Part shown: in pieces, positions 1 to 54,565 of the stretch
How the letters are laid out: each line of letters begins with the position of its first letter
Position numbering within the stretch: position 1 is the stretch's first letter
From: a virus
Strand: one strand, 5' to 3'
DNA length: 54,565 bases
IMG/VR virus record: IMGVR_UViG_3300010388_000206
Span: 1 to 54,565 of that record
Made by a program: the position numbers and the translations under genes
The notes under the pieces: generated by a model
The model's database searches: none
Told to the model about the DNA's origin: nothing
The model's input: the letters and a program-made list of their open reading frames with translations, nothing else

Positions 1-10
1 GGAAACGATA

Positions 11-247
11 ATGAACCTTGAACTTGAAGCCTATGAAGGTGAGCTTAGAGAGCTTAGGAAACTTAAATCTCTTATCAAGCACGAACTTCTTGCAGAAAAA
101 ATGGGTGGTATCTATTTCATTTGCGGTGAAGGTGGTGTAAAGGATTTGAATGATCTACCAGAATCAATCCACGTCTGCCCTGCGTATGGTGTAGATTGGT
201 TTCAGGTATATAAGAAGACTGATGTTATTAGTGGACCGGAGTGGTAA
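11..247 (+). CDS. Hypothetical protein, 78 aa
   Basis: The frame opens with ATG after a GGAAA ribosome site at the very start of the window. The protein has a charged, helical N-terminus (residues 1-30, rich in Glu, Leu and Lys) and no motif I recognise. It ends 1 base before the next gene, so it belongs to the run of short phage genes that follows. Its function is unknown. Confidence 0.75.
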   Translation: MNLELEAYEGELRELRKLKSLIKHELLAEKMGGIYFICGEGGVKDLNDLPESIHVCPAYGVDWFQVYKKTDVISGPEW

Positions 248-248
248 T

Positions 249-494
249 ATGAATTTACATATTGATGATATTCTTGCTGACAAGATCACTGTAGAAAACA
301 TTTTGAATATGCTTCACAGTAATCGTAAACTGGCTGATAAACTTTTGGCAAAGGACTCACTTGAAGCTTTTGAGGCTTGTAATTTGGCTAATAACCTTAA
401 ATTAATCAAACACTTTGAAGCCGTCTTATCATTTTTTATGTCTTCAGATGACTATGAATTGCGTGTCGGTAAGAAGAGTGGACAGGAGCAGTAA
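249..494 (+). CDS. Hypothetical protein, 81 aa
   Basis: I chose the ATG at 249 because it follows the upstream stop by 1 base. An earlier in-frame start would overlap the previous gene by 26 bases. The product is acidic and helical with no membrane segment. It sits inside a tight cluster (next gene 2 bases downstream), which supports it being real. Function unknown. Confidence 0.75.
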   Translation: MNLHIDDILADKITVENILNMLHSNRKLADKLLAKDSLEAFEACNLANNLKLIKHFEAVLSFFMSSDDYELRVGKKSGQEQ

Positions 495-496
495 TT

Positions 497-760
497 ATGC
501 CTAAGTATCTTGTTGAAACATTGTCTATCTATCGTATGAGGTATGTCGTTGAAGCTGATGAAGCTACACATGCTACCGATGAAGTAGTTATGAACAATAT
601 AGACGATGAATTCTCACAGAAGCATCTTGATGAGATTGTATCTTCTGTGCGTGAAATCGATGATAAAGAGTATCTTCGATTGTTTAATGAAGACAATGAT
701 TATCTCATGTCATGGAATGACGAGCAAAAGTTCAAGTTTATTCATAGGATTGAATACTGA
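497..760 (+). CDS. Conserved phage protein, 87 aa
   Basis: The sequence starts MPKYLVETLS and contains YRMRYVVEADEA, EFSQKHLDEI and NDYLMSW. I recognise this pattern from short uncharacterised proteins of T4-like phages. It is a small acidic protein with a likely beta start (residues 3-20) and a helical remainder. Its stop codon overlaps the next start (TGATG). Function unknown. Confidence 0.78.
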   Translation: MPKYLVETLSIYRMRYVVEADEATHATDEVVMNNIDDEFSQKHLDEIVSSVREIDDKEYLRLFNEDNDYLMSWNDEQKFKFIHRIEY

Positions 761-972
761 TGGGACACTATGCTAGTGAAATCGGCTATTATGACGATGA
801 ACAAAAACAGCTTCGTATCAAAAAGAAAAAGTACGAAGAGAACTTGAGGTTCTGGCAATCCATTGCTGGCGTTGGTTATATTACTGGCGGTCCAGTTGAA
901 CAGCACTGGAAAGCAATTCTTGATTGGTATAAAGCAGAGCTTTACGATTTGAGGTTTATCGAAGATGAATGA
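760..972 (+). CDS. Hypothetical protein, 70 aa
   Basis: The ATG overlaps the stop of the previous gene by one base, suggesting translational coupling. The product has a lysine-rich segment (about residues 15-28) and several Trp and Tyr residues, with no recognised motif. It overlaps the next small gene by 8 bases. Function unknown. Confidence 0.72.
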   Translation: MGHYASEIGYYDDEQKQLRIKKKKYEENLRFWQSIAGVGYITGGPVEQHWKAILDWYKAELYDLRFIEDE

Positions 973-1141
973 TTTTTTTGACGAAGCAATGACTATGATT
1001 GCATATGGCTTCAGGTATATGGTACAAGAAGGTGCTTCGCCTGAAGACATGCAGACAACTGCACTGGCTATGTCACGTGCAATTTCACAGTTTTCTTCTG
1101 AATGTCTCAGTGAAGATTCACTAGGCAAGGAAGTGGCGTGA
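965..1141 (+). CDS. Small hypothetical protein, 58 aa
   Basis: A short frame, MNDFFDEAMTMIAYGF at its start, fills the gap between its neighbours. It overlaps the upstream gene by 8 bases and the downstream GTG start by 4 bases, the usual packing here. The product is acidic and helical with no recognised domain. It is supported mainly by position and the overlapping stop-start arrangement. Confidence 0.6.
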   Translation: MNDFFDEAMTMIAYGFRYMVQEGASPEDMQTTALAMSRAISQFSSECLSEDSLGKEVA

Positions 1142-1332
1142 GAACCATATTCAGACTAATTATTTGTTTATTGATGGCAATCTTCATAAATGAAGCTATC
1201 ATGATCGGTCTTTACGATCAATTGCCAAACAATGATACGATTATTTTTTCTTTACTTCTGAGCAGTTTTTTGCTATTTGGAAGTCTGATCAAATCGATCA
1301 TCATCGAACATATAACAAGGATAGAAAAATGA
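1138..1332 (+). CDS. Small membrane protein, 64 aa
   Basis: Translation appears to start at GTG 1138, overlapping the previous stop (GTGA). Two hydrophobic segments, about residues 4-26 and 34-54, predict an inner-membrane protein with both ends on the same side. It ends 4 bases inside the next gene. No family is recognised. Confidence 0.68.
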   Translation: MRTIFRLIICLLMAIFINEAIMIGLYDQLPNNDTIIFSLLLSSFLLFGSLIKSIIIEHITRIEK

Positions 1333-1748
1333 CCGATTGGAATAAGCGTTTCCTTGATCTATGTGAGCACGTTGCCACGTGGTCTAAAGACCCTAGCACT
1401 AAGCTAGGCTCTGTTATCGTGGACGACAAGAAGCGTATTGTTTCTGTTGGCTACAATGGCTTTCCTCGTGGTGTGGATGATCGCCATGAACGCTATGATG
1501 ATCGCCCAACAAAGTATCTATTTGTTGCTCATGCAGAGCGAAATGCTCTTGACAATGCTCCCATGATGGTAGATAACTGTACTATGTACGTAACTCTAGA
1601 GCCGTGCGTAGAATGCGCCAAGTCAATCATCCAGAAGGGTATTACAAGGGTCGTGACATACCGTCCAAAAAGAGAGGATACTTTTAATTGGGATATAAGT
1701 AGGCAGATGTTTAAAGAATCTGGTGTGGAACTAATCTATGTGGATTAG
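1329..1748 (+). CDS. cd: dCMP deaminase (deoxycytidylate deaminase)
   Basis: This zinc enzyme would deaminate dCMP to dUMP and so feed the thymidylate synthase encoded at 33.9 kb. The signature HAERNAL supplies the zinc His and catalytic Glu, and LEPCVECAKSII supplies the two Cys ligands. Upstream motifs WSKDPSTKLG and GYNGFPRG are typical of phage and bacterial dCMP deaminases. Its length of 139 aa is close to the shorter members of the family. The 3' end overlaps a convergent GIY-YIG endonuclease gene by 38 bases. A second deaminase-family gene lies at 12390. Confidence 0.95.
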   Translation: MTDWNKRFLDLCEHVATWSKDPSTKLGSVIVDDKKRIVSVGYNGFPRGVDDRHERYDDRPTKYLFVAHAERNALDNAPMMVDNCTMYVTLEPCVECAKSIIQKGITRVVTYRPKREDTFNWDISRQMFKESGVELIYVD

Positions 1749-2355
1749 ATTTACAATTATCAAAGTGCCATCTTTTCATTGAACTCCATGATCCATGTTT
1801 ATTAGATGAAACATCGCAATGAGGACATTGAATTGTAGGATATTCTTTGGTCATATTGTATTTTCCACGTTTTTTTCCAGTCATCAATTCTGATAATTTT
1901 CTTCTTTCATCAGGATTTTCATATCGAAGTTTGGCATTCTCACTTCTTTTTTTCTTCAATTCATCAGAGGTTGTTTTTGGTGATATAGTGTTATTTTTCA
2001 TGAACTGAGATTGATTTGATTTTCTTTCTGGTGTCCATGACTTTTTAGCAGCCTCACTTTTTTTATGCCCCTTAGTATTGCTAAAAGTTGATGGGGGTTT
2101 GCCTCCGCCAGTTGCTTCATTCCAACCAATGTTATCAGATGGTCTTAATTGATGTTCTTTTAATAGGCATTCTTCTTCTGATCCTTCGAAAATTATTTCG
2201 AAAGTTTCGATGTTGTATTTTCTAATGGCACTACCTACTTTATGTTTTGATTTTTTGTGTGTTTTAAATCTTTTTTCGGGGTTTTTTGAAATTCCTACAT
2301 AACCTTCTTGACTTATATCTGAGTGTGTGTTATCTCGTATCCAGTATAAAAACAT
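1711..2355 (-). CDS. GIY-YIG homing endonuclease with C-terminal zinc finger
   Basis: The N-terminus (FLYWIRDN, then GYVGIS about 15 residues later, then KRFKTHKK) is a GIY-YIG nuclease core. The middle is a Lys/Ser-rich linker with NUMOD-like short repeats. The C-terminus has CPHCDVSS followed by MKRWHFDNCK, a zinc finger common in phage GIY-YIG endonucleases. I start it at 2355 because AAAGGTAC precedes that ATG and the GIY core begins there; longer frames overlap the divergent gene. It is more AT-rich than its neighbours and lies against the dCMP deaminase gene, as expected of a free-standing homing endonuclease. A late promoter lies upstream. Confidence 0.88.
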   Translation of the reverse strand: MFLYWIRDNTHSDISQEGYVGISKNPEKRFKTHKKSKHKVGSAIRKYNIETFEIIFEGSEEECLLKEHQLRPSDNIGWNEATGGGKPPSTFSNTKGHKKSEAAKKSWTPERKSNQSQFMKNNTISPKTTSDELKKKRSENAKLRYENPDERRKLSELMTGKKRGKYNMTKEYPTIQCPHCDVSSNKHGSWSSMKRWHFDNCKSNPHRLVPHQIL

Positions 2356-2387
2356 TTTAGTACCTTTATCAATGAGTGTGCTAAATG

Positions 2388-2395
2388 TATTTATA
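2388..2395 (-). promoter_or_regulatory. T4-type late promoter for the minus-strand GIY-YIG gene
   Basis: Read on the minus strand the sequence is TATAAATA, a full match to the T4 late -10 element. It is 33 bases upstream of the endonuclease start codon at 2355. Late transcripts would begin near 2382. Assignment is by sequence match only. Confidence 0.6.
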
Positions 2396-2421
2396 TTTTT
2401 TGAATTTTGTGGAGAATGAAA

Positions 2422-2628
2422 ATGTTTAAAATTTTTAAGTTGATTTGGCAAAATTTGGCGTGGGGTGTTATCGCTTCATTTTTTGGTTCTGCCTTATCTT
2501 TGGTAGTATCAGGCGAACATGTCGGCAATGCAGTTTTTTGGGTAAACGTTGTTCTTATCTGGATTGTATTTACGATCATTGATCTTGTCAAGATGATCAT
2601 CGAAAGGAAGAAGAATAATGGCAATTGA
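2422..2628 (+). CDS. Small membrane protein, 68 aa
   Basis: The ATG at 2422 has GGAG seven bases upstream; the ATG at 2416 is too close to it. Two hydrophobic stretches (about residues 9-29 and 37-57) predict two transmembrane helices, followed by a basic tail (ERKKNNGN). It overlaps the next membrane-protein gene by 11 bases. No family is recognised. Confidence 0.68.
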   Translation: MFKIFKLIWQNLAWGVIASFFGSALSLVVSGEHVGNAVFWVNVVLIWIVFTIIDLVKMIIERKKNNGN

Positions 2629-2854
2629 AGATAAAGAATTGTTCAAGGAAACAATTAAGGATATCATGATCCCTGTATCAGTTGGTGTAGGGTATTTGAT
2701 CCTAACTGTATTGCTATCAATGCTGTGGCTACCCTCCACGTTTATTATGGCAGTGTTTGGATTTGGTATGGTTATCAGTTTCATCACCTATAAGGAACGT
2801 CTCGCACAGAAAAAGCGTGATGAACGTGATAAGGCTCGTGGTCTTCGCTACTAA
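2618..2854 (+). CDS. Small membrane protein, 78 aa
   Basis: A charged N-terminus is followed by two hydrophobic segments (about residues 17-37 and 40-57) and a strongly basic cytoplasmic tail (ERLAQKKRDERDKARG). It is translationally overlapped with the preceding two-helix protein, so the pair may act together in the membrane. Its function is unknown. Confidence 0.7.
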   Translation: MAIEDKELFKETIKDIMIPVSVGVGYLILTVLLSMLWLPSTFIMAVFGFGMVISFITYKERLAQKKRDERDKARGLRY

Positions 2855-2932
2855 ATAGAATGAGCCACTGCCTATCGGCTGTTGGTCTATCAAGGCTTTC
2901 ATGGCTGTGCCAGCGTAGCATAACAACCATGA

Positions 2933-2959
2933 CCTTACGCCTAATGGGTAAGGATTTTT
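2933..2959 (+). terminator. Probable intrinsic terminator before hsp20
   Basis: CCTTAC and GTAAGG pair around a short loop, with two more C-G pairs after one bulged base. A short T-run (ATTTTT) follows. It sits in a 133-base gap after the small membrane genes and would end their transcript. The rest of the gap (2855-2932) shows weak inverted repeats but no gene or tRNA that I can support. Confidence 0.5.
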
Positions 2960-2987
2960 AAAACTCGCTTATAATAGGAGAAAAAAT

Positions 2988-3464
2988 ATGAATGATATCT
3001 CAAAGAAGTTCAATGAAGCTTTTAAAATTGACGCATTTTTTGTTGGCTTTGAGCCTATCGTAAAGAAGTTAGCTGAGAACGCAGAGCAAGCAGTAAAGTT
3101 TGCATCAAAGTATCCCCCATACAACATCATGAAGATTGATGAAAACAAGTACACCATTGAGATGGCTGTTGCTGGATTTTCCAAGCAAGACATTGAAGTT
3201 GAACTTGCTGGAAGTAATCTTATCATCAAGGGTAATGTCAAGCAGGGACAACTTGCTGAGAAGGATACCAAGGGTGAATGGACTTGGCCAGCATTTATTC
3301 ATCAGGGACTTGCAATGCGCCCCTTCACACGTCAATTCACACTCGCTGATAACGTAGAAATTAAGAACGCTGAACTAATGAACGGTATTCTTAAGGTCGT
3401 TCTGGAAGCAATCATCCCAGAGGAAAAAAAGCCTGTGAAGATTGAAATTAAAGAAAAGGTATAA
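2988..3464 (+). CDS. Small heat-shock protein, Hsp20/IbpA family
   Basis: The alpha-crystallin domain spans about residues 42-145. It runs from the N-terminal strand (YPPYNIMKIDENKYTIEMAVAGF) and IEVELAGSNLIIKG to FTRQFTLADNVEIKNAELMNGILKVVLEA, which carries the NGIL/LKV core of the family. The short C-terminal EKKPVKIEI contains the I-x-I type motif used for oligomer contacts. Such ATP-independent chaperones are frequent in T4-like cyanophages and may protect phage proteins during assembly. It has an AGGAG ribosome site and follows a probable terminator, so it likely has its own promoter. Confidence 0.93.
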   Translation: MNDISKKFNEAFKIDAFFVGFEPIVKKLAENAEQAVKFASKYPPYNIMKIDENKYTIEMAVAGFSKQDIEVELAGSNLIIKGNVKQGQLAEKDTKGEWTWPAFIHQGLAMRPFTRQFTLADNVEIKNAELMNGILKVVLEAIIPEEKKPVKIEIKEKV

Positions 3465-3467
3465 ACC

Positions 3468-3584
3468 ATGTCATTTTTAGATGAAGTGAAACAAACACCA
3501 ACTGAAGTGATTGTGTCTAGAACATTCGGTACAGCTATTGCAAGCTGTGTTCTTGCTTTAATTTTTGCTATGTTGTTTATTTAA
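3468..3584 (+). CDS. Very small single-span membrane protein, 38 aa
   Basis: The frame starts 3 bases after the hsp20 stop and its TAA overlaps the ATG of the next gene by one base. Residues 1-15 are polar (MSFLDEVKQTPTEV), and residues 18-38 form one transmembrane helix. Its position between coupled genes argues that it is translated. Function unknown. Confidence 0.6.
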   Translation: MSFLDEVKQTPTEVIVSRTFGTAIASCVLALIFAMLFI

Positions 3585-3943
3585 TGAAGAGAATCCTCTG
3601 GTACAGTCTAGGAATGTTATCGCTAGCGATGGCGTACATTGGCTTCATTGTGCCGGGGATACCCTTCAGCATCTTTCTGGTCTTTGCTGCTTATTGCTTC
3701 GCAAAGTCTTCAAAGAAGATGCACGATTGGTTATACAATCATAAGTGGTTTGGGGAGTTTTTGACTAACTGGACCAATCATAGAGTGTTTCCGTTGAAAG
3801 CAAAGTACATGATGGTGGCGGTTATGTCATCATCACTTGCAATCATGTGGTTTACCACTGGAAACCTCAAAGCAATACTCTGGACGGGTATCACCATGCT
3901 TGCCGTAGCAATATGGACATGGAGATACCCGTCTTCGTTATAA
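3584..3943 (+). CDS. YbaN/DUF454-family inner-membrane protein
   Basis: The sequence follows the YbaN (DUF454) pattern: an N-terminal helix with GFIVPGIPFSIFLVFAAYCFAKSS, then MHDWLYNHKWFGEFLTNW and a basic KAKYM, then two C-terminal helices. At 119 aa it matches the usual length of bacterial YbaN, whose role is unknown. A cellular origin is likely, since this family is uncommon in phages. It is coupled to the 38-aa membrane protein upstream. Confidence 0.85.
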   Translation: MKRILWYSLGMLSLAMAYIGFIVPGIPFSIFLVFAAYCFAKSSKKMHDWLYNHKWFGEFLTNWTNHRVFPLKAKYMMVAVMSSSLAIMWFTTGNLKAILWTGITMLAVAIWTWRYPSSL

Positions 3944-3944
3944 G

Positions 3945-4403
3945 TTAACCGACAGTAAGTTCGAAATGTGGACCGTCAATAAATGGACGCTTGCCTTGAC
4001 TGCGACGAGTATCAACATAGTGATTCATCGCATCTTCCATGGTACCTTTCCACTGTGTAATATCTTTAATATTCCAAGCTGCACCCCATGTCAATGACAC
4101 ACCCTGCTCTTTTGCAGCTTGCTTCATAGCATCAGCAATATCGTCGTACAGGTTAAGTTCCCAAGAAATGTTTTTTCCGACATATGCCACAAGATCAACA
4201 GCATCGCCTGTGATATGCTTGCTGTTCATTGTCTGAGACTTACCCGCAGCCACGAATTTCTTTTGTGCAGCGGCAGTTCTGAGTCCTTCTGTCACGGCAA
4301 AATCAACCTTACTAATTTCAATAGCACGTTTCACTACACTTACTAGTTTTGGATCGACTCCTTCGAGTCTCTTTAATGATCTTGCAGATAATTTAAAAGC
4401 CAT
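3945..4403 (-). CDS. Endolysin, M15-type peptidase (L-alanyl-D-glutamate or D-Ala-D-Ala peptidase)
   Basis: This zinc peptidase would cut the peptide part of peptidoglycan at lysis. Visible ligands are His63 and Asp70 in SKHITGDAVDL and His146 in DGPHFEL, with Asp143 as the likely catalytic acid. EGLRTAAAQ is the usual substrate-side motif. The fold and 152-aa length match the T5 endolysin family; there is no signal peptide, so export would need a holin. The start is fixed by AAGGAGAAT just upstream. It lies on the minus strand, apart from the spanin and holin genes at 29-30.6 kb, with a late-type promoter element upstream. Confidence 0.92.
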   Translation of the reverse strand: MAFKLSARSLKRLEGVDPKLVSVVKRAIEISKVDFAVTEGLRTAAAQKKFVAAGKSQTMNSKHITGDAVDLVAYVGKNISWELNLYDDIADAMKQAAKEQGVSLTWGAAWNIKDITQWKGTMEDAMNHYVDTRRSQGKRPFIDGPHFELTVG

Positions 4404-4471
4404 AATATTCTCCTTGACTTCATTGTTGATATGAGATACGCATTATGTTGGAATAAATTGTTCCAGTACTT

Positions 4472-4479
4472 TATTTATT
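4472..4479 (-). promoter_or_regulatory. Candidate late promoter for the endolysin
   Basis: On the minus strand the sequence reads AATAAATA, 7 of 8 matches to the T4 late element TATAAATA. It lies about 70 bases upstream of the endolysin start, in the only divergent intergenic region of the window. Late expression of an endolysin fits. Sequence match only. Confidence 0.45.
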
Positions 4480-4494
4480 AAAATTGGAGATTAT

Positions 4495-6072
4495 ATGCAT
4501 TGCATAGACTGTAACTCTGACAACCTGAAGAAGCTTGGTATGCGCTTCATGGGCAAAGAGAAAGGCTTAGGCTATAAGTGTTTAGACTGCGAAAATACTT
4601 TCGTTGTCCCTACAACCACAAATGATGTTGGTGAGGAAGAAGAAGACTTCGTTCTCAACGATGATTTGCTTTATGTTCGTGATGATGACTTTATCAATGA
4701 CCTTCTAAAGTCAAAGGTATTTGTATTCACATGTGCTGTAAATAACACAGAAGTAAACGATAAGTTTTTACGTTCGCTTCAAGGTTATTGCACCTCACGT
4801 GATGCACGTCTTGTGATCTTTCCGATTCGCTATCGTAACCCATCAATGATTCATACAAGTGATGAAGTCGATTATCCTGCCAGTATTGTTCCATATCTTG
4901 TGGAAAACAATCTTGAGTTGCTACCAAATGTTCGTGCTCTTGGTGGTCTGAAGACACAGGCAACGACAGAAAACCCACTAACGGGTGTTGACGGTATGTC
5001 AAAGGGTGCATCACTCATTATTGGGCATCCACAGGTCGCATTGAAGACCCTTCCACGTAATGCAGACAAGTATCCTGCGATTGTCACCACTACTGGTGCC
5101 ATCACTGAAAAGCATTACAGTACAACAAAGATGGGATACAAGGCTGCATTCAATCATTCAATGTCTGCTGCTGTTGTTGAAATTGATAATGACGGTGACT
5201 TCTTCATTCGTCACCTCAATTTTGACGGTGAAGGCTTCTATGACGTTAATGGTTATTACACTAGTAACAGTGTGTCACTTGGCCATAAGAAAACGCTAGG
5301 TCTTGTAACTGGTGATGAACATGCTATCTTCTCTGATGAAAGCGTCATCGCTGCTACATACTTTGCACAGGATTCGATTGTTGCAACTCTGAAGCCAGAG
5401 AAGCTTGTACGTCACGATATCCTTGATTCGTATGCAATCAGCCATCATCACAAGAAGAGCTTTTTCACGATGTATGAGAAGCATCATTCACCAGATAAAC
5501 GTGGATCGATGCGTAAGGAAATGCTTGAAACTATTGACTTTATTGACAGATCAACTCCAAAGAATACTGTCAATATCGTAGTGGCTGCTAACCATAACGA
5601 TCATTTATATCGTTGGTTGGATTCGGTAAATCCTGATGTTGACTATGAAAATGCCTTGCTATTCCACGAGCTAAGGTATAAGATGTTGCTTGCAAGAGAA
5701 GATTCGGGTGAAATTCCTGAACCATTTGAATTGTTTGCGGCGGATAAGCTCAAGAGCAATAATATTTTCCTTGGTCGTGACGGATCATACAAGATTGCAG
5801 ATATTGAAATCTCCAATCATGGTGACGTTGGCGTTCATGGATCACGTGGTTCATCGAAGCAATTCTCTAACCTACCAGTGAAGACAATTACTGGACACTC
5901 ACATTCCCCTGTCATTGACAAGGGCAACTACACGGTTGGCACGACAAGCCTTCTTCGCCTTGAATATAACAAGGGACTAAGTGCTTGGCATCATGCTCAC
6001 GTTGTGGTATATCCAAATGGTAAGCGCCAGATGATCTTCATCGTGAACGGTAAGTGGCGCAAATCAGTTTAA
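4495..6072 (+). CDS. Zinc-ribbon calcineurin-like metallophosphoesterase (T5 A1-like?)
   Basis: Residues 3-32 form a zinc ribbon (C3, C6, C29, C32), followed by an acidic linker (about 43-55). The C-terminal half carries metallophosphoesterase motifs: GDEH at 273-276, NHND at 366-369 and GHSH at 467-470, with more His between. These are expected to bind two metal ions and hydrolyse phosphodiesters. The layout and 525-aa size recall the T5 pre-early A1 protein, which is needed for host DNA breakdown; that link is from memory and not proven here. It sits 15 bases before the DNA polymerase gene, so a role in DNA metabolism is plausible. Confidence 0.7.
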   Translation: MHCIDCNSDNLKKLGMRFMGKEKGLGYKCLDCENTFVVPTTTNDVGEEEEDFVLNDDLLYVRDDDFINDLLKSKVFVFTCAVNNTEVNDKFLRSLQGYCTSRDARLVIFPIRYRNPSMIHTSDEVDYPASIVPYLVENNLELLPNVRALGGLKTQATTENPLTGVDGMSKGASLIIGHPQVALKTLPRNADKYPAIVTTTGAITEKHYSTTKMGYKAAFNHSMSAAVVEIDNDGDFFIRHLNFDGEGFYDVNGYYTSNSVSLGHKKTLGLVTGDEHAIFSDESVIAATYFAQDSIVATLKPEKLVRHDILDSYAISHHHKKSFFTMYEKHHSPDKRGSMRKEMLETIDFIDRSTPKNTVNIVVAANHNDHLYRWLDSVNPDVDYENALLFHELRYKMLLAREDSGEIPEPFELFAADKLKSNNIFLGRDGSYKIADIEISNHGDVGVHGSRGSSKQFSNLPVKTITGHSHSPVIDKGNYTVGTTSLLRLEYNKGLSAWHHAHVVVYPNGKRQMIFIVNGKWRKSV

Positions 6073-6087
6073 TCCAAAGGGAGTTTC

Positions 6088-8640
6088 ATGAAGTTTTACA
6101 CTAGTGCATATTCGACTAAGAACAATATTCTTGTTCGTGGTATTAAGGATGGTAAGCCTTTTGCAGAAAAGGTGAAGTATAAGCCATACCTTTTTGTCAA
6201 CTCAAATACAGAAGAGTACACAAAGTATAAGGACGTTCATGGAACTCCCGTCCACCGCATGGATTTTGATTCCATGTCGGATGCACGTGAATTTGCTAAG
6301 ACTTATTCTGATGTAGATAACATGACCGTGTATGGTATGACAAAGTTCACCTACACGTATCTTAATGACGAATACCGCACAATCGACTATGATCCATCAC
6401 AGATTTCTGTGGTTGGTCTCGATATCGAAACTTCCAAGAAGGAAAGTGGTGGATTTGCGTCTGCTGAAGTTGCTGATGCTCCTATTACTGCCATTACCAT
6501 TTCTCGTAATGGCTTCAAGGCATCATTCGGCTACAAAGACTATGTAGAGCACAAAGAAAACATCAAGTACTATCGATGTGCTAATGAAGAAGCAATGTTG
6601 CGTTGCTTCCTCTCTGTATGGAATAGCTCTGACTTCTCCCCTGAAGTTGTGACAGGATGGAACATCGAATTCTACGATATTCCTTTCCTTGTCAATCGTC
6701 TTGAGCGTGTGCTTGGTGAAGGTGCTTCAAAGAAGCTATCGCCATGGGGGCTGGTGAAGCCTTATGAGCAAGAAATCATGGGTAGGGTTAACAAGAGCTA
6801 CGAGATTGTAGGCATTGCTAATCTAGACTACATGCAGGTGTACAAGAAGTTCATTCTTTCGCCACGTGAATCTTATGCCCTAGATTATATCTGTGAGCTT
6901 GAGCTTGGCGTGAACAAGCTTGACTATTCTAAGTATGGATCACTGCATGATCTATATGAACAGAACTTTCAGCTATACATGGAATACAACATCCATGACG
7001 TTGACCTGATCGATCAACTTGAAGCCAAGCTTAAGCTGATTGAAATGGTGTTCGCCATTGCATATGATGCTAAGGTAAACTTCGAAGATGCATTGACTTC
7101 AGTGCTCTTGTGGGATGTTATCATTCATAACTATCTGTTGTCGTTCAACACTGTTGTGAAGCCACAGGAAACAAACGTACCAGAGCATTCTATTGTTGGT
7201 GGATATGTCAAAGACCCACACGTTGGTCTAACCAAGTGGCCAGTGTCTTTCGACCTTACATCACTGTATCCACACCTTATCATGCAGTATGGTATTGGTC
7301 CAGAAAACCTTGTCAAGCGTATGGAATTCAGTATTGACGAATTCCTTGCGATCTATGACGCTGGTTTTCTAAACACTACTGATGAACTATTGAGGAATAC
7401 TCAAACGTTCAAATCGTTGTCATATGCCCATGAACATAACCTGTCACTGACTGCCAATGGTGCTCTGTACAGCCGTGAGAAGCAAAGCTTCCTTGGTGAG
7501 CTAATGAACCGTATGTTCATTGAGCGTAACGAGTACAAGGGCTTGATGATGGATGCTAAGAAGGAATATGCACAGACAAAGAAAGCTGAACTTCTTAACA
7601 CTATTTCGAAGTACAACAACCTACAGCAAACCCGTAAGGTTAACCTGAACTCTGCTTATGGTGCTTGTGCTAACAAGTACTTCCGCTGGTTTAGTACTGC
7701 TGTTGCTGAGTCGATCACAACGTCTGGTCAGCTATCGATTCGCTGGATTGAAATGAAGCTTAACCGCTATCTCAACAAGCTACTTGGTACCACTGATGTT
7801 GATTATGTTGTGGCAATCGATACCGACTCGGTGTACATTCGTCTTGACAGCATGGTTGACAAGTTCTTCCCTAATAAGGATACGAAGAAGACTGTTGCCA
7901 TGCTTGACAAGATTTGTCAGGAGAAGCTACAGCCATTCATTACTAAGTCGTATGAAGAGCTTGCAACCCTGATGAATGCACGTGAGAACAAGATGTTCAT
8001 GAAGCGTGAAAACATCGCTGATAAGGCTATCTGGATTGCTAAGAAGCGTTATATCATGAACGTGTATGATAGTGAAGGGGTTGCATATGACCCGCCTGAT
8101 CTTAAGATGATGGGTATTGAGGCGATTCGTTCTTCAACACCCGGCATCGTTCGTGCTGCGATTAAGAAGTCTCTTAATCTTATCATGAACGCTGATGAGG
8201 CATCACTACAGCAATACGTGATTGACTTCGAAAAGGAATTCTTTGCAAGTCCGTTTGAAGTGGTTGCTTTCCCTCGTGGTGTCAGCGATCTAGAAAAGTA
8301 TGCCGATAAGGACAAGGTATTTGGATTTAAAACACCTGTTCACGTAAAAGGTTCACTTTTTTTCAATCATCTGCTGAAAAAAATGAAGTTGGATGATAAA
8401 TATGAGAGGATTTCTAGTGGTGACAAGATCAAGTTCTGTTATCTCAAAGAGCCTAACATATATCGAACACCTGTAATTTCTTGTGGTGCAGTTGTACCAG
8501 AAGAGCTTGACTTGAAACGCCACATCGATTATCATACACAGTTCGAGAAGGCATACATATCTCCACTGTCAAACATTACTGATGCTATCGGTTGGCAGCT
8601 AGTCGATAGACCTTCTCTTATGGATTTCTTTGGGGATTGA
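6088..8640 (+). CDS. 43: DNA polymerase, family B (T4 gp43-like)
   Basis: This is the replicative polymerase with a 3'-5' proofreading domain. Exo I is LDIETS (Asp112, Glu114), Exo II is GWNIEFYDIPFL and Exo III is YNIHDVDLI. Polymerase motif A is DLTSLYP (about residue 390), motif B is KVNLNSAYGA, motif C is IDTDS (about residue 578), and KKRYIM follows. At 850 aa it is slightly shorter than T4 gp43. All catalytic residues are present and there is no intein or split. The downstream genes uvsX and the helicase gene complete a T4-like replication block. Confidence 0.98.
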   Translation: MKFYTSAYSTKNNILVRGIKDGKPFAEKVKYKPYLFVNSNTEEYTKYKDVHGTPVHRMDFDSMSDAREFAKTYSDVDNMTVYGMTKFTYTYLNDEYRTIDYDPSQISVVGLDIETSKKESGGFASAEVADAPITAITISRNGFKASFGYKDYVEHKENIKYYRCANEEAMLRCFLSVWNSSDFSPEVVTGWNIEFYDIPFLVNRLERVLGEGASKKLSPWGLVKPYEQEIMGRVNKSYEIVGIANLDYMQVYKKFILSPRESYALDYICELELGVNKLDYSKYGSLHDLYEQNFQLYMEYNIHDVDLIDQLEAKLKLIEMVFAIAYDAKVNFEDALTSVLLWDVIIHNYLLSFNTVVKPQETNVPEHSIVGGYVKDPHVGLTKWPVSFDLTSLYPHLIMQYGIGPENLVKRMEFSIDEFLAIYDAGFLNTTDELLRNTQTFKSLSYAHEHNLSLTANGALYSREKQSFLGELMNRMFIERNEYKGLMMDAKKEYAQTKKAELLNTISKYNNLQQTRKVNLNSAYGACANKYFRWFSTAVAESITTSGQLSIRWIEMKLNRYLNKLLGTTDVDYVVAIDTDSVYIRLDSMVDKFFPNKDTKKTVAMLDKICQEKLQPFITKSYEELATLMNARENKMFMKRENIADKAIWIAKKRYIMNVYDSEGVAYDPPDLKMMGIEAIRSSTPGIVRAAIKKSLNLIMNADEASLQQYVIDFEKEFFASPFEVVAFPRGVSDLEKYADKDKVFGFKTPVHVKGSLFFNHLLKKMKLDDKYERISSGDKIKFCYLKEPNIYRTPVISCGAVVPEELDLKRHIDYHTQFEKAYISPLSNITDAIGWQLVDRPSLMDFFGD

Positions 8641-8644
8641 TATT

Positions 8645-8905
8645 ATGGATAATTTTGAAATAGAGGATGATGACTTTGGTTTCTCGTCAATCAGCGAGAA
8701 CGATTTCATCGCAAGAGAGAACAAGGCTGTAGCTAGTGCAGTTGAAGGTGCTCAATCTAAAGTTCAGCAGATGTATAATCTAATTCTACCTCTGCTTGAC
8801 AACTTGGCCAAGGATGGTGAAACGAATGCTTACATTCATTGGCCAAACCGTGGTGAGAAAATTGAGAAGTTTAAAGCAAAGCTTCTCAATATTATAAATG
8901 AATAA
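8645..8905 (+). CDS. Conserved T4-like phage protein between gp43 and UvsX, 86 aa
   Basis: I start it at the ATG 4 bases after the polymerase stop. The N-terminus is very acidic (DNFEIEDDDFGF), and the C-terminal half reads KVQQMYNLILPLLDNLAKD then IHWPNRGEKIEKFKAKL. This pattern is familiar from small proteins found at the same place in cyanophages. An acidic, helical partner of replication or recombination proteins is possible, but the role is unknown. Confidence 0.8.
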   Translation: MDNFEIEDDDFGFSSISENDFIARENKAVASAVEGAQSKVQQMYNLILPLLDNLAKDGETNAYIHWPNRGEKIEKFKAKLLNIINE

Positions 8906-8937
8906 TACGAAAACATAAGCAAAACATCAGAACAATC

Positions 8938-8951
8938 ATCCCATATGGGAT
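8938..8951. repeat. 14-bp perfect palindrome upstream of uvsX
   Basis: ATCCCATATGGGAT is a perfect palindrome 19 bases before the uvsX ATG and just before its ribosome site. In RNA it would form a short hairpin with a 4-base loop; in DNA it could be a dimer binding site. It resembles the CCCTATAGGG palindromes near 40.5 kb. No function is proven. Confidence 0.45.
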
Positions 8952-8969
8952 TTCTAGAGGAAAAAATAT

Positions 8970-10076
8970 ATGTCACTAATGGACAGACTAAAGAAAACAT
9001 CTACAATTAAAGACAGCGCAATGTTGTCAAAGTCAAAGTTCTTCACAAAGAAGGACATGATCCCCACACCAATTCCAGCAATCAATATCGCATTATCTGG
9101 TAGCCTAGACGGTGGTCTAGCGCCGGGTCTTACTATGTGGGCTGGTCCATCAAAGCACTTCAAGACAGCATTCTCGCTGCTTATGGCGAAGTCCTACATG
9201 GACAAGTATCCTGATTCTGTGCTACTGTTCTATGACAGTGAATTTGGTACTCCACAAGCATACTTCGAATCATTCGGTATTGACATGGATCGTGTGCTAC
9301 ACACACCAATCACCGATATTGAACTATTGAAGTTCGACTGTATGAAGCAAATCGAAGGTATTGAACGTGATGAACGTGTTATCATCATCATCGATTCTAT
9401 CGGCAATCTTGCTTCAAAGAAGGAAGTTGAAGACGCACTTGACGGTAAGTCAACAACTGACATGACACGTGCTAAGCAGCTAAAGTCATTCTTCCGTATG
9501 GTCACTCCACACCTTACAATCAAGGACATTCCTATGATTGCGGTGAACCATACCTACAAGACGCTTGAGATGTACGCTAAGGACGTTGTAGGCGGCGGTA
9601 CTGGTTCGTACTACTCAGCCGATAACATCTTCATCATTGGTCGCCAACAGGAGAAGGACAACAAGAAGGAACTTCTTGGCTACAACTTCATCATCAATGT
9701 TGAGAAGAGCCGCTACGTGCGTGAGAAGTCAAAAATCCCTGTTACCGTCCTTCATGAAGGTGGTATTTCAAAGTGGTCTGGTCTGCTTGACATGGCAGAA
9801 GAATCAGGCCATATCGCAAAGACCAAGATTGGTAACAGTACTGCTTACGCCAAGGTCGATATGAAGACAGGCGTGATTGACGAAGAAAACAAGGTAAAGT
9901 CTGAAGCTACAAACACTTCAGCTTTCTGGCTTCCTATCCTAAAGGATAAGAGCTTCCGTGATTTCGTTGAGAAGAAGTATAGTGTTGCCCATGGTGATAT
10001 CATTCAAGAAGAAGATGATGTTGTTTCTGTGATCAGTAGTATTGATGACGAAGAAGAAGCAGTTACTTCAGAATAA
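8970..10076 (+). CDS. uvsX: UvsX RecA-like recombinase
   Basis: This strand-exchange ATPase drives recombination-dependent replication. The Walker A motif is GPSKHFKT at residues 59-66, and Walker B is VIIIIDSIGN. The segment DVVGGGTGSYYSADNIFIIGRQ matches the L2/core region of T4 UvsX. The C-terminus is acidic (EEDDVVSVISSIDDEEEAVTSE), as in RecA-type proteins. At 368 aa it is close to T4 UvsX (391 aa). Confidence 0.97.
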   Translation: MSLMDRLKKTSTIKDSAMLSKSKFFTKKDMIPTPIPAINIALSGSLDGGLAPGLTMWAGPSKHFKTAFSLLMAKSYMDKYPDSVLLFYDSEFGTPQAYFESFGIDMDRVLHTPITDIELLKFDCMKQIEGIERDERVIIIIDSIGNLASKKEVEDALDGKSTTDMTRAKQLKSFFRMVTPHLTIKDIPMIAVNHTYKTLEMYAKDVVGGGTGSYYSADNIFIIGRQQEKDNKKELLGYNFIINVEKSRYVREKSKIPVTVLHEGGISKWSGLLDMAEESGHIAKTKIGNSTAYAKVDMKTGVIDEENKVKSEATNTSAFWLPILKDKSFRDFVEKKYSVAHGDIIQEEDDVVSVISSIDDEEEAVTSE

Positions 10077-10087
10077 TGATTGACTAA

Positions 10088-10121
10088 AACGACAGGTGTT
10101 GTTAACTCAGCACCTGTCGTT
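10088..10121 (+). terminator. Strong hairpin between uvsX and the helicase gene
   Basis: AACGACAGGTG and CACCTGTCGTT form a perfect 11-bp stem around a 12-base loop. The following bases (ACCTTCTG) are not a clear T-run, so it may be a weak terminator or an mRNA-stabilising or processing hairpin rather than a strong terminator. It fills most of the 76-base gap between the two genes. Confidence 0.55.
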
Positions 10122-10152
10122 ACCTTCTGTAACACATACTATAAGGAATACC

Positions 10153-11535
10153 ATGTCAATTGAAAGTATGATTTTTAACAACCTAATCAACAACGAAGAT
10201 TATGGTCGTAAAGTAATCCCCTTCCTAAAAACAGAATATTTTCAAGATAGAAATGATCAGGTCATATTTGATCTGATCAACAACTATGTTGCATCCTACA
10301 ATGCTTTCCCTACCAAGGAAGTGTTGATGATTGATCTGTCAAACTACAAGGGCATTTCAGACGATCAGTTTACAGCGTGTAAGACTGCTATTGGTGAAAT
10401 TCCAAATCAGTCTGATAGTATGTCAAAGGTAGATTGGCTAGTCGATAAGACAGAAGAATTCTGTAAAGAGAAGGCTATCTACAATGCCATCTTAAAGTCT
10501 ATTGAAATCATAGGTGACAAGTCTGGTACCCTATCAGTAGGGTCTATTCCCGATACCTTGGCACAAGCTTTGGCGGTATCATTTGATACTTCTATTGGTC
10601 ACGATTTTCTTACAGACACAGATTCTCGTTTTGAATTCTATCACCGTAAGGAAGAACGCATTCCTTTCGATTTGGAATATCTTAACAAGATTACCAAGGG
10701 CGGATTGCCTCGTAAGACGCTAAACGTTATCCTTGCTGGTACTGGTGTCGGTAAGTCATTGGCTATGTGCCATATGGCTTCTGCTAATCTGGTTGCTGGT
10801 AAGAATGTTCTCTACATCACCATGGAAATGGCTGAAGAGAAGATTGCAGAACGTATCGATGCGAACCTATTGAATGTGCCATTGGATCAACTATATGATA
10901 TTCCAAAGGATTTATATGATAAAAAGATCAACAGACTTCGTGAGAAAACAGTTGGTAAGCTTATCATCAAGGAATATCCGACTGCATGTGCTGGTTCTGC
11001 GAATTTCCGCCATCTTCTAAATGAACTGAAGATCAAGAGAAACTTCGTACCAGATATTATCTATATCGATTATCTCAATATCTGTAGTTCTTCACGTATG
11101 AAGCAAGGTGCAGGGGTTAACTCATACACCTACATCAAGGCGATTGCTGAAGAACTTCGTGGTCTAGCGGTGGAATTCAATGTTCCTATCGTGACAGCCA
11201 CACAGACAACACGTGGTGGTTTTGACAACAGTGATGTTGGACTAACTGACACTTCCGAATCCTTTGGTTTGCCAGCAACGGCTGACCTTATGATTGCGTT
11301 GATTTCAACAGACGAACTTAAACAGTTGAACCAGATTATGGTGAAGCAGTTGAAGAATCGTTATGCTGATCCTGAAATGTACAAGCGTTTCGTTATTGGT
11401 GTTGACAAATCACGTATGAAGCTATATGATGCTGAGCAATCTGCACAAGACGATCTTGTAAATGATGCAGTTGCTCCTGATACAGCTTTCGGTCAAAGAG
11501 CAAGTAAGAAGCCATCGTTTAACGATTTCAAGTAA
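10153..11535 (+). CDS. 41: Replicative DNA helicase (DnaB-like, T4 gp41)
   Basis: The protein is a hexameric 5'-3' helicase of the DnaB/RecA fold. The Walker A motif is AGTGVGKS (about residues 196-203), followed by NVLYITMEMAEEKIAERIDANLL. Walker B is IIYIDYLNI, and the sensor motif is VPIVTATQTTR. The N-terminal domain (1-150) resembles the DnaB collar domain. I choose the ATG at 10153 because AAGGAAT precedes it; an upstream TTG lies inside the hairpin at 10088-10121. At 460 aa it is close to T4 gp41. Its primase partner is encoded at 30.7 kb. Confidence 0.95.
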   Translation: MSIESMIFNNLINNEDYGRKVIPFLKTEYFQDRNDQVIFDLINNYVASYNAFPTKEVLMIDLSNYKGISDDQFTACKTAIGEIPNQSDSMSKVDWLVDKTEEFCKEKAIYNAILKSIEIIGDKSGTLSVGSIPDTLAQALAVSFDTSIGHDFLTDTDSRFEFYHRKEERIPFDLEYLNKITKGGLPRKTLNVILAGTGVGKSLAMCHMASANLVAGKNVLYITMEMAEEKIAERIDANLLNVPLDQLYDIPKDLYDKKINRLREKTVGKLIIKEYPTACAGSANFRHLLNELKIKRNFVPDIIYIDYLNICSSSRMKQGAGVNSYTYIKAIAEELRGLAVEFNVPIVTATQTTRGGFDNSDVGLTDTSESFGLPATADLMIALISTDELKQLNQIMVKQLKNRYADPEMYKRFVIGVDKSRMKLYDAEQSAQDDLVNDAVAPDTAFGQRASKKPSFNDFK

Positions 11536-11544
11536 GGATAAAAA

Positions 11545-11757
11545 ATGAACTATAAGTTGGTTGACAATGAAGAAATGCTGATTGAAGGCGAATATATGTT
11601 TCGCACTTGGGATTTGGTTGAGATTCAAACAGGAATACCTATCAAGACTTCTTTGAAGAAAGAAGAGGCAAGGGCAATGTTGCGTCACTTGAATATGGGT
11701 GGCGCATTTGATGGCTTCACTCCACAGTTTTTCTGTCAATCACTTAAAGACAATTGA
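11545..11757 (+). CDS. Hypothetical protein, 70 aa
   Basis: The frame starts 9 bases after the helicase stop with an AAGGA site. The product is a compact mixed alpha/beta protein (FRTWDLVEIQTGIPI then KKEEARAMLRHLNMGGAFDG). The second half looks like a helix with a Gly-rich turn. No family is recognised. Confidence 0.72.
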   Translation: MNYKLVDNEEMLIEGEYMFRTWDLVEIQTGIPIKTSLKKEEARAMLRHLNMGGAFDGFTPQFFCQSLKDN

Positions 11758-11768
11758 AAGGAAATATA

Positions 11769-12056
11769 ATGCTTTTTGAAATTCCGTACAAGACAGGAGA
11801 TACAGTCACACTGAAGCTTATCTCTGGTGAAGAAGTAGTTGGGCGCATTGGTGATCCGACTGATGGACAGATTGTCCTTACCAAGCCAATGACCTTTATC
11901 ATGGGTCCACAGGGTCTTGGTATGGTACCATATGTGTTCTCTGCTCCACAAGATGCAAAGATCAAGCTCAAGGATAGTGCTGTTGTTGCTATCGTCAAGA
12001 CAGACGAACAGATAAACAAGCAGTATCTACAACAGACTACTGGTCTAACTCTATAA
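11769..12056 (+). CDS. LSm/Hfq-like conserved phage protein, 95 aa
   Basis: The ATG at 11769 has AAAGGAAA upstream. The first 40 residues, with VTLKLISGEEVVGRI, resemble the Sm1 strand pattern of Sm-like RNA-binding proteins. The later part reads MGPQGLGMVPYVFSAPQDAKIKLKDSAVVAIVKTD and ends QYLQQTTGLTL. I know this family as a conserved small protein of T4-like cyanophages, often near uvsX. A role in RNA binding is inferred from the fold only. Confidence 0.75.
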   Translation: MLFEIPYKTGDTVTLKLISGEEVVGRIGDPTDGQIVLTKPMTFIMGPQGLGMVPYVFSAPQDAKIKLKDSAVVAIVKTDEQINKQYLQQTTGLTL

Positions 12057-12063
12057 AAAACTA

Positions 12064-12092
12064 TTGACAGTTCCTTTCGAATCACCTATAGC
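12064..12092 (+). promoter_or_regulatory. Sigma70-type early promoter with conserved leader
   Basis: TTGACA at 12064-12069 is followed, after exactly 17 bases, by TATAGC at 12087-12092. Four bases later the leader TCAACGAAACGAAAGG begins, closely matching the leader of the promoters at 48.1, 49.0 and 50.0 kb. The -35 box is inside a 16-bp inverted repeat whose other arm covers the ribosome site of the next gene. Confidence 0.75.
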
Positions 12093-12121
12093 AGGATCAA
12101 CGAAACGAAAGGAACTGTCAA
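12064..12121. repeat. 16-bp perfect inverted repeat spanning promoter and ribosome site
   Basis: The left arm (12064-12079, starting TTGACAGTTCC) and right arm (12106-12121, ending GGAACTGTCAA) are exact reverse complements, separated by 26 bases. The right arm contains the AAGGAA ribosome site, and the start codon follows at once at 12122. The left arm contains the -35 box and lies upstream of the expected transcription start. Confidence 0.9.
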
Positions 12122-12400
12122 ATGACCATCGAAATTCGCACCTCGGATTGCTCGTTTGTTAAATCAAACAAGGCTCTTTATGCTTCTGCACAAATGGAAG
12201 GGCTTGGTATTTCTGGACGGGGATATCCTAAGCAACTTTTTGTTACTTCTGATGTTACTGGTCGTTCTGTAAAGTTCGTTGCTATCAAAGAAGGTCATCC
12301 TCGTTTTGATTATGATTTCTGGGACGGTGAGATGGCTATCTATGAGCCTGTGATCGCTCTTCCCAATGTTGACATTCTGGTTATTAGTTATGGTATGTGA
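12122..12400 (+). CDS. Hypothetical protein, 92 aa
   Basis: The ATG directly follows the right arm of a 16-bp inverted repeat carrying its ribosome site. The product is a mixed alpha/beta protein rich in aromatic residues (FDYDFWDGEMAIYEP) with no recognised motif. Its own promoter at 12064 suggests separately controlled expression. It overlaps the next gene by 11 bases. Confidence 0.75.
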   Translation: MTIEIRTSDCSFVKSNKALYASAQMEGLGISGRGYPKQLFVTSDVTGRSVKFVAIKEGHPRFDYDFWDGEMAIYEPVIALPNVDILVISYGM

Positions 12401-12800
12401 GAAGTACTTCAAGGTACTACAGAAAGTAGCTGAAGCCGTGGAGCCTGTGTCTAGAAGTAGACAGAGGCTTTCGGCATGTTTGGTCTACAAGAATGAGATT
12501 ATCGGGATGGGCTTCAACAAAAAGAAGTCGCATCCCTTTCAGCGTAAGTTCGCTAAACATGAAGAAGCTATCTATCTTCATGCTGAGATTGACGCTATCA
12601 AGAATGCACTGAAGGTTGTAGACGCTGAAACGATCAGCAAAAGCACCCTGTATGTTATGCGAGTGAAATACGAAGACACGAATGCAAAGAAGTTTGTGCG
12701 TGGTATGTCTAAGCCTTGCGAAGGGTGTGCACGTGCGATTGCACAGTTTGGTATCAAGAAGGTGTACTACACCACAGAAGAAGGATTTGATTATTTATGA
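12390..12800 (+). CDS. Cytidine/deoxycytidylate deaminase-family protein
   Basis: The zinc-dependent deaminase motifs are LHAEIDAIKNAL (His ligand and catalytic Glu) and SKPCEGCARAIAQFGIKKVYY (two Cys ligands). It is divergent from the dCMP deaminase at 1329, lacking that enzyme's GYNGFPRG segment, so the substrate could be a free nucleotide, a nucleic acid base or a modified base. The ATG at 12390 gives 136 aa. The stop overlaps the start of an HNH endonuclease gene (ATGA). Confidence 0.88.
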   Translation: MVCEKYFKVLQKVAEAVEPVSRSRQRLSACLVYKNEIIGMGFNKKKSHPFQRKFAKHEEAIYLHAEIDAIKNALKVVDAETISKSTLYVMRVKYEDTNAKKFVRGMSKPCEGCARAIAQFGIKKVYYTTEEGFDYL

Positions 12801-13432
12801 ATATACCTAAAAGTAGAAGCATTCCAGTAGAATATATCAAAGAATGCTTTGAATATCGTGAAGAAGAAGTTGATGGCGTTCTTCAAGGAAACGTGTATTG
12901 GAAGAATCGTGAAGATTTACCAAACTGGTGGAATACAAAATATACTGGTAAAAGGATTAAAAATATTACCACTAATGGATATTATGCAGTATCAATAAGA
13001 TACAATAATCTATCATGTCCTGTATCAATTCATACAATTATTTGGATTCTTAATCATGGTTGTTATCCGGATGATATGCTTGATCATAAAGATAACAATA
13101 GATTAAATAATCTTATATCTAATCTTAGACCAGCAGATGCATATTTAAACAATCTTAATACTCCCCCAATTTCAAATAGGCAAAGCCAATACAAAGGCGT
13201 AACTTTTACAAAAGATAAATTTAAGTGGCGTGTTAAATATAGTTTAAATGGAAAACTAAATCATGTTGGTTATTTTGTTGATGAACTAGAAGCAGCACTT
13301 GCTTATAATCAAGCAATCTCAAAGGTTCATAATACAGAGTATGCTTATATGAATGACATAAGTATGGGGTACACCAATCAAGTATATCCAAATATGCCCA
13401 GACATTATGAACCAGAAAAGGTAGCAGCATGA
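12797..13432 (+). CDS. HNH homing endonuclease with AP2 DNA-binding domain
   Basis: The HNH nuclease core is around residues 76-110: VSIHTIIWILNHG, then MLDHKDNNRLNNLISNLR. The C-terminal AP2-type domain reads SQYKGVTFTKDKFKWRVKYS then HVGYFVDELEAALAYNQA. This two-domain layout is typical of free-standing homing endonucleases. The gene is clearly more AT-rich than its neighbours. It is joined by 4-base ATGA overlaps to both the deaminase upstream and the glycosyltransferase downstream. Confidence 0.92.
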   Translation: MNIPKSRSIPVEYIKECFEYREEEVDGVLQGNVYWKNREDLPNWWNTKYTGKRIKNITTNGYYAVSIRYNNLSCPVSIHTIIWILNHGCYPDDMLDHKDNNRLNNLISNLRPADAYLNNLNTPPISNRQSQYKGVTFTKDKFKWRVKYSLNGKLNHVGYFVDELEAALAYNQAISKVHNTEYAYMNDISMGYTNQVYPNMPRHYEPEKVAA

Positions 13433-14253
13433 AGAATTTGATCATCGGTGGTTACACAAACTACCAGTACGACTTGATTAAGCCATGGGTAAAGTCCATT
13501 GGTGAAGTGTGTGATCCAGAGACAACCGACAAGGTAATGGTCGTTGGCAACACTACACAGGAAGCAATTGATGCGCTAACTGCTGATGGATGGATTCTCG
13601 TCCCTATGGCAGAAGGACAGCCACACGTGGTTCGTTTCTTCAGCATCTTTGACTATCTCAAGGACAACTGGCATAAGTACGAGTATGTTGTAACCACTGA
13701 TGTTCGTGACGTTATCTTTCAGGCTGATCCTTTCCAGTATTTAAAGGATGAACTTGGTCCACTAGGAATGGGATTTGGTCTTGTATGTGGCTCTGAGAGT
13801 ATTCAGTACAAGAATGAACCATGGGGCGATGAGAACCTTCTACAGTGCTATGGTCCTTATATCCATGCCCTATATAGGGACAAGGAAATCTATAATGTAG
13901 GTGTCCTTGGTGGTCGTTCTGAGTACGTCAAAGACTTGGTGCTCAACATTGCTATCAACTCTGTCAATCGTCCTATTCCGATTGTTGATCAAGCTGTTTT
14001 CAACATGCTTATGAACACACAGCCATATCAGGATTCAGTGTTCTTTGCAAGACAGGAAAACGCATGGGCATGTCAGGCTGGCACTGTTGCTGATCCTCGC
14101 CGTATGGATGAATTCCGTCCACACCTGCTAGAACCAGAACCAGTTTGGAAAGACGGTAAGGTGTACACATGGAATGGTGCGCTCTTTACAATCGTTCACC
14201 AGTATGATAGAGTTCCTGAATGGAATAAGGTGATTCAAGAAAGATATAAATGA
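13429..14253 (+). CDS. Putative glycosyltransferase (GT-A-like), 274 aa
   Basis: The central segment YEYVVTTDVRDVIFQADPFQ places an Asp-x-x-Asp pair after a hydrophobic strand, as in GT-A nucleotide-sugar transferases. Later segments EIYNVGVLGGRSEYVKDL and PIVDQAVFNMLM fit acceptor-side elements of GT families such as GMA12/MNN10. There is no signal peptide, so it would act in the cytoplasm. It is the first gene of the glycan operon, joined by ATGA overlaps on both sides. The exact GT family is not certain. Confidence 0.65.
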   Translation: MKNLIIGGYTNYQYDLIKPWVKSIGEVCDPETTDKVMVVGNTTQEAIDALTADGWILVPMAEGQPHVVRFFSIFDYLKDNWHKYEYVVTTDVRDVIFQADPFQYLKDELGPLGMGFGLVCGSESIQYKNEPWGDENLLQCYGPYIHALYRDKEIYNVGVLGGRSEYVKDLVLNIAINSVNRPIPIVDQAVFNMLMNTQPYQDSVFFARQENAWACQAGTVADPRRMDEFRPHLLEPEPVWKDGKVYTWNGALFTIVHQYDRVPEWNKVIQERYK

Positions 14254-15185
14254 TGGAAGTTTTGGTTATTGGTGGTTGTGGCTTCATTGGTTCGCATGTT
14301 GTTGATCGTCTCAAGATAGAAGGTCACAACGTGCGTATTGCTACACGCAACATTAAGAATATGACAGAGGACACTGTATACGTACCTAGATGGGGTAATC
14401 CTCGTACTGAAGACGTTACTATGTGTCTAGATGCACTTGACGGTGTAGATGGAGTCATTCATCTTGGATGTTCTTCTGTGCCGTCATCTTCCATCAATGA
14501 TCCTGTATCTGACATTCAAGATAATCTTTTCTCAACCATTCATCTACTAGAACTTATGCGTAAGAAGGGTGTAGACAATCTTGTCTATATGTCATCTGGC
14601 GGTGCAATTTATGGTAGTAGTATTTTGGCGATGGGCGAAAGTTATCCTTTAAATCCCCATAGTTCTTACGGAATTGTCAAGGCTACTTGTGAAAAGCATA
14701 TCCTGTTGGAATCAAGACTTCATGGATTGATCCCAACTATTCTTCGTCCATCAAATGTATATGGTCCTCGTCAAAAGGCTGGCGCACAAGGAATCATTGG
14801 CAACTTCCTATGGAATATTGCTAACGATAAGCCATGTGAAATCTTCGGTGATGGTAATAACGTTCGTGATTATATCTATGTAGAAGATGTTGCTCGTGCA
14901 TGTGTGTATGCACTTAATGGAAACAGCAACTACGGTAGAACCGCTGGTATCTACAATATAAGTAGTGGTGTGGGCCATAGCATCAATGAATTACTTCCCA
15001 TGATTGGAAAGGTTGTTGATAAGCCAGTTTCATTTGTGTATCGTGATGGTAGAAACTTTGATATCAGAAAAGTTATTCTCGAAAACGAAAAAGCAAAAAT
15101 TAACTTGGATTGGCGACCAAAGATTGATTTGAAGGAAGGTCTACAGAAGACTTGGGAATGGATTCAGGAGAATAATGGTGAGTAA
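14250..15185 (+). CDS. NAD-dependent sugar-nucleotide epimerase/dehydratase (SDR)
   Basis: The N-terminal Rossmann motif is VIGGCGFIGSHVV (GxxGxxG). The active site comprises LVYMSSGGAIYGSS and NPHSSYGIVKATCEKH (YxxxK). RPSNVYGPRQ and RDYIYVEDVARACVYAL are standard extended-SDR segments of UDP-glucose 4-epimerase and related enzymes. At 311 aa it has the usual length. The substrate sugar cannot be read from the sequence. It overlaps both neighbours in the glycan operon. Confidence 0.92.
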   Translation: MMEVLVIGGCGFIGSHVVDRLKIEGHNVRIATRNIKNMTEDTVYVPRWGNPRTEDVTMCLDALDGVDGVIHLGCSSVPSSSINDPVSDIQDNLFSTIHLLELMRKKGVDNLVYMSSGGAIYGSSILAMGESYPLNPHSSYGIVKATCEKHILLESRLHGLIPTILRPSNVYGPRQKAGAQGIIGNFLWNIANDKPCEIFGDGNNVRDYIYVEDVARACVYALNGNSNYGRTAGIYNISSGVGHSINELLPMIGKVVDKPVSFVYRDGRNFDIRKVILENEKAKINLDWRPKIDLKEGLQKTWEWIQENNGE

Positions 15186-16125
15186 GAAAGTTTTAATTAC
15201 TGGTGGTAATGGTCTAGTTGCTACCTATCTGATCAATCAAATCATTAAGGAAACAGATTGGACAATTCATACCACTGTACGCACTAACCTGAATAGATTG
15301 CTTGATGTTGATGCGACGGAGGATGAGGGTGATCGTGCCATTATCTCACAAAAATATCGTGAAGGTCAGCATTATGATATCATCATTCATCTAGCGGCTG
15401 CTACTGATGTTGGTCAATCGATTATTGATCCAATGAAGTTTGTTCGAGAAAATATTGTCGAGACAGCCAAGCTATTAGAGTTTGCTCGTACTATTCCAAA
15501 TCTTGAAAAGTTTATTTTCATTAGCAGTAATGAAGTGTTTGGTCCAGCACCTTCTGATGTAAACTATTCAGAACTTGATCCGCTCAATCCACACTCACCA
15601 TATTCTGGTACCAAGGCGGCGGCTGAACAGCTATGTATTTCTTACTACAATACCTATAAGCTTCCAATCGACATTGTTCGTACCATGAATATTTTTGGTG
15701 AACGTCAAAACCACAATAGGTTTTTCCCTGTTTGTGTTCGTAAGATTTTGAACGGTGAACAGATTGACGTATACGATAACTTCCGCACATACATTCATGC
15801 TGAAGACGTTGCTGATGGTATCATGTTTATCATCAAGGGAGAATTCTTTTATCCCAAGTATGAGCACGAAGGTTGCCACAGATACCATATCGTAGGCAAC
15901 GAAGAAGTTAGCAACATTCGTATCGTCAAGGCAATTGGTGCTGCATTAGGAATTGAACCAAACTACAAAGTGGTATTTGATGGTAGGGCAGGTTATGAAA
16001 ACCGCTACTCTATGTCTGGTGCTAAGCTATATAGTATGGGATGGAAGCCAAAAGCAACTTTGGCACAACGAATTGAACAGATGGCTGTATGGTCAAGTGA
16101 GAATAGGAAATGGCTTTATGACTGA
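15175..16125 (+). CDS. Second sugar-nucleotide SDR, dTDP-glucose 4,6-dehydratase-like
   Basis: The cofactor motif is LITGGNGLVATYL. The catalytic region has FIFISSNEVFG and NPHSPYSGTKAAAEQLCISYY, where SSNEVFG resembles the STDEVYG of 4,6-dehydratases and YxxxK is intact. MNIFGERQNHNRFFPVCVRKIL also matches the dehydratase branch. It could supply the 4-keto-6-deoxy sugar used by the aminotransferase at 16582. It overlaps its neighbours by 11 and 8 bases. Confidence 0.88.
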   Translation: MVSKKVLITGGNGLVATYLINQIIKETDWTIHTTVRTNLNRLLDVDATEDEGDRAIISQKYREGQHYDIIIHLAAATDVGQSIIDPMKFVRENIVETAKLLEFARTIPNLEKFIFISSNEVFGPAPSDVNYSELDPLNPHSPYSGTKAAAEQLCISYYNTYKLPIDIVRTMNIFGERQNHNRFFPVCVRKILNGEQIDVYDNFRTYIHAEDVADGIMFIIKGEFFYPKYEHEGCHRYHIVGNEEVSNIRIVKAIGAALGIEPNYKVVFDGRAGYENRYSMSGAKLYSMGWKPKATLAQRIEQMAVWSSENRKWLYD

Positions 16126-16585
16126 AGATAGTAGTGTGATTTTATCGCCTGTACTGAATATGAGAGATGTTGAGACTGTCAGGCACCATAGAAATGCCTG
16201 TAGAGAATTCATGACACGCAACACAGATTATATTTCTGCTCAACAGCAATCAAAGTGGTTTGATGGTCTTGACAAGAATACCAATCGTCTGCTATTGCTG
16301 AACAAGATACATCACGGTGCTGTAGTCGAAGATATCGGCTATGGGTACATTCGTATAGAAAATAGTGAGGTTCTTCTCACTGGTGGTATCACAAGTAATG
16401 AACGTGGAAAAGGACATGGTTTCTTTCTTTTTGAAAGATTGGTCCTACACTCATTAAAATATGGCTTGCCAATCCGCCTTGAAGTGTTAAAGACTAACGC
16501 TGCTGGCATTGCTACATATAAGAAGGTTGGCTTCAAAGTCATCAGTGAAGATGAAAAAATTTATAAGATGGAGTATAATGTATGA
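16118..16585 (+). CDS. GNAT-family N-acetyltransferase, 155 aa
   Basis: The ATG at 16118 follows AGGAAA and overlaps the SDR stop by 8 bases. The acetyl-CoA segment is GGITSNERGKGHGFFLFERLV (R-x-x-G-x-G/A type), followed by LEVLKTNAAGIATYKKVGFKVI, the usual GNAT core end. In this operon it most likely N-acetylates the amino sugar made by the adjacent aminotransferase, as in perosamine or related pathways. That substrate is inferred from context. Confidence 0.85.
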   Translation: MTEDSSVILSPVLNMRDVETVRHHRNACREFMTRNTDYISAQQQSKWFDGLDKNTNRLLLLNKIHHGAVVEDIGYGYIRIENSEVLLTGGITSNERGKGHGFFLFERLVLHSLKYGLPIRLEVLKTNAAGIATYKKVGFKVISEDEKIYKMEYNV

Positions 16586-17661
16586 TCCCACTATTTAAGG
16601 TACGTATGAACGAAGAAGCACCTAAGCTTCTTGAGCCTGTTCTACTATCAGGTTTCATTGGACAGGGACCAAAGGTTGAAGAGTTCGAAGACAAGCTTCA
16701 AGAATGGCTTGGCACCGAAACCCGTCCTGTTACAGTCAATTCATGCACCAATGCAATTGACCTTGCTCTAGAGCTTTGTGGGGTTGGTGTTGGTGATGAA
16801 GTTATCGCTACTCCACAGACATGCTTTGCTTCACAGGTTGGTGCTATCCATCGTGGGGCTATTTTGCGTTGGGCTGATATCGATCCTATTACTGGTCTGA
16901 TGGACCCTGATTCTGCTGCTAAGCTTGTCAACGAAAAGACCAAGGCAATCATCGCTGTCAATTGGGCTGGTCGTTTCTGTGATTTTGATGCTCTTGGCAA
17001 CCTTGGTGTTCCTGTCATTGAAGACGCTGCTCATACATGGGATACATTCTTAGTCGATGAATATATTCCACGTGGTGATTATATCTGCTATAGTCTTCAG
17101 GCAATCAAGTTCCTAACATCTGGTGATGGTGGTATTTTGATTTGTCCTAATAAGGAAAAGGAAGCAGAAGCACGTGTCCTTCGTTGGTTTGGTCTTGACC
17201 GCACCAAGAACGAATCATTCCGCTGCACACAGAACATCACAAGGGCTGGCTTCAAGTATCATATGAATGATATCAATGCCACTATCGGTCTTGCTAACTT
17301 GGAGGCTTCATTTGATTCTGTTTGTATGAGCCGCTTCAACGCATTTGAAATCATCACAAAGGTTGATAATCCAAATCTTATCATGCCATATTGGGATGAC
17401 GATTGTTCATATTGGCTGTTCTCCATGCACGTCCTGAATGGTCGCAAGGCAGAATTCCAGAAGTATCTAGAGGACAATGGAATTGCTAGCAGTCCTGTCC
17501 ACTATCGTAATGACCTATATGACTGCACTATTCGTTTTGCTGAAAGTGATCTACCCGGCGTGACTGAATTTGACAAGACACAGGTCTGTATTCCAAACGG
17601 TTGGTGGGTAGATGATACTGCACTAAACCACATCATTAAGGTGCTCAATGAATTTAAGTGA
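16582..17661 (+). CDS. DegT/DnrJ/EryC1-family PLP aminotransferase (sugar transaminase)
   Basis: This family converts keto-sugar nucleotides to amino sugars. VNSCTNAIDLALELCGVGVGDEV is the PLP phosphate-binding region. VIEDAAHTWDT supplies the Asp that contacts the pyridine ring, and YSLQAIKFLTSGDGGIL contains the Schiff-base Lys. The C-terminus (VHYRND...VCIPNGWW) matches the family. At 359 aa it is standard length. Its place after a dehydratase-like SDR and an acetyltransferase suggests synthesis of an N-acetylated amino-deoxy sugar. Confidence 0.93.
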   Translation: MIPLFKVRMNEEAPKLLEPVLLSGFIGQGPKVEEFEDKLQEWLGTETRPVTVNSCTNAIDLALELCGVGVGDEVIATPQTCFASQVGAIHRGAILRWADIDPITGLMDPDSAAKLVNEKTKAIIAVNWAGRFCDFDALGNLGVPVIEDAAHTWDTFLVDEYIPRGDYICYSLQAIKFLTSGDGGILICPNKEKEAEARVLRWFGLDRTKNESFRCTQNITRAGFKYHMNDINATIGLANLEASFDSVCMSRFNAFEIITKVDNPNLIMPYWDDDCSYWLFSMHVLNGRKAEFQKYLEDNGIASSPVHYRNDLYDCTIRFAESDLPGVTEFDKTQVCIPNGWWVDDTALNHIIKVLNEFK

Positions 17662-18334
17662 AATAGAATATATCGTATGCATTCCATCGGCACTCGCTCC
17701 TAATACAGGGGCGGTGCCTTTGGCAGAACGACTTGAACAGACTTTGGTTGGTATTGAATCGATCAGAGCTAAGTTCCCTAACGTCTTTATCATCCTAGCA
17801 GACTGTTCTGTTCTTCCTGCGAATGAACAACGTGAGATTGTGTCTAAGCAAGTTGATCTTTACATGGATCATTCGAACGTAGATATCAATCGACAGCTAA
17901 GTGAAGCTGGTCTCAAGAGCCATTCTGAGCTAATCATGTTCAATAGCATGTATAGCTGGATCAAGCAGAACCAAGAGAACTTTCCTAGCCTAAAGCGTAT
18001 CTTTAAGGTTGGTGGTCGTATGAAGGTATCAGATGAGTTTGATATCAAGGACTATGAAGGCGATAACGTCAAGGATAAGTATGTCTTCAAACATCCTCTA
18101 AACTCATGGATCAGTCCAGAGCTTATGCTATATGAGAACCGCCTATGGTCCCTTGACATTAGCTTGCTTGATGATTATCTTTCAAAGATTCAAGACATGT
18201 ACAACTCGTTTGATGGTCGCTTTGATATCGAACATACATACTACAAGCATCTTGACCCTGCCAATGTAGAGTTATTTGATGATGTTTGGGTTGAAGGTAT
18301 CATGGCACTTTATGGTACATTCGTAAAGGATTGA
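17648..18334 (+). CDS. Uncharacterised glycan-locus protein, 228 aa
   Basis: The start overlaps the aminotransferase end by 14 bases. The N-terminal part (EYIVCIPSALAPNTG, then VFIILADCS) looks like a Rossmann-type strand-helix fold, and RIFKVGGRMKVSDEFD resembles the acceptor or DxD-like region of WavE-like transferases. I cannot assign a family with confidence; a glycosyltransferase is the best guess from context. Confidence 0.6.
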   Translation: MNLSEIEYIVCIPSALAPNTGAVPLAERLEQTLVGIESIRAKFPNVFIILADCSVLPANEQREIVSKQVDLYMDHSNVDINRQLSEAGLKSHSELIMFNSMYSWIKQNQENFPSLKRIFKVGGRMKVSDEFDIKDYEGDNVKDKYVFKHPLNSWISPELMLYENRLWSLDISLLDDYLSKIQDMYNSFDGRFDIEHTYYKHLDPANVELFDDVWVEGIMALYGTFVKD

Positions 18335-18382
18335 TGACCAGATATGTCCGGATATGACCGGATAAATTGTGAAAGTATTGAA

Positions 18383-19108
18383 ATGACTAGATTTTCTATC
18401 TGTATCCCTACATATGAAATGTCCGGATATGGCCACATTGTTGTTAATGAATTCATGCATGAACTGAAGATGCAGACTTTTCAGGACTTCGATATCGTTA
18501 TCTCTGATCAGAGTAATGATTCCAAAATCCTAGACGTTGTTCATGAACACTCAAAGGACTTGGATATCAAGTTCATGACTGATCTTGCCAATCGTGGTAA
18601 AGCAACCGCCAATATCAATAAGGCAATGCGTTATGCTGAAGGTGAGATTATCAAGATCATGTTTCAGGATGACTTTTTTGTCAACTTTGATGCACTGAAG
18701 ATTATCAGCGATGAATTCGACAAGGGTGCAAAGTGGACAACCAATGCTTTCACTCACACCGTGGATAAGAAGCAATTCTTCAACACCAAGCCGTCATACT
18801 ATCAGGATAGCGTAATCACTGGTCGTAACTCTATCGGCAATCCATCAAACATTTCTGTTCGCCGTGATAGCCGTGTCTATATGGATACGGAACTGTATTA
18901 CATCTTTGACTGCGATTACTACTGGCAATTGAAGCATAAGAATGGTATGCCAAATGTCATTAATGATGTTCTAGTATGCTCTCGTTTGCATCCTACGTCA
19001 ATGTCACAGGACAAAGATGTTATCGGTCTATTGGCAAGAGAAACAGAATATTGTTGCAAGAAGTATAACATTAAAGCAGAGGACTATCAGTTTGACATAC
19101 ACCATTAA
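18383..19108 (+). CDS. Glycosyltransferase family 2
   Basis: The GT-A fold is shown by RFSICIPTYEMSGYG at the start, DFDIVISDQSNDSKI (first Asp), NRGKATANINKAMRYAEGEII and IMFQDDFFV (the DD metal/donor motif). I start at 18383 because the canonical family N-terminus begins there; an in-frame ATG at 18344 lies in a tandem decamer repeat and would add 13 residues. Both starts have weak ribosome sites. The donor and acceptor are unknown. Confidence 0.85.
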   Translation: MTRFSICIPTYEMSGYGHIVVNEFMHELKMQTFQDFDIVISDQSNDSKILDVVHEHSKDLDIKFMTDLANRGKATANINKAMRYAEGEIIKIMFQDDFFVNFDALKIISDEFDKGAKWTTNAFTHTVDKKQFFNTKPSYYQDSVITGRNSIGNPSNISVRRDSRVYMDTELYYIFDCDYYWQLKHKNGMPNVINDVLVCSRLHPTSMSQDKDVIGLLARETEYCCKKYNIKAEDYQFDIHH

Positions 19109-19112
19109 TTAT

Positions 19113-19835
19113 ATGCCAGTGTTCTACATTGGCAACATTCGTGACTATAACTCCTATCGTGATAAGTTTGCAAATGATCCTCTGTACTTTGCAAAGAAGC
19201 ATGTCGAGTTTCTTAAAACATGTGTAGGCACTCCAATCAAGACGGCAACTCTTGTCTATAATGTTGAAATCCCTGATGAAGTCAAACAAGCTGCTGTTGA
19301 TCTAGCAAGCACTGTAACGACAATGGATACACGAACTGTTTTCCGTCCTAACGGTGGTTTCTCTTATGGTGGCTGGAATGATGTTATCGCCCATGATATT
19401 CAGAACGGTATCAGCCATGACTATCACTTCCTAACAGAAGATGATTATCTACCAACACGCTCAAACTTCTACGAACACTTCATCAAGCGTATGGATGAAA
19501 ACTGTCCCTTCGTTTGCTGTAAGATGGCACCGCACCATGACGGCAAGATGCATCCCTATCGTCCTGATGGTATGATCCGTGAAGATGCTTGTAGGCAGGT
19601 ATATGCCAAGTATGGAGAGGTATTCACTACCAATCGTGCTCTTATGTATCCTGCTGGTTGGGATACGCAGTTGAACTACATGAACAACTATGAGGCTGAA
19701 GGGTTTGAGCTACGTGATATCGCAGACGAATTCAAGATCACTTCGATTATGAATTGTCATATCAATGACACTCGTGTACATGGGAATGAAGAAGGCGAAT
19801 CAATCATGATGCCTATCGTTCTACCGCCTATTTAA
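19113..19835 (+). CDS. Putative glycosyltransferase-like protein, 240 aa
   Basis: The start at 19113 is 4 bases after the upstream stop. The segment DYHFLTEDDYLPTRSNFYEHFI has an acidic triad after a hydrophobic strand, as in GT-A enzymes, and GFSYGGWNDVI precedes it. A histidine-rich region (MAPHHDGKMHPYRPDG) follows. The family is not recognised; its place at the end of the glycan operon supports a transferase or sugar-modifying role. Confidence 0.58.
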   Translation: MPVFYIGNIRDYNSYRDKFANDPLYFAKKHVEFLKTCVGTPIKTATLVYNVEIPDEVKQAAVDLASTVTTMDTRTVFRPNGGFSYGGWNDVIAHDIQNGISHDYHFLTEDDYLPTRSNFYEHFIKRMDENCPFVCCKMAPHHDGKMHPYRPDGMIREDACRQVYAKYGEVFTTNRALMYPAGWDTQLNYMNNYEAEGFELRDIADEFKITSIMNCHINDTRVHGNEEGESIMMPIVLPPI

Positions 19836-19846
19836 AGAGTATAATT

Positions 19847-20284
19847 ATGCCAACTCTGTTAAAATATTTTGAAAACTTTGATGATAAACAGATTTCACAA
19901 TGGGAAGAAACACTTCCAAAAAGAATGTGTTTATATTGTAAAAAAAACTTACCATCATCAGCTTTTACAAAACATTCACATTCGAGAGATAATTTAGATA
20001 CAAGATGCAAAAAATGTGTTAGAAAGAATCAGAAACTAAGAAAAAAACTTCGTTCAATAGCTCCGCCAAAACCAGAATTTTGTGAATGTTGTGGTAAAAT
20101 CCCAAAAAAATGGAACATAGATCATGATCATAAAACATTGGAAATACGTGGGTGGATATGTGATCAATGTAATGCTGGAATAGGTCAATTGGGAGATACT
20201 GTTGAAAGTATTAAAAAAGCATTGAAATATCTTGAAAGATGTAGGAAAGCATACAACATTCGAAATATATGGATGACTAAATGA
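19847..20284 (+). CDS. Endonuclease VII-like HNH nuclease
   Basis: The C-terminal half reads CECCGK, then KWNIDHDHKTLEIRGWICDQCNAGIGQLGD, the zinc and catalytic core of recombination endonuclease VII-type proteins. The N-terminal half has another four-Cys zinc site (CLYCKKN and CKKC) with SAFTKHSHSRDNLDTR. Unlike T4 gp49 it probably acts as a mobile homing-type nuclease: it is very AT-rich, sits inside an operon of unrelated genes, and is coupled by an ATGA overlap to the next gene. A true Holliday junction role cannot be excluded. Confidence 0.85.
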   Translation: MPTLLKYFENFDDKQISQWEETLPKRMCLYCKKNLPSSAFTKHSHSRDNLDTRCKKCVRKNQKLRKKLRSIAPPKPEFCECCGKIPKKWNIDHDHKTLEIRGWICDQCNAGIGQLGDTVESIKKALKYLERCRKAYNIRNIWMTK

Positions 20285-20838
20285 ACATTTTTTATATCGA
20301 TGAAGACCCACGTCAATGTGCTCAATGGATGGTTGATCGTCATGTAGTCAAGATGATTCTTGAGACAACGCAGCTATTGTCAACTGCCCATCGTGTTCTT
20401 GATGGTAAAGAAACAATTCTTGAAGGATGGGTTGATGAGTTTGGGATCAAGCATAAAAAGTCTAAGCACTGGATTCTTAATGATGGGCGCAACGATATAC
20501 TTTATCGTGCTACTCACATTAACCACCCTTCTGCTGTTTGGTGCCGCACTTCTGTTGAAAATTATCTCTGGCTCGTGGATCATCTATTCGCACTTGGGGA
20601 TGAGTTTCGCTACAGGTATGACAAACCTAAAGCACATGCGTCAATCATTAAGATGGGTTATGAGCTTCAGTCGCCACCCCACAACCTAAAAGAATGGGAT
20701 TGGACACCAATGCCATGTTGTATGCCAGACTGTTACAAAACCTCGGACAATCCTGTGATTTGTTATAGGAATTATTACAGAGACGCTAAGTCTGAGCTTC
20801 ATAGCTGGAAGAAGAGAGACAAGCCATATTGGATTTAA
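20281..20838 (+). CDS. Conserved phage protein of unknown function, 185 aa
   Basis: The opening MNIFYIDEDPRQCAQWMVDRHVVKMILETTQLLSTAHRVLDG is a pattern I recall from many tailed phages, but no function is known to me. Conserved elements are DRHVVKM, HPSAVWCRTSVENYLWL and a Cys-rich MPCCMPDCYK. The C-terminus (CYRNYYR...KPYWI) is also typical. It ends just before a strong terminator that closes the glycan operon. Confidence 0.8.
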   Translation: MNIFYIDEDPRQCAQWMVDRHVVKMILETTQLLSTAHRVLDGKETILEGWVDEFGIKHKKSKHWILNDGRNDILYRATHINHPSAVWCRTSVENYLWLVDHLFALGDEFRYRYDKPKAHASIIKMGYELQSPPHNLKEWDWTPMPCCMPDCYKTSDNPVICYRNYYRDAKSELHSWKKRDKPYWI

Positions 20839-20842
20839 GATC

Positions 20843-20868
20843 AAACCCTGCTTCGGTGGGGTTTTTTC
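20843..20868 (+). terminator. Intrinsic terminator closing the glycan operon
   Basis: A nine-pair stem (AAACCCTGC with GTGGGGTTT, two wobble pairs) is capped by a TTCG tetraloop and followed by a T-run. This is a textbook rho-independent terminator. It is 4 bases after the stop codon at 20838 and directly precedes a late promoter. Confidence 0.92.
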
Positions 20869-20871
20869 TTG

Positions 20872-20879
20872 TATAAATA
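20872..20879 (+). promoter_or_regulatory. T4-type late promoter opening the virion block
   Basis: TATAAATA is a full match to the T4 late -10 element. It lies right after the terminator at 20843-20868 and 26 bases before the start of the first gene of the late block. No -35 box is seen, as expected for gp55-type late promoters. Confidence 0.8.
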
Positions 20880-20904
20880 GTTATGTAAAACTAGGAGATT
20901 CATC

Positions 20905-21324
20905 ATGGCTAAATTTGTTAAACCAAAATTTGAAGATCAAAGCAAGAGCTTTATGGCATTAGCCAATAAATTGTTTGCCGAAATCAGCCAACAAGATATT
21001 AAAAGAAAGCTAATCGATCAGATGATCGAAGACTTGAAGAAAAGATATACTACAAACGCTGTTCAAGACCTTAAGCTGCCCCTATGGAAATCTCTTCAAG
21101 GAACCGATTCTTGGGCTGCTGAGAAGATGACAGTGATTGAAAGAAATATAAAACGACAGGAAGTGTCAAATTTTAAACAGACAATGGTCCAGTTGCTTGA
21201 AGAGCAACCAGTAGGAACTCCTGTTATTATGATGCAGCAAAATGTTGGTATGTTGATTTCGGGTGAGAATACTTTGCTGGCATGTAGACTTTTAAACATT
21301 CAACCAAAAGTAGTAATAATCTGA
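20905..21324 (+). CDS. Hypothetical late protein, 139 aa
   Basis: This is the first gene behind a late promoter, with AGGAG as ribosome site. The protein is basic, largely helical in the first 110 residues, and ends in a more hydrophobic C-terminus (VIMMQQNVGMLISGENTLLACRLLN). It overlaps the next gene by one base. It may be a virion or head-internal protein; no family is recognised. Confidence 0.75.
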   Translation: MAKFVKPKFEDQSKSFMALANKLFAEISQQDIKRKLIDQMIEDLKKRYTTNAVQDLKLPLWKSLQGTDSWAAEKMTVIERNIKRQEVSNFKQTMVQLLEEQPVGTPVIMMQQNVGMLISGENTLLACRLLNIQPKVVII

Positions 21325-21776
21325 TGAAAACATTTCGACAATTCGTAGACGAAGCATCAAGAACAAAAGTAACTATGTTCAATCGTGATTTGGGCTTCAA
21401 TCCTGAATTGGATGATAATGAAAATGAAATGGGCGCTGTTGTTGATCGTCAAGATAGACCAATGGAACGACCACATCCACAAGATAAAGTGAAAAAGATT
21501 CCACTGAATAAAATGTTCCGTCACGAACCAGAAGAAAAAACAGCACTTGGTACTGCTGAGCCTGAAAACGAAAGAAAGGTTCAAGGTATCATGGCAGACA
21601 TAAAAAAGAAAAAAGATATTGATCCAATTTTGGTACGTAGACAACAGGGTGGTAAATATCAAGTGATGGATGGTCATCATCGTGTCGAAGCACACTTGAG
21701 AATGGGATTGAAGCATGTCCCTGCCAGAGTAATAGATGCTAAAAACGTCAAATATGACGGCATTGAAGAAAAGTAA
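21324..21776 (+). CDS. ParB-like nuclease-domain protein with possible capsid-targeting N-terminus
   Basis: The core (about residues 50-145) matches the ParB/sulfiredoxin fold: KVKKIPLNKMF, then DIDPILVRRQQGGKYQVMDGHHRVEAHLRMGLKHVPARVI, with the GHHR motif. The N-terminus MKTFRQFVDEA closely resembles the capsid-targeting sequence of T4 internal proteins, which starts MKTYQEFI-EA. That suggests the protein is packaged in the head, possibly trimmed by the prohead protease and injected. Enzymatic activity of the ParB-like domain is not known. Confidence 0.8.
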   Translation: MKTFRQFVDEASRTKVTMFNRDLGFNPELDDNENEMGAVVDRQDRPMERPHPQDKVKKIPLNKMFRHEPEEKTALGTAEPENERKVQGIMADIKKKKDIDPILVRRQQGGKYQVMDGHHRVEAHLRMGLKHVPARVIDAKNVKYDGIEEK

Positions 21777-21786
21777 GGATTAAATA

Positions 21787-22638
21787 ATGGCACAGTGGCG
21801 AATTGATCAACAGAAAAAAGTAGAACAAAATAGCAAGACCCTATATGAATTGGGGATGATTGCCAATGCAAACGGCAATCCGATTGCTAATGCAAATCCT
21901 TTTGCTGTTATGACTAACAATGAATTTATTTTTTCAGCGCCATGGGAATTGCAAGTTGCTCGTGGTAAAATTCCCGGTGTGTCATTGCTCAATCTATATG
22001 GATATCAGGCTTCTGTAGACGGCACATTCATTCCTGTGTGGGAAAATCCAACCACATATACATATCCGTCCAATGGCGGCGAGACTATGACGCTTTATAG
22101 TTCTTCCGCATCAGATACAAACGTATCTGTTCTGATCAGTGGTTTAGATGCAAATTTTGTCATGCAATCAGAAACATTAGTTTTAACTAATGGCACTACT
22201 GGTGTCAACACAACAAAACAATATCACCGTATTAATGATATGAGAGTAGTTGGTTCTGTAAATGCTGTTGGTATTCTAAGATTGTCAAACACTGGTAAGA
22301 CAACAACATACGCTCAAATTGCAATCGGCGCTGGTAAAACACAGTGGTCAATGTACACCGTTCCAGCGGGATATACGTTCTACTTGAACCGTGTCACTGC
22401 TGTAGCATCAGCAACATCATCTGCCAAAGTATTAGGATATAGAGTATACCAACAGTCTGCAACTGGACTTATTTCTACTGTTCTTCAGTCGCCATGGATT
22501 GATACGTATGAGACTGCACGTGTTGTGCCAAATCCATACGCAGAAAAAACAAGTATTCAATGGCAAGTAACCTCTGACACAACATCACAAGTCGGTGTTC
22601 GTGTTGAAGGTGTTTTGATAGACAACAATTTATTGTAA
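21787..22638 (+). CDS. Probable virion structural protein, 283 aa
   Basis: The protein is rich in Thr, Ser, Ala and Val with many short beta segments, typical of tail or capsid decoration proteins. It begins MAQWRIDQQKKVEQNSKTLYE, and the N-terminal AQWR resembles the SQWG start of the late protein at 27338. The region GAGKTQWSMYTVPAGYTFYLNRV looks like a receptor- or fibre-type beta-sandwich. It lies in the late block. The specific position in the virion is unknown. Confidence 0.75.
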   Translation: MAQWRIDQQKKVEQNSKTLYELGMIANANGNPIANANPFAVMTNNEFIFSAPWELQVARGKIPGVSLLNLYGYQASVDGTFIPVWENPTTYTYPSNGGETMTLYSSSASDTNVSVLISGLDANFVMQSETLVLTNGTTGVNTTKQYHRINDMRVVGSVNAVGILRLSNTGKTTTYAQIAIGAGKTQWSMYTVPAGYTFYLNRVTAVASATSSAKVLGYRVYQQSATGLISTVLQSPWIDTYETARVVPNPYAEKTSIQWQVTSDTTSQVGVRVEGVLIDNNLL

Positions 22639-22655
22639 GTCAAATACTGAAATAT

Positions 22656-22663
22656 TATAAATA
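22656..22663 (+). promoter_or_regulatory. T4-type late promoter for the candidate small RNA
   Basis: TATAAATA is a full match to the late element. The expected transcription start (about 22670) falls exactly at the base of a 24-bp stem, with no start codon in reach. The nearest gene starts 219 bases further on. Confidence 0.78.
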
Positions 22664-22670
22664 AAGGGTG

Positions 22671-22866
22671 GTTAAGGCTAAGGCAAACACCCATTTAAAC
22701 AGATAAGCCCAAGGGAAACTCTGATGGATAGAACAAAAGTAACACCCCACAACCAAATTTCTTCTCCCAAGCTAGATGCCGTTGTCGGAGAAATGGGTGT
22801 TTCCTTAGTCTTAATCAACGGAATTAAATAAGAGGGCTTCTTGTATTCACACAAGGGGCTTTTTTT
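22671..22866 (+). ncRNA. Candidate late small RNA with a 24-bp closing stem
   Basis: The arms 22672-22696 and 22791-22814 pair over 24 base pairs with one bulged C and one G-U pair, enclosing 94 bases. A smaller CTCC/GGAG stem (22764-22767 with 22787-22790) abuts the main stem. A late promoter sits just before the left arm, and an intrinsic terminator (22833-22866) follows the right arm. No open frame with a ribosome site is present. Together these define a possible free-standing RNA of about 195 bases. A MITE-like insertion with terminal inverted repeats is an alternative reading. Confidence 0.6.
22833..22866 (+). terminator. Intrinsic terminator after the small RNA
   Basis: The stem GGGCTTCTTGT with ACAAGGGGCTT (some G-U pairs) has a 6-base loop and is followed by a run of T. 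It is 15 bases before the next gene's start codon at 22882, so read-through or partial termination must feed that gene unless another promoter exists. Confidence 0.8.
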
Positions 22867-22881
22867 GTATAAGAGGAAAAT

Positions 22882-24300
22882 ATGAGCACACCTGAAAGTA
22901 TTAAGAACCAAGCATATAGTGCCGCACGTAAACTCGTGAGAAATCGTCTCGCTGAGAATGCTGGTGCTGAATATGAAAAGCTTGGTCTGATTGAGAAGAT
23001 GCACATTGACAAAGCCGTTGATAAAAAGGTTGACAAGATCAAAGAAATTGCTTTAAAACTAATTCCAAAAATTGTCGAAAGTAAGAAGCCTTCAGATAAG
23101 AGCGGTTCAAACGAAGAACTGAATAACAGGTTTGCGTCAAAGATCAAAACTCCCGTAAAGAAAGATGAAAAGAAGAGTGGTGGTAAAAGTCCACACATTC
23201 AAATGCATAATTCTTTCGGTGAAGAAGTTGCACTTGATAGCGCAGTCTACAAGGCCATTGTCAAGAAGTCTGAAAAGTCAGGCGTAGATATCGACACTCT
23301 TGGCGAAGTATATAATCGTGGTATGAGTGTATGGTATGAAGACACAAACGTATCACAACAGCAATATGCATTTGCTCGTGTAAACTCTTTCATCAATAAG
23401 GGCAAGACATATTTCAACGAAGATAATGATCTTGCAGAAGCCACATATCAAGGCAAGAAAGTTCCTCTGAATAAGCCAATGGCTGGTGACGTTAAGAAGT
23501 CAAAGGTCTATGTTGATCCTGATGGTGATGGCAAGGCACAGAAGGTAAACTTTGGTGACAAGACACTCAGTATCAAAAAGGACAATCCTGCTCGTAAGAA
23601 GTCATATTGTGCTCGTTCTGGTGGTCAAGGAAATCTAAACGACAAGACTTCAGCTAACTACTGGTCACGTAAGGCATGGAATTGTGAAGAGGTTGATAGG
23701 ACCAAGCCAGAGAATCGTGAAGAGGGTACTGACAACCTAGTCAAGATTTACAAGAAAGATACTCCCGGTCAGAACCTAGACGAATCATTCAACATGGCAT
23801 TCGACTATCAGGGAAAGCCAACACTGGCACCTACAGCACACGAACTTATGATGAAAACCCAAGGTGGTTTTGCACATCACAATGACGTACAGGACGTTAT
23901 GAACGTCACATCAATCAAGGAACAGATTGAGAAAGCTTTCCAAGCTACTATTCTTGAAGAAGATAAGAATGAGCTAGCTATCTCTATCGACAACCTAATT
24001 GATATGGTCAATGAAGCATTTACGACTATCGCAAACATCAAGTCTTCAAACATCGAACGTGATGCATGGTCACAGGCGCAGATTCTAAAGCTTGAACGCT
24101 ATATTGAATCAGTTGCTGCCTATATTGAAAACATGGATGAAACTGTAAGAAGCGGCGAGACACATGGTGTTATCGTTCCTGCACACACAATTGTCAGTCA
24201 GAAGACAGGGCAATCAATCACTATACCTGCTAAGTCAAAGAAGGTAAAGAAGAATGATGTTGTTCTTCATCCCCATGACAATCCATTTGATGGTAAATGA
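22882..24300 (+). CDS. Probable virion or internal head protein, 472 aa
   Basis: The protein is Lys/Glu-rich and mostly helical. At about residues 235-270 it has KKSYCARSGGQGNLN then NYWSRKAWNC, a short Cys-Ala-Arg...Trp-Asn-Cys motif that recurs in phage head-associated proteins. Earlier it has VYVDPDGDGKAQK, a possible calcium-type loop. The C-terminus (about 350-440) forms long helices. The AGAGGAAA ribosome site is clear. The role is unknown beyond probable packaging in the virion. Confidence 0.75.
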   Translation: MSTPESIKNQAYSAARKLVRNRLAENAGAEYEKLGLIEKMHIDKAVDKKVDKIKEIALKLIPKIVESKKPSDKSGSNEELNNRFASKIKTPVKKDEKKSGGKSPHIQMHNSFGEEVALDSAVYKAIVKKSEKSGVDIDTLGEVYNRGMSVWYEDTNVSQQQYAFARVNSFINKGKTYFNEDNDLAEATYQGKKVPLNKPMAGDVKKSKVYVDPDGDGKAQKVNFGDKTLSIKKDNPARKKSYCARSGGQGNLNDKTSANYWSRKAWNCEEVDRTKPENREEGTDNLVKIYKKDTPGQNLDESFNMAFDYQGKPTLAPTAHELMMKTQGGFAHHNDVQDVMNVTSIKEQIEKAFQATILEEDKNELAISIDNLIDMVNEAFTTIANIKSSNIERDAWSQAQILKLERYIESVAAYIENMDETVRSGETHGVIVPAHTIVSQKTGQSITIPAKSKKVKKNDVVLHPHDNPFDGK

Positions 24301-24304
24301 TTTT

Positions 24305-24312
24305 AATAAATA
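24305..24312 (+). promoter_or_regulatory. Candidate late promoter for the Dps-like gene
   Basis: AATAAATA matches 7 of 8 positions of the late element and lies 30 bases before the start codon at 24343. It is in a 42-base intergenic gap within the late block. Confidence 0.5.
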
Positions 24313-24342
24313 ATAGATACAATTAAACCAATAAGGAATAAC

Positions 24343-24783
24343 ATGGATAAGCTAATTGAACAAATGAAGAAAGTGCTGGCTGATGTTTATGTATATGGAC
24401 TAAAAGCACAGAACTTTCATTGGAATGTTGAAGGTCCAGATTTCGTACAGTATCATGAATTTTTTGGTGAAGTGTATGAAAAGGCTTCTGCTGATGTAGA
24501 TTTGGTTGCTGAGCACATTCGTGCGCTAGATGCATATGCTCCTGCTTCATTAAAGCGTTTTCAAGAATTAGCTTCAATTGAAGACGAGACAACAATACCA
24601 AGCGCACTTGAAATGATGGCTAGACTATCTCAGGACAATGCTAAGGTTCTTGCGTCTGCTAAGACTGCTTGTGAAACCGCAGAAGAATTGAAGCAACGTG
24701 GTATTCTCAATTTCCTTGAAGGTATCATCGATGAATATGAAAAGCAAGCATGGATGCTACGTTCAATTGTAAAGAGAGTCTAA
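24343..24783 (+). CDS. Dps-like ferritin (DNA protection during starvation)
   Basis: This is a ferritin-like four-helix protein. The ferroxidase ligands of Dps are present with correct spacing: His26 (QNFHWNVEG), His38 (QYHEFFGEVYE), Asp53 and Glu57 (ADVDLVAEHI). The position of the usual Asp four residues after the second His is Gly42, with Glu43 next to it. At 146 aa it is close to bacterial Dps. It would oxidise iron and may shield DNA from peroxide. Placement among late virion genes suggests action during assembly, or packaging in the head. Confidence 0.9.
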   Translation: MDKLIEQMKKVLADVYVYGLKAQNFHWNVEGPDFVQYHEFFGEVYEKASADVDLVAEHIRALDAYAPASLKRFQELASIEDETTIPSALEMMARLSQDNAKVLASAKTACETAEELKQRGILNFLEGIIDEYEKQAWMLRSIVKRV

Positions 24784-24784
24784 T

Positions 24785-25390
24785 ATGGCGAATTATAAAT
24801 CACTCGCATCTTTTGCAAGAAATATATTAGAGGGTACTCAATTCAAGTCGAAGGCCCATAAGGCACCTGATGGCGGTCCCGAAACAGACATGAATGATCA
24901 AATTGCTATTGGTTCGTATCAGACAAAAGCATTTGAAATGTCTAATAAGGCACAGAAGCTATATTCAAATATTTCAAAAGATGTGGATGCAAACAGTGCA
25001 GAACAAGCCGCCATACATCTTGATAAAATATTTGCATTACACAAGGACGCAACGGTAAAGGGATATACTTCACCAGAAGCGTTAAAGACAGCGCAAGATC
25101 ACTCAGATAAGGTCATGCATCTTGCAAAAAATATGAAAATGGAAAAAGAGTTTGGTGATATTGTTGGTGACTCTATTGGCTTTCTTAAAGGTAAAACTGG
25201 CGAATATCCAAGCAATGAGATTGAACCAAATAAAGAAGAACATCCTTCAGATGATCCTAGATTTAAGACCCCATCAAAAGAATTCAGTACAGATCGTAAG
25301 AATGACAGAGATATTGATAATGTAAAGAACTTTTTGATTAAGAGGTCATTAGCAGCACAACGCAAAATGAAGATCATCGACAACGATTAA
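24785..25390 (+). CDS. Hypothetical late protein with internal-head-like N-terminus, 201 aa
   Basis: The start is 1 base after the Dps stop. The N-terminus NYKSLASFARNILEG resembles the short helix plus acidic residue found at the start of T4 internal-head proteins and other proteins in this block. The rest is helical and highly charged with a Pro/Glu-rich segment near 140-165. It is likely a virion-internal protein; no enzyme domain is seen. Confidence 0.72.
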   Translation: MANYKSLASFARNILEGTQFKSKAHKAPDGGPETDMNDQIAIGSYQTKAFEMSNKAQKLYSNISKDVDANSAEQAAIHLDKIFALHKDATVKGYTSPEALKTAQDHSDKVMHLAKNMKMEKEFGDIVGDSIGFLKGKTGEYPSNEIEPNKEEHPSDDPRFKTPSKEFSTDRKNDRDIDNVKNFLIKRSLAAQRKMKIIDND

Positions 25391-25415
25391 TAAAAAAACT
25401 AGCTTGGAGAGAAAA

Positions 25416-27290
25416 ATGATTAAGAATAACAACTACCTAGACAGCCTATCAAAAAGTCTTCTAAATGACGTTCGCTCAGTTCTAGAAGGTAAGAAGGGTT
25501 GCAGCAAGGATTGCAAGTGCGAAAAGTGCGAAGAAGACGAAGCTGAAGAAAAAGGCGAAGTCAAGGAAGCCAAGAAGATGAAGGGCGAAGACCCTTGCTG
25601 GAAAGACTATAAGATGGTCGGTACCAAGAAGGGTAAGGGCGGTAAGGAAGTTCCTAACTGTGTTCCAGAAGAAGTACAAGTTAATGAAGTTAAGGTGGGT
25701 ACTCCTGAATTCGAAGCTCATATGAAAAAGCATCAGGAAGTCATGCATAAGTATGGCAACAAACTTGTCAAAACAAATGACAAGTATAAGGGTGATCCAA
25801 TTAATGGATATGTTATTGGTCATGATCCTAAGAAACAAAATCATGTTATGGTTTCAGTAGACACTACTAAAGGTATAGTTGACAAGAGAAACAGAACTAA
25901 CAAAGATTTTTCTGTACATGTTGATCATCTTAAGGAAGCTTATGATGAGACTGCTGTCAATAAGGCAATCAGTTCTTCACGTCAAAAGATTGGCGGTAGA
26001 GAAGCCAAGAAGATTCATGCTCTCCTAAAAGGTTCTACTGGATACGCTGCAAAGAAGAATGCTGAAGACACAAAGAAGACTTTTCCTAACGTAAAGCATC
26101 TTACAAAGGATGGTCATCCTGATTGGAAGAAGCATGGTATGGACGAAGAAGTTCAACTTGACGAAGAAGTAGATTTCGCCAAGGTAAGAAAGCAGTTTGA
26201 CAGAAACGAAGACAGAAATGCTCACTCAGAGAATGCTGTTCTTATTGCTAAACATGCTGGTACTGAAGCTCATCACAAAGAAGCTAAGGATATTCTCAAG
26301 CAACACAAAAAGCTTGGCCATCTTTCTGGTGATCTAAGTAATCGTCGTCAAGCACTATACAAGCAACTTGAGAAGACAGACAACTACAAGAAGATTTTCC
26401 CAGAAGAATTCAAGGAAAGTCTTGATGAAGCAAAGATGGTATATAAAAAGGTACTTGGCCAACACACTGTACATATTGATGGCAAATTCCATCGTTCATT
26501 CCCATCAGAGGGTGATGCAGTGAAGTATATTCAAAAGAATCAAAGCAATGAGCCTAAGAAAAAAACTTATTCTTATAATGAAGAAGTAGAAATTGATGAA
26601 GCAAAGGCTGAAAGTCCAATCAAAGGCACTCGTCTAATTTCTAAGCATCAGGGCAAGGACGGTCATCACGCAGAAGTTCGTCACAACTCAGAGTACAATG
26701 AATTCCAAGTGCACCACTATGAAAATGGTAAGCACATGGGCGAAGGTCCAGTATCTTATCATGATACAAAGGAAGATGCAAAAGAAACTGCTGAGTATGA
26801 AGTAAAGAACTATCGTCCTAAGGGTGGTTCTCTTCGTAAGGAAGAAACTCAGACCGTTGTTGAAAAGCTTATCGGTAATCAGCACAAGCTTGACAAGAAC
26901 AAGAATGGCAAGCTTGACAAGCAAGACTTCAAGATGATTCGCAAGGAAGAAACAATTGAAGAAAAGCTAAGTCCTTCTATGGGAAGTGCTAAGTATATCG
27001 ATGACTTTGTTAAGTCAAAAGACCCTCGTTTTGAAGGCAAGACAAAGAAAGAACGTATCAAGATGGCACTTGGCGCATACTATGGTGCTAAGAATGAGTC
27101 TGTAGAAGAGATTGAAGAAGCGAAAGATTCTTATGGCTCTAAAAGAGACTATGCAAAGCATCACATCTCAGTCAATGGAAAGTATGTTGCCACAACAACA
27201 TGGGCAAGAAATGCTAAGGAAGCTGAGAAAAGATTTTTAGAAGCTCACCCAGAGCATAAAGGTGCCAGAATTACAGTTAGTAAAGACTAA
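25416..27290 (+). CDS. Large charged multi-module virion protein, 624 aa
   Basis: The ATG at 25416 has GGAGAG upstream. The protein is about one third Lys and Glu and is built from short modules joined by acidic linkers (EEVQLDEEV, EEVEIDEAK). Recognisable modules are a Cys-rich CSKDCKCEKCEED (27-40), DPCWKDYKMVGTKKGKGG with PNCVPEE (58-85), an EF-hand-like DKNKNGKLDKQDF, and SAKYIDDFVKSKDPRFEGKTKKERIKMALGAYYGAK near the C-terminus. The last two are familiar from T4-like phage head-associated proteins. The linkers could be prohead-protease sites. Confidence 0.78.
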   Translation: MIKNNNYLDSLSKSLLNDVRSVLEGKKGCSKDCKCEKCEEDEAEEKGEVKEAKKMKGEDPCWKDYKMVGTKKGKGGKEVPNCVPEEVQVNEVKVGTPEFEAHMKKHQEVMHKYGNKLVKTNDKYKGDPINGYVIGHDPKKQNHVMVSVDTTKGIVDKRNRTNKDFSVHVDHLKEAYDETAVNKAISSSRQKIGGREAKKIHALLKGSTGYAAKKNAEDTKKTFPNVKHLTKDGHPDWKKHGMDEEVQLDEEVDFAKVRKQFDRNEDRNAHSENAVLIAKHAGTEAHHKEAKDILKQHKKLGHLSGDLSNRRQALYKQLEKTDNYKKIFPEEFKESLDEAKMVYKKVLGQHTVHIDGKFHRSFPSEGDAVKYIQKNQSNEPKKKTYSYNEEVEIDEAKAESPIKGTRLISKHQGKDGHHAEVRHNSEYNEFQVHHYENGKHMGEGPVSYHDTKEDAKETAEYEVKNYRPKGGSLRKEETQTVVEKLIGNQHKLDKNKNGKLDKQDFKMIRKEETIEEKLSPSMGSAKYIDDFVKSKDPRFEGKTKKERIKMALGAYYGAKNESVEEIEEAKDSYGSKRDYAKHHISVNGKYVATTTWARNAKEAEKRFLEAHPEHKGARITVSKD

Positions 27291-27296
27291 TGATTG

Positions 27297-27304
27297 TATA
27301 AATA
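27297..27304 (+). promoter_or_regulatory. T4-type late promoter
   Basis: TATAAATA is a full match, 33 bases upstream of the ATG at 27338. The gene that follows has its own strong terminator, so promoter and terminator frame a single-gene unit, as expected for an abundant structural protein. Confidence 0.8.
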
Positions 27305-27337
27305 TTACAAGAACAATTTCTAATCGGAGAAGAAAAA

Positions 27338-27976
27338 ATGAGCCAATGGGGCAATGTCGATAATGCAAATAACTCAGTTATCTGGGCTACTGCAAGAGTA
27401 AATAGAAGTACCACAGTTGATGAGCGTAATGCACTTTACGGAAACACAACTGCTGATGCTTATATCACTGGTTTAACAGTAGGTCAATTTGGTGTTGATA
27501 CATCAGAAACATCTGCAACCAGTGGAGTTGCACATGCTGGTTGGGTACTTCGCACAGAAGGCTCAGGTGGTCGTGCAGGTCGTGTTCAATACGAAACACT
27601 CGTAGCTGGTGGTTCAATCACTGGTGATGGTTCGGATGATGGTCAGTTCCCTGATGCGAAGATCACTATCCTAACTCAACCTACAAGCGTTTCAGCTAAC
27701 TCAACTGCTAAGCAGTCAGTAACCTTTAGCCTAACAACCTCAATTGCACCTGTATCTGCAACAACCAACTATGCTTGGTTCTTCACATCACAGGCTGGCA
27801 ACACAGCAAGTTATGTACCAGTAGCTGGCAACACATCGTTCAGCAACGGAACAACATCAACTCTAACAGCCAACTCTACACTACTAGCAAGCAATACCCT
27901 AGTGTACGCAGTTGCATTCTCAAGCGGCGCTGCAAACGTAACTTCAAGCGCAGCAACACTTACCGTAACTACCTAA
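27338..27976 (+). CDS. Probable abundant structural protein with Ig-like C-terminus, 212 aa
   Basis: It begins MSQWGNVDNANNSVIWA and has an N-terminal domain to about residue 105. The C-terminal 100 residues are Thr/Ser/Ala/Asn-rich and repetitive (ITILTQPTSVSANSTAKQSVTFS, NTLVYAVAFSSGAANVTSSAATLTV), typical of a bacterial Ig-like decoration domain. Its own late promoter and terminator suggest high expression. A Hoc-like head decoration or tail protein is most likely. Confidence 0.78.
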   Translation: MSQWGNVDNANNSVIWATARVNRSTTVDERNALYGNTTADAYITGLTVGQFGVDTSETSATSGVAHAGWVLRTEGSGGRAGRVQYETLVAGGSITGDGSDDGQFPDAKITILTQPTSVSANSTAKQSVTFSLTTSIAPVSATTNYAWFFTSQAGNTASYVPVAGNTSFSNGTTSTLTANSTLLASNTLVYAVAFSSGAANVTSSAATLTVTT

Positions 27977-27990
27977 TTTAATGTTAATGC

Positions 27991-28021
27991 GAGTGGGGGA
28001 GTAAAATCCCCCACTCTATTT
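27991..28021 (+). terminator. Strong intrinsic terminator
   Basis: GAGTGGGGGA and TCCCCCACTC form a perfect 10-bp GC-rich stem with a 6-base loop, followed by TATTTGT. It lies 15 bases after the stop of the Ig-like structural protein. Confidence 0.9.
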
Positions 28022-28035
28022 GTGTAAGAAAAAAT

Positions 28036-28419
28036 ATGTACCATGAAAAACTTGATGGCAACAACTTTTTGTTATTTGCTGCAAAGCACTATGACAATCC
28101 TCAATGCCACGACACGACAGAATTCTATGATGACCTAAAAAGATTTAAATATCTTAAACGACTATTCGTAAAATATCAAGAATCGGGTGAGTTACGTGAA
28201 CGACTAATATTAAATCATTTGATCATCCTATACAATGTTTTTGGTGAAGCTGCAACAAGGATGTTATTCTTGAAGCTTGAAGGACATTATTCTTGTTTAA
28301 AGCCATTCATTGTTATGCTTGGTTTCATGCCAGAAAAAATATTGGTTGAAAATAAAATTTATTACAGTAGTGATATTTCAATGGATCAAAATATTATACA
28401 AGTTTTAAGGAAAATTTGA
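28036..28419 (+). CDS. Conserved T4-like phage protein, 127 aa
   Basis: The sequence (LLFAAKHYDNPQCHDTTEFYDDLKRFKYLKRLF then ERLILNHLIILYNVFG and FLKPFIVMLGFMP-like C-terminus) matches a small helical protein I know from T4-like cyanophages. The central LNHLIILYNVFGEAATRMLFLKL is the most conserved-looking part. The start is ATG after AAGAAAA. The stop overlaps the next start (TGATG). Function unknown. Confidence 0.8.
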   Translation: MYHEKLDGNNFLLFAAKHYDNPQCHDTTEFYDDLKRFKYLKRLFVKYQESGELRERLILNHLIILYNVFGEAATRMLFLKLEGHYSCLKPFIVMLGFMPEKILVENKIYYSSDISMDQNIIQVLRKI

Positions 28420-28931
28420 TGGCAAAAAATACAGACAAAGGTGAGTATGATTATGAAGGTGACATGGCTATGTCACAGCTTAAGAGTGTTATGAGAAACG
28501 CTCAGAAGATTCATGACATGCTAAGTCCAGACACAAATCTTCCTGAGTGGGTCCAATCAAAGATCACTTTGGCTGAAGACTATATCTCAACTGCCGCCAA
28601 CTATCTACAGAGCGAAAACGTAGAAGAATCTAAGAACAAGCCATATGTTAAGCCATACTCACATGCTGGTAGCGATAAGCAAGCAGGATGGAAAGCTTCA
28701 AACAAACATGGTAAGCTAAAGTTTTTTGGTCTTGAATTCAAGAAGTCTGCTGAGAAACATGCTGGTATTACCAATGAAGAAATGGGTGCGCCAGCAAACG
28801 CAACTGGCCCTGCTGTATATGGCACAAACGGCGAAGACCCTGTTATGAATAAAAAGGCTGTTGATAAGTACAAGAATAGCAATCAGCCTCTAAAGCGTAA
28901 AACTTTGGATGATTTTAAAAAGGGAACCTGA
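28419..28931 (+). CDS. Conserved T4-like virion-associated protein, 170 aa
   Basis: The N-terminal region EYDYEGDMAMSQLKSVMRNAQKIHDMLSPDTNLPEWVQSKITLAEDYISTAANYL is a well-conserved helical motif in T4-like phage proteins. A Lys-rich linker and a short HAGITNEE segment follow. I start at the ATG at 28419 that overlaps the previous stop; a TTG one codon earlier is less likely. The role is unknown; the motif occurs in several head-associated proteins. Confidence 0.78.
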   Translation: MAKNTDKGEYDYEGDMAMSQLKSVMRNAQKIHDMLSPDTNLPEWVQSKITLAEDYISTAANYLQSENVEESKNKPYVKPYSHAGSDKQAGWKASNKHGKLKFFGLEFKKSAEKHAGITNEEMGAPANATGPAVYGTNGEDPVMNKKAVDKYKNSNQPLKRKTLDDFKKGT

Positions 28932-28932
28932 A

Positions 28933-29451
28933 ATGTTTAAAATGATCCCATTTCCTATTAAGATTATGGCAATTATTTTTATCGTACTTGGTGCTGCTGG
29001 TTGGGGTTATATGAAAGGCTCTGCACATGCAGAAGTAGAGCTAGCGAACTATAGAACCAGTGCAGAGAAGCAAATATCAGACCTTAAGACAGAGAATACA
29101 AAAATATCAGATAATGTAACGATAGAGTATGTTGACCGTACAAACACTATACGTGATAAAGAAATCATATACAAAGATCGTATTGTTGATCTTGGTCAAG
29201 GCCAAAACAATCTTTCCAATGGTTGGGTTGAACTTCACGATGCCGCAGCAAGATTAGCTGATCCGGATGCTGTATTAGCATCTGATTTATCACCATCTGG
29301 TGTAATGGATAACGCTGCTCTTGCAGTAGTAATAACAAACTATAGAGTAGCGCATGAGAATAAGCAACAACTTATTTCATTGCAGAATTGGATTAGAGAC
29401 AACCAAGCTGCAATTGAAGCTGCTAATCTAAAAGCGCCGAAGGAGAAGTAA
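28933..29451 (+). CDS. Putative inner-membrane spanin (Rz-like), 172 aa
   Basis: The ATG at 28933 follows AGGGAA by a few bases. One N-terminal transmembrane helix (about residues 5-24, IKIMAIIFIVLGAAGWGYM) is followed by a long periplasmic coiled coil (about 32-80) and more helix. This is the layout of an i-spanin. The lipoprotein encoded 1 base downstream completes a two-component spanin, which fuses inner and outer membranes at lysis. Confidence 0.78.
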   Translation: MFKMIPFPIKIMAIIFIVLGAAGWGYMKGSAHAEVELANYRTSAEKQISDLKTENTKISDNVTIEYVDRTNTIRDKEIIYKDRIVDLGQGQNNLSNGWVELHDAAARLADPDAVLASDLSPSGVMDNAALAVVITNYRVAHENKQQLISLQNWIRDNQAAIEAANLKAPKEK

Positions 29452-29452
29452 G

Positions 29453-29623
29453 GTGAAGCATTTTGTACTTTTACTACTACCTCTAGTACTTCTTGCAGGT
29501 TGTACTGGCAAAAAACGTTTAGTTACTCAAGCATATATGCCTTCACCGCCAGAAGTTCTTATGGAAGCACCAAAAGAACTAAATACAATCAAGGCAAAAG
29601 AAACAGAAGGAAAACCAAAATGA
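29453..29623 (+). CDS. Putative outer-membrane spanin lipoprotein (Rz1-like), 56 aa
   Basis: GTG at 29453 has AAGGAGA about 7 bases upstream. The signal peptide MKHFVLLLLPLVLLAGC ends in a lipobox (LAGC, Cys17), so the mature protein would be lipid-anchored. The remaining 39 residues include a proline-containing stretch (YMPSPPEVLMEAPKE), as in Rz1 proteins. It directly follows the i-spanin gene and its end overlaps the next ATG (ATGA). Confidence 0.8.
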   Translation: MKHFVLLLLPLVLLAGCTGKKRLVTQAYMPSPPEVLMEAPKELNTIKAKETEGKPK

Positions 29624-29874
29624 GTTTGTGGCAGAAAATTAAAAATATATTTGATACTGGTCCAACTATCATTGAACAGCTTGAACAAATCGTTGAAGAA
29701 GAAAAGGCAGTTCTTAAGAATCTCAAGACTTCTGTGGATACTTCAGTCGATAAGGTTGAAGATGTTGTAAAGGCAGAAGCAAAATCTGTCAACAGTCAGA
29801 TTACTGATGCAGTAACACAGACAAAGCAAATTGTAAAGAAGCCACGTACACCTAGAAAGAAAAAGGTAGAATAA
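29620..29874 (+). CDS. Small coiled-coil protein, 84 aa
   Basis: The ATG overlaps the stop of the spanin lipoprotein gene. Residues 15-70 form a likely coiled coil (IIEQLEQIVEEEKAVLKNLKTS), and the C-terminus is strongly basic (KKPRTPRKKKVE). It ends exactly where the holin-like gene begins. Its place in the lysis cassette suggests a lysis accessory role, but this is not shown. Confidence 0.7.
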   Translation: MSLWQKIKNIFDTGPTIIEQLEQIVEEEKAVLKNLKTSVDTSVDKVEDVVKAEAKSVNSQITDAVTQTKQIVKKPRTPRKKKVE

Positions 29875-30114
29875 ATGGGAACACTTGGAAGATATATCTC
29901 AGAAACCATGAAGGGTGTCAACGGTTCTTTTTCGTCAAAAAGACTAGTGACAATCCTAAGCATTATTATGATGTGCGCTGGGTTCTTTGCTGATCTTCTT
30001 TATGATCTTTCCGTACCAGAGTTCATGTATAATGCAATCATGTATGTCGTTATTGCTGGTGTAGGATTTAGTGGAGCAGAGCACTTCTCAAAAAACATCA
30101 ATAACGGACAGTAA
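29875..30114 (+). CDS. Probable holin, two transmembrane helices, 79 aa
   Basis: Two hydrophobic segments (about residues 24-43 and 51-68) are joined by a short acidic loop, and the N-terminus contains GVNGSFSSKRLVTILSIIMM. This size and topology fit a class II holin, and the sequence pattern GxxSSKR is common in small phage membrane proteins annotated as holins. It lies between spanin and XhlA-like genes. It would release the endolysin encoded at 3945-4403. Confidence 0.7.
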   Translation: MGTLGRYISETMKGVNGSFSSKRLVTILSIIMMCAGFFADLLYDLSVPEFMYNAIMYVVIAGVGFSGAEHFSKNINNGQ

Positions 30115-30118
30115 GGCA

Positions 30119-30598
30119 ATGGTTACGGATACTGAAATTAAAAGGCTGGCTGAAACAGTCAATACCTTACAAAAAGATATGGCACAAGTAGGAACACTCG
30201 TTGATCGCCTAGACATAACCATTGAAAAATTAACAGAAGTTTCTTCTACTGTATCTCAACTCCTAGCCGTGCAAGGCAATCGTCTTGACTTCCAAGAAAA
30301 AATACAAGAAAGATTGGAAAAGGTCGTGGAAGAAAGACGACAAGAAACAGATAAAAATATAAAAGACGTTTATGTCCGCATCGAAAAGGTAGAAAAAGAC
30401 TTGCAAGAAGACATGGACGATTCACATAATAAAATTCTAACAAAAATAGAAGAACTTAGTAAGAGTGGTACCGAACAACATCAGGTGCTCAATGAGCGCA
30501 TGACACGTATGGAAAAGTGGATGTGGATGCTTATAGGCGGTGGTATCGTCGTAGGTACCCTGTTTGACAAAATCGACCTGAGTAAATTTTTCGGATAA
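30119..30598 (+). CDS. XhlA-like coiled-coil protein with C-terminal membrane anchor, 159 aa
   Basis: The ATG at 30119 has AAGG upstream. Residues 5-125 are a long amphipathic coiled coil (LAETVNTLQKDMAQVGTLVDRLDITIEKL), followed by MTRMEKWMWMLIGGGIVVGTLF, a single C-terminal transmembrane segment. This matches XhlA-type phage lysis proteins, which associate with holins. It is the last gene of the lysis block before a consensus promoter. Confidence 0.75.
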   Translation: MVTDTEIKRLAETVNTLQKDMAQVGTLVDRLDITIEKLTEVSSTVSQLLAVQGNRLDFQEKIQERLEKVVEERRQETDKNIKDVYVRIEKVEKDLQEDMDDSHNKILTKIEELSKSGTEQHQVLNERMTRMEKWMWMLIGGGIVVGTLFDKIDLSKFFG

Positions 30599-30604
30599 CA
30601 TCGC

Positions 30605-30633
30605 TTGACAGCCCCTTGCTGAGTCGTTATAAT
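30605..30633 (+). promoter_or_regulatory. Full-consensus sigma70 promoter for the primase operon
   Basis: TTGACA (30605-30610), a 17-base spacer and TATAAT (30628-30633) match the consensus at all 12 positions. Transcription would start near 30640, between the late lysis genes and the primase gene. The leader contains a small TTCAAA/TTTGAA hairpin. Confidence 0.9.
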
Positions 30634-30673
30634 CCATTTGTTGGTTCAAAATACATTTGAATCTTTATATAAT

Positions 30674-31717
30674 ATGATGGAAAAACAAGTGGATTGGTTA
30701 GACAGAAAATACATTGGTTTTATAGCTAATAGGCTACGAAACTATAAGCAGAAATCTGAGAATCTTTATAACTTCTCATGTCCTATCTGCGGAGACTCCA
30801 AAACAGATAAACGCAAAGCACGTGCTTACTTCTATGAAAAGAAGGGTAAGGCATGGATGTGCTGTCACAACTGTGGTGTTGGTATGACAGTCGATAAGAT
30901 TGTCAAACACCTAGACCAAGGTCTATACAACGAATATATCAAAGAGCGTATGCTGGCCAATGGTCAGGAACGTAGAAAGACTGATGTTGAACTCTTCGCT
31001 GAAAAGATGAAGAAGCCCAAGTTCATGAAGACAAGTCCTTTGATGAAACTCAAAAAACTATCTCTACTTAATCCTGCTGGTCCAACACGTTTGTATGTTG
31101 ATGGTCGTAGAATCCCTACGTCTATGCACCACAAACTGTTTTATTGCAAGAACTTTAAGGCATGGGTCAACAGTTTTATTCCTGATAAGTTTGAGAATGT
31201 TGACAATGATGAAGCTCGTTTGATCATTCCTTTCATCGATAAGGATGGTGAGTTTTTTGGCTTTCAGGGCCGCTCACTAGCCAAGGAAAGCAACCTACGT
31301 TACATCACGATTATCCTTGATGAAGATCAGCCAAAGATTTATGGTCTTGATACCGTCGATATCGACAGGACTATATATGTGGTGGAAGGCCCGATTGATT
31401 CGATGTTCATTCCAAACGCAATTGCTTCTGCTGGTAGTGATCTTATCTCTAACCTAAGAGCATTGAGCACTGACAAGAGTAAGTTTGTGATTGTGTTTGA
31501 CAATGAGCCACGAAACAAGGAAATCGTCAAGAAGATTGAAAAGGCGATTGATCAGGGGTATAACGTATGTCTATGGCCTGATACGATTGAGCAGAAGGAT
31601 ATCAATGATATGATTCTTTCTGGTCTGTCATCACAGAAAATTGTTGACATTATCAACGAGAATACATACAGTGATCTGTCAGCAAAAATGAAATTTGCAA
31701 CATGGAAGAAGATTTAA
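30674..31717 (+). CDS. 61: DNA primase (T4 gp61-like)
   Basis: An N-terminal zinc site uses CPIC (Cys36, Cys39) and CCHNC (Cys63/64, Cys67). The TOPRIM domain has YVVEGPIDSMFI (catalytic Glu near residue 238) and KFVIVFDNEP (metal-binding Asp), ending with WPDTIEQKDINDMIL. At 347 aa it matches T4 gp61 (342 aa). The start at 30674 is chosen because an upstream TTG at 30638 would lie at or before the transcription start. It would prime lagging strands with the helicase encoded at 10153. Confidence 0.94.
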   Translation: MMEKQVDWLDRKYIGFIANRLRNYKQKSENLYNFSCPICGDSKTDKRKARAYFYEKKGKAWMCCHNCGVGMTVDKIVKHLDQGLYNEYIKERMLANGQERRKTDVELFAEKMKKPKFMKTSPLMKLKKLSLLNPAGPTRLYVDGRRIPTSMHHKLFYCKNFKAWVNSFIPDKFENVDNDEARLIIPFIDKDGEFFGFQGRSLAKESNLRYITIILDEDQPKIYGLDTVDIDRTIYVVEGPIDSMFIPNAIASAGSDLISNLRALSTDKSKFVIVFDNEPRNKEIVKKIEKAIDQGYNVCLWPDTIEQKDINDMILSGLSSQKIVDIINENTYSDLSAKMKFATWKKI

Positions 31718-31718
31718 T

Positions 31719-31979
31719 ATGATTATAGACCGTGCTATTGAAACTATTGAGAAATTTCCCGTCAATCCAGACGCACATATCATCTACATGGTGTACAACA
31801 ATGATATGGTTGGCACCACTGAAGATTTGATTCGTGATGTTCATGGCAAAGAATATTTCAACGAAAATGTCACAGTATCTCATATTGGTGGTAGGCTTCC
31901 AGACTTTCTAGAAGGCAAAAGGTGCATGATGTACTTTGATCCTTCACTTCACTCTCATATCGGAAATGGTCAAAACTGA
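31719..31979 (+). CDS. Hypothetical protein, 86 aa
   Basis: The ATG at 31719 is 1 base after the primase stop. The protein is a compact alpha/beta unit (MIIDRAIETIEKF, HIIYMVYNNDM) with a Gly-rich turn (HIGGRLPDF) and a His-containing C-terminus. Its stop overlaps the next start (TGATG). No family is recognised. Confidence 0.72.
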   Translation: MIIDRAIETIEKFPVNPDAHIIYMVYNNDMVGTTEDLIRDVHGKEYFNENVTVSHIGGRLPDFLEGKRCMMYFDPSLHSHIGNGQN

Positions 31980-32116
31980 TGTGGCGTAGGTTTCTATGTC
32001 GTATTGGATGGCATTGGTGGACACCATGGGATGCTCCTAGAGTGATGCCTGATGGTCGTTCACAACAATTTCGTGCGTGTAGAATCTGTAACAAGCAACA
32101 GAGGAATATTTTTTGA
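31979..32116 (+). CDS. Small zinc-binding-type protein, 45 aa
   Basis: The frame begins MWRRFLCRIGWHWWTPWD and ends FRACRICNKQQRNIF. The paired cysteines (CRIC) with Cys7 and His12 could bind one zinc ion. Short Arg/Trp/Cys-rich proteins of this form are common in phages. The start overlaps the previous stop by one base. Confidence 0.65.
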   Translation: MWRRFLCRIGWHWWTPWDAPRVMPDGRSQQFRACRICNKQQRNIF

Positions 32117-32166
32117 TGGGATACCAACTAAAACAATTGTTTGAAATATATAAAAGGAAACTTGAT

Positions 32167-32637
32167 ATGAGTGATCACCCTAAAGGAACTTACATTTCTG
32201 CCACTCTTTCAAAGAAGTCACAAGATGATTTGGATAAGTGGGTAACGGAACATAATATTCCTAATCCATCCGAACCAAGCGAATATCATTCTACGCTCAT
32301 TTATTCTCGTAAGGGAATTCCTGATGCCAAGAATTATGATATCCCACTTCCAATGAAGTCTAAGATTAAGGGATGGAAAATCTTTCCTACACAAGCTGGT
32401 GGCAATTGTCTAGTGGCAATTATGGACAGCCCTGAGATGACGAAGCATCACAAAACCATTCGTAAAGAATATGGTGCTACCCATGACTATCCAGAATATC
32501 ATCCCCATGTCACTATCAGTTATGATTATGGTGATCTTCCAGTACCTAAGGAAGTGCCTGATCTAGAACTTGAATATGATGATACTGAGTTCAAGCCGCT
32601 TGATCCAGATTTTGTTCCGCCTAAGAAGAGTGATTGA
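32167..32637 (+). CDS. acb1: Acb1-like anti-CBASS protein (2H phosphoesterase)
   Basis: The protein matches T4 Acb1 (gene 57B) in pattern: GTYISATLSKK, then HNIPNP, then YHSTLIYSRK and GATHDYPEYHPHVTISYDYGDL. The two catalytic H-x-T motifs are His41-Ser-Thr43 and His114-Val-Thr116, close to His44 and His113 of T4 Acb1. Acb1 cuts the cyclic di- and trinucleotide signals of CBASS immunity. I choose 32167 because AAAAGGAAA precedes it; an in-frame ATG at 32116 with its own AGAGGAAT would add 17 residues. It lies beside a SLOG-domain gene. Confidence 0.9.
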   Translation: MSDHPKGTYISATLSKKSQDDLDKWVTEHNIPNPSEPSEYHSTLIYSRKGIPDAKNYDIPLPMKSKIKGWKIFPTQAGGNCLVAIMDSPEMTKHHKTIRKEYGATHDYPEYHPHVTISYDYGDLPVPKEVPDLELEYDDTEFKPLDPDFVPPKKSD

Positions 32638-32639
32638 AT

Positions 32640-33029
32640 ATGAAAGTAATTATTGCAGGTACTCGATACAAAGATGCGGACCAAAAGATTCCATTTGATG
32701 ATTATGCTCTTATAGGACAAGCGGTCTGGCGTAGCAGATTTACTATCACTGAAGTAGTTAGTGGTTGTGCTATTGGAGCAGATCGTCTAGGTGAACAATG
32801 GGCTAGATTAAATGACATTCCTATTAAGGAAATGCCAGCAGATTGGACCCACAACGGAAAAGCTGCTGGTCAAATGCGTAACAAAGCAATGGCTGAATAT
32901 GCTGATGCTGCGATTGTTGTTTGGGATGGAAAGTCACCCGGTTCACGTAACATGATAGAAAATATGATTCGCAGAAAGAAGCCGTACTATGTGGCGTTGA
33001 CTTCTACCACACTAGAGGATTTTATGTGA
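32640..33029 (+). CDS. SLOG-domain protein (DUF2493/YspA-like)
   Basis: The Rossmann-like SLOG fold is shown by KVIIAGTRYKD at the start, VVSGCAIGADRLGEQWA in the middle, then AGQMRNKAMAEYADAAIVVWDGKSPGSRNMI. These are the nucleotide-binding loops of the family. SLOG proteins bind or process nucleotide-derived ligands, and some act as sensors in bacterial defence. Being 2 bases downstream of the Acb1-like gene, it may bind an immune signal, but this is inference. The ATG at 32640 gives 129 aa. Confidence 0.85.
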   Translation: MKVIIAGTRYKDADQKIPFDDYALIGQAVWRSRFTITEVVSGCAIGADRLGEQWARLNDIPIKEMPADWTHNGKAAGQMRNKAMAEYADAAIVVWDGKSPGSRNMIENMIRRKKPYYVALTSTTLEDFM

Positions 33030-33253
33030 TGAGTAAACCATATCCAGCATTATGTCGTGAATGTAAATGGTCACGCAAAGAAGACAATCGTGATTGGTAT
33101 CTGAGATGTGTTCATCCTGTAATTAATGCCAATGACTCATGGGCTTTATCTAAGGGCAGTAACGAATATGGATCAGACACACAAAAGGAACGTTCCAAAA
33201 AGGGATGGTTTGCCAAGTGTGGTATGAAGGGTAAACTATGGGAAGCCAAGTAA
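33029..33253 (+). CDS. Putative zinc-binding protein, 74 aa
   Basis: Four cysteines (ALCRECKW near the start, then LRCVHP and FAKCGMKG) could form a zinc site. The pattern is found in small phage proteins that I cannot name. The ATG at 33029 overlaps the SLOG stop. Its 3' end overlaps the next short gene by 16 bases. Confidence 0.7.
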   Translation: MSKPYPALCRECKWSRKEDNRDWYLRCVHPVINANDSWALSKGSNEYGSDTQKERSKKGWFAKCGMKGKLWEAK

Positions 33254-33378
33254 CATATCAAGATGCTATGGAATGGCTAGAAGAGAAGTGTGATAAGTCC
33301 GAAACTCTTGAAGAGCAACAAATTGTTGAATACATTCAAGAAGTTCTTTGGCGTGATTGGGATATGAGGAATAGCTGA
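33238..33378 (+). CDS. Small acidic protein, 46 aa
   Basis: The frame (MGSQVTYQDAMEWLEEKCDK...VLWRDWDMRNS) is acidic and helical. It overlaps the upstream gene by 16 bases and the downstream start by one base (TGATG). Support comes from this packing. Function unknown. Confidence 0.58.
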   Translation: MGSQVTYQDAMEWLEEKCDKSETLEEQQIVEYIQEVLWRDWDMRNS

Positions 33379-33539
33379 TGGGTAAGTGGAGCATAAAGTC
33401 AAAAGATTTTCGTGAATGGGTATTGAACGCTGATGATGACACCCTACAGGAATTTATTGACGAAATTGAAAGTGAAATCATTAGCCTTGAGCAAGATGAT
33501 TTCTTTGGCACTGAAGGTTTGAATAAGAGGTTTTCATAA
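33378..33539 (+). CDS. Small acidic protein, 53 aa
   Basis: The frame (MGKWSIKSKDFREWVLNADDD...) is coupled at both ends by one-base stop-start overlaps. The product is acidic with a helical centre (LQEFIDEIESEIISLEQ). No family is recognised. Confidence 0.6.
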   Translation: MGKWSIKSKDFREWVLNADDDTLQEFIDEIESEIISLEQDDFFGTEGLNKRFS

Positions 33540-33904
33540 TGAGCAAAGTAGTATCGATGATCAAAGCGACTGATACTGGTCGCCGCTCTATTAAGAAAGA
33601 GCGTTTAAGCAAAGTTATGGATATTAAAGAAGGTGTTGAAACTGACTTTGCCGCTCAATACAATATGTTGTACCGTATTGAAGTCAAGCTTGGCGCACAG
33701 ACTACTGTTCCAGCACATGACACTGATCGCCTACAATATGCTATTGAAGATACTAAAAGAAATGTCATAGAATATATGTTTGGTGAGTTTCGTCCATATT
33801 TTCGTGAGATAAGTATGGCTCTATGGGAAGAAGATACCAAAGCAGCGATGGAAATTCTTAAGCGTTTTGAAAAGCAGATGTTTGAAGAGGACAGTTTTGA
33901 ATGA
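33539..33904 (+). CDS. Hypothetical protein, 121 aa
   Basis: A basic N-terminus (MSKVVSMIKATDTGRRSIKKERLSK) is followed by a predominantly helical body with several aromatic residues (YMFGEFRPYFREISMALWEED). It overlaps the thymidylate synthase start by 4 bases (ATGA), so it probably belongs to the nucleotide operon. Function unknown. Confidence 0.72.
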   Translation: MSKVVSMIKATDTGRRSIKKERLSKVMDIKEGVETDFAAQYNMLYRIEVKLGAQTTVPAHDTDRLQYAIEDTKRNVIEYMFGEFRPYFREISMALWEEDTKAAMEILKRFEKQMFEEDSFE

Positions 33905-34791
33905 AGCAGTATCATGACATTCTAAGGCAAGTGCTCAATGACGGTATTGATCGTGAGGATCGTACTGGTGTTGGCACTCGTAGTCTATTCGGGCTACAGA
34001 TGCGTTTTGATCTACAGGAAGGGTTTCCTGCTGTTACCACAAAAAAACTTGCGTGGAAGGCTGTAGTGAGCGAATTATTGTGGTTTATTGAAGGTTCTGG
34101 CGATGAACGAAGACTCGCAGAGATAAATAGTAGCCCAACTACTATATGGACAGCAAATGCTGAAGCAGACTATTGGAAGCCGAAGGCTAAATTTGAAGGT
34201 GATCTAGGACGTGTTTATGGTGTACAATGGCGTCATTGGCGCAAATATGATGAAATGCTCGTCATGGGCGATGCTCATAACAAGGATGGATATAAACGTA
34301 TTGCTGTTGATCGTGGTGAAATTGACCAGCTTGCTGGATTGATCGAAGGTATCAAGAATGATCCTAATGGTCGTCGTCACATATTGACTGCATGGAATGT
34401 AGCTGAGCTTGATCAGATGGCATTGCCACCTTGTCATTGCTTCGCACAGTTCTTTGTCCATAACGGTAAGCTGAGTTGTCAGATGTATCAGCGTTCTGCT
34501 GATTTGTTTCTTGGCGTACCATTCAATATTGCTAGTTATGCTTTGCTTACTCATATGATTGCACAGGTTTGTGAACTTAATGTTGGCGAACTTATCATGA
34601 CTTTTGGTGATGCACATATCTACAAGAATCATTTTGATCAAGTGAATGAGCAACTTGTAAGAGAACCTTACCAGTTGCCTTATCTATGGTTAAACTCAGA
34701 TATCAAGAACATTGATGATTTCCGTATGGAGCATATTGACTTGTGTAATTATGTAAGTCATGGTACTATCAAGGCACCGATGGCAGTATGA
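33901..34791 (+). CDS. td: Thymidylate synthase (ThyA type)
   Basis: This enzyme methylates dUMP to dTMP with methylene-tetrahydrofolate. GVGTRSLFGLQMRFDL and FPAVTTKKLAWKAVVSELLWFIEGS form the N-terminal core. The catalytic cysteine is Cys178 in ALPPCHCFAQF, and RSADLFLGVPFNIASYALL follows. The Asn in FNIASY is the dUMP-selecting residue; dCMP hydroxymethylases have Asp there, so this is not a base-modifying enzyme. It is followed by DHFR with an ATGA overlap. There is no intron in the gene. Confidence 0.97.
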   Translation: MKQYHDILRQVLNDGIDREDRTGVGTRSLFGLQMRFDLQEGFPAVTTKKLAWKAVVSELLWFIEGSGDERRLAEINSSPTTIWTANAEADYWKPKAKFEGDLGRVYGVQWRHWRKYDEMLVMGDAHNKDGYKRIAVDRGEIDQLAGLIEGIKNDPNGRRHILTAWNVAELDQMALPPCHCFAQFFVHNGKLSCQMYQRSADLFLGVPFNIASYALLTHMIAQVCELNVGELIMTFGDAHIYKNHFDQVNEQLVREPYQLPYLWLNSDIKNIDDFRMEHIDLCNYVSHGTIKAPMAV

Positions 34792-35258
34792 TCATTATCG
34801 TAGTAGCCAGAGACATATTTGGTCTCATTGGTAAAGACAACAAGCTTCCATGGCATTGCAAGGAAGACCTTCAGCGTTTCAAGAGTATCACGATGGGGAA
34901 GAGGATTGTGATGGGGAGGAAAACGTTTGAAAGTCTTCCTAAGATGCTAGCAGGAAGAAAGCATATTGTCTTAACAAGGAATGAAGATTTTAGTCATGAG
35001 GGTGTTGAAGTTTTTCATAACATTGATGATCTACTTGTTACCTATCAAGGTAAGGAAGACTTGTACATCATTGGTGGAGCCGAAATATATAATCAGTTCA
35101 TCGAAAAGTTCGACATGATTGAGATGACGGTTATCAAAGGTGATTATGATGGCGACACATATTTTCCTGATCTACCAAGCGTACCCACAAGCATGAAAAT
35201 TGTTGAGAACACTGATGAATATATGTTCTTGACAATCAGAAGATTGGATGTAATATGA
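34788..35258 (+). CDS. frd: Dihydrofolate reductase
   Basis: DHFR regenerates tetrahydrofolate used by thymidylate synthase. Recognisable parts are IIIVVARDIFGLIGKDNKLPWHCKEDLQRFKSIT (Met20-loop region, with Glu in place of the usual Asp at the proton-donor site), MGKRIVMGRKTFESLP (NADPH binding) and LYIIGGAEIYNQF. At 156 aa it matches bacterial DHFR. It is translationally coupled to both neighbours. Confidence 0.95.
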   Translation: MIIIVVARDIFGLIGKDNKLPWHCKEDLQRFKSITMGKRIVMGRKTFESLPKMLAGRKHIVLTRNEDFSHEGVEVFHNIDDLLVTYQGKEDLYIIGGAEIYNQFIEKFDMIEMTVIKGDYDGDTYFPDLPSVPTSMKIVENTDEYMFLTIRRLDVI

Positions 35259-35617
35259 GTGAAAGATTACCTTATAATGGTCCAGTGGACAGTCCACTAA
35301 GGTATGTGAATTATTGCATACATCAAGGGCGACAGACTGGTAAGACTTATAAACTATTAATGTCTATTCCAGACAAGCCAATTGTTCTGGTTGTTCATAG
35401 TCAACGATATGCAGATGATCTTAAAGATCAACTTAAAAAGTTGCGTCCTGAGTATAATATAAAAAACATTAAGTTTGTGTCATATGCAGTGGGTGAAACC
35501 TATATAGATTTCATTCGAGGTCTAAGGCTCCCGATATATTATGATAATGCAGTACTTGACGTAATTCAACTTGATTATGTCAGACGCATGAATTCATTGT
35601 ATGGAGAAATAAAATGA
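35255..35617 (+). CDS. Hypothetical P-loop-like protein, 120 aa
   Basis: CIHQGRQTGKTYKLLMSI carries a GxxxxGKT Walker A-like motif (GRQTGKT), followed by KPIVLVVHSQRYADDLKDQL, a strand-helix unit as in P-loop NTPases. The remainder is too short for a full ATPase, so it may be a truncated NTPase or an accessory nucleotide-binding protein. It overlaps the DHFR stop (ATGA). Confidence 0.7.
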   Translation: MSERLPYNGPVDSPLRYVNYCIHQGRQTGKTYKLLMSIPDKPIVLVVHSQRYADDLKDQLKKLRPEYNIKNIKFVSYAVGETYIDFIRGLRLPIYYDNAVLDVIQLDYVRRMNSLYGEIK

Positions 35618-35766
35618 GTGAAAGAGTAACGGTAGAATTCGATGATGAAAATCAAGAGTACTACATATCTTCACCCATTTTCGAAAAGTATTTTAAGGTC
35701 GGGGATTCTGTCAAGTGGACAGAAGTTAGCCCCGGCGTATTCGTTTTAACCAAAGCAGAAGAATAA
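35614..35766 (+). CDS. Small hypothetical protein, 50 aa
   Basis: The frame (MSERVTVEFDDENQEYYISSP...VFVLTKAEE) starts within the previous stop (ATGA). It is acidic with predicted beta strands (DSVKWTEVSPGVFVLTK). It ends 13 bases before nrdA. Function unknown. Confidence 0.6.
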   Translation: MSERVTVEFDDENQEYYISSPIFEKYFKVGDSVKWTEVSPGVFVLTKAEE

Positions 35767-35779
35767 GAGGCAATAATAA

Positions 35780-37588
35780 ATGACAACTGAAACCTATCTT
35801 GGGATTACAATCGACAAAGGGAGAGACGCACTTTTCGATGAACTTGGACTGAAGCGTCTAAAAGAATCGTACATGAAAGATGACGAAACATCACCCCAAG
35901 AAAGATTTGCATTTGTTTCAAGGGCTTTTGCTACAAACGATGCACACGCACAGCGCCTGTATGACTATGCCAGTAAGCATTGGCTATCATACGCTACACC
36001 AATCCTATCGTTTGGTCGTACAAACAATGGTATGCCTATCAGTTGCTTCCTTAACTACATTGAGGATACTGCTGAAGGTCTAGTCAAGAACTATGAAGAA
36101 ACAAGCCGCTTGTCTATGATGGGCGGCGGTGTTGGTATTGGTTTTGGTATCCGCTCTGCTGGCAGCAAGTCAACAGGTGTTATGCCTCACCTTAAGACAT
36201 ACGATGCAGGTTCTATGGCATATCGTCAGGGCCGCACTCGTCGTGGTTCGTATGCAACATACTTGAATATCAGTCACCCTGATATCACAATGTATCTTGA
36301 AATGCGTAAGCCTACTGGTGATCCGAACGTCCGCTGTTTGAACCTTCACCATGCTGTAAACATCACAGATGACTTCATGGAAGTTATTGAACGCTGCATG
36401 ATTGATCCAGAAGCTGATGATTCGTGGCATCTTCGTGATCCACATTCTGGTGAGATTCGTGAGACAGTTTCTGCAAGACACCTATGGCAGTCACTGCTTG
36501 AAATCCGTATGCAGACAGGCGAACCATACATTCACTTCATCGACACGTCTAATCGTTTGATGAAGGATTTCCAGAAGGCTCTTGGTTTGCGTATCAATCA
36601 GAGCAACCTTTGCAGTGAAATCATTCTACCAACTGATAAGGACCGTACTGCTGTATGTTGCTTGTCTTCACTAAACCTAGATCATTTTGATTCATGGGGC
36701 AAGGATGGTATCATTGAACCGTTCATTCGTGACGTTGCTGAAATGCTTGACAACGTTCTTCAGTACTTCATTGATAATGCTGATCGTAATGTAGCACGTG
36801 CAATCTATTCGGCTTCTCAAGAACGTTCAATCGGTCTTGGTGCTCTAGGCTTCCATGCCTATCTACAGAAGAAGAATGTTGCATTTGAAAGTCCTGTTGC
36901 CAAGGCAATCAACATCAAGATTTTCAAGTCTATCAATAATGCTATGGAAAAGGCTAACCTTGAACTAGGCGCAGAACGTGGTGAAGCACCTGATGCTGTT
37001 GGTACTGGTCGCCGCTTCTCCAATTCAATGGCGATTGCACCTAATGCATCAACATCATTGATCATGGGTAACACGTCAGCTTCTATTGAACCAATGCCAG
37101 CAAATGCTTATCGTCAAGACACATTGTCAGGAGCTTTCTTGAACAAGAATAAGTATCTTGACAAGATTATCAGCAAGGAAGCTGAGAATCATAAGGATGG
37201 TTGGTACGATGACGTATGGTCAAGTATCATCGCTAACGATGGTTCTGTGCAGCACTTGAATTGGCTTGACGATGACACCAAGGCAGTATATAAGACTGCA
37301 ATGGAAATCGATCAACGTTGGGTTATTGACCTAGCGGCTGATCGTCAACAATTTATCGATCAAGCTCAATCACTTAACGTATTCTTTAGACCGACTGCCA
37401 ACATCAAGTACCTACATGCGGTACACTTTCTTGCTTGGAAGCGTGGTCTTAAGACACTTTATTACTGCCGCTCAGAAAAGATCGGTAAGGCTGATAAGGT
37501 TTCGAAGAGAATTGAGCGTGAAGTAATCAAAGAAATCGACATGCAGAGCCTAGTAGATGGCGATACCTGCATAGCTTGCGAAGGATGA
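35780..37588 (+). CDS. nrdA: Ribonucleotide reductase class I, alpha subunit
   Basis: The large subunit reduces ribonucleotides to deoxyribonucleotides. The active-site cysteines are Cys89 (PISCFLN), Cys278 (NQSNLCSEI, thiyl radical site) and the Cys-Cys in AVCCLSSLNL. The C-terminal CIACEG pair passes electrons from glutaredoxin, encoded next. The protein is 602 aa, against about 750 for T4 and E. coli NrdA. It starts directly at the catalytic region, so the N-terminal ATP-cone and its dATP off-switch are absent. Confidence 0.96.
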   Translation: MTTETYLGITIDKGRDALFDELGLKRLKESYMKDDETSPQERFAFVSRAFATNDAHAQRLYDYASKHWLSYATPILSFGRTNNGMPISCFLNYIEDTAEGLVKNYEETSRLSMMGGGVGIGFGIRSAGSKSTGVMPHLKTYDAGSMAYRQGRTRRGSYATYLNISHPDITMYLEMRKPTGDPNVRCLNLHHAVNITDDFMEVIERCMIDPEADDSWHLRDPHSGEIRETVSARHLWQSLLEIRMQTGEPYIHFIDTSNRLMKDFQKALGLRINQSNLCSEIILPTDKDRTAVCCLSSLNLDHFDSWGKDGIIEPFIRDVAEMLDNVLQYFIDNADRNVARAIYSASQERSIGLGALGFHAYLQKKNVAFESPVAKAINIKIFKSINNAMEKANLELGAERGEAPDAVGTGRRFSNSMAIAPNASTSLIMGNTSASIEPMPANAYRQDTLSGAFLNKNKYLDKIISKEAENHKDGWYDDVWSSIIANDGSVQHLNWLDDDTKAVYKTAMEIDQRWVIDLAADRQQFIDQAQSLNVFFRPTANIKYLHAVHFLAWKRGLKTLYYCRSEKIGKADKVSKRIEREVIKEIDMQSLVDGDTCIACEG

Positions 37589-37592
37589 TATA

Positions 37593-37826
37593 ATGAAAGC
37601 AATTATTTACTCAAAGCCAGACTGTGGCTTTTGCGTTAAGGCAAAGGAATTCATGACAGGTGCAGATATTGAGTACAGCGAATATACTGTAGGACCAGAT
37701 ATCCTATGGGAAACTGTACAAGCACGTGCACCTGTTGAAATCACAACAGTTCCACAAATTTGGATTGATGGACAATATGTCGGTGGATACACAGATTTAG
37801 TTAAGTGGTATTCGGAGAACCTATGA
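37593..37826 (+). CDS. grx: Glutaredoxin
   Basis: The thioredoxin-fold protein has the active site CGFC (IYSKPDCGFCVKAKEFM), the cis-Pro in TVPQIWIDG and the Gly-Gly turn in YVGGYTDL, all standard for glutaredoxins. It would reduce the ribonucleotide reductase whose two subunit genes flank it. The stop overlaps the nrdB start (ATGA). Confidence 0.95.
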   Translation: MKAIIYSKPDCGFCVKAKEFMTGADIEYSEYTVGPDILWETVQARAPVEITTVPQIWIDGQYVGGYTDLVKWYSENL

Positions 37827-38818
37827 TGGTAAAGAAAAACAAAGAAGTCTGTCTAACCGACACAAGATCATTCTTCAAGCCATTCAGCTATGAGTGGGCG
37901 TATAATGCTTGGCTAAAGCATGAGCAGAGTCATTGGCTTCATACTGAAGTACCGATGCTTGAAGACCTTCAGGATTGGAAGAAGTTTCTTACAAATGAAG
38001 AGAAGTACTTCCTAACAAACATCTTTCGTTTCTTCACACAGGGAGACATTGACGTTGCAGATGGTTATGTGAATAACTACCTGCCTCACTTCCGTCAACC
38101 TGAAGTGCGTATGATGCTCTTAGGATTTGCTGCACGTGAAGCCCTTCACATTGCTGCATACTCACACCTAATCGAAACTCTTGGTATGCCTGAAGCTACG
38201 TACTCACAGTTTCTTGAATATGAAGCTATGAAGGATAAGCACGACTACATCACAGAGCTTTCTGTGGTTGATGGTGATAAGCAAACGATTGCTGCTAACA
38301 TTGCAGCATTCTCAGCCTTCACTGAAGGTATGCAGCTATTCTCTTCATTCATTATGCTATTGAATTTCCCTCGTCATGGTCGTATGAAGGGTATGGGTCA
38401 GATTGTTACATGGTCAATCGTTGACGAAACTATCCATGCCGAATCAATGATCAAGGTATTCCGCACATACATTCAAGAGAACAATGAAATCTGGAATGAT
38501 GAGTTGAAGGCACGTATCTATGCTATTGCTGAAAAGATGGTAGAGCTTGAAGATAAGTTCATCGATCTTTCCTTTGAAATGGGTCCGATGCAGAACCTAA
38601 CATCAGATGAAGTCAAGAAGTATATTCGTTATATTGCTGATCGTCGCCTGATTGCTCTTGGCCTAAAGGGTATCTTTAAGGTGAAGAAGAATCCTCTACC
38701 ATGGGTTGAAGGTATGATCAATGCTCCATCACACACAAACTTCTTTGAGAATCGCTCTACAGACTATGCTAAGGGTGCTCTCAGTGGAACTTGGGAAGAC
38801 GTATGGGCAGCATCATGA
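37823..38818 (+). CDS. nrdB: Ribonucleotide reductase class I, beta subunit
   Basis: This subunit holds the di-iron site and radical Tyr. Ligand-bearing segments are FTQGDIDVADGYV (Asp), FAAREALHIAAYSHLIETLG (Glu, His and the likely radical Tyr), AFTEGMQLFSSFI (Glu) and SIVDETIHAESMIKVF (Glu and His). At 331 aa it matches NrdB. It follows glutaredoxin with an ATGA overlap, completing a complete RNR operon. Confidence 0.96.
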   Translation: MMVKKNKEVCLTDTRSFFKPFSYEWAYNAWLKHEQSHWLHTEVPMLEDLQDWKKFLTNEEKYFLTNIFRFFTQGDIDVADGYVNNYLPHFRQPEVRMMLLGFAAREALHIAAYSHLIETLGMPEATYSQFLEYEAMKDKHDYITELSVVDGDKQTIAANIAAFSAFTEGMQLFSSFIMLLNFPRHGRMKGMGQIVTWSIVDETIHAESMIKVFRTYIQENNEIWNDELKARIYAIAEKMVELEDKFIDLSFEMGPMQNLTSDEVKKYIRYIADRRLIALGLKGIFKVKKNPLPWVEGMINAPSHTNFFENRSTDYAKGALSGTWEDVWAAS

Positions 38819-39135
38819 AGAAATCTATGACCTCTCTTTTTTCTGAGAGAAACAAAGCAAATCATGCTGGTGTCATCGAAGGTAGTACTTGGAGACACTA
38901 CAAAGGAACGATATATAGAATAACAGATATTGCATTCGATTGTGATAGCAATGAAATGTTGATCATATATCAGGTCGAAGATGAATATGAAAAGAACTAT
39001 CCTGTTAGCTTTTCTAGACCGTATAGCCAATGGCATGATGAAATCGAAGAAGGCGTTAAGCGTTTCGAACAGGTTGATGTTAGAATATTCTATATGACAG
39101 ATAAAGAGTATCGTGAGTACAATAGGAGAAGCTAA
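38815..39135 (+). CDS. DUF1653-like protein, 106 aa
   Basis: The ATG at 38815 overlaps the nrdB stop. The segment GSTWRHYKGTIYRITDIAFDCDSNEMLIIYQ matches the G-x-YRHYKG-x-Y-x-V pattern of DUF1653, and PVSFSRPYSQWHDEI corresponds to its R-P-x-x-x-F-x-x-x-V end. The family is a small SH3-like barrel of unknown role, common in phages and bacteria. Confidence 0.78.
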   Translation: MKKSMTSLFSERNKANHAGVIEGSTWRHYKGTIYRITDIAFDCDSNEMLIIYQVEDEYEKNYPVSFSRPYSQWHDEIEEGVKRFEQVDVRIFYMTDKEYREYNRRS

Positions 39136-39311
39136 TGTATATTAGTCTAGATAATGATAAGTGGGATGATTTGGGTAAGAGATACTTTGTGTTGGAGTGG
39201 TCCCGCAAAAAGGAATCAACTGCTGTTCATCTCGTTCTTGAAGATGAGCATGGTAATATTATTACTCGTACTGAATCTTCAACACAAATTGTTGTGGAGG
39301 AAATGAAGTGA
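39135..39311 (+). CDS. Small hypothetical protein, 58 aa
   Basis: The frame MYISLDNDKWDDLGKRYFVLEWSRKKE... starts in a TAATG overlap after AGGAG. The second half looks like beta strands (AVHLVLEDEHGNIITRTE). It overlaps the next GTG start by 4 bases. Function unknown. Confidence 0.62.
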   Translation: MYISLDNDKWDDLGKRYFVLEWSRKKESTAVHLVLEDEHGNIITRTESSTQIVVEEMK

Positions 39312-39484
39312 TACAGCCATACGCTAATGTAGATACTGCTGTTGATGGCATGGCTGGTGACTATTGGAAACTAATCACTGTAGCTATGATCAATAATGAT
39401 GTTGACTTACTATATGATACTGCGATCAATCTGAAAGCTCTGGAAGAAGCCAGAAAATCCGTAAAGAAACAACTAAAACAATAA
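39308..39484 (+). CDS. Small hypothetical protein, 58 aa
   Basis: GTG at 39308 has GGAGG seven bases upstream, one of the best ribosome sites in the region. The product (MIQPYANVDTAVDGMAGDYWK...) is helical and ends basic (ARKSVKKQLKQ). It is coupled to the upstream gene (GTGA). Function unknown. Confidence 0.62.
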   Translation: MIQPYANVDTAVDGMAGDYWKLITVAMINNDVDLLYDTAINLKALEEARKSVKKQLKQ

Positions 39485-39499
39485 AAAAGGAAGACAAGA

Positions 39500-39643
39500 A
39501 TGAAGTGGTACGAATGTGGGGGATGTTTATCAGAGTTTCGTGTCGTATCTGATGAAGATGCGCCTATTGAATATTGCCCATTCTGTGGTTCTGTGATAGA
39601 AGACAAAGAAGAAGATGAAGAAGACCCTGAGGAAGAATACTAA
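39500..39643 (+). CDS. Small zinc-ribbon protein, 47 aa
   Basis: The frame has CGGC (Cys6, Cys9) and CPFC (Cys26, Cys29), a compact zinc ribbon, followed by a very acidic tail (EDKEEDEEDPEEEY). Such proteins often bind nucleic acid or polymerase. Its stop codon lies in the late-promoter-like sequence of the next gene. Confidence 0.7.
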   Translation: MKWYECGGCLSEFRVVSDEDAPIEYCPFCGSVIEDKEEDEEDPEEEY

Positions 39644-39667
39644 ATACTCCACCTAATAGTGGAGTAT
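39641..39667 (+). promoter_or_regulatory. Late-promoter-like site inside an RBS-sequestering hairpin
   Basis: TAAATACT (39641-39648) matches the 3' part of the late element. It overlaps the left arm of a perfect 9-bp inverted repeat (ATACTCCAC at 39644-39652, GTGGAGTAT at 39659-39667, 6-base loop). The right arm contains the GGAG ribosome site of the GIY-YIG gene at 39671. This repeats the known control of T4 I-TevI expression. Confidence 0.65.
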
Positions 39668-39670
39668 GGT

Positions 39671-40096
39671 ATGACTTGGTTATATAAAAATGAAGAAGTA
39701 GTTGACTTACCTGAAGGATGTGAAGCCTTTGTTTACTTGATTACTAACAAAACCAATGGTATGAGATATGTTGGTAAGAAATTAGCAAAGTTTAAGGTGA
39801 CAAAGGCTCCACTTAAAGGTAAGAAGAACAAAAGACGTTCTACCAAAGAAAGTGATTGGCGAGAGTATTGGGGGTCTAGTGATCGACTGAAGTATGATAT
39901 AGAACAACTTGGTCCTGAAAATTTTACTCGTGAAATCTTATACTTCTGTCCAAGTAGAGGTATTGCCAGCTATTTGGAAGCAAGAGAACAGTTTGAGCGT
40001 AGAGTGTTAGAAACCGATGATTATTATAATGGTATCATAAATGTTCGAATCGGTGGATCAAATATTTTAAAACAATTCTTAAAAAACATATTTTAA
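39671..40096 (+). CDS. GIY-YIG homing endonuclease, 141 aa
   Basis: The nuclease core is AFVYLITNKTNGMRYVGKKL (GIY-YIG form), with YWGSSDRLKYDIEQLGPENFTREILYFC, then YLEAREQFERRVLETDDYYN and NVRIGG. This is a widespread phage subfamily with the core and little else. The ATG at 39671 is six bases after GGAG; an upstream GTG would start inside the hairpin. The AT-rich gene lies in an unrelated operon, consistent with mobility. Confidence 0.9.
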   Translation: MTWLYKNEEVVDLPEGCEAFVYLITNKTNGMRYVGKKLAKFKVTKAPLKGKKNKRRSTKESDWREYWGSSDRLKYDIEQLGPENFTREILYFCPSRGIASYLEAREQFERRVLETDDYYNGIINVRIGGSNILKQFLKNIF

Positions 40097-40112
40097 AAAG
40101 GAATCCCATGAG

Positions 40113-40499
40113 TTGTCTAAGGTACTAGAGCACAAGCATCTGATCGTAAGAGCAGAACTAAACAATCCACCAACATGTGCAGAAGCCATCCAAGAATGGA
40201 TGAAGAAACTTGTGGATAAGATTGGAATGAAAATTCTCATGGGGCCATATGCAGTGTATTCTGATATGGTTGGTAATCGTGGTTTGACCGCAGTTACTAT
40301 CATTGAGACGAGTCATATAGCCATGCATGTATGGGATGAAGACGAACCAGCACTTATGCAACTTGATGTGTATACTTGCAGTACTTTAAATATAAGTGAT
40401 GTTTTTGAAGCAATTGAAGAATTCAAGCCTGTAAAAGTAGAATATAAGTACATTGACAGAGAAAATAGTCTGTTTATACTTGACAAGAAAATAGATTGA
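40113..40499 (+). CDS. S-adenosylmethionine decarboxylase-like protein (SpeD family)
   Basis: The SpeD core is IETSHIAMHVWDEDEPALMQLDVYTCSTLNISDVF, matching the ESH...H.W.E...DvytC pattern of the pyruvoyl enzyme that makes decarboxylated SAM for spermidine. Here Thr replaces Glu before the self-cleaving Ser (TSH rather than ESH), so processing may differ. The reading frame starts at TTG 40113, giving MSKVLEHKHLI. A better-placed ATG at 40108 is out of frame and ends after six codons. At 128 aa it has normal length. Confidence 0.82.
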   Translation: MSKVLEHKHLIVRAELNNPPTCAEAIQEWMKKLVDKIGMKILMGPYAVYSDMVGNRGLTAVTIIETSHIAMHVWDEDEPALMQLDVYTCSTLNISDVFEAIEEFKPVKVEYKYIDRENSLFILDKKID

Positions 40500-40504
40500 T
40501 CGTA

Positions 40505-40522
40505 TATACCCTATAGGGTATA
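40505..40522. repeat. 18-bp perfect palindrome, first of a pair
   Basis: TATACCCTATAGGGTATA is a perfect palindrome. A second copy follows with its centre 27 bases downstream. No T-run follows, so terminator function is unlikely; a pair of dimer-binding operators, or RNA hairpins with TATA loops, fits better. Confidence 0.75.
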
Positions 40523-40530
40523 AACACAGA

Positions 40531-40550
40531 ATATACCCTATAGGGTATAT
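40531..40550. repeat. 20-bp perfect palindrome, second of a pair
   Basis: This copy extends the first by one pair on each side (ATATACCCTATAGGGTATAT). It lies 39 bases before the ATG at 40589. Between it and that gene the sequence TGTTAAATATG occurs twice, so the start region is partly duplicated. Confidence 0.75.
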
Positions 40551-40588
40551 AACAGTAGTGGTGTTAAATATGAAAGGTGATGTTAAAT

Positions 40589-40858
40589 ATGGGTAAAAAA
40601 GTAAAGCGCAAGACTTATGTCTCAAAGGGTCAGCGCCGTTCGATTGGTCGTTGGGCAGTTAATGCTGTTCGCCGTGATAAGTCAGATGTTGAGAAGGCTA
40701 TCAACAAGCTAGATGCTTGGAGAGCAGGTAAAAATCCTTGGATTACTGTTCCCGGTCCATCAAGCAATATGCTCTTCATTAAGGTACGTGCAAACACACT
40801 GTACGGCAACCCAAAGAATGCAACTGCAAATATCTATGGAAATGCAGGTCAAGAATGA
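40589..40858 (+). CDS. Basic conserved phage protein, 89 aa
   Basis: The ATG at 40589 follows AAAGGTGA at a normal distance. The protein is strongly basic (GKKVKRKTYVSKGQRRS), then helical (VEKAINKLDAWRAGKNPW), with a C-terminus PNPSSNM-like segment (TVPGPSSNMLFIKVRA). The opening resembles small basic phage proteins that I cannot name. It overlaps the glycosyltransferase start (ATGA). Confidence 0.75.
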   Translation: MGKKVKRKTYVSKGQRRSIGRWAVNAVRRDKSDVEKAINKLDAWRAGKNPWITVPGPSSNMLFIKVRANTLYGNPKNATANIYGNAGQE

Positions 40859-41853
40859 GTGAGTTGAACATTTTTGGTAAGGACACTCTGGCAAAAAATG
40901 CTATGGGTGGTACCGAACTTATGAAGTATGGCCTTGAGAAACGTCTTCCTAAAGACCTTCTATCAAATTTTCAAATCTTTGTCTCACGTATCGAAGAAGA
41001 ATTCGATGAGACAAAGATTCGTCTACTGTGGTGTCATGATCTACCAAATGATCCTGCATCACTTCATCTAGCTAACGGTGGATGGAAGAACTTCCATCGT
41101 ATCATCTTTGCATCAAACTGGCAGATGCAAGCATATATTCAAACCTATAATATTCCATGGTCACATTGCGTGGTCATGCAGAATGCTATCGATCCTATCG
41201 AAGATCATGAGAAGCCAAATGATGGTACGATTCGTCTTGCCTATTGGTCAACTCCGCATCGTGGTTTGAACATCCTTGTACCTGTATTTGATAAGCTATG
41301 TGAAAAGTATGACAACATCGAACTTGATGTGTACTCTTCATTCAAGCTCTATGGATGGGAACAACGTGATAAGGAATTCGAACCTCTCTTTGAGCAGTGT
41401 AGAAATCATCCAAAGATTAATTATCATGGAACCGTACCAAACGCAACTCTACGAGATAATCTCAAAAAAACCCACATCTTGGCGTATCCATCAACTTGGC
41501 CCGAAACGTCATGTATCACGCTTATGGAAGGCATGTCTGCTGGATTGATGTGTGTGCATCCTAACTTTGCTGCACTCTATGAGACAGCGGCAAACTGGAC
41601 GCACATGTATCAATGGCATGAAGACCCAAATCATCATGCTTCGATCTTCCACAGTGTTCTTGATAGTTCTATCAATGGTTTCTGGGAAGAAGGTGTACAG
41701 TCTCGCCTATCATCACAGACTGCATATGCTAACGTGTATTACAACTGGAATATTCGTGCAATGCAGTGGGAAAGTTTATTGACCTCTCTATTGGCCATGC
41801 CACGTGCATTGCCAAAACCTGAGGGACAATTCTTTCAGTATAAAACATCCTGA
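40855..41853 (+). CDS. Glycosyltransferase family 4-like (GT-B), 332 aa
   Basis: The C-terminal donor domain shows RLAYWSTPHRGLNILVPVFDKL, then VPNATLRDNLKKTHILAYPSTWPETSCITLMEGMSAGL, the E-x7-E motif region of GT4 enzymes. The N-terminal half includes WCHDLPNDPAS and IIFASNWQMQAYI. Similar proteins occur singly in T4-like cyanophages. It lies away from the glycan operon at 13-20 kb and may modify a different target. Confidence 0.88.
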   Translation: MSELNIFGKDTLAKNAMGGTELMKYGLEKRLPKDLLSNFQIFVSRIEEEFDETKIRLLWCHDLPNDPASLHLANGGWKNFHRIIFASNWQMQAYIQTYNIPWSHCVVMQNAIDPIEDHEKPNDGTIRLAYWSTPHRGLNILVPVFDKLCEKYDNIELDVYSSFKLYGWEQRDKEFEPLFEQCRNHPKINYHGTVPNATLRDNLKKTHILAYPSTWPETSCITLMEGMSAGLMCVHPNFAALYETAANWTHMYQWHEDPNHHASIFHSVLDSSINGFWEEGVQSRLSSQTAYANVYYNWNIRAMQWESLLTSLLAMPRALPKPEGQFFQYKTS

Positions 41854-41869
41854 TACGTATAGAAACTCC

Positions 41870-41897
41870 TTGACATGCCTCATGGATGCTGTAATAT
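41870..41897 (+). promoter_or_regulatory. Sigma70-type promoter with inverted repeat
   Basis: TTGACA at 41870-41875 is followed after 16 bases by TAATAT (4 of 6 matches). A 9-bp inverted repeat (CCTCATGGA at 41878-41886, TCCATGAGG at 41917-41925) spans the promoter, and its right arm enters the GAGGAA ribosome site of the next gene. Confidence 0.6.
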
Positions 41898-41930
41898 GAC
41901 CAATCGACTTATAGTGTCCATGAGGAATGT

Positions 41931-43043
41931 ATGTTAAAGACAGTAAAGAAAAAGACAGTAGTTCGCCGCCCAAAGTTTGCAGACGAACGCTGGACAGGTC
42001 CAGAACCAGAAGATGATGTTGTCATCGTTAATGGATCAGATATTCGCTTTAGTAAAGCACTAAGTTGGTATAATTATTATTATGACACCGATCAAGCTAA
42101 GGTTTGGTTGTTGGAATACATGAATAAAACTAACTATTCTGAAACTCTCATCTCTAACGTTAAGTCAGCACCAGCCATTCGTACAGTAACCACTGTAGGT
42201 TGGTTAGCTAGACTCATGCTTAAGGGATGGAAACTTCCTGAAAAAACAATGCAGAATTTCAATTCTCGCATCGAAGAGAATGCGTCATTTGGCAAGCGTG
42301 AAAAGAAAGAAGACGAAACACCTAAGGTTGTTGTCAACATTCAAGAAAAGATCGCTGCTAAGGCACGTGAGCTTCGTGGTAAGCTAGACGAACATATTGA
42401 TTTATTTACCTTTGATGGGGTGGATGAAAACTTCTCACTGTACAATTTCCTACAGACAGAAAAGCCAAGCCCTGTTGGCATGAATCTGATCCTAACTTAT
42501 GTCACCGCTCTTTATGAAGAGTTGGTCTCTAAGGAAGGGTATGAGCACCTAACGACAGCAAAGTATAAGTCATGGCTCAAGTTCCATAAGGGACTGGTGG
42601 ATGATGCCAATCGCTATCATTCGAACATGAAGATTACTCGTCAGGTGCGTAAGCCACGTGCTATCAAGGTTAAGCCAGCCGCTAAGTTGGTTGAAAAGAT
42701 GAAGTTCAAGAAGGAAGATACTGAGCAGAAGTTGGTCAGTATCAATCCTGTCGATATCATCAAGGCTCAAACATTGTGGGTTTACAACACTAAATATAGA
42801 CAGCTATCAGTGTATCATGCAATTGATGATGGTGGTTTGTCAGTAAAGGGAACGACTATTACTCAGTTTGATGAGAAGAAGTCTGTCGCTAAGCGTCTAC
42901 GCAAACCACAGGAAGTATTGCCTCAATTGCTTGGTGCAGGTAAGATTGCTCTTAGGTCATTCATGGATGGCATTAAGACTAACACAACTGTGCCAACTGG
43001 TCGCATCAACGAAGATGTAATCTTATTGAGGATAATTAAATGA
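41931..43043 (+). CDS. Conserved T4-like phage protein, 370 aa, function unknown
   Basis: The protein is basic (for example RKPRAIKVKPAAKLVEKMKFKKE) and begins with a Lys/Arg-rich tail. FSKALSWYNYYYDTDQAKVWLLEYMNK is the most motif-like part. The helical region around 150-230 is followed by VDIIKAQTLWVYNTKYRQLSVYHAIDDGGLSVKGTTI. I recall similar proteins in T4-like phages without known function; nucleic-acid binding is plausible from the charge. GAGGAA lies before the ATG. Confidence 0.72.
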   Translation: MLKTVKKKTVVRRPKFADERWTGPEPEDDVVIVNGSDIRFSKALSWYNYYYDTDQAKVWLLEYMNKTNYSETLISNVKSAPAIRTVTTVGWLARLMLKGWKLPEKTMQNFNSRIEENASFGKREKKEDETPKVVVNIQEKIAAKARELRGKLDEHIDLFTFDGVDENFSLYNFLQTEKPSPVGMNLILTYVTALYEELVSKEGYEHLTTAKYKSWLKFHKGLVDDANRYHSNMKITRQVRKPRAIKVKPAAKLVEKMKFKKEDTEQKLVSINPVDIIKAQTLWVYNTKYRQLSVYHAIDDGGLSVKGTTITQFDEKKSVAKRLRKPQEVLPQLLGAGKIALRSFMDGIKTNTTVPTGRINEDVILLRIIK

Positions 43044-43402
43044 CAGATAACGTAGTGATGTTCCCAAGGGCTAAGAGAGATATCCCGCTTCAAACAAGAG
43101 AAGAAGTTGAAGCAAAGGTCATGGAAGCAAGAAAGGAACACATTGAATATGTCATTGATGAAACTCTATCATTTGTGTTCAGTCGTTGTTATGAAGAAGG
43201 ATTTAATTTAAACAACGATGACTGCTTTAAGACTACGGGTATGTTGGTTGAATCTATGAGGGCGGCTCTGTTTAGATCAGTAGGCATGAGCCACCCATTA
43301 CATAATGTTGCTGAAGAACTTTTTGTCAGTGATGAAGATGCAATTGAGCAAACTGAAAATATTATGTCGAAAAGTCTTGACAGTGAGTACACAGAAGACT
43401 AA
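43040..43402 (+). CDS. Hypothetical protein, 120 aa
   Basis: The start overlaps the upstream stop (ATGA). The first 25 residues contain MFPRAKRDIPLQTREEV, and the rest is helical and acidic, ending SEYTED. No domain is recognised. It ends 29 bases before the RNase H gene. Confidence 0.7.
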   Translation: MTDNVVMFPRAKRDIPLQTREEVEAKVMEARKEHIEYVIDETLSFVFSRCYEEGFNLNNDDCFKTTGMLVESMRAALFRSVGMSHPLHNVAEELFVSDEDAIEQTENIMSKSLDSEYTED

Positions 43403-43431
43403 ATACATGATGAAATATAAGGTATGATAAT

Positions 43432-44289
43432 GTGTTTATAGTCGATCTATCTCAAACGATGATTTCTACGTTCATGGCAACGATTGGAAATCATACTAAC
43501 ATTCCAGTAGAAGAAGACCTTCTACGTCATATGGTGTTGAATGCTATACGTAGTTACAATGTCAAGTTTCGTAATGAGTATGGTCAGATGATCATTGCTT
43601 GTGATGATCGCCGTAGTTGGCGTAAGGAGATGTTTCCTTACTACAAGGCGAATCGTCATAAAGACCGTGAAGAGTCAGAAATCGATTGGAACACCGTATT
43701 CGAAGTTCTCAATAAGGTTCGTGACGAACTCAAAGAATATTTCCCCTACAAAGTTATTCATATCGACAGAGCAGAGGCTGATGATATCATTGGCACTCTC
43801 GTACACGAGCATGGAAACACTGTCGAAAGAATCTTGATTGTTTCTGGCGATAAAGACTTTCGCCAGTTGCAGACGTATGTCAACGTCAAGCAGTACGATC
43901 CCACCCGCAAAAAATATCTAGAAGAACGTGATCCTGATCGCTATCTACGTGAGCATATCTTGCGTGGCGACAGAGGTGATGGTGTACCCAATTTCCTTTC
44001 ACAAGACGATTGTTTTGTGGTTGGTGTCAGGCAGAAGCAACTAAGAGATGCAAAGGTTGACCTATGGGTCAATCAGAAGCCTGAACATTTTTGTGATGAA
44101 GTAATGTTGAAGCGTTACAATCGAAATAAGCAGATGGTTGATCTATCCCTGATCCCAGAGGATATCAAAGAATCCATCAAACAAGAATATTCTAAACAAC
44201 AAGAAGTAAAGAAAAGCAGAAATGATCTTTTTAACTACTTCATCGAACATAAACTCAAACATCTCATTGAAAACATTAATGAATTTTAA
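43432..44289 (+). CDS. rnh: RNase H / 5'-3' exonuclease (T4 Rnh, FEN-1 family)
   Basis: This enzyme removes RNA primers. The acidic metal-binding residues of the family are visible: Asp5 (IVDLSQ), ACDDRRSWRKEMFPYYKANR, DRAEADDIIG, LIVSGDKDFRQL and GDRGDGVPNF. At 285 aa it is close to T4 RNase H (305 aa). The start is GTG at 43432 with AAGG upstream. The C-terminal helix-rich region is present, so it looks intact. Confidence 0.93.
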   Translation: MFIVDLSQTMISTFMATIGNHTNIPVEEDLLRHMVLNAIRSYNVKFRNEYGQMIIACDDRRSWRKEMFPYYKANRHKDREESEIDWNTVFEVLNKVRDELKEYFPYKVIHIDRAEADDIIGTLVHEHGNTVERILIVSGDKDFRQLQTYVNVKQYDPTRKKYLEERDPDRYLREHILRGDRGDGVPNFLSQDDCFVVGVRQKQLRDAKVDLWVNQKPEHFCDEVMLKRYNRNKQMVDLSLIPEDIKESIKQEYSKQQEVKKSRNDLFNYFIEHKLKHLIENINEF

Positions 44290-44301
44290 TAGGAAAATAT
44301 A

Positions 44302-44715
44302 ATGGCACGTAAATCAATCGCATGGATTTTGGATTTCGCATCGAAGTTACCGAATGAGGAAGAAAAAATTAAATGCTTACAAGCAAATGACAATTTTGCT
44401 ATCAGAACAATCCTACAAGGTGCGTTTGATCCTAAGCTTAAGTGGCTTCTTCCAGAAGGTGATGCCCCTTACACACCTTGTGAATATCCAAACATGGAAA
44501 ATTCGCTATACCTTGAAGCAAGACGTTTGTACCTTTTTGTTGAAGGTGGAAACAACAATTTGACACCTCTCAAGAGAGAAGCTATGTTTCTTGAGTTGCT
44601 ACAAACAGTAACCCCTGAAGATGCAAAGATGCTTATCGCTGTAAAGGATAAGAAGCTTCCGTTCGAAGGATTAACCGCAAAGACCGTACTAAAGGCATTT
44701 CCAAACCTTTTTTAA
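44302..44715 (+). CDS. Conserved T4-like protein (DUF6433-like), 137 aa
   Basis: The sequence ARKSIAWILDFASKLPNEEEKIKCLQANDNFAIRTILQGAFDPKLKWLLP then PYTPCEYPNMENSLYLEARRLYLFVEGG matches a helical family seen next to rnh in T4-like phages. The C-terminus KLPFEGLTAKTVLKAFPNLF is also typical. A link to replication is suggested by location only. Confidence 0.82.
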   Translation: MARKSIAWILDFASKLPNEEEKIKCLQANDNFAIRTILQGAFDPKLKWLLPEGDAPYTPCEYPNMENSLYLEARRLYLFVEGGNNNLTPLKREAMFLELLQTVTPEDAKMLIAVKDKKLPFEGLTAKTVLKAFPNLF

Positions 44716-44731
44716 CATTACCGGAGCATTT

Positions 44732-44893
44732 ATGAGTAAGAAGTTTTCACGCACAAAGTTCGATGATTTCCATGATGACGATGATTACAATGGATATCAC
44801 GATAATTTGAAAGAACGCAGAAAGCTAAAAAGAATGAAAAATGCGATCAAAACTCGCAACATTGATTCTCTCATGGACTTGGATGAATATTAA
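44732..44893 (+). CDS. Small charged protein, 53 aa
   Basis: The frame has an acidic stretch (FDDFHDDDDYNGYHD) and a basic stretch (LKERRKLKRMKNAIKTR). GGAG precedes the ATG, and the stop overlaps the next start (TAATG). It resembles the small charged proteins found near rnh in related phages. Function unknown. Confidence 0.65.
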   Translation: MSKKFSRTKFDDFHDDDDYNGYHDNLKERRKLKRMKNAIKTRNIDSLMDLDEY

Positions 44894-45195
44894 TGCCAAC
44901 TTATACCTTTAGAGATAAAACAACTGGCGAAGAATGGGATGAATTCCTGTCCTTCGCTGGTCGTGAATCTCGTCTCCAAGATTCCAATATCGAACAAGTA
45001 CCGTGTGCGCCAAATTTCATATCTGGTATTTCAGGCGTAACACATAAGACCGATGGTGGTTTCAACGACATGCTTTCTCGTGTCGCTGATGCAAACCCAC
45101 ACTCACCCCTTGCCCAGACACATGGGAATAAGGGTATCAAAGAAACCAAGACTAGGGAAGCTGTTAACAAAGCAAGAGCAAAGCAGCCTTTTTAG
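44893..45195 (+). CDS. Conserved T4-like protein with FmdB-like start, 100 aa
   Basis: The opening MPTYTFRDKTTGEEWDEFLSF resembles the FmdB zinc-ribbon start, but the Cys pairs of that family are missing and only Cys38 is seen. APNFISGISGVTHKTDGGFNDMLSRVADANPHS matches a small protein of T4-like cyanophages. The tail is basic. Function unknown. Confidence 0.75.
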   Translation: MPTYTFRDKTTGEEWDEFLSFAGRESRLQDSNIEQVPCAPNFISGISGVTHKTDGGFNDMLSRVADANPHSPLAQTHGNKGIKETKTREAVNKARAKQPF

Positions 45196-45248
45196 AAAAT
45201 CGTATAGATTATGCTTCAGTGATAACACTAACAACACTAGGAGCCAAT

Positions 45249-46004
45249 ATGGTAGCCAGAAGCACTCAGCGTTTAACTAAAAGACAACAAAGACTAGCTG
45301 AAAAAGGAACAATAAAACTCGTGCCATCTATCAAGCAACAACACTTTGATTTGAAAGAAATATATCCTATCACAGACAATCAACTAAAAACATTTGATGC
45401 TTATGATGATGGTAAAAATTTGTTCTTACATGGTTGTGCTGGTACTGGCAAGACATTCATTTCCATGTTTCTCGCTCTAAACCAAATCATGAATGAGAGA
45501 ACCAAGCTAAAAAAGTTGGTTATTATTCGCAATACACAGTCTTCTAAAGATCAAGGATTTCTACCGGGTAATGTCAAAGAAAAAGGCGAAGTTTTCGAAG
45601 CAGCATATAGAGCCATCTGCTGCGAGTTGTTCAACCGTGATGATGCTTATGACATACTTAAGCAAAAAGGAATCATCGAATTCCACACCACATCATACCT
45701 TCGTGGAACCACAATCGAAGACGCAATCATCCTAGTTGATGAAGTTCAGAATCAACGCTATGTCGAGTTGAGAACTGTCTTGACAAGAACCGGAGATAAC
45801 AGTAGGGTGATTCTTTGCGGTGATACGAAGCAGGATGACCTGTCTTCAACTCGCTACAACGAAGTGTCCGGTCTTAAGGATATGATGAAAGTGTTCGAAC
45901 GTATGGGCTTCATGACTACCGTTCAGTTTGGTATTGATGACATTGTGCGTTCTGGCTTTGTGAAGTCGTTTATTATCGCTGAGTATGAATTAGGTCTATA
46001 TTGA
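45249..46004 (+). CDS. phoH: PhoH-like ATPase
   Basis: LFLHGCAGTGKTFISMFLAL is Walker A (about residues 62-69), IILVDEVQN is Walker B, and SRVILCGDTKQDD is the sensor-like segment, all typical of PhoH. At 251 aa it contains the ATPase core with a short N-terminal basic extension. AGGAG precedes the ATG at 45249. PhoH genes are common in T4-like phages; they may act on RNA or in nutrient stress, but the role in infection is not settled. Confidence 0.93.
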   Translation: MVARSTQRLTKRQQRLAEKGTIKLVPSIKQQHFDLKEIYPITDNQLKTFDAYDDGKNLFLHGCAGTGKTFISMFLALNQIMNERTKLKKLVIIRNTQSSKDQGFLPGNVKEKGEVFEAAYRAICCELFNRDDAYDILKQKGIIEFHTTSYLRGTTIEDAIILVDEVQNQRYVELRTVLTRTGDNSRVILCGDTKQDDLSSTRYNEVSGLKDMMKVFERMGFMTTVQFGIDDIVRSGFVKSFIIAEYELGLY

Positions 46005-46018
46005 TAAGGAATTAAATC

Positions 46019-46372
46019 ATGTTGATGGAAATTACTGCAATTGAAGATACCGAAGAATACGAACTTCCTTCGTATAGGGACAAGGGCAATATCACAGTAG
46101 AAGTTGTTGACAAGTGTGACAACTATGGTTGGGCAGTTGATAACTATACCTATGATAGTCATGCTTCTCCGTTTTGGGTAGAAGAAGGTATTGGTATTCG
46201 ATATTTTGTATATCTCCATCAACATGATATTCCATGTGAAGGGTTCTGGACTTTTGAAGGTGTTCATGGCGAATACATCAAGGGTGATTGGGGCTATACA
46301 GATGATGATGAAGAGTGGTACTATGACCGTGTACGTCCTGCCACTCAGGAAGAAATTGATGAACTTTTATGA
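46019..46372 (+). CDS. Acidic hypothetical protein, 117 aa
   Basis: AAGGA precedes the ATG. The protein is rich in Asp, Glu, Trp and Tyr (DNYGWAVDNYTYDSHASPFWVEEG, DWGYTDDDEEWYYDRV) and probably beta-rich. A DNA-mimic function is possible because of the charge but is not shown. No family is recognised. Confidence 0.72.
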   Translation: MLMEITAIEDTEEYELPSYRDKGNITVEVVDKCDNYGWAVDNYTYDSHASPFWVEEGIGIRYFVYLHQHDIPCEGFWTFEGVHGEYIKGDWGYTDDDEEWYYDRVRPATQEEIDELL

Positions 46373-46383
46373 AGGAATTAAAT

Positions 46384-46548
46384 ATGGATAAGCGTGAATT
46401 TATACAGCGTTATATGATTAAACATTATGATCAGAATGAAAACTATTTTCATCAGATTGAAGTGGCTACTTCTGTCTTCAATGCGATTGAAGAGAATCTG
46501 GCAAAGGATGTAGCCTCTGCCAATCTTTGGGACTACAATGACAAGTAA
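46384..46548 (+). CDS. Small hypothetical protein, 54 aa
   Basis: The frame MDKREFIQRYMIKHYDQNENYFHQIEVATSVFNAI... is helical and preceded by AAGGAATTAA. Its stop overlaps the next ATG (TAATG). Function unknown. Confidence 0.65.
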   Translation: MDKREFIQRYMIKHYDQNENYFHQIEVATSVFNAIEENLAKDVASANLWDYNDK

Positions 46549-47213
46549 TGTTCAAACTTGACCTTATAGAACTCCAAAGTCTTAGACAGATTAATGGACC
46601 GAAAAGATACTATGAATTGCCTGATGGTAAGAAGTATCCATCTGTTACAACAATCCTTAGTGCCATGTCAGATAAGTCTTTCCTTGTAAGATGGAAAGAA
46701 AGAGTTGGCGAAGAGGAAGCGAATCGAAAGCTTGTTCAAGCTTCTGCTCGTGGTACAGCGGTCCATGCAATCTGTGAAAAGTATGTGTTAAATCAACCCG
46801 TCGATATGTCTGGTGAAATGCCTCTGACAACTCGTTGTTACAATCAACTGAGAAACTTTGTCAGAGATAACGTCAACAACATTCGAAGCTCTGAGGGTCA
46901 GTTATACTCACATACTCTAAAGACTGCTGGTTCTGTCGATCTGGTGGCTGATTATCGTGGAATGCCATCCATCATTGATTTCAAAACATCTGAAAAAGAA
47001 AAAAGAGAAGATTGGATTGAGAACTATTTTCTCCAAACATCCATGTACTCATACATGCTTTGGGAGAGAACCGGATTGCTATATCCGAACATCGTCGTTG
47101 CCATTGGTGTAGACGAACTAAACGAAGCACAAATCTTTGTCCGTAAAGCTAAGGACTATCTACCAAAGGCAAAGAAGATTTGTGCAGAATATCATGAAAG
47201 GTTTGAAAAATGA
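46548..47213 (+). CDS. RecB/Cas4-like PD-(D/E)XK nuclease, 221 aa
   Basis: The nuclease motifs are GTAVHAICEKYV (motif I region), GSVDLVADYRGMPSIIDFKTSEK (catalytic Asp, then D-F-K) and FLQTSMYSYML (the QxxxY motif of RecB-type nucleases). This is a familiar exonuclease of T4-like cyanophages. It may degrade host DNA or process ends. It overlaps the MazG-like gene by ATGA. Confidence 0.88.
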   Translation: MFKLDLIELQSLRQINGPKRYYELPDGKKYPSVTTILSAMSDKSFLVRWKERVGEEEANRKLVQASARGTAVHAICEKYVLNQPVDMSGEMPLTTRCYNQLRNFVRDNVNNIRSSEGQLYSHTLKTAGSVDLVADYRGMPSIIDFKTSEKEKREDWIENYFLQTSMYSYMLWERTGLLYPNIVVAIGVDELNEAQIFVRKAKDYLPKAKKICAEYHERFEK

Positions 47214-47620
47214 GTGACATTAATCTAAACAAGTACGCAGACTTCACATTCGAACTAGCATCAATGGCTAGTAAGGATTTGGACACTCTTATTGAACGTC
47301 TTCGTGAACTTGATCAAAATAAAACTGTGAACATTGCATTGCTGATGACAGGCGGTTTTGGTCTTGGTAGTGAAGGTGGAGAGTTTCAGGAAATCGTCAA
47401 GAAGATTCTATTTCAGGGTAAGCCTCTGAATAATGATAATATCTGGCACATGAAGCGTGAACTTGGTGATATCGCATGGTATTGGGTAAATGCCTGTAAT
47501 GCCTTGGGTCTTGATCCAAATGAAGTGATTGCTGAGAATGTCGAGAAGCTGAAGGCACGTTACCCCGGCGGTGATTTTGATCCTTATTACAGTGAGAATC
47601 GTAAGGAAGGCGATTTATGA
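47210..47620 (+). CDS. mazG: MazG-like nucleotide pyrophosphohydrolase
   Basis: The metal-binding signature is Glu58-x-x-Glu61 (GEFQEIVKK) and Glu84-x-x-Asp87 (ELGDIAWYW), spaced as in MazG, with ACNALGLDPNEVIAENVEKLKARYP following. It would hydrolyse nucleoside triphosphates. Phage MazG proteins have been proposed to affect ppGpp or to recycle nucleotides. A ppGpp-hydrolase-like HD protein is encoded about 1 kb downstream. Confidence 0.9.
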   Translation: MSDINLNKYADFTFELASMASKDLDTLIERLRELDQNKTVNIALLMTGGFGLGSEGGEFQEIVKKILFQGKPLNNDNIWHMKRELGDIAWYWVNACNALGLDPNEVIAENVEKLKARYPGGDFDPYYSENRKEGDL

Positions 47621-48144
47621 TCAATAAGAAGACCGTTGAAATCAGACGTGGTATGAAGGGAAACCATAAGGATTGTGATTATAATGAAAAAAGCATTTAT
47701 GATCCTCTAGCCAAGGAGGCAATGATAAGGTCTCTAAACAAAACATTTCCTAACCTAACCCATATCGAAAATCCTAACCCATATGGTATTGATGTTCTTT
47801 CTATTAATGAAGACGGGAAAGTTACTGCTTGTTGGGAGTTAGAAGTTCGTCATGGAAACTGGCAGGGAAACAATCCATTCCCTTTCGATAAAGTAAACTG
47901 CATCGAACGTAAAGAACATCAATGGCTTAGAGACCAAGAATTTTTGGATGGCATCCCATATGAGATGGCTGATAAGTACAAGGTTTTTTATGTTCAGATG
48001 AACAAGGAATGCACCAGAGCGGTTATTATCAAGGATAGCACTGTCCTCAAACATGAATTAAAATCATGGGATAATCGTAAGCAACAGGGTGAATTTGTTA
48101 GACAAGTTCCGATTAAAGAAACATTTCAAATAAAATTGAGTTGA
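47617..48144 (+). CDS. Putative restriction-endonuclease-like protein, 175 aa
   Basis: NPYGIDVLSINEDGKVTACWELEVRH has the spacing of a PD-(D/E)XK core (Asp, then Glu-x-Glu), with PFPFDKVNCIERKEHQW following. The match is short, so the nuclease call is tentative. The protein overlaps the MazG-like stop (ATGA). The next promoter's -35 box starts inside its stop region. Confidence 0.62.
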   Translation: MINKKTVEIRRGMKGNHKDCDYNEKSIYDPLAKEAMIRSLNKTFPNLTHIENPNPYGIDVLSINEDGKVTACWELEVRHGNWQGNNPFPFDKVNCIERKEHQWLRDQEFLDGIPYEMADKYKVFYVQMNKECTRAVIIKDSTVLKHELKSWDNRKQQGEFVRQVPIKETFQIKLS

Positions 48145-48169
48145 CATTAAAATCGAGTCGTTTTATATG
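48141..48169 (+). promoter_or_regulatory. Early-type promoter with conserved leader
   Basis: TTGACA at 48141-48146, 17 bases, then TATATG at 48164-48169. After 4 bases the leader TCAACAAGACGGAAGG (48174-48189) begins, shared with the promoters at 49.0 and 50.0 kb. GTTGACA/TGTCAAC forms a 7-bp inverted repeat around the core. Confidence 0.85.
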
Positions 48170-48197
48170 TCTGTCAACAAGACGGAAGGTAAACGAA

Positions 48198-48353
48198 ATG
48201 ACCATTCAAGACCTCATCAATGCTCTTCAGGCTAACGTCGATAACTACAATGTTATCATCAATAACCCTGATAGCGATGCCGATCATGTCGAACGACTGA
48301 AGCGTGTAGTTGTTGGTTATGAAGCAGATATTCGTGAACTGAAAGGTGAATAA
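48198..48353 (+). CDS. Small early protein, 51 aa
   Basis: The ATG at 48198 lies after the leader GGAAGG ribosome site of an early-type promoter. The product is acidic and helical (MTIQDLINALQANVDNYNVII...DIRELKGE), like a short coiled coil. It is the first gene of a three-gene unit that ends at the terminator at 48992. Function unknown. Confidence 0.72.
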   Translation: MTIQDLINALQANVDNYNVIINNPDSDADHVERLKRVVVGYEADIRELKGE

Positions 48354-48354
48354 G

Positions 48355-48546
48355 ATGGAATATGCAACCTTCGCAACACCAGTTAATCCGAAATGGCCAG
48401 ACTATGGTTGTAACATCTATAAAGATGGCATTTTCATTGAAGGCCGCATCTATCATAACTACAGTGGTAACGCTATGATGGATGAAGTCAAAGACCTTAA
48501 AAGGTTTACATTCCCTGTATCTGAGGGCTACGAAGTAAGGTGGTAA
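48355..48546 (+). CDS. Hypothetical early protein, 63 aa
   Basis: The ATG at 48355 is 1 base after the previous stop and follows GAAAGG. The product has PVNPKWPDYGCNIYKDGIFIEGRIYHNY, likely beta strands, and ends in EGYEVRW. It precedes the HD gene by 2 bases. Function unknown. Confidence 0.7.
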   Translation: MEYATFATPVNPKWPDYGCNIYKDGIFIEGRIYHNYSGNAMMDEVKDLKRFTFPVSEGYEVRW

Positions 48547-48548
48547 AT

Positions 48549-48989
48549 ATGAAAAAGGGTGAACTTCTAGGTAAAGTCCTTGTACTGGCAACCAATGCAC
48601 ATGCAGGACAGTTTGATCGTGGTGGCAAGCCATACATTCTTCACCCTTTGAAGGTTATGCACTATCTCAAGAGTGATGATGAAGAACTTCAGTGTATGGC
48701 TCTTCTTCATGACGTGGTAGAGGATACCAAAACGACTTGGGATGACCTTCGTAGTATCGGGTGCACAGAACGTGTGATCAATGGCGTGAAGTCACTCACC
48801 AAGATGCCGGGTGAAAGCTACGATCAGTATAAGGAACGTGTTTTTGCCAATGAAGATGCGATGAAGGTAAAGATGGCTGACCTTCGTCACAACACAGACA
48901 TTCGCAGACTCAAGGGGGTTACGGAAAAGGATATTATCCGCATGGAGAAATACAACCGCTTCTACCTTGAGCTTCAAGCCAAAGTCTAA
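48549..48989 (+). CDS. HD-domain protein, ppGpp hydrolase-like (RelA/SpoT HD, MESH1 type)
   Basis: HAGQFDRGGKPYILHPLKVM (His18, His32), then ALLHDVVEDTKTTWDDL (His54, Asp55, Glu58, Asp59) and KMADLRHNTD reproduce the manganese and active-site pattern of SpoT-type ppGpp hydrolases. At 146 aa it is the hydrolase domain alone, with no synthetase domain. It would lower ppGpp and block the stringent response early in infection. It lies in an early unit ended by a strong terminator. Confidence 0.9.
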   Translation: MKKGELLGKVLVLATNAHAGQFDRGGKPYILHPLKVMHYLKSDDEELQCMALLHDVVEDTKTTWDDLRSIGCTERVINGVKSLTKMPGESYDQYKERVFANEDAMKVKMADLRHNTDIRRLKGVTEKDIIRMEKYNRFYLELQAKV

Positions 48990-48991
48990 AG

Positions 48992-49023
48992 AAATCCCTC
49001 AGAGAAATCTGGGGGATTTTTTT
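48992..49023 (+). terminator. Strong intrinsic terminator
   Basis: AAATCCCTCAGA pairs with TCTGGGGGATTT over 12 positions (one wobble) around a GAAA tetraloop, followed by a T-run. It is 3 bases after the HD gene and 12 bases before the next early promoter, so it insulates the two units. Confidence 0.93.
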
Positions 49024-49034
49024 GCATTCTTGTG

Positions 49035-49063
49035 TTGACACGAATCACGAATCATTTTATATA
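49035..49063 (+). promoter_or_regulatory. Early-type promoter with conserved leader
   Basis: TTGACA at 49035-49040, 17 bases, then TATATA at 49058-49063. After 4 bases comes TCAACAAGACGAGAAGG (49068-49084). The spacer begins CGAATCACGAATCA, a short tandem also present after TTGACA at 50.8 kb. Confidence 0.88.
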
Positions 49064-49093
49064 AGGTTCAACAAGACGAGAAGGAACATTGAC

Positions 49094-49477
49094 ATGGCTT
49101 ACATGAACCAAGAGATGAAGAAGGCAATTGCTCCGGTTGTGAAGAACATCCTGAAGAAGTATGGTGTTAAGGGTACTCTCAGTATCCGGAACCATAGCAC
49201 TCTGGTGCTCAATATCACTGAAGGCAATATCAACTTCTGCGAAAACTATTTTCGTGACAGCAAAAATGAGTGTGATCACATTACGGTTAATCGTTATTGG
49301 TTTCATGAGCATTTTGATGGTGTTGCTAAGGCTTGTCTGTCTGAAGTGATCGAAGCCATGAACAAAGGTAACTGGAATAACAGCCGTATTGAAGTTGACT
49401 ATTTTGATGCTGGTTGGTTTATCGATGTGAACATTGGTAAGTGGAATAAGCCCTACAAATACAGCGAGGCGGCATGA
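49094..49477 (+). CDS. Conserved early phage protein, 127 aa
   Basis: The ATG at 49094 follows the leader ribosome site. The sequence MAYMNQEMKKAIAPVVKNILKKYGVKGTLSIRNHSTLVLNI then YWFHEHFDGVAKACLSEVIEAMNKGNWNNSRIEVDYFDAGWFIDVNIG is a pattern I recall from other large phages. It looks like an alpha/beta domain. Its strong promoter suggests an early host-takeover role. Function unknown. Confidence 0.82.
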   Translation: MAYMNQEMKKAIAPVVKNILKKYGVKGTLSIRNHSTLVLNITEGNINFCENYFRDSKNECDHITVNRYWFHEHFDGVAKACLSEVIEAMNKGNWNNSRIEVDYFDAGWFIDVNIGKWNKPYKYSEAA

Positions 49478-49614
49478 TAGTTTATATTGTAATGGTGAAT
49501 GGTAAGGTTGACGCTGTATTTTTCAACGAAGACCTTGCCAAAAACCATAAAAAGAATATGACCAAGCAATGGAAATTGACTGAGATTATCAAAAAAGAAG
49601 TTTACGACTTTTAA
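49474..49614 (+). CDS. Small basic protein, 46 aa
   Basis: The frame MIVYIVMVNGKVDAVFFNEDLAKNHKKNM... overlaps the previous stop (ATGA). It is a beta-hairpin plus basic helix in appearance. Function unknown. Confidence 0.6.
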   Translation: MIVYIVMVNGKVDAVFFNEDLAKNHKKNMTKQWKLTEIIKKEVYDF

Positions 49615-49625
49615 AGGAATTTGAA

Positions 49626-49832
49626 ATGAAAAGTGATCGTGAATATCGTGAATCGTTGGACCTTCCTATGGAAGACCTTACCATGGCTCTTTTTGGTTAT
49701 AATGGTGACGGCGAAGCTCTTGAAGATTGGCAGATTGTCGAACGTGCTGCTACCAAGATCATTATGCTCAAGGAAATGGTCCTTGCTACTGGTATGAGTG
49801 AAGCCCTTCTGAAGGCTTGTATGGAGAACTGA
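49626..49832 (+). CDS. Hypothetical early protein, 68 aa
   Basis: AAAGGAA precedes the ATG. The product is acidic and helical (REYRESLDLPMEDLTMALFGYNGDGEALEDWQIVERAATK). The next gene begins 1 base after its stop. Function unknown. Confidence 0.7.
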   Translation: MKSDREYRESLDLPMEDLTMALFGYNGDGEALEDWQIVERAATKIIMLKEMVLATGMSEALLKACMEN

Positions 49833-49833
49833 T

Positions 49834-50052
49834 ATGGAATATGATTTTGAACAATTTGCAGAAGCCTTTGAGTTTCTTGACGAACTTCGTGAGTCTGGAC
49901 AAGTCAACATGTTTGGTGCAACATCTTATGTTGTATCTGAACTTGGACATGACAAGGCCACTGCGAGGAACCTTGTTACGGCATGGATGAAATCGTATGA
50001 CGGTGTTTCGACACCTGAAGATCGTGCGAAATCTTTTGAAAATAATTATTGA
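49834..50052 (+). CDS. Hypothetical early protein, 72 aa
   Basis: The product (DFEQFAEAFEFLDELRESGQVNMFGATSYVVSELGHDKATARNLVTAWMKSY) looks helical with a possible helix-turn-helix near residues 28-55. Its stop codon overlaps the -35 box of the next promoter (TTGACT), a compact arrangement. Function unknown. Confidence 0.7.
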   Translation: MEYDFEQFAEAFEFLDELRESGQVNMFGATSYVVSELGHDKATARNLVTAWMKSYDGVSTPEDRAKSFENNY

Positions 50053-50076
50053 CTCCATATCGGCATAGTGTATAAT
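50049..50076 (+). promoter_or_regulatory. Early-type promoter with conserved leader
   Basis: TTGACT at 50049-50054, 16 bases, then TATAAT at 50071-50076. After 4 bases the leader TCAACAAGACGGAAGG (50081-50096) begins. An 11-bp inverted repeat (50064-50074 and 50098-50108) links the -10 region with the start codon of the gene that follows. Confidence 0.88.
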
Positions 50077-50105
50077 CACCTCAACAAGACGGAAGGATAT
50101 ACACT

Positions 50106-50756
50106 ATGTCGATTTTTCTTAACTCTGATCAAATTCAAGATATCGCCCATGAAAATGGTGTGACTTATCGGGTTGCAGACCTTTATGCTGAGTATGTCGC
50201 AAAGGCCAAGCAGAAGAACATGGTTCTTAACATGGGGCGTAATACCCTTCGTGACAGCACCCGTCAGAAGACCTACAATGCTGAGAACAAGTTCATGGCG
50301 ATGTATGGTCGTGGTACCGTCTTCTATACTGTAGAAGAAGCTCAGAAGTTTGCTGACAAGGTGTTTGCTTCCAGTGTATGGGAAAAGCACAAAACCAATC
50401 GTGTTAGCAACCGTGCTCCTACAATTGAATATTCCAGCAAAATGACTCGCTACAGCGGTATGGCTTATAGCAACCGTATTGTGCTTGGTCGCAACGGCAT
50501 GAATGCCTACATCCTGCTTCATGAACTGGCTCATACTAATGGTCATCGTCATCATGATGCTACTTTCCGTAAGTGCCTTGTTGCCTTTGTCGCCAAGTTT
50601 ATGGGTAAGGAACATGGTGATCTTCTCAAGCAGAGCTTCAAGGAAGCTGGTCTTAAGATGACTGTACCTGCTGCCAAGACCGTGAAGGATTTCAAGGATT
50701 GGTACGCATTCTATAAGAGGGCTGAAGTCGCTCGTTACGCACGAAACAATTTTTAA
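50106..50756 (+). CDS. SprT-like zinc metalloprotease, 216 aa
   Basis: The motif LLHELAHTNGHRHHDATFRKCLVAF contains the HExxH zinc site (His139, Glu140, His143) with further His downstream as third ligand, as in SprT/WLM-type proteases. The N-terminal 130 residues include DLYAEYVAKAKQKNM and a Ser/Arg-rich region. It has its own early promoter, so it may cut a host protein early in infection, or act on DNA-bound proteins as SPRTN does. The target is unknown. Confidence 0.85.
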   Translation: MSIFLNSDQIQDIAHENGVTYRVADLYAEYVAKAKQKNMVLNMGRNTLRDSTRQKTYNAENKFMAMYGRGTVFYTVEEAQKFADKVFASSVWEKHKTNRVSNRAPTIEYSSKMTRYSGMAYSNRIVLGRNGMNAYILLHELAHTNGHRHHDATFRKCLVAFVAKFMGKEHGDLLKQSFKEAGLKMTVPAAKTVKDFKDWYAFYKRAEVARYARNNF

Positions 50757-50765
50757 AATTAATTG

Positions 50766-50816
50766 TTGACACGAATCAACGAATCAACTACTGTCTCTTT
50801 ATAGAGAGACACAAAG
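50766..50816 (+). promoter_or_regulatory. Probable early promoter with leader hairpin (weak -10)
   Basis: TTGACA at 50766-50771 is followed by CGAATCAACGAATCAAC, which parallels the spacer of the 49.0 kb promoter. The 17-base position reads TACTGT, only 3 of 6 to consensus. Downstream TGTCTCT and AGAGACA (50793-50812) form a 7-bp hairpin just before the ribosome site AGAAGG. Promoter activity is likely but the -10 box is uncertain. Confidence 0.5.
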
Positions 50817-50828
50817 AAGGAATTCAAA

Positions 50829-51167
50829 ATGCAGATCATGGTTATCCACACTGACTTCGAAATCAACAAGTGGGAAGTAGTTGCTGCTGTCACTTATGAT
50901 GGTACTGATGTTGACGTTGGTCTTGAGTACGCATATCGCTGGACCAACAATCTTGATGGTTCGTGGTCGCAGGGTGAAGACTTTGTGATGGAAGGCCGTG
51001 TTTATGAAAACCCTGACTTCAATCCGAATGTCAAGGTTCTGGCACCGCTTCCTAATCACTTTGGCCGTACCATTGGTCATCGTTCCACTTCGGTTCGTGA
51101 TATCATGATTGTTGATGGCGAAGCTTACAAAGTTGTTTCGTTTGGTTTTGAAAAGATGGAAGCTTAA
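50829..51167 (+). CDS. Hypothetical early protein, 112 aa
   Basis: AAGAAGGAA precedes the ATG. The product is beta-rich (MVIHTDFEINKWEVVAAVTYDGTDVDVGLEYAYRW), with many Val, Tyr and Asp. A new gene begins 2 bases after its stop. Function unknown. Confidence 0.75.
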   Translation: MQIMVIHTDFEINKWEVVAAVTYDGTDVDVGLEYAYRWTNNLDGSWSQGEDFVMEGRVYENPDFNPNVKVLAPLPNHFGRTIGHRSTSVRDIMIVDGEAYKVVSFGFEKMEA

Positions 51168-51169
51168 TT

Positions 51170-51502
51170 ATGTATATTGAAAAGCTAGTTGCAGAATATG
51201 GTGCGAAGAATCTCCGGTTTTTCATGCCTATGCGTAAGCTTCACTCTTTGCAGGGTTTCGGTATCCCAATGGCATTCACTAGCAGTGATGATCCCTATGA
51301 TATTACCGAATGTGTAATTGATGAAAATCGTTATAAGGTCGATGAAGGATATAAGATCACGTTTCGTGCCATTGATGAAGATTATGGTTATGAAAACTAT
51401 TATCAGATGGACTTCAACAATATCTACAAGCGCAATGATGATATTCGCATCTATGTTCTGGTAGACGAAGACAACAAGTACCAGAAGATTGAGAGGAATT
51501 GA
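51170..51502 (+). CDS. Hypothetical early protein, 110 aa
   Basis: The protein is acidic and Tyr-rich (AIDEDYGYENYYQMDFNNIYKR), with an N-terminal FFMPMRKLHSLQGFG segment. It is followed after 2 bases by the next gene. No family is recognised. Confidence 0.73.
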   Translation: MYIEKLVAEYGAKNLRFFMPMRKLHSLQGFGIPMAFTSSDDPYDITECVIDENRYKVDEGYKITFRAIDEDYGYENYYQMDFNNIYKRNDDIRIYVLVDEDNKYQKIERN

Positions 51503-51504
51503 TT

Positions 51505-51894
51505 ATGCCGTGTCGTAGTGATTATATGGACCCTACTCAAAAGCAAAGGCTGTTGCAGGAAACTGCACAGCTTTATGAGTATGCCTTGTTTGAAATGAAC
51601 CTGAATGTTCCTGCTGATGTTAAGGCTGCTGCCAAGGATATCTATTGCAGGAAGGATTTTGTTCCTCAACTCTGTGAACTTCTCACTGTTATGAATGAGC
51701 TACATAAGCAGCGCATTGTGTATAATGCATATAGCAGCATGTCTCGCAAGCTGGCTAATTGGTGGGAAAAGCATCAGGAAGCTGATCGTAAGCGTATTTT
51801 TGAAGAAGATTTGCAAAAAATGCAAGATGCAGTAAGAACAAAAGCTCTTGCAAAGCTTACTGACGCTGAAAAGAAGGCACTCGGTCTTGGGTAA
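51505..51894 (+). CDS. Conserved phage helical protein, 129 aa
   Basis: The ATG at 51505 follows GAGAGGAA. The protein is largely helical, with CRSDYMDPTQKQRLLQETAQLYEYAL then PADVKAAAKDIYCRKDFVPQLCELLTVM. I recall this opening from conserved small phage proteins. The C-terminus is a long charged helix. It overlaps the next gene by 8 bases. Confidence 0.75.
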   Translation: MPCRSDYMDPTQKQRLLQETAQLYEYALFEMNLNVPADVKAAAKDIYCRKDFVPQLCELLTVMNELHKQRIVYNAYSSMSRKLANWWEKHQEADRKRIFEEDLQKMQDAVRTKALAKLTDAEKKALGLG

Positions 51895-52414
51895 GCGTTC
51901 AGATTTCGAGAGAGTTGAGAGAGACTATTATCCCACTCCGATGAAGGCAGTGCTGCCGTTGCTACCACACTTAGCAGCGGGTACTGTCTTCATTGAGCCT
52001 TGTGCTGGTGATGGTCGCCTTATCGATCATCTACAGGCGCATGGGCATAGGTGTACATGGGGTGTTGATATTGAACCAGTATGGCCTATGGCGAGGGTTG
52101 GTGATGCAACTACCATGAAATTCAACCCTAACGGAGGTAATCAGTACTTCATTACTAATCCGCCATGGGATAGAAAGATACTTCATCCTATAATTGAAAA
52201 TCTTAGCAATCAGTTGCCTACATGGCTTTTGTTTGATGCAGATTGGATGCATACAAGGCAAGCAACTCCCTACTTGACACGACTTGAAAAGGTCGTTAGT
52301 ATCGGTAGGGTAAAGTGGATTGAAGGTAGCAAGTCTGTCGGTAAAGACAATTGCTGCTGGTATCTGTTCTGGCATAAGAACACGATACAGACACAGTTTT
52401 ATGGAAGGGTTTGA
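51887..52414 (+). CDS. Putative SAM-dependent DNA methyltransferase-like protein
   Basis: VFIEPCAGDGRLIDHL is a SAM-binding motif I, and YFITNPPWDRKIL carries NPPW, the catalytic motif of amino-methyltransferases. The start at TTG 51887 gives MGKRSDFERVERDYYPTP, a conserved N-terminus of this phage family, and has AGAAGG upstream; the frame extends further 5' but without such support. At 175 aa it lacks a separate target-recognition domain, so the substrate is uncertain. Confidence 0.82.
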   Translation: MGKRSDFERVERDYYPTPMKAVLPLLPHLAAGTVFIEPCAGDGRLIDHLQAHGHRCTWGVDIEPVWPMARVGDATTMKFNPNGGNQYFITNPPWDRKILHPIIENLSNQLPTWLLFDADWMHTRQATPYLTRLEKVVSIGRVKWIEGSKSVGKDNCCWYLFWHKNTIQTQFYGRV

Positions 52415-52416
52415 TT

Positions 52417-52632
52417 ATGTCTAAGATTTGGTTGATTTTGTGGTTCTTTAATGCTGATGGCGAATTCATTCAGAAGGAAGAGTTTGCCTTCAAGAATCGT
52501 GTGCAGTGTGTACAGGCGGCTGGTGAAGTTTCAAAGAAATTTGTCAACAAGTCTATCGCTATCACATCTTTTTGTGTGACGGATAATCATCGTAAGGGTT
52601 TGACGGTTGATCCCGGCATTCCTCTAGACTAA
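52417..52632 (+). CDS. Hypothetical early protein, 71 aa
   Basis: The ATG at 52417 is 2 bases after the methyltransferase stop. The product starts with a hydrophobic stretch (IWLILWFFNADGEFIQKEEF) that may be a strand rather than a membrane helix, then helical VQAAGEVSKKFVNK. It has two Cys. Function unknown. Confidence 0.68.
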   Translation: MSKIWLILWFFNADGEFIQKEEFAFKNRVQCVQAAGEVSKKFVNKSIAITSFCVTDNHRKGLTVDPGIPLD

Positions 52633-52642
52633 GGAATTTACT

Positions 52643-53011
52643 ATGTGGTATAATCAGACTGATATTAAGGAAATGGAAGGCAAGACCTTCACTCGTGTAT
52701 ATTCAGATGATGATACGCTGACGTTTGAAAACGAGCAAGAGCGTTACATCTTCTATCACCCACAGGACTGTTGTGAGAGCGTGTATATCGAAAGTGTCGT
52801 TGGTGATATTGACGATCTAGTCGGTGTGCCTTTGTTGCTTTCTGAAGAAGTTAGCAGCGATGATGAAGGTCCGCTCTATAAGTATGAAGAATCATACACT
52901 TGGACCTTCTACAAGTTTGCTACTATCAAGGGTTATGTAGATGTTCGCTGGTACGGAAGTTCCAATGGATACTACTCTGAAGGTGTGTACTTGAGGAAAG
53001 AAAGCGTATGA
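52643..53011 (+). CDS. Conserved phage protein (DUF7448-like), 122 aa
   Basis: Characteristic segments are FYHPQDCCESVYIESVVGDIDDLVGVPLLLSEE and SYTWTFYKFATIKGYVDVRWYGSSNGYYSEGV, which match a small beta-rich family seen across tailed phages. The Cys-Cys-Glu-Ser and SNGYYSE parts look most conserved. Function unknown. It overlaps the next gene by ATGA. Confidence 0.8.
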   Translation: MWYNQTDIKEMEGKTFTRVYSDDDTLTFENEQERYIFYHPQDCCESVYIESVVGDIDDLVGVPLLLSEEVSSDDEGPLYKYEESYTWTFYKFATIKGYVDVRWYGSSNGYYSEGVYLRKESV

Positions 53012-53217
53012 TCAATAAGCGCATCAAGGAAATTGGTGAGCAGGTTGGCTTGTATATGGAAACCCACTATCAAGGTGGGTTTCCAAACGAGCAACTTATT
53101 TCTGCTATCGAATTTTCAGAATTGATTGTTCGTGAATGTTTGTATATAATGGAAAACTGTGATGGTGATCTAGACTTTGCCATCTGGCAGGTGAAAGAAA
53201 CATTTGGGGTAAAGTGA
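53008..53217 (+). CDS. Hypothetical protein, 69 aa, related to its downstream neighbour
   Basis: The product has FSELIVRECLYIMENCDGDLDFAIWQVKETFGVK; the next gene has a similar LQIIRECANVASDHEALDIYEKILDRF. The shared (I/L)(I/V)RECxxI core suggests the two arose by duplication. This core is common in small phage proteins of unknown role. Confidence 0.7.
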   Translation: MINKRIKEIGEQVGLYMETHYQGGFPNEQLISAIEFSELIVRECLYIMENCDGDLDFAIWQVKETFGVK

Positions 53218-53426
53218 TGAACGAACGTTTAGTAGAATTTGCAAAAGAAAGTGGATGGTCCATTCTCCGTGATGGTGATATCGTTTCCCCTTATATGGAA
53301 GGATATGATATCAGCGAACTCCTAGAAGATTTTGCTTTACAAATCATTCGAGAGTGTGCTAATGTTGCCTCCGATCATGAAGCACTAGACATTTATGAAA
53401 AAATTCTAGATCGCTTCGATATGTAA
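53217..53426 (+). CDS. Hypothetical protein, 69 aa, related to its upstream neighbour
   Basis: The ATG at 53217 overlaps the previous stop. The protein reads MNERLVEFAKESGW then DFALQIIRECANVASDHEA, sharing the IREC core with the preceding gene. Function unknown. Confidence 0.7.
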   Translation: MNERLVEFAKESGWSILRDGDIVSPYMEGYDISELLEDFALQIIRECANVASDHEALDIYEKILDRFDM

Positions 53427-53443
53427 GAATGGAGCAATTGTTA

Positions 53444-54565
53444 TGTTTAGTGTGAATCTTATAGAACTGGCTGATGCATTTAAGATGCATGGTTATGAAA
53501 TCCGCATCGTTGGTGGTGCTGTTCGGGACATGATCTTGAAGCAAGAGCCAAAAGACATTGATCTTTGCACCAATGCAACACCTCAAGAAATGATCAACAT
53601 CTGTAAGATCATGGATTTCGCATACATTCCTACTGGTCTGCAACACGGCACTATCACGATTGTGGTTGCTGGTGAACAGTTTGAAGTGACGACTCTTCGG
53701 ATTGATGCTGAAACTGATGGTCGCCATGCAGTTGTAAAATATACTCGTTCATTCGAACTAGATGCATCTCGACGTGACCTGACAATCAATGCAATGTCGA
53801 TGGACTTCAATGGTACTGTATACGACTACTTTGGTGGTAAGGCTGACCTAGAAGCAGGACGTGTTCGCTTTGTTGGTGATGCTGATGCACGTGTCAAGGA
53901 AGACTATCTGCGTATCCTGCGCTACTTCCGTTTCATGGCACGTTTTGGTAACATCGATCAGTGCTTGGATGAAATCAAGGCAATCTGCACCAAGTGGAAC
54001 CTTGATGGTCTGAAGGGCATCTCTGTTGAACGCTATTGGCTGGAAATGCAGAAGCTGGTTGTTAGTCCGTTTTGTGATGAAGTTCTGGATTGCATGTATG
54101 TTTATGGTGTCTTAAAAACTCTGGGTCTCAAAAAGCGACAGTTCTCGACACGTCAGTTTTCAAAAGCTAAGACTTCACCGATTGGTGCCTTGTCTACTAT
54201 GGTCGATGAAACTAACATCGATTCGTTCCTGTCCACTTGGAAGCTGTCTAGCGATGAATCAAAGCAACTGAGGTGGTTGGTTAATAACCGCAACCGTGTA
54301 AGTTTTGATTGGCATAGTATGCTGGTTGATGGTATTCCTCGTCAATGGGTGATAGATATGGCTGGTACCATGGGTTATGGTTGGACCACAATGATGCAAA
54401 TCAACAAGTGGGATATTCCTGTCTTTCCAGTTACAGGGCAAGACCTGCTGGATCGTGGAATGAAGCCCGGTGTTGAACTAGGTAACGAACTTCGTGCTCT
54501 GCGAGTTACATGGAAAATGTCTCGTTTTGCACTGACTAAAGAAAAATTGCTTGACATAGTTTCCT
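53444..54565 (+). CDS. cca: tRNA nucleotidyltransferase (CCA-adding enzyme), 3' end outside window
   Basis: The frame opens at ATG 53444 and is still open at the end of the window (374 codons). IRIVGGAVRDMI (Gly24, Gly25) and the metal-binding DID (Asp38, Asp40) in KDIDLCTNA, then SRRDLTINAM near residue 110 and RVKEDYLRILRYFRF near 150-165, are the class II CCA-adding enzyme/poly(A) polymerase motifs. The enzyme adds or repairs the CCA end of tRNAs. In a phage it may mend tRNAs attacked by host anticodon or tRNA nucleases, or mature phage tRNAs outside this window. The last residues are missing. Confidence 0.92.

Follow-up and report, generated by a model that had tools for sequence, protein, structure and literature searches.

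Two long ORFs leave a gap of 243 nt (22639-22881) in the window, i.e., the whole 54,565-nt stretch of viral DNA analysed here, and the question raised by this locus is whether the gap specifies a free non-coding RNA or the 5′ end of a late mRNA. An earlier note favoured the former, namely an RNA of approximately 195 nt with its own late promoter, a long stem, and a terminator, and with no credible reading frame in between. The gap and the three signals were confirmed upon re-analysis; the absence of a reading frame was not.

Layout of the leader, the short ORF, and the terminator

All features of the element are located on the plus strand. The T4-type late promoter TATAAATA is an exact match at 22656-22663, and transcription is expected to start at approximately 22669-22671, as placed from a promoter-to-start distance of about one helical turn (PMC2988020). 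The other two plus-strand TATAAATA sites of the window (20872-20879 and 27297-27304) lie upstream of ORFs at 20905 and 27338, at a distance of 25-33 bases, and the site at 20872-20879 directly follows a terminator-like hairpin (20843-20864).

The long-range stem is formed by a 5′ arm (22670-22696) and a 3′ arm, referred to as the anti-leader (22791-22816), with 24-25 pairs including G-U pairs, one bulged C, and a duplex energy of -39.3 kcal/mol. The 211-nt region as a whole folds at -64.9 kcal/mol (z = -4.46), which none of 200 shuffles equalled. Briefly, the 5′ arm overlaps hairpin 1 (HP1; GGU UAAG GC(UAAG)GC AAAC ACC, 22670-22691), so that the two are alternative pairings, and is followed by hairpin 2 (HP2; CAGA UAAG CC(CAAG)GG AAAC UCUG, 22700-22723). 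HP1 was assigned from alignment A1 and covariation, and HP2 from the alignment, covariation, and the covariance model R1, which matches the window at 22667-22726 with 74.3 bits. The lower stem of HP1 is weaker in the window's clade than in other clades. HP2 contains the Shine-Dalgarno sequence (SD) AAGGG (22711-22715), 8 nt before the AUG that starts directly after HP2.

A short ORF of 35 codons, MDRTKVTPHNQISSPKLDAVVGEMGVSLVLINGIK, runs from this ATG at 22724 to 22831, and its stop codon TAA (22829-22831) abuts the intrinsic terminator (22832-22866), which consists of a hairpin (22832-22863) followed by a U tract. The same start, an open frame of 32-48 codons, and the stop at the terminator are found in 17 distinct sequences, and the terminator hairpin is present in all 17. 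The 3′ arm is located within this ORF, as is a possible third hairpin (22762-22792; UUCUCC at 22762-22767 with GGAGAA at 22787-22792), the pairing of which is retained in 17/17 sequences and is nearly invariant, and hence has no support from covariation. Downstream of the terminator, a gene of 472 aa (22882-24300) contains a DUF5824 domain (PF19141; E = 1.3e-7), and a scan for the late-promoter octamer found none between the terminator and this gene.

The twin-hairpin leader family and the genes behind it

Searches with the flanking genes provided relatives with leaders 73-93% identical, a 27-base leader motif matched 82 IMG/VR contigs, and a pattern describing only the architecture matched at least 119 IMG/VR contigs; a version of the pattern forbidding A after HP2 matched 38 contigs, 32 of which possess both lower stems (approximately 32 further contigs). 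A late promoter is located just 5′ of most matched leaders. Side-by-side comparison revealed two hairpins of one design, comprising a lower stem, a UNAG/AAWC internal loop, two pairs, and a YNNG-type loop; the tetraloops are mostly of the YNMG type, HP2 ends at or just before the ATG and either contains the ribosome-binding site or stands immediately 5′ of it, the SD lying outside HP2 in L190-L215. An additional short hairpin separates HP1 from the late promoter in L233, L242, L132, and L150 (e.g., GCAAGAACAGTTCTTGC in L242). The lower stem of HP1 in L190, L192, and L205 reaches 1-2 bases from the promoter octamer, nearer than the expected transcription start, so that transcription may start elsewhere in these leaders, or the source transcript may be another.

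Among 40 distinct leaders, two-sided changes occur at 11 of the 14 pairs, with 103 double-changed cells vs 37 (sd 7) in shuffles and a covariation score of 0.440 vs 0.190; none of 500 shuffles reached either value, where the sequences are related and significance derives from simple shuffles and permutations that ignore kinship. RNAalifold recovers both hairpins unprompted. Columns preset by the search patterns, i.e., the loop-side bases and, for the earliest scans, the ATG, prove nothing; the covariation resides in positions that the patterns left free, namely the lower stems and, in HP2, the outer apical pair. The loop and internal-loop bases form the most conserved part of the leader, which the patterns partly preset, and the folding energy of the twin-hairpin leader alone is no better than that of shuffles. 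Selection on the leader structure is well supported by comparison of sequences, as is its putative role as a cis-acting leader. Two other structural readings were rejected: kissing of the HP1 and HP2 loops (GGC/GCC), because the apical pair of HP2 becomes AC/GU or UC/GA while HP1 is unchanged, and a hammerhead or other known ribozyme, because the CUGAUG/GAAAC likeness in HP2 is lost in other members and Rfam yields no match.

Assemblies of bacteria and archaea were also scanned and yielded coincidental matches only; six such matches (Azonexus and others) fall within coding regions. BLAST of the leader against named phages gave no significant match. Most single-hairpin matches are attributable to chance and were retained only where a late promoter is present. 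Among cultured phages, the covariance model, the E-values of which are rough owing to a short calibration, matches a single hairpin directly before the SD of a cytidyltransferase gene in Stenotrophomonas phage DLP_6. In Sinorhizobium phages phiM12 and phiN3, inspection by eye identified a hairpin of this kind immediately 5′ of the SD of the related gene, the model score of phiM12 being near background. A weak model match in cyanophage S-ShM2 was discarded because of its position, which is not before the start of the related gene, and the element is absent from HTVC008M, Melnitz, and C48C1, phages with related genes.

The downstream genes tested encode DUF5824 in most cases, and otherwise related late domains or no match. 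Where the downstream gene is long, it encodes DUF5824, in many cases together with a cytidylyltransferase-like domain, or else DUF5661, DUF6321, or DUF6267, and a few such genes have no clear Pfam match; a full-text search for DUF5824, among few literature searches of openly licensed papers, returned no paper. In L192 and L211, the gene behind the twin-hairpin leader is of the DUF6267 type, with a ligase-like KxDG motif noted by eye, and differs from the usual DUF5824 type. In most relatives, the leader enters the long late gene from the same AUG and without a terminator, whereas a short ORF and a terminator are inserted between leader and gene in the window's clade, a minority arrangement. 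In 16 of the 17 short-ORF members, the distance from the ORF stop to the first base of the terminator hairpin is -14 to +4 nt, the next start codon follows 18-26 nt past the terminator where found, and the gene behind the terminator is of the DUF5824 type in L123, L132, and L040, below the cut-off in L242, and without match in L150. Between the terminator and the next gene of these members, no late promoter was found in a check of the late-promoter octamer only. The leader is therefore assigned to the DUF5824 gene, since this gene lies 18-26 nt past the terminator and has no late promoter of its own.

The fixed position of the element between the promoter and the start codon of one gene family, together with its covariation-supported secondary structure, agrees with a cis-acting structured leader. 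A free-standing small RNA should have no translated frame and its own terminator throughout the family, whereas long ORFs proceed from the same AUG in most members. Accordingly, the earlier proposal is retained in one part, i.e., a structured late RNA with conserved pairing and compensatory changes, and abandoned in the other, since the RNA is a 5′ leader with a ribosome-binding site (RBS) and an ORF. A MITE-like insert, also considered there, is not supported: the site upstream of one gene family is fixed, substitutions preserve the structure, and the element is single-copy in the window contig as well as in most of the remaining records searched (two records contain a second, weak match).

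A long-range arm within coding sequence

The long stem extends beyond the window's clade. In each short-ORF member, the leader pairs with the end of its own ORF at -26 to -39 kcal/mol, and in most long-ORF members a complement of HP1 plus spacer is found 40-160 nt into the coding region, at up to -50.7 kcal/mol (duplex z-scores were based on mononucleotide shuffles). Among 30 members, pairing between a leader and its own arm averages -36.2 kcal/mol, vs -26.4 kcal/mol for cross-pairs, a difference reached by 0 of 20000 permutations. The compensatory changes that the earlier note proposed to seek among related phages are present in this helix, with 7 double changes vs 2.2 expected in the 17 short-ORF members, a set that leaves out L131 as a member of the long-ORF group. 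Comparison thus shows the long stem to be a second, coevolving layer, in which HP1 can pair alternatively with a coding-region arm in most lineages. Furthermore, L127, L130, L136, L141, L154, L157, and L128 have no arm within 3 kb and nevertheless keep the hairpins, which identifies HP1 as a hairpin in its own right; it covaries in clades lacking the arm (UUGUAG/CUACAA in L130, GUGCAG/CUGUAC in L136, and GAGAGCAG/CUGCUCUC in L192).

The residues encoded by the arm differ among long-ORF members (VVLT, VDLT, FAVAS, FAIAK, and VVVDP), and the short ORFs translate identical arm nucleotides in two frames, to LVLI and LSLN. Because the encoded residues differ and the frames shift, it is the RNA that is kept at the arm. 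This bears on the highly improbable reading that the short peptide itself is the product, i.e., a small protein made late from a structured mRNA: L233 and L242 read GTCGGAGAAATGGG in another frame, and the N- and C-terminal parts of the peptide lack coding-type constraint, although its SSPKLDxVVGE block accumulates 154 synonymous vs 75 replacement single-step pairwise differences in the close clade (neutral synonymous share 0.28), in a weak test whose pairwise counts are non-independent and whose conserved block overlaps the invariant possible third hairpin (22762-22792). A likeness of the peptide to the N-terminus of the long proteins, noted by eye, also speaks for it.

Retention of the arm nucleotides across frame shifts, which suggests that RNA structure outranks the peptide there, is likewise in accordance with a free regulatory or assembly RNA of approximately 195 nt that acts in trans and in which the ORF is incidental, as is the unit from promoter to terminator in the window's clade. 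Such an RNA is nonetheless unlikely, given that most of the family continues into the long gene without a terminator, that SD and AUG are conserved, and that the leader stays beside one gene family.

A small but appreciable chance is assigned to an element for mRNA stability or processing, in which the 5′ structure would protect the late mRNA or RNase III would cut the 24-bp duplex. HP1 is located at the expected 5′ end and is sometimes very stable (8 pairs with a UNCG-type loop in L192), and the long-range duplex reaches about -50 kcal/mol; however, a protector requires neither conserved internal loops nor a second matching hairpin, and it is the loop and internal-loop bases, in part fixed by the patterns, that are conserved most.

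Proposed control and relation to known RNA elements

The RNA is probably a cis-acting 5′ control leader of a DUF5824-type late gene, which in the window's clade would resemble a translation-coupled attenuator; this assignment is derived from comparative sequence analysis. As for the trigger and the exact output, we infer them from the architecture. To judge from their repeated design and conserved loops, the twin hairpins would be recognised by a small ligand or by a dimeric protein, and this binding would gate initiation at the AUG that follows HP2. The arm would compete for HP1 and either reset the switch or mark untranslated mRNA for folding and decay. Simple masking of the RBS by the arm was rejected because the predicted accessibility of the RBS is unchanged upon adding the arm (0.53 vs 0.51). 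In the window's clade, the geometry suggests that a ribosome at the stop codon of the short ORF would open the arm and hinder the terminator, such that polymerase reads into the DUF5824 gene; when the short ORF is not translated, the RNA would close and terminate, and the approximately 195-nt RNA of the earlier note could be this attenuated product. An ORF stop adjoining the terminator and a gene without its own late promoter are consistent with attenuation (16 of 17 members; octamer only checked), whereas the arm (22791-22816) and the terminator (22832-22863) do not overlap and hence form no mutually exclusive terminator/antiterminator, so that the element is not a classical attenuator. More broadly, and tentatively, the family may represent a new class of phage RNA switch, in which tandem aptamer-like 5′ hairpins and a coevolving anti-aptamer in the coding sequence would control nucleotidyltransferase/DUF5824 late proteins via a ligand or their own product.

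In Rfam, the window has no match at the gathering threshold and nothing relevant around the element at E up to 10, and eight further loci likewise gave nothing relevant at E up to 1; the leader is accordingly not assigned to pan, mini-ykkC, Downstream-peptide, manA, wcaG, glnA, or any other family. The pan and mini-ykkC (guanidine-II) motifs share with it short hairpins repeated in tandem 5′ of a start codon, and unpaired bases that are conserved (PMC2864571), but their sequences are different, the genes behind them serve bacterial metabolism and are not phage late genes, and no downstream anti-leader arm is described for them in that report. The Downstream-peptide motif (RF01704) is similarly a structured leader directly 5′ of a short ORF in marine sequences, and yfr6, formerly considered a noncoding RNA, contains a short ORF with such a leader (PMC2864571); this motif shares structure with glnA, whereas the phage leader does not and has no Rfam match.

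The putRNAs of phage HK022, with two stem-loops in approximately 70 nt and putL just past its promoter (PMC9378689), raise the alternative of an antiterminator, in which the twin hairpins would bind the polymerase during elongation and allow it to pass the terminator found downstream in the window. This is quite improbable: put is early and acts on polymerase, whereas the present leader follows late promoters, its HP2 abuts the start codon or SD, and a terminator is missing ahead of the gene in most members.

In hok-type mRNAs, a far complementary strand can displace a 5′ hairpin, and in leader-peptide attenuators a short ORF ends at a terminator. The analogy of the phage leader with both is functional only, since it has neither a toxin-like peptide nor a mutually exclusive terminator/antiterminator pair. 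Set against the RNA-family libraries searched, the predicted twin-hairpin leader is an undescribed RNA element. Given its wide occurrence among uncultured phages of the environment, its clean covariation, and its absence from Rfam, it would constitute a new regulatory RNA family. Its second layer is unusual, in that a complementary arm in protein-coding sequence is preserved while the amino acids differ, implying that the N-terminus of a viral protein is shaped by RNA pairing. T4-type late genes are usually described at the promoter level; the family further offers a testable case in which they would be controlled by translation or attenuation, and the cultured phages with a single hairpin (Stenotrophomonas DLP_6 and Sinorhizobium phiM12/phiN3) provide an entry point at the bench.

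Two further repeats were noted elsewhere in the window. A perfect 16-base inverted repeat with a 26-base gap (12064-12121) is located just 5′ of an ORF at 12122, and a perfect 20-base inverted repeat with a 9-base gap (40503-40551), the arms of which are each nearly palindromic (TATATACCCTATAGGGTATA), is possibly a protein-binding site or a replication feature.
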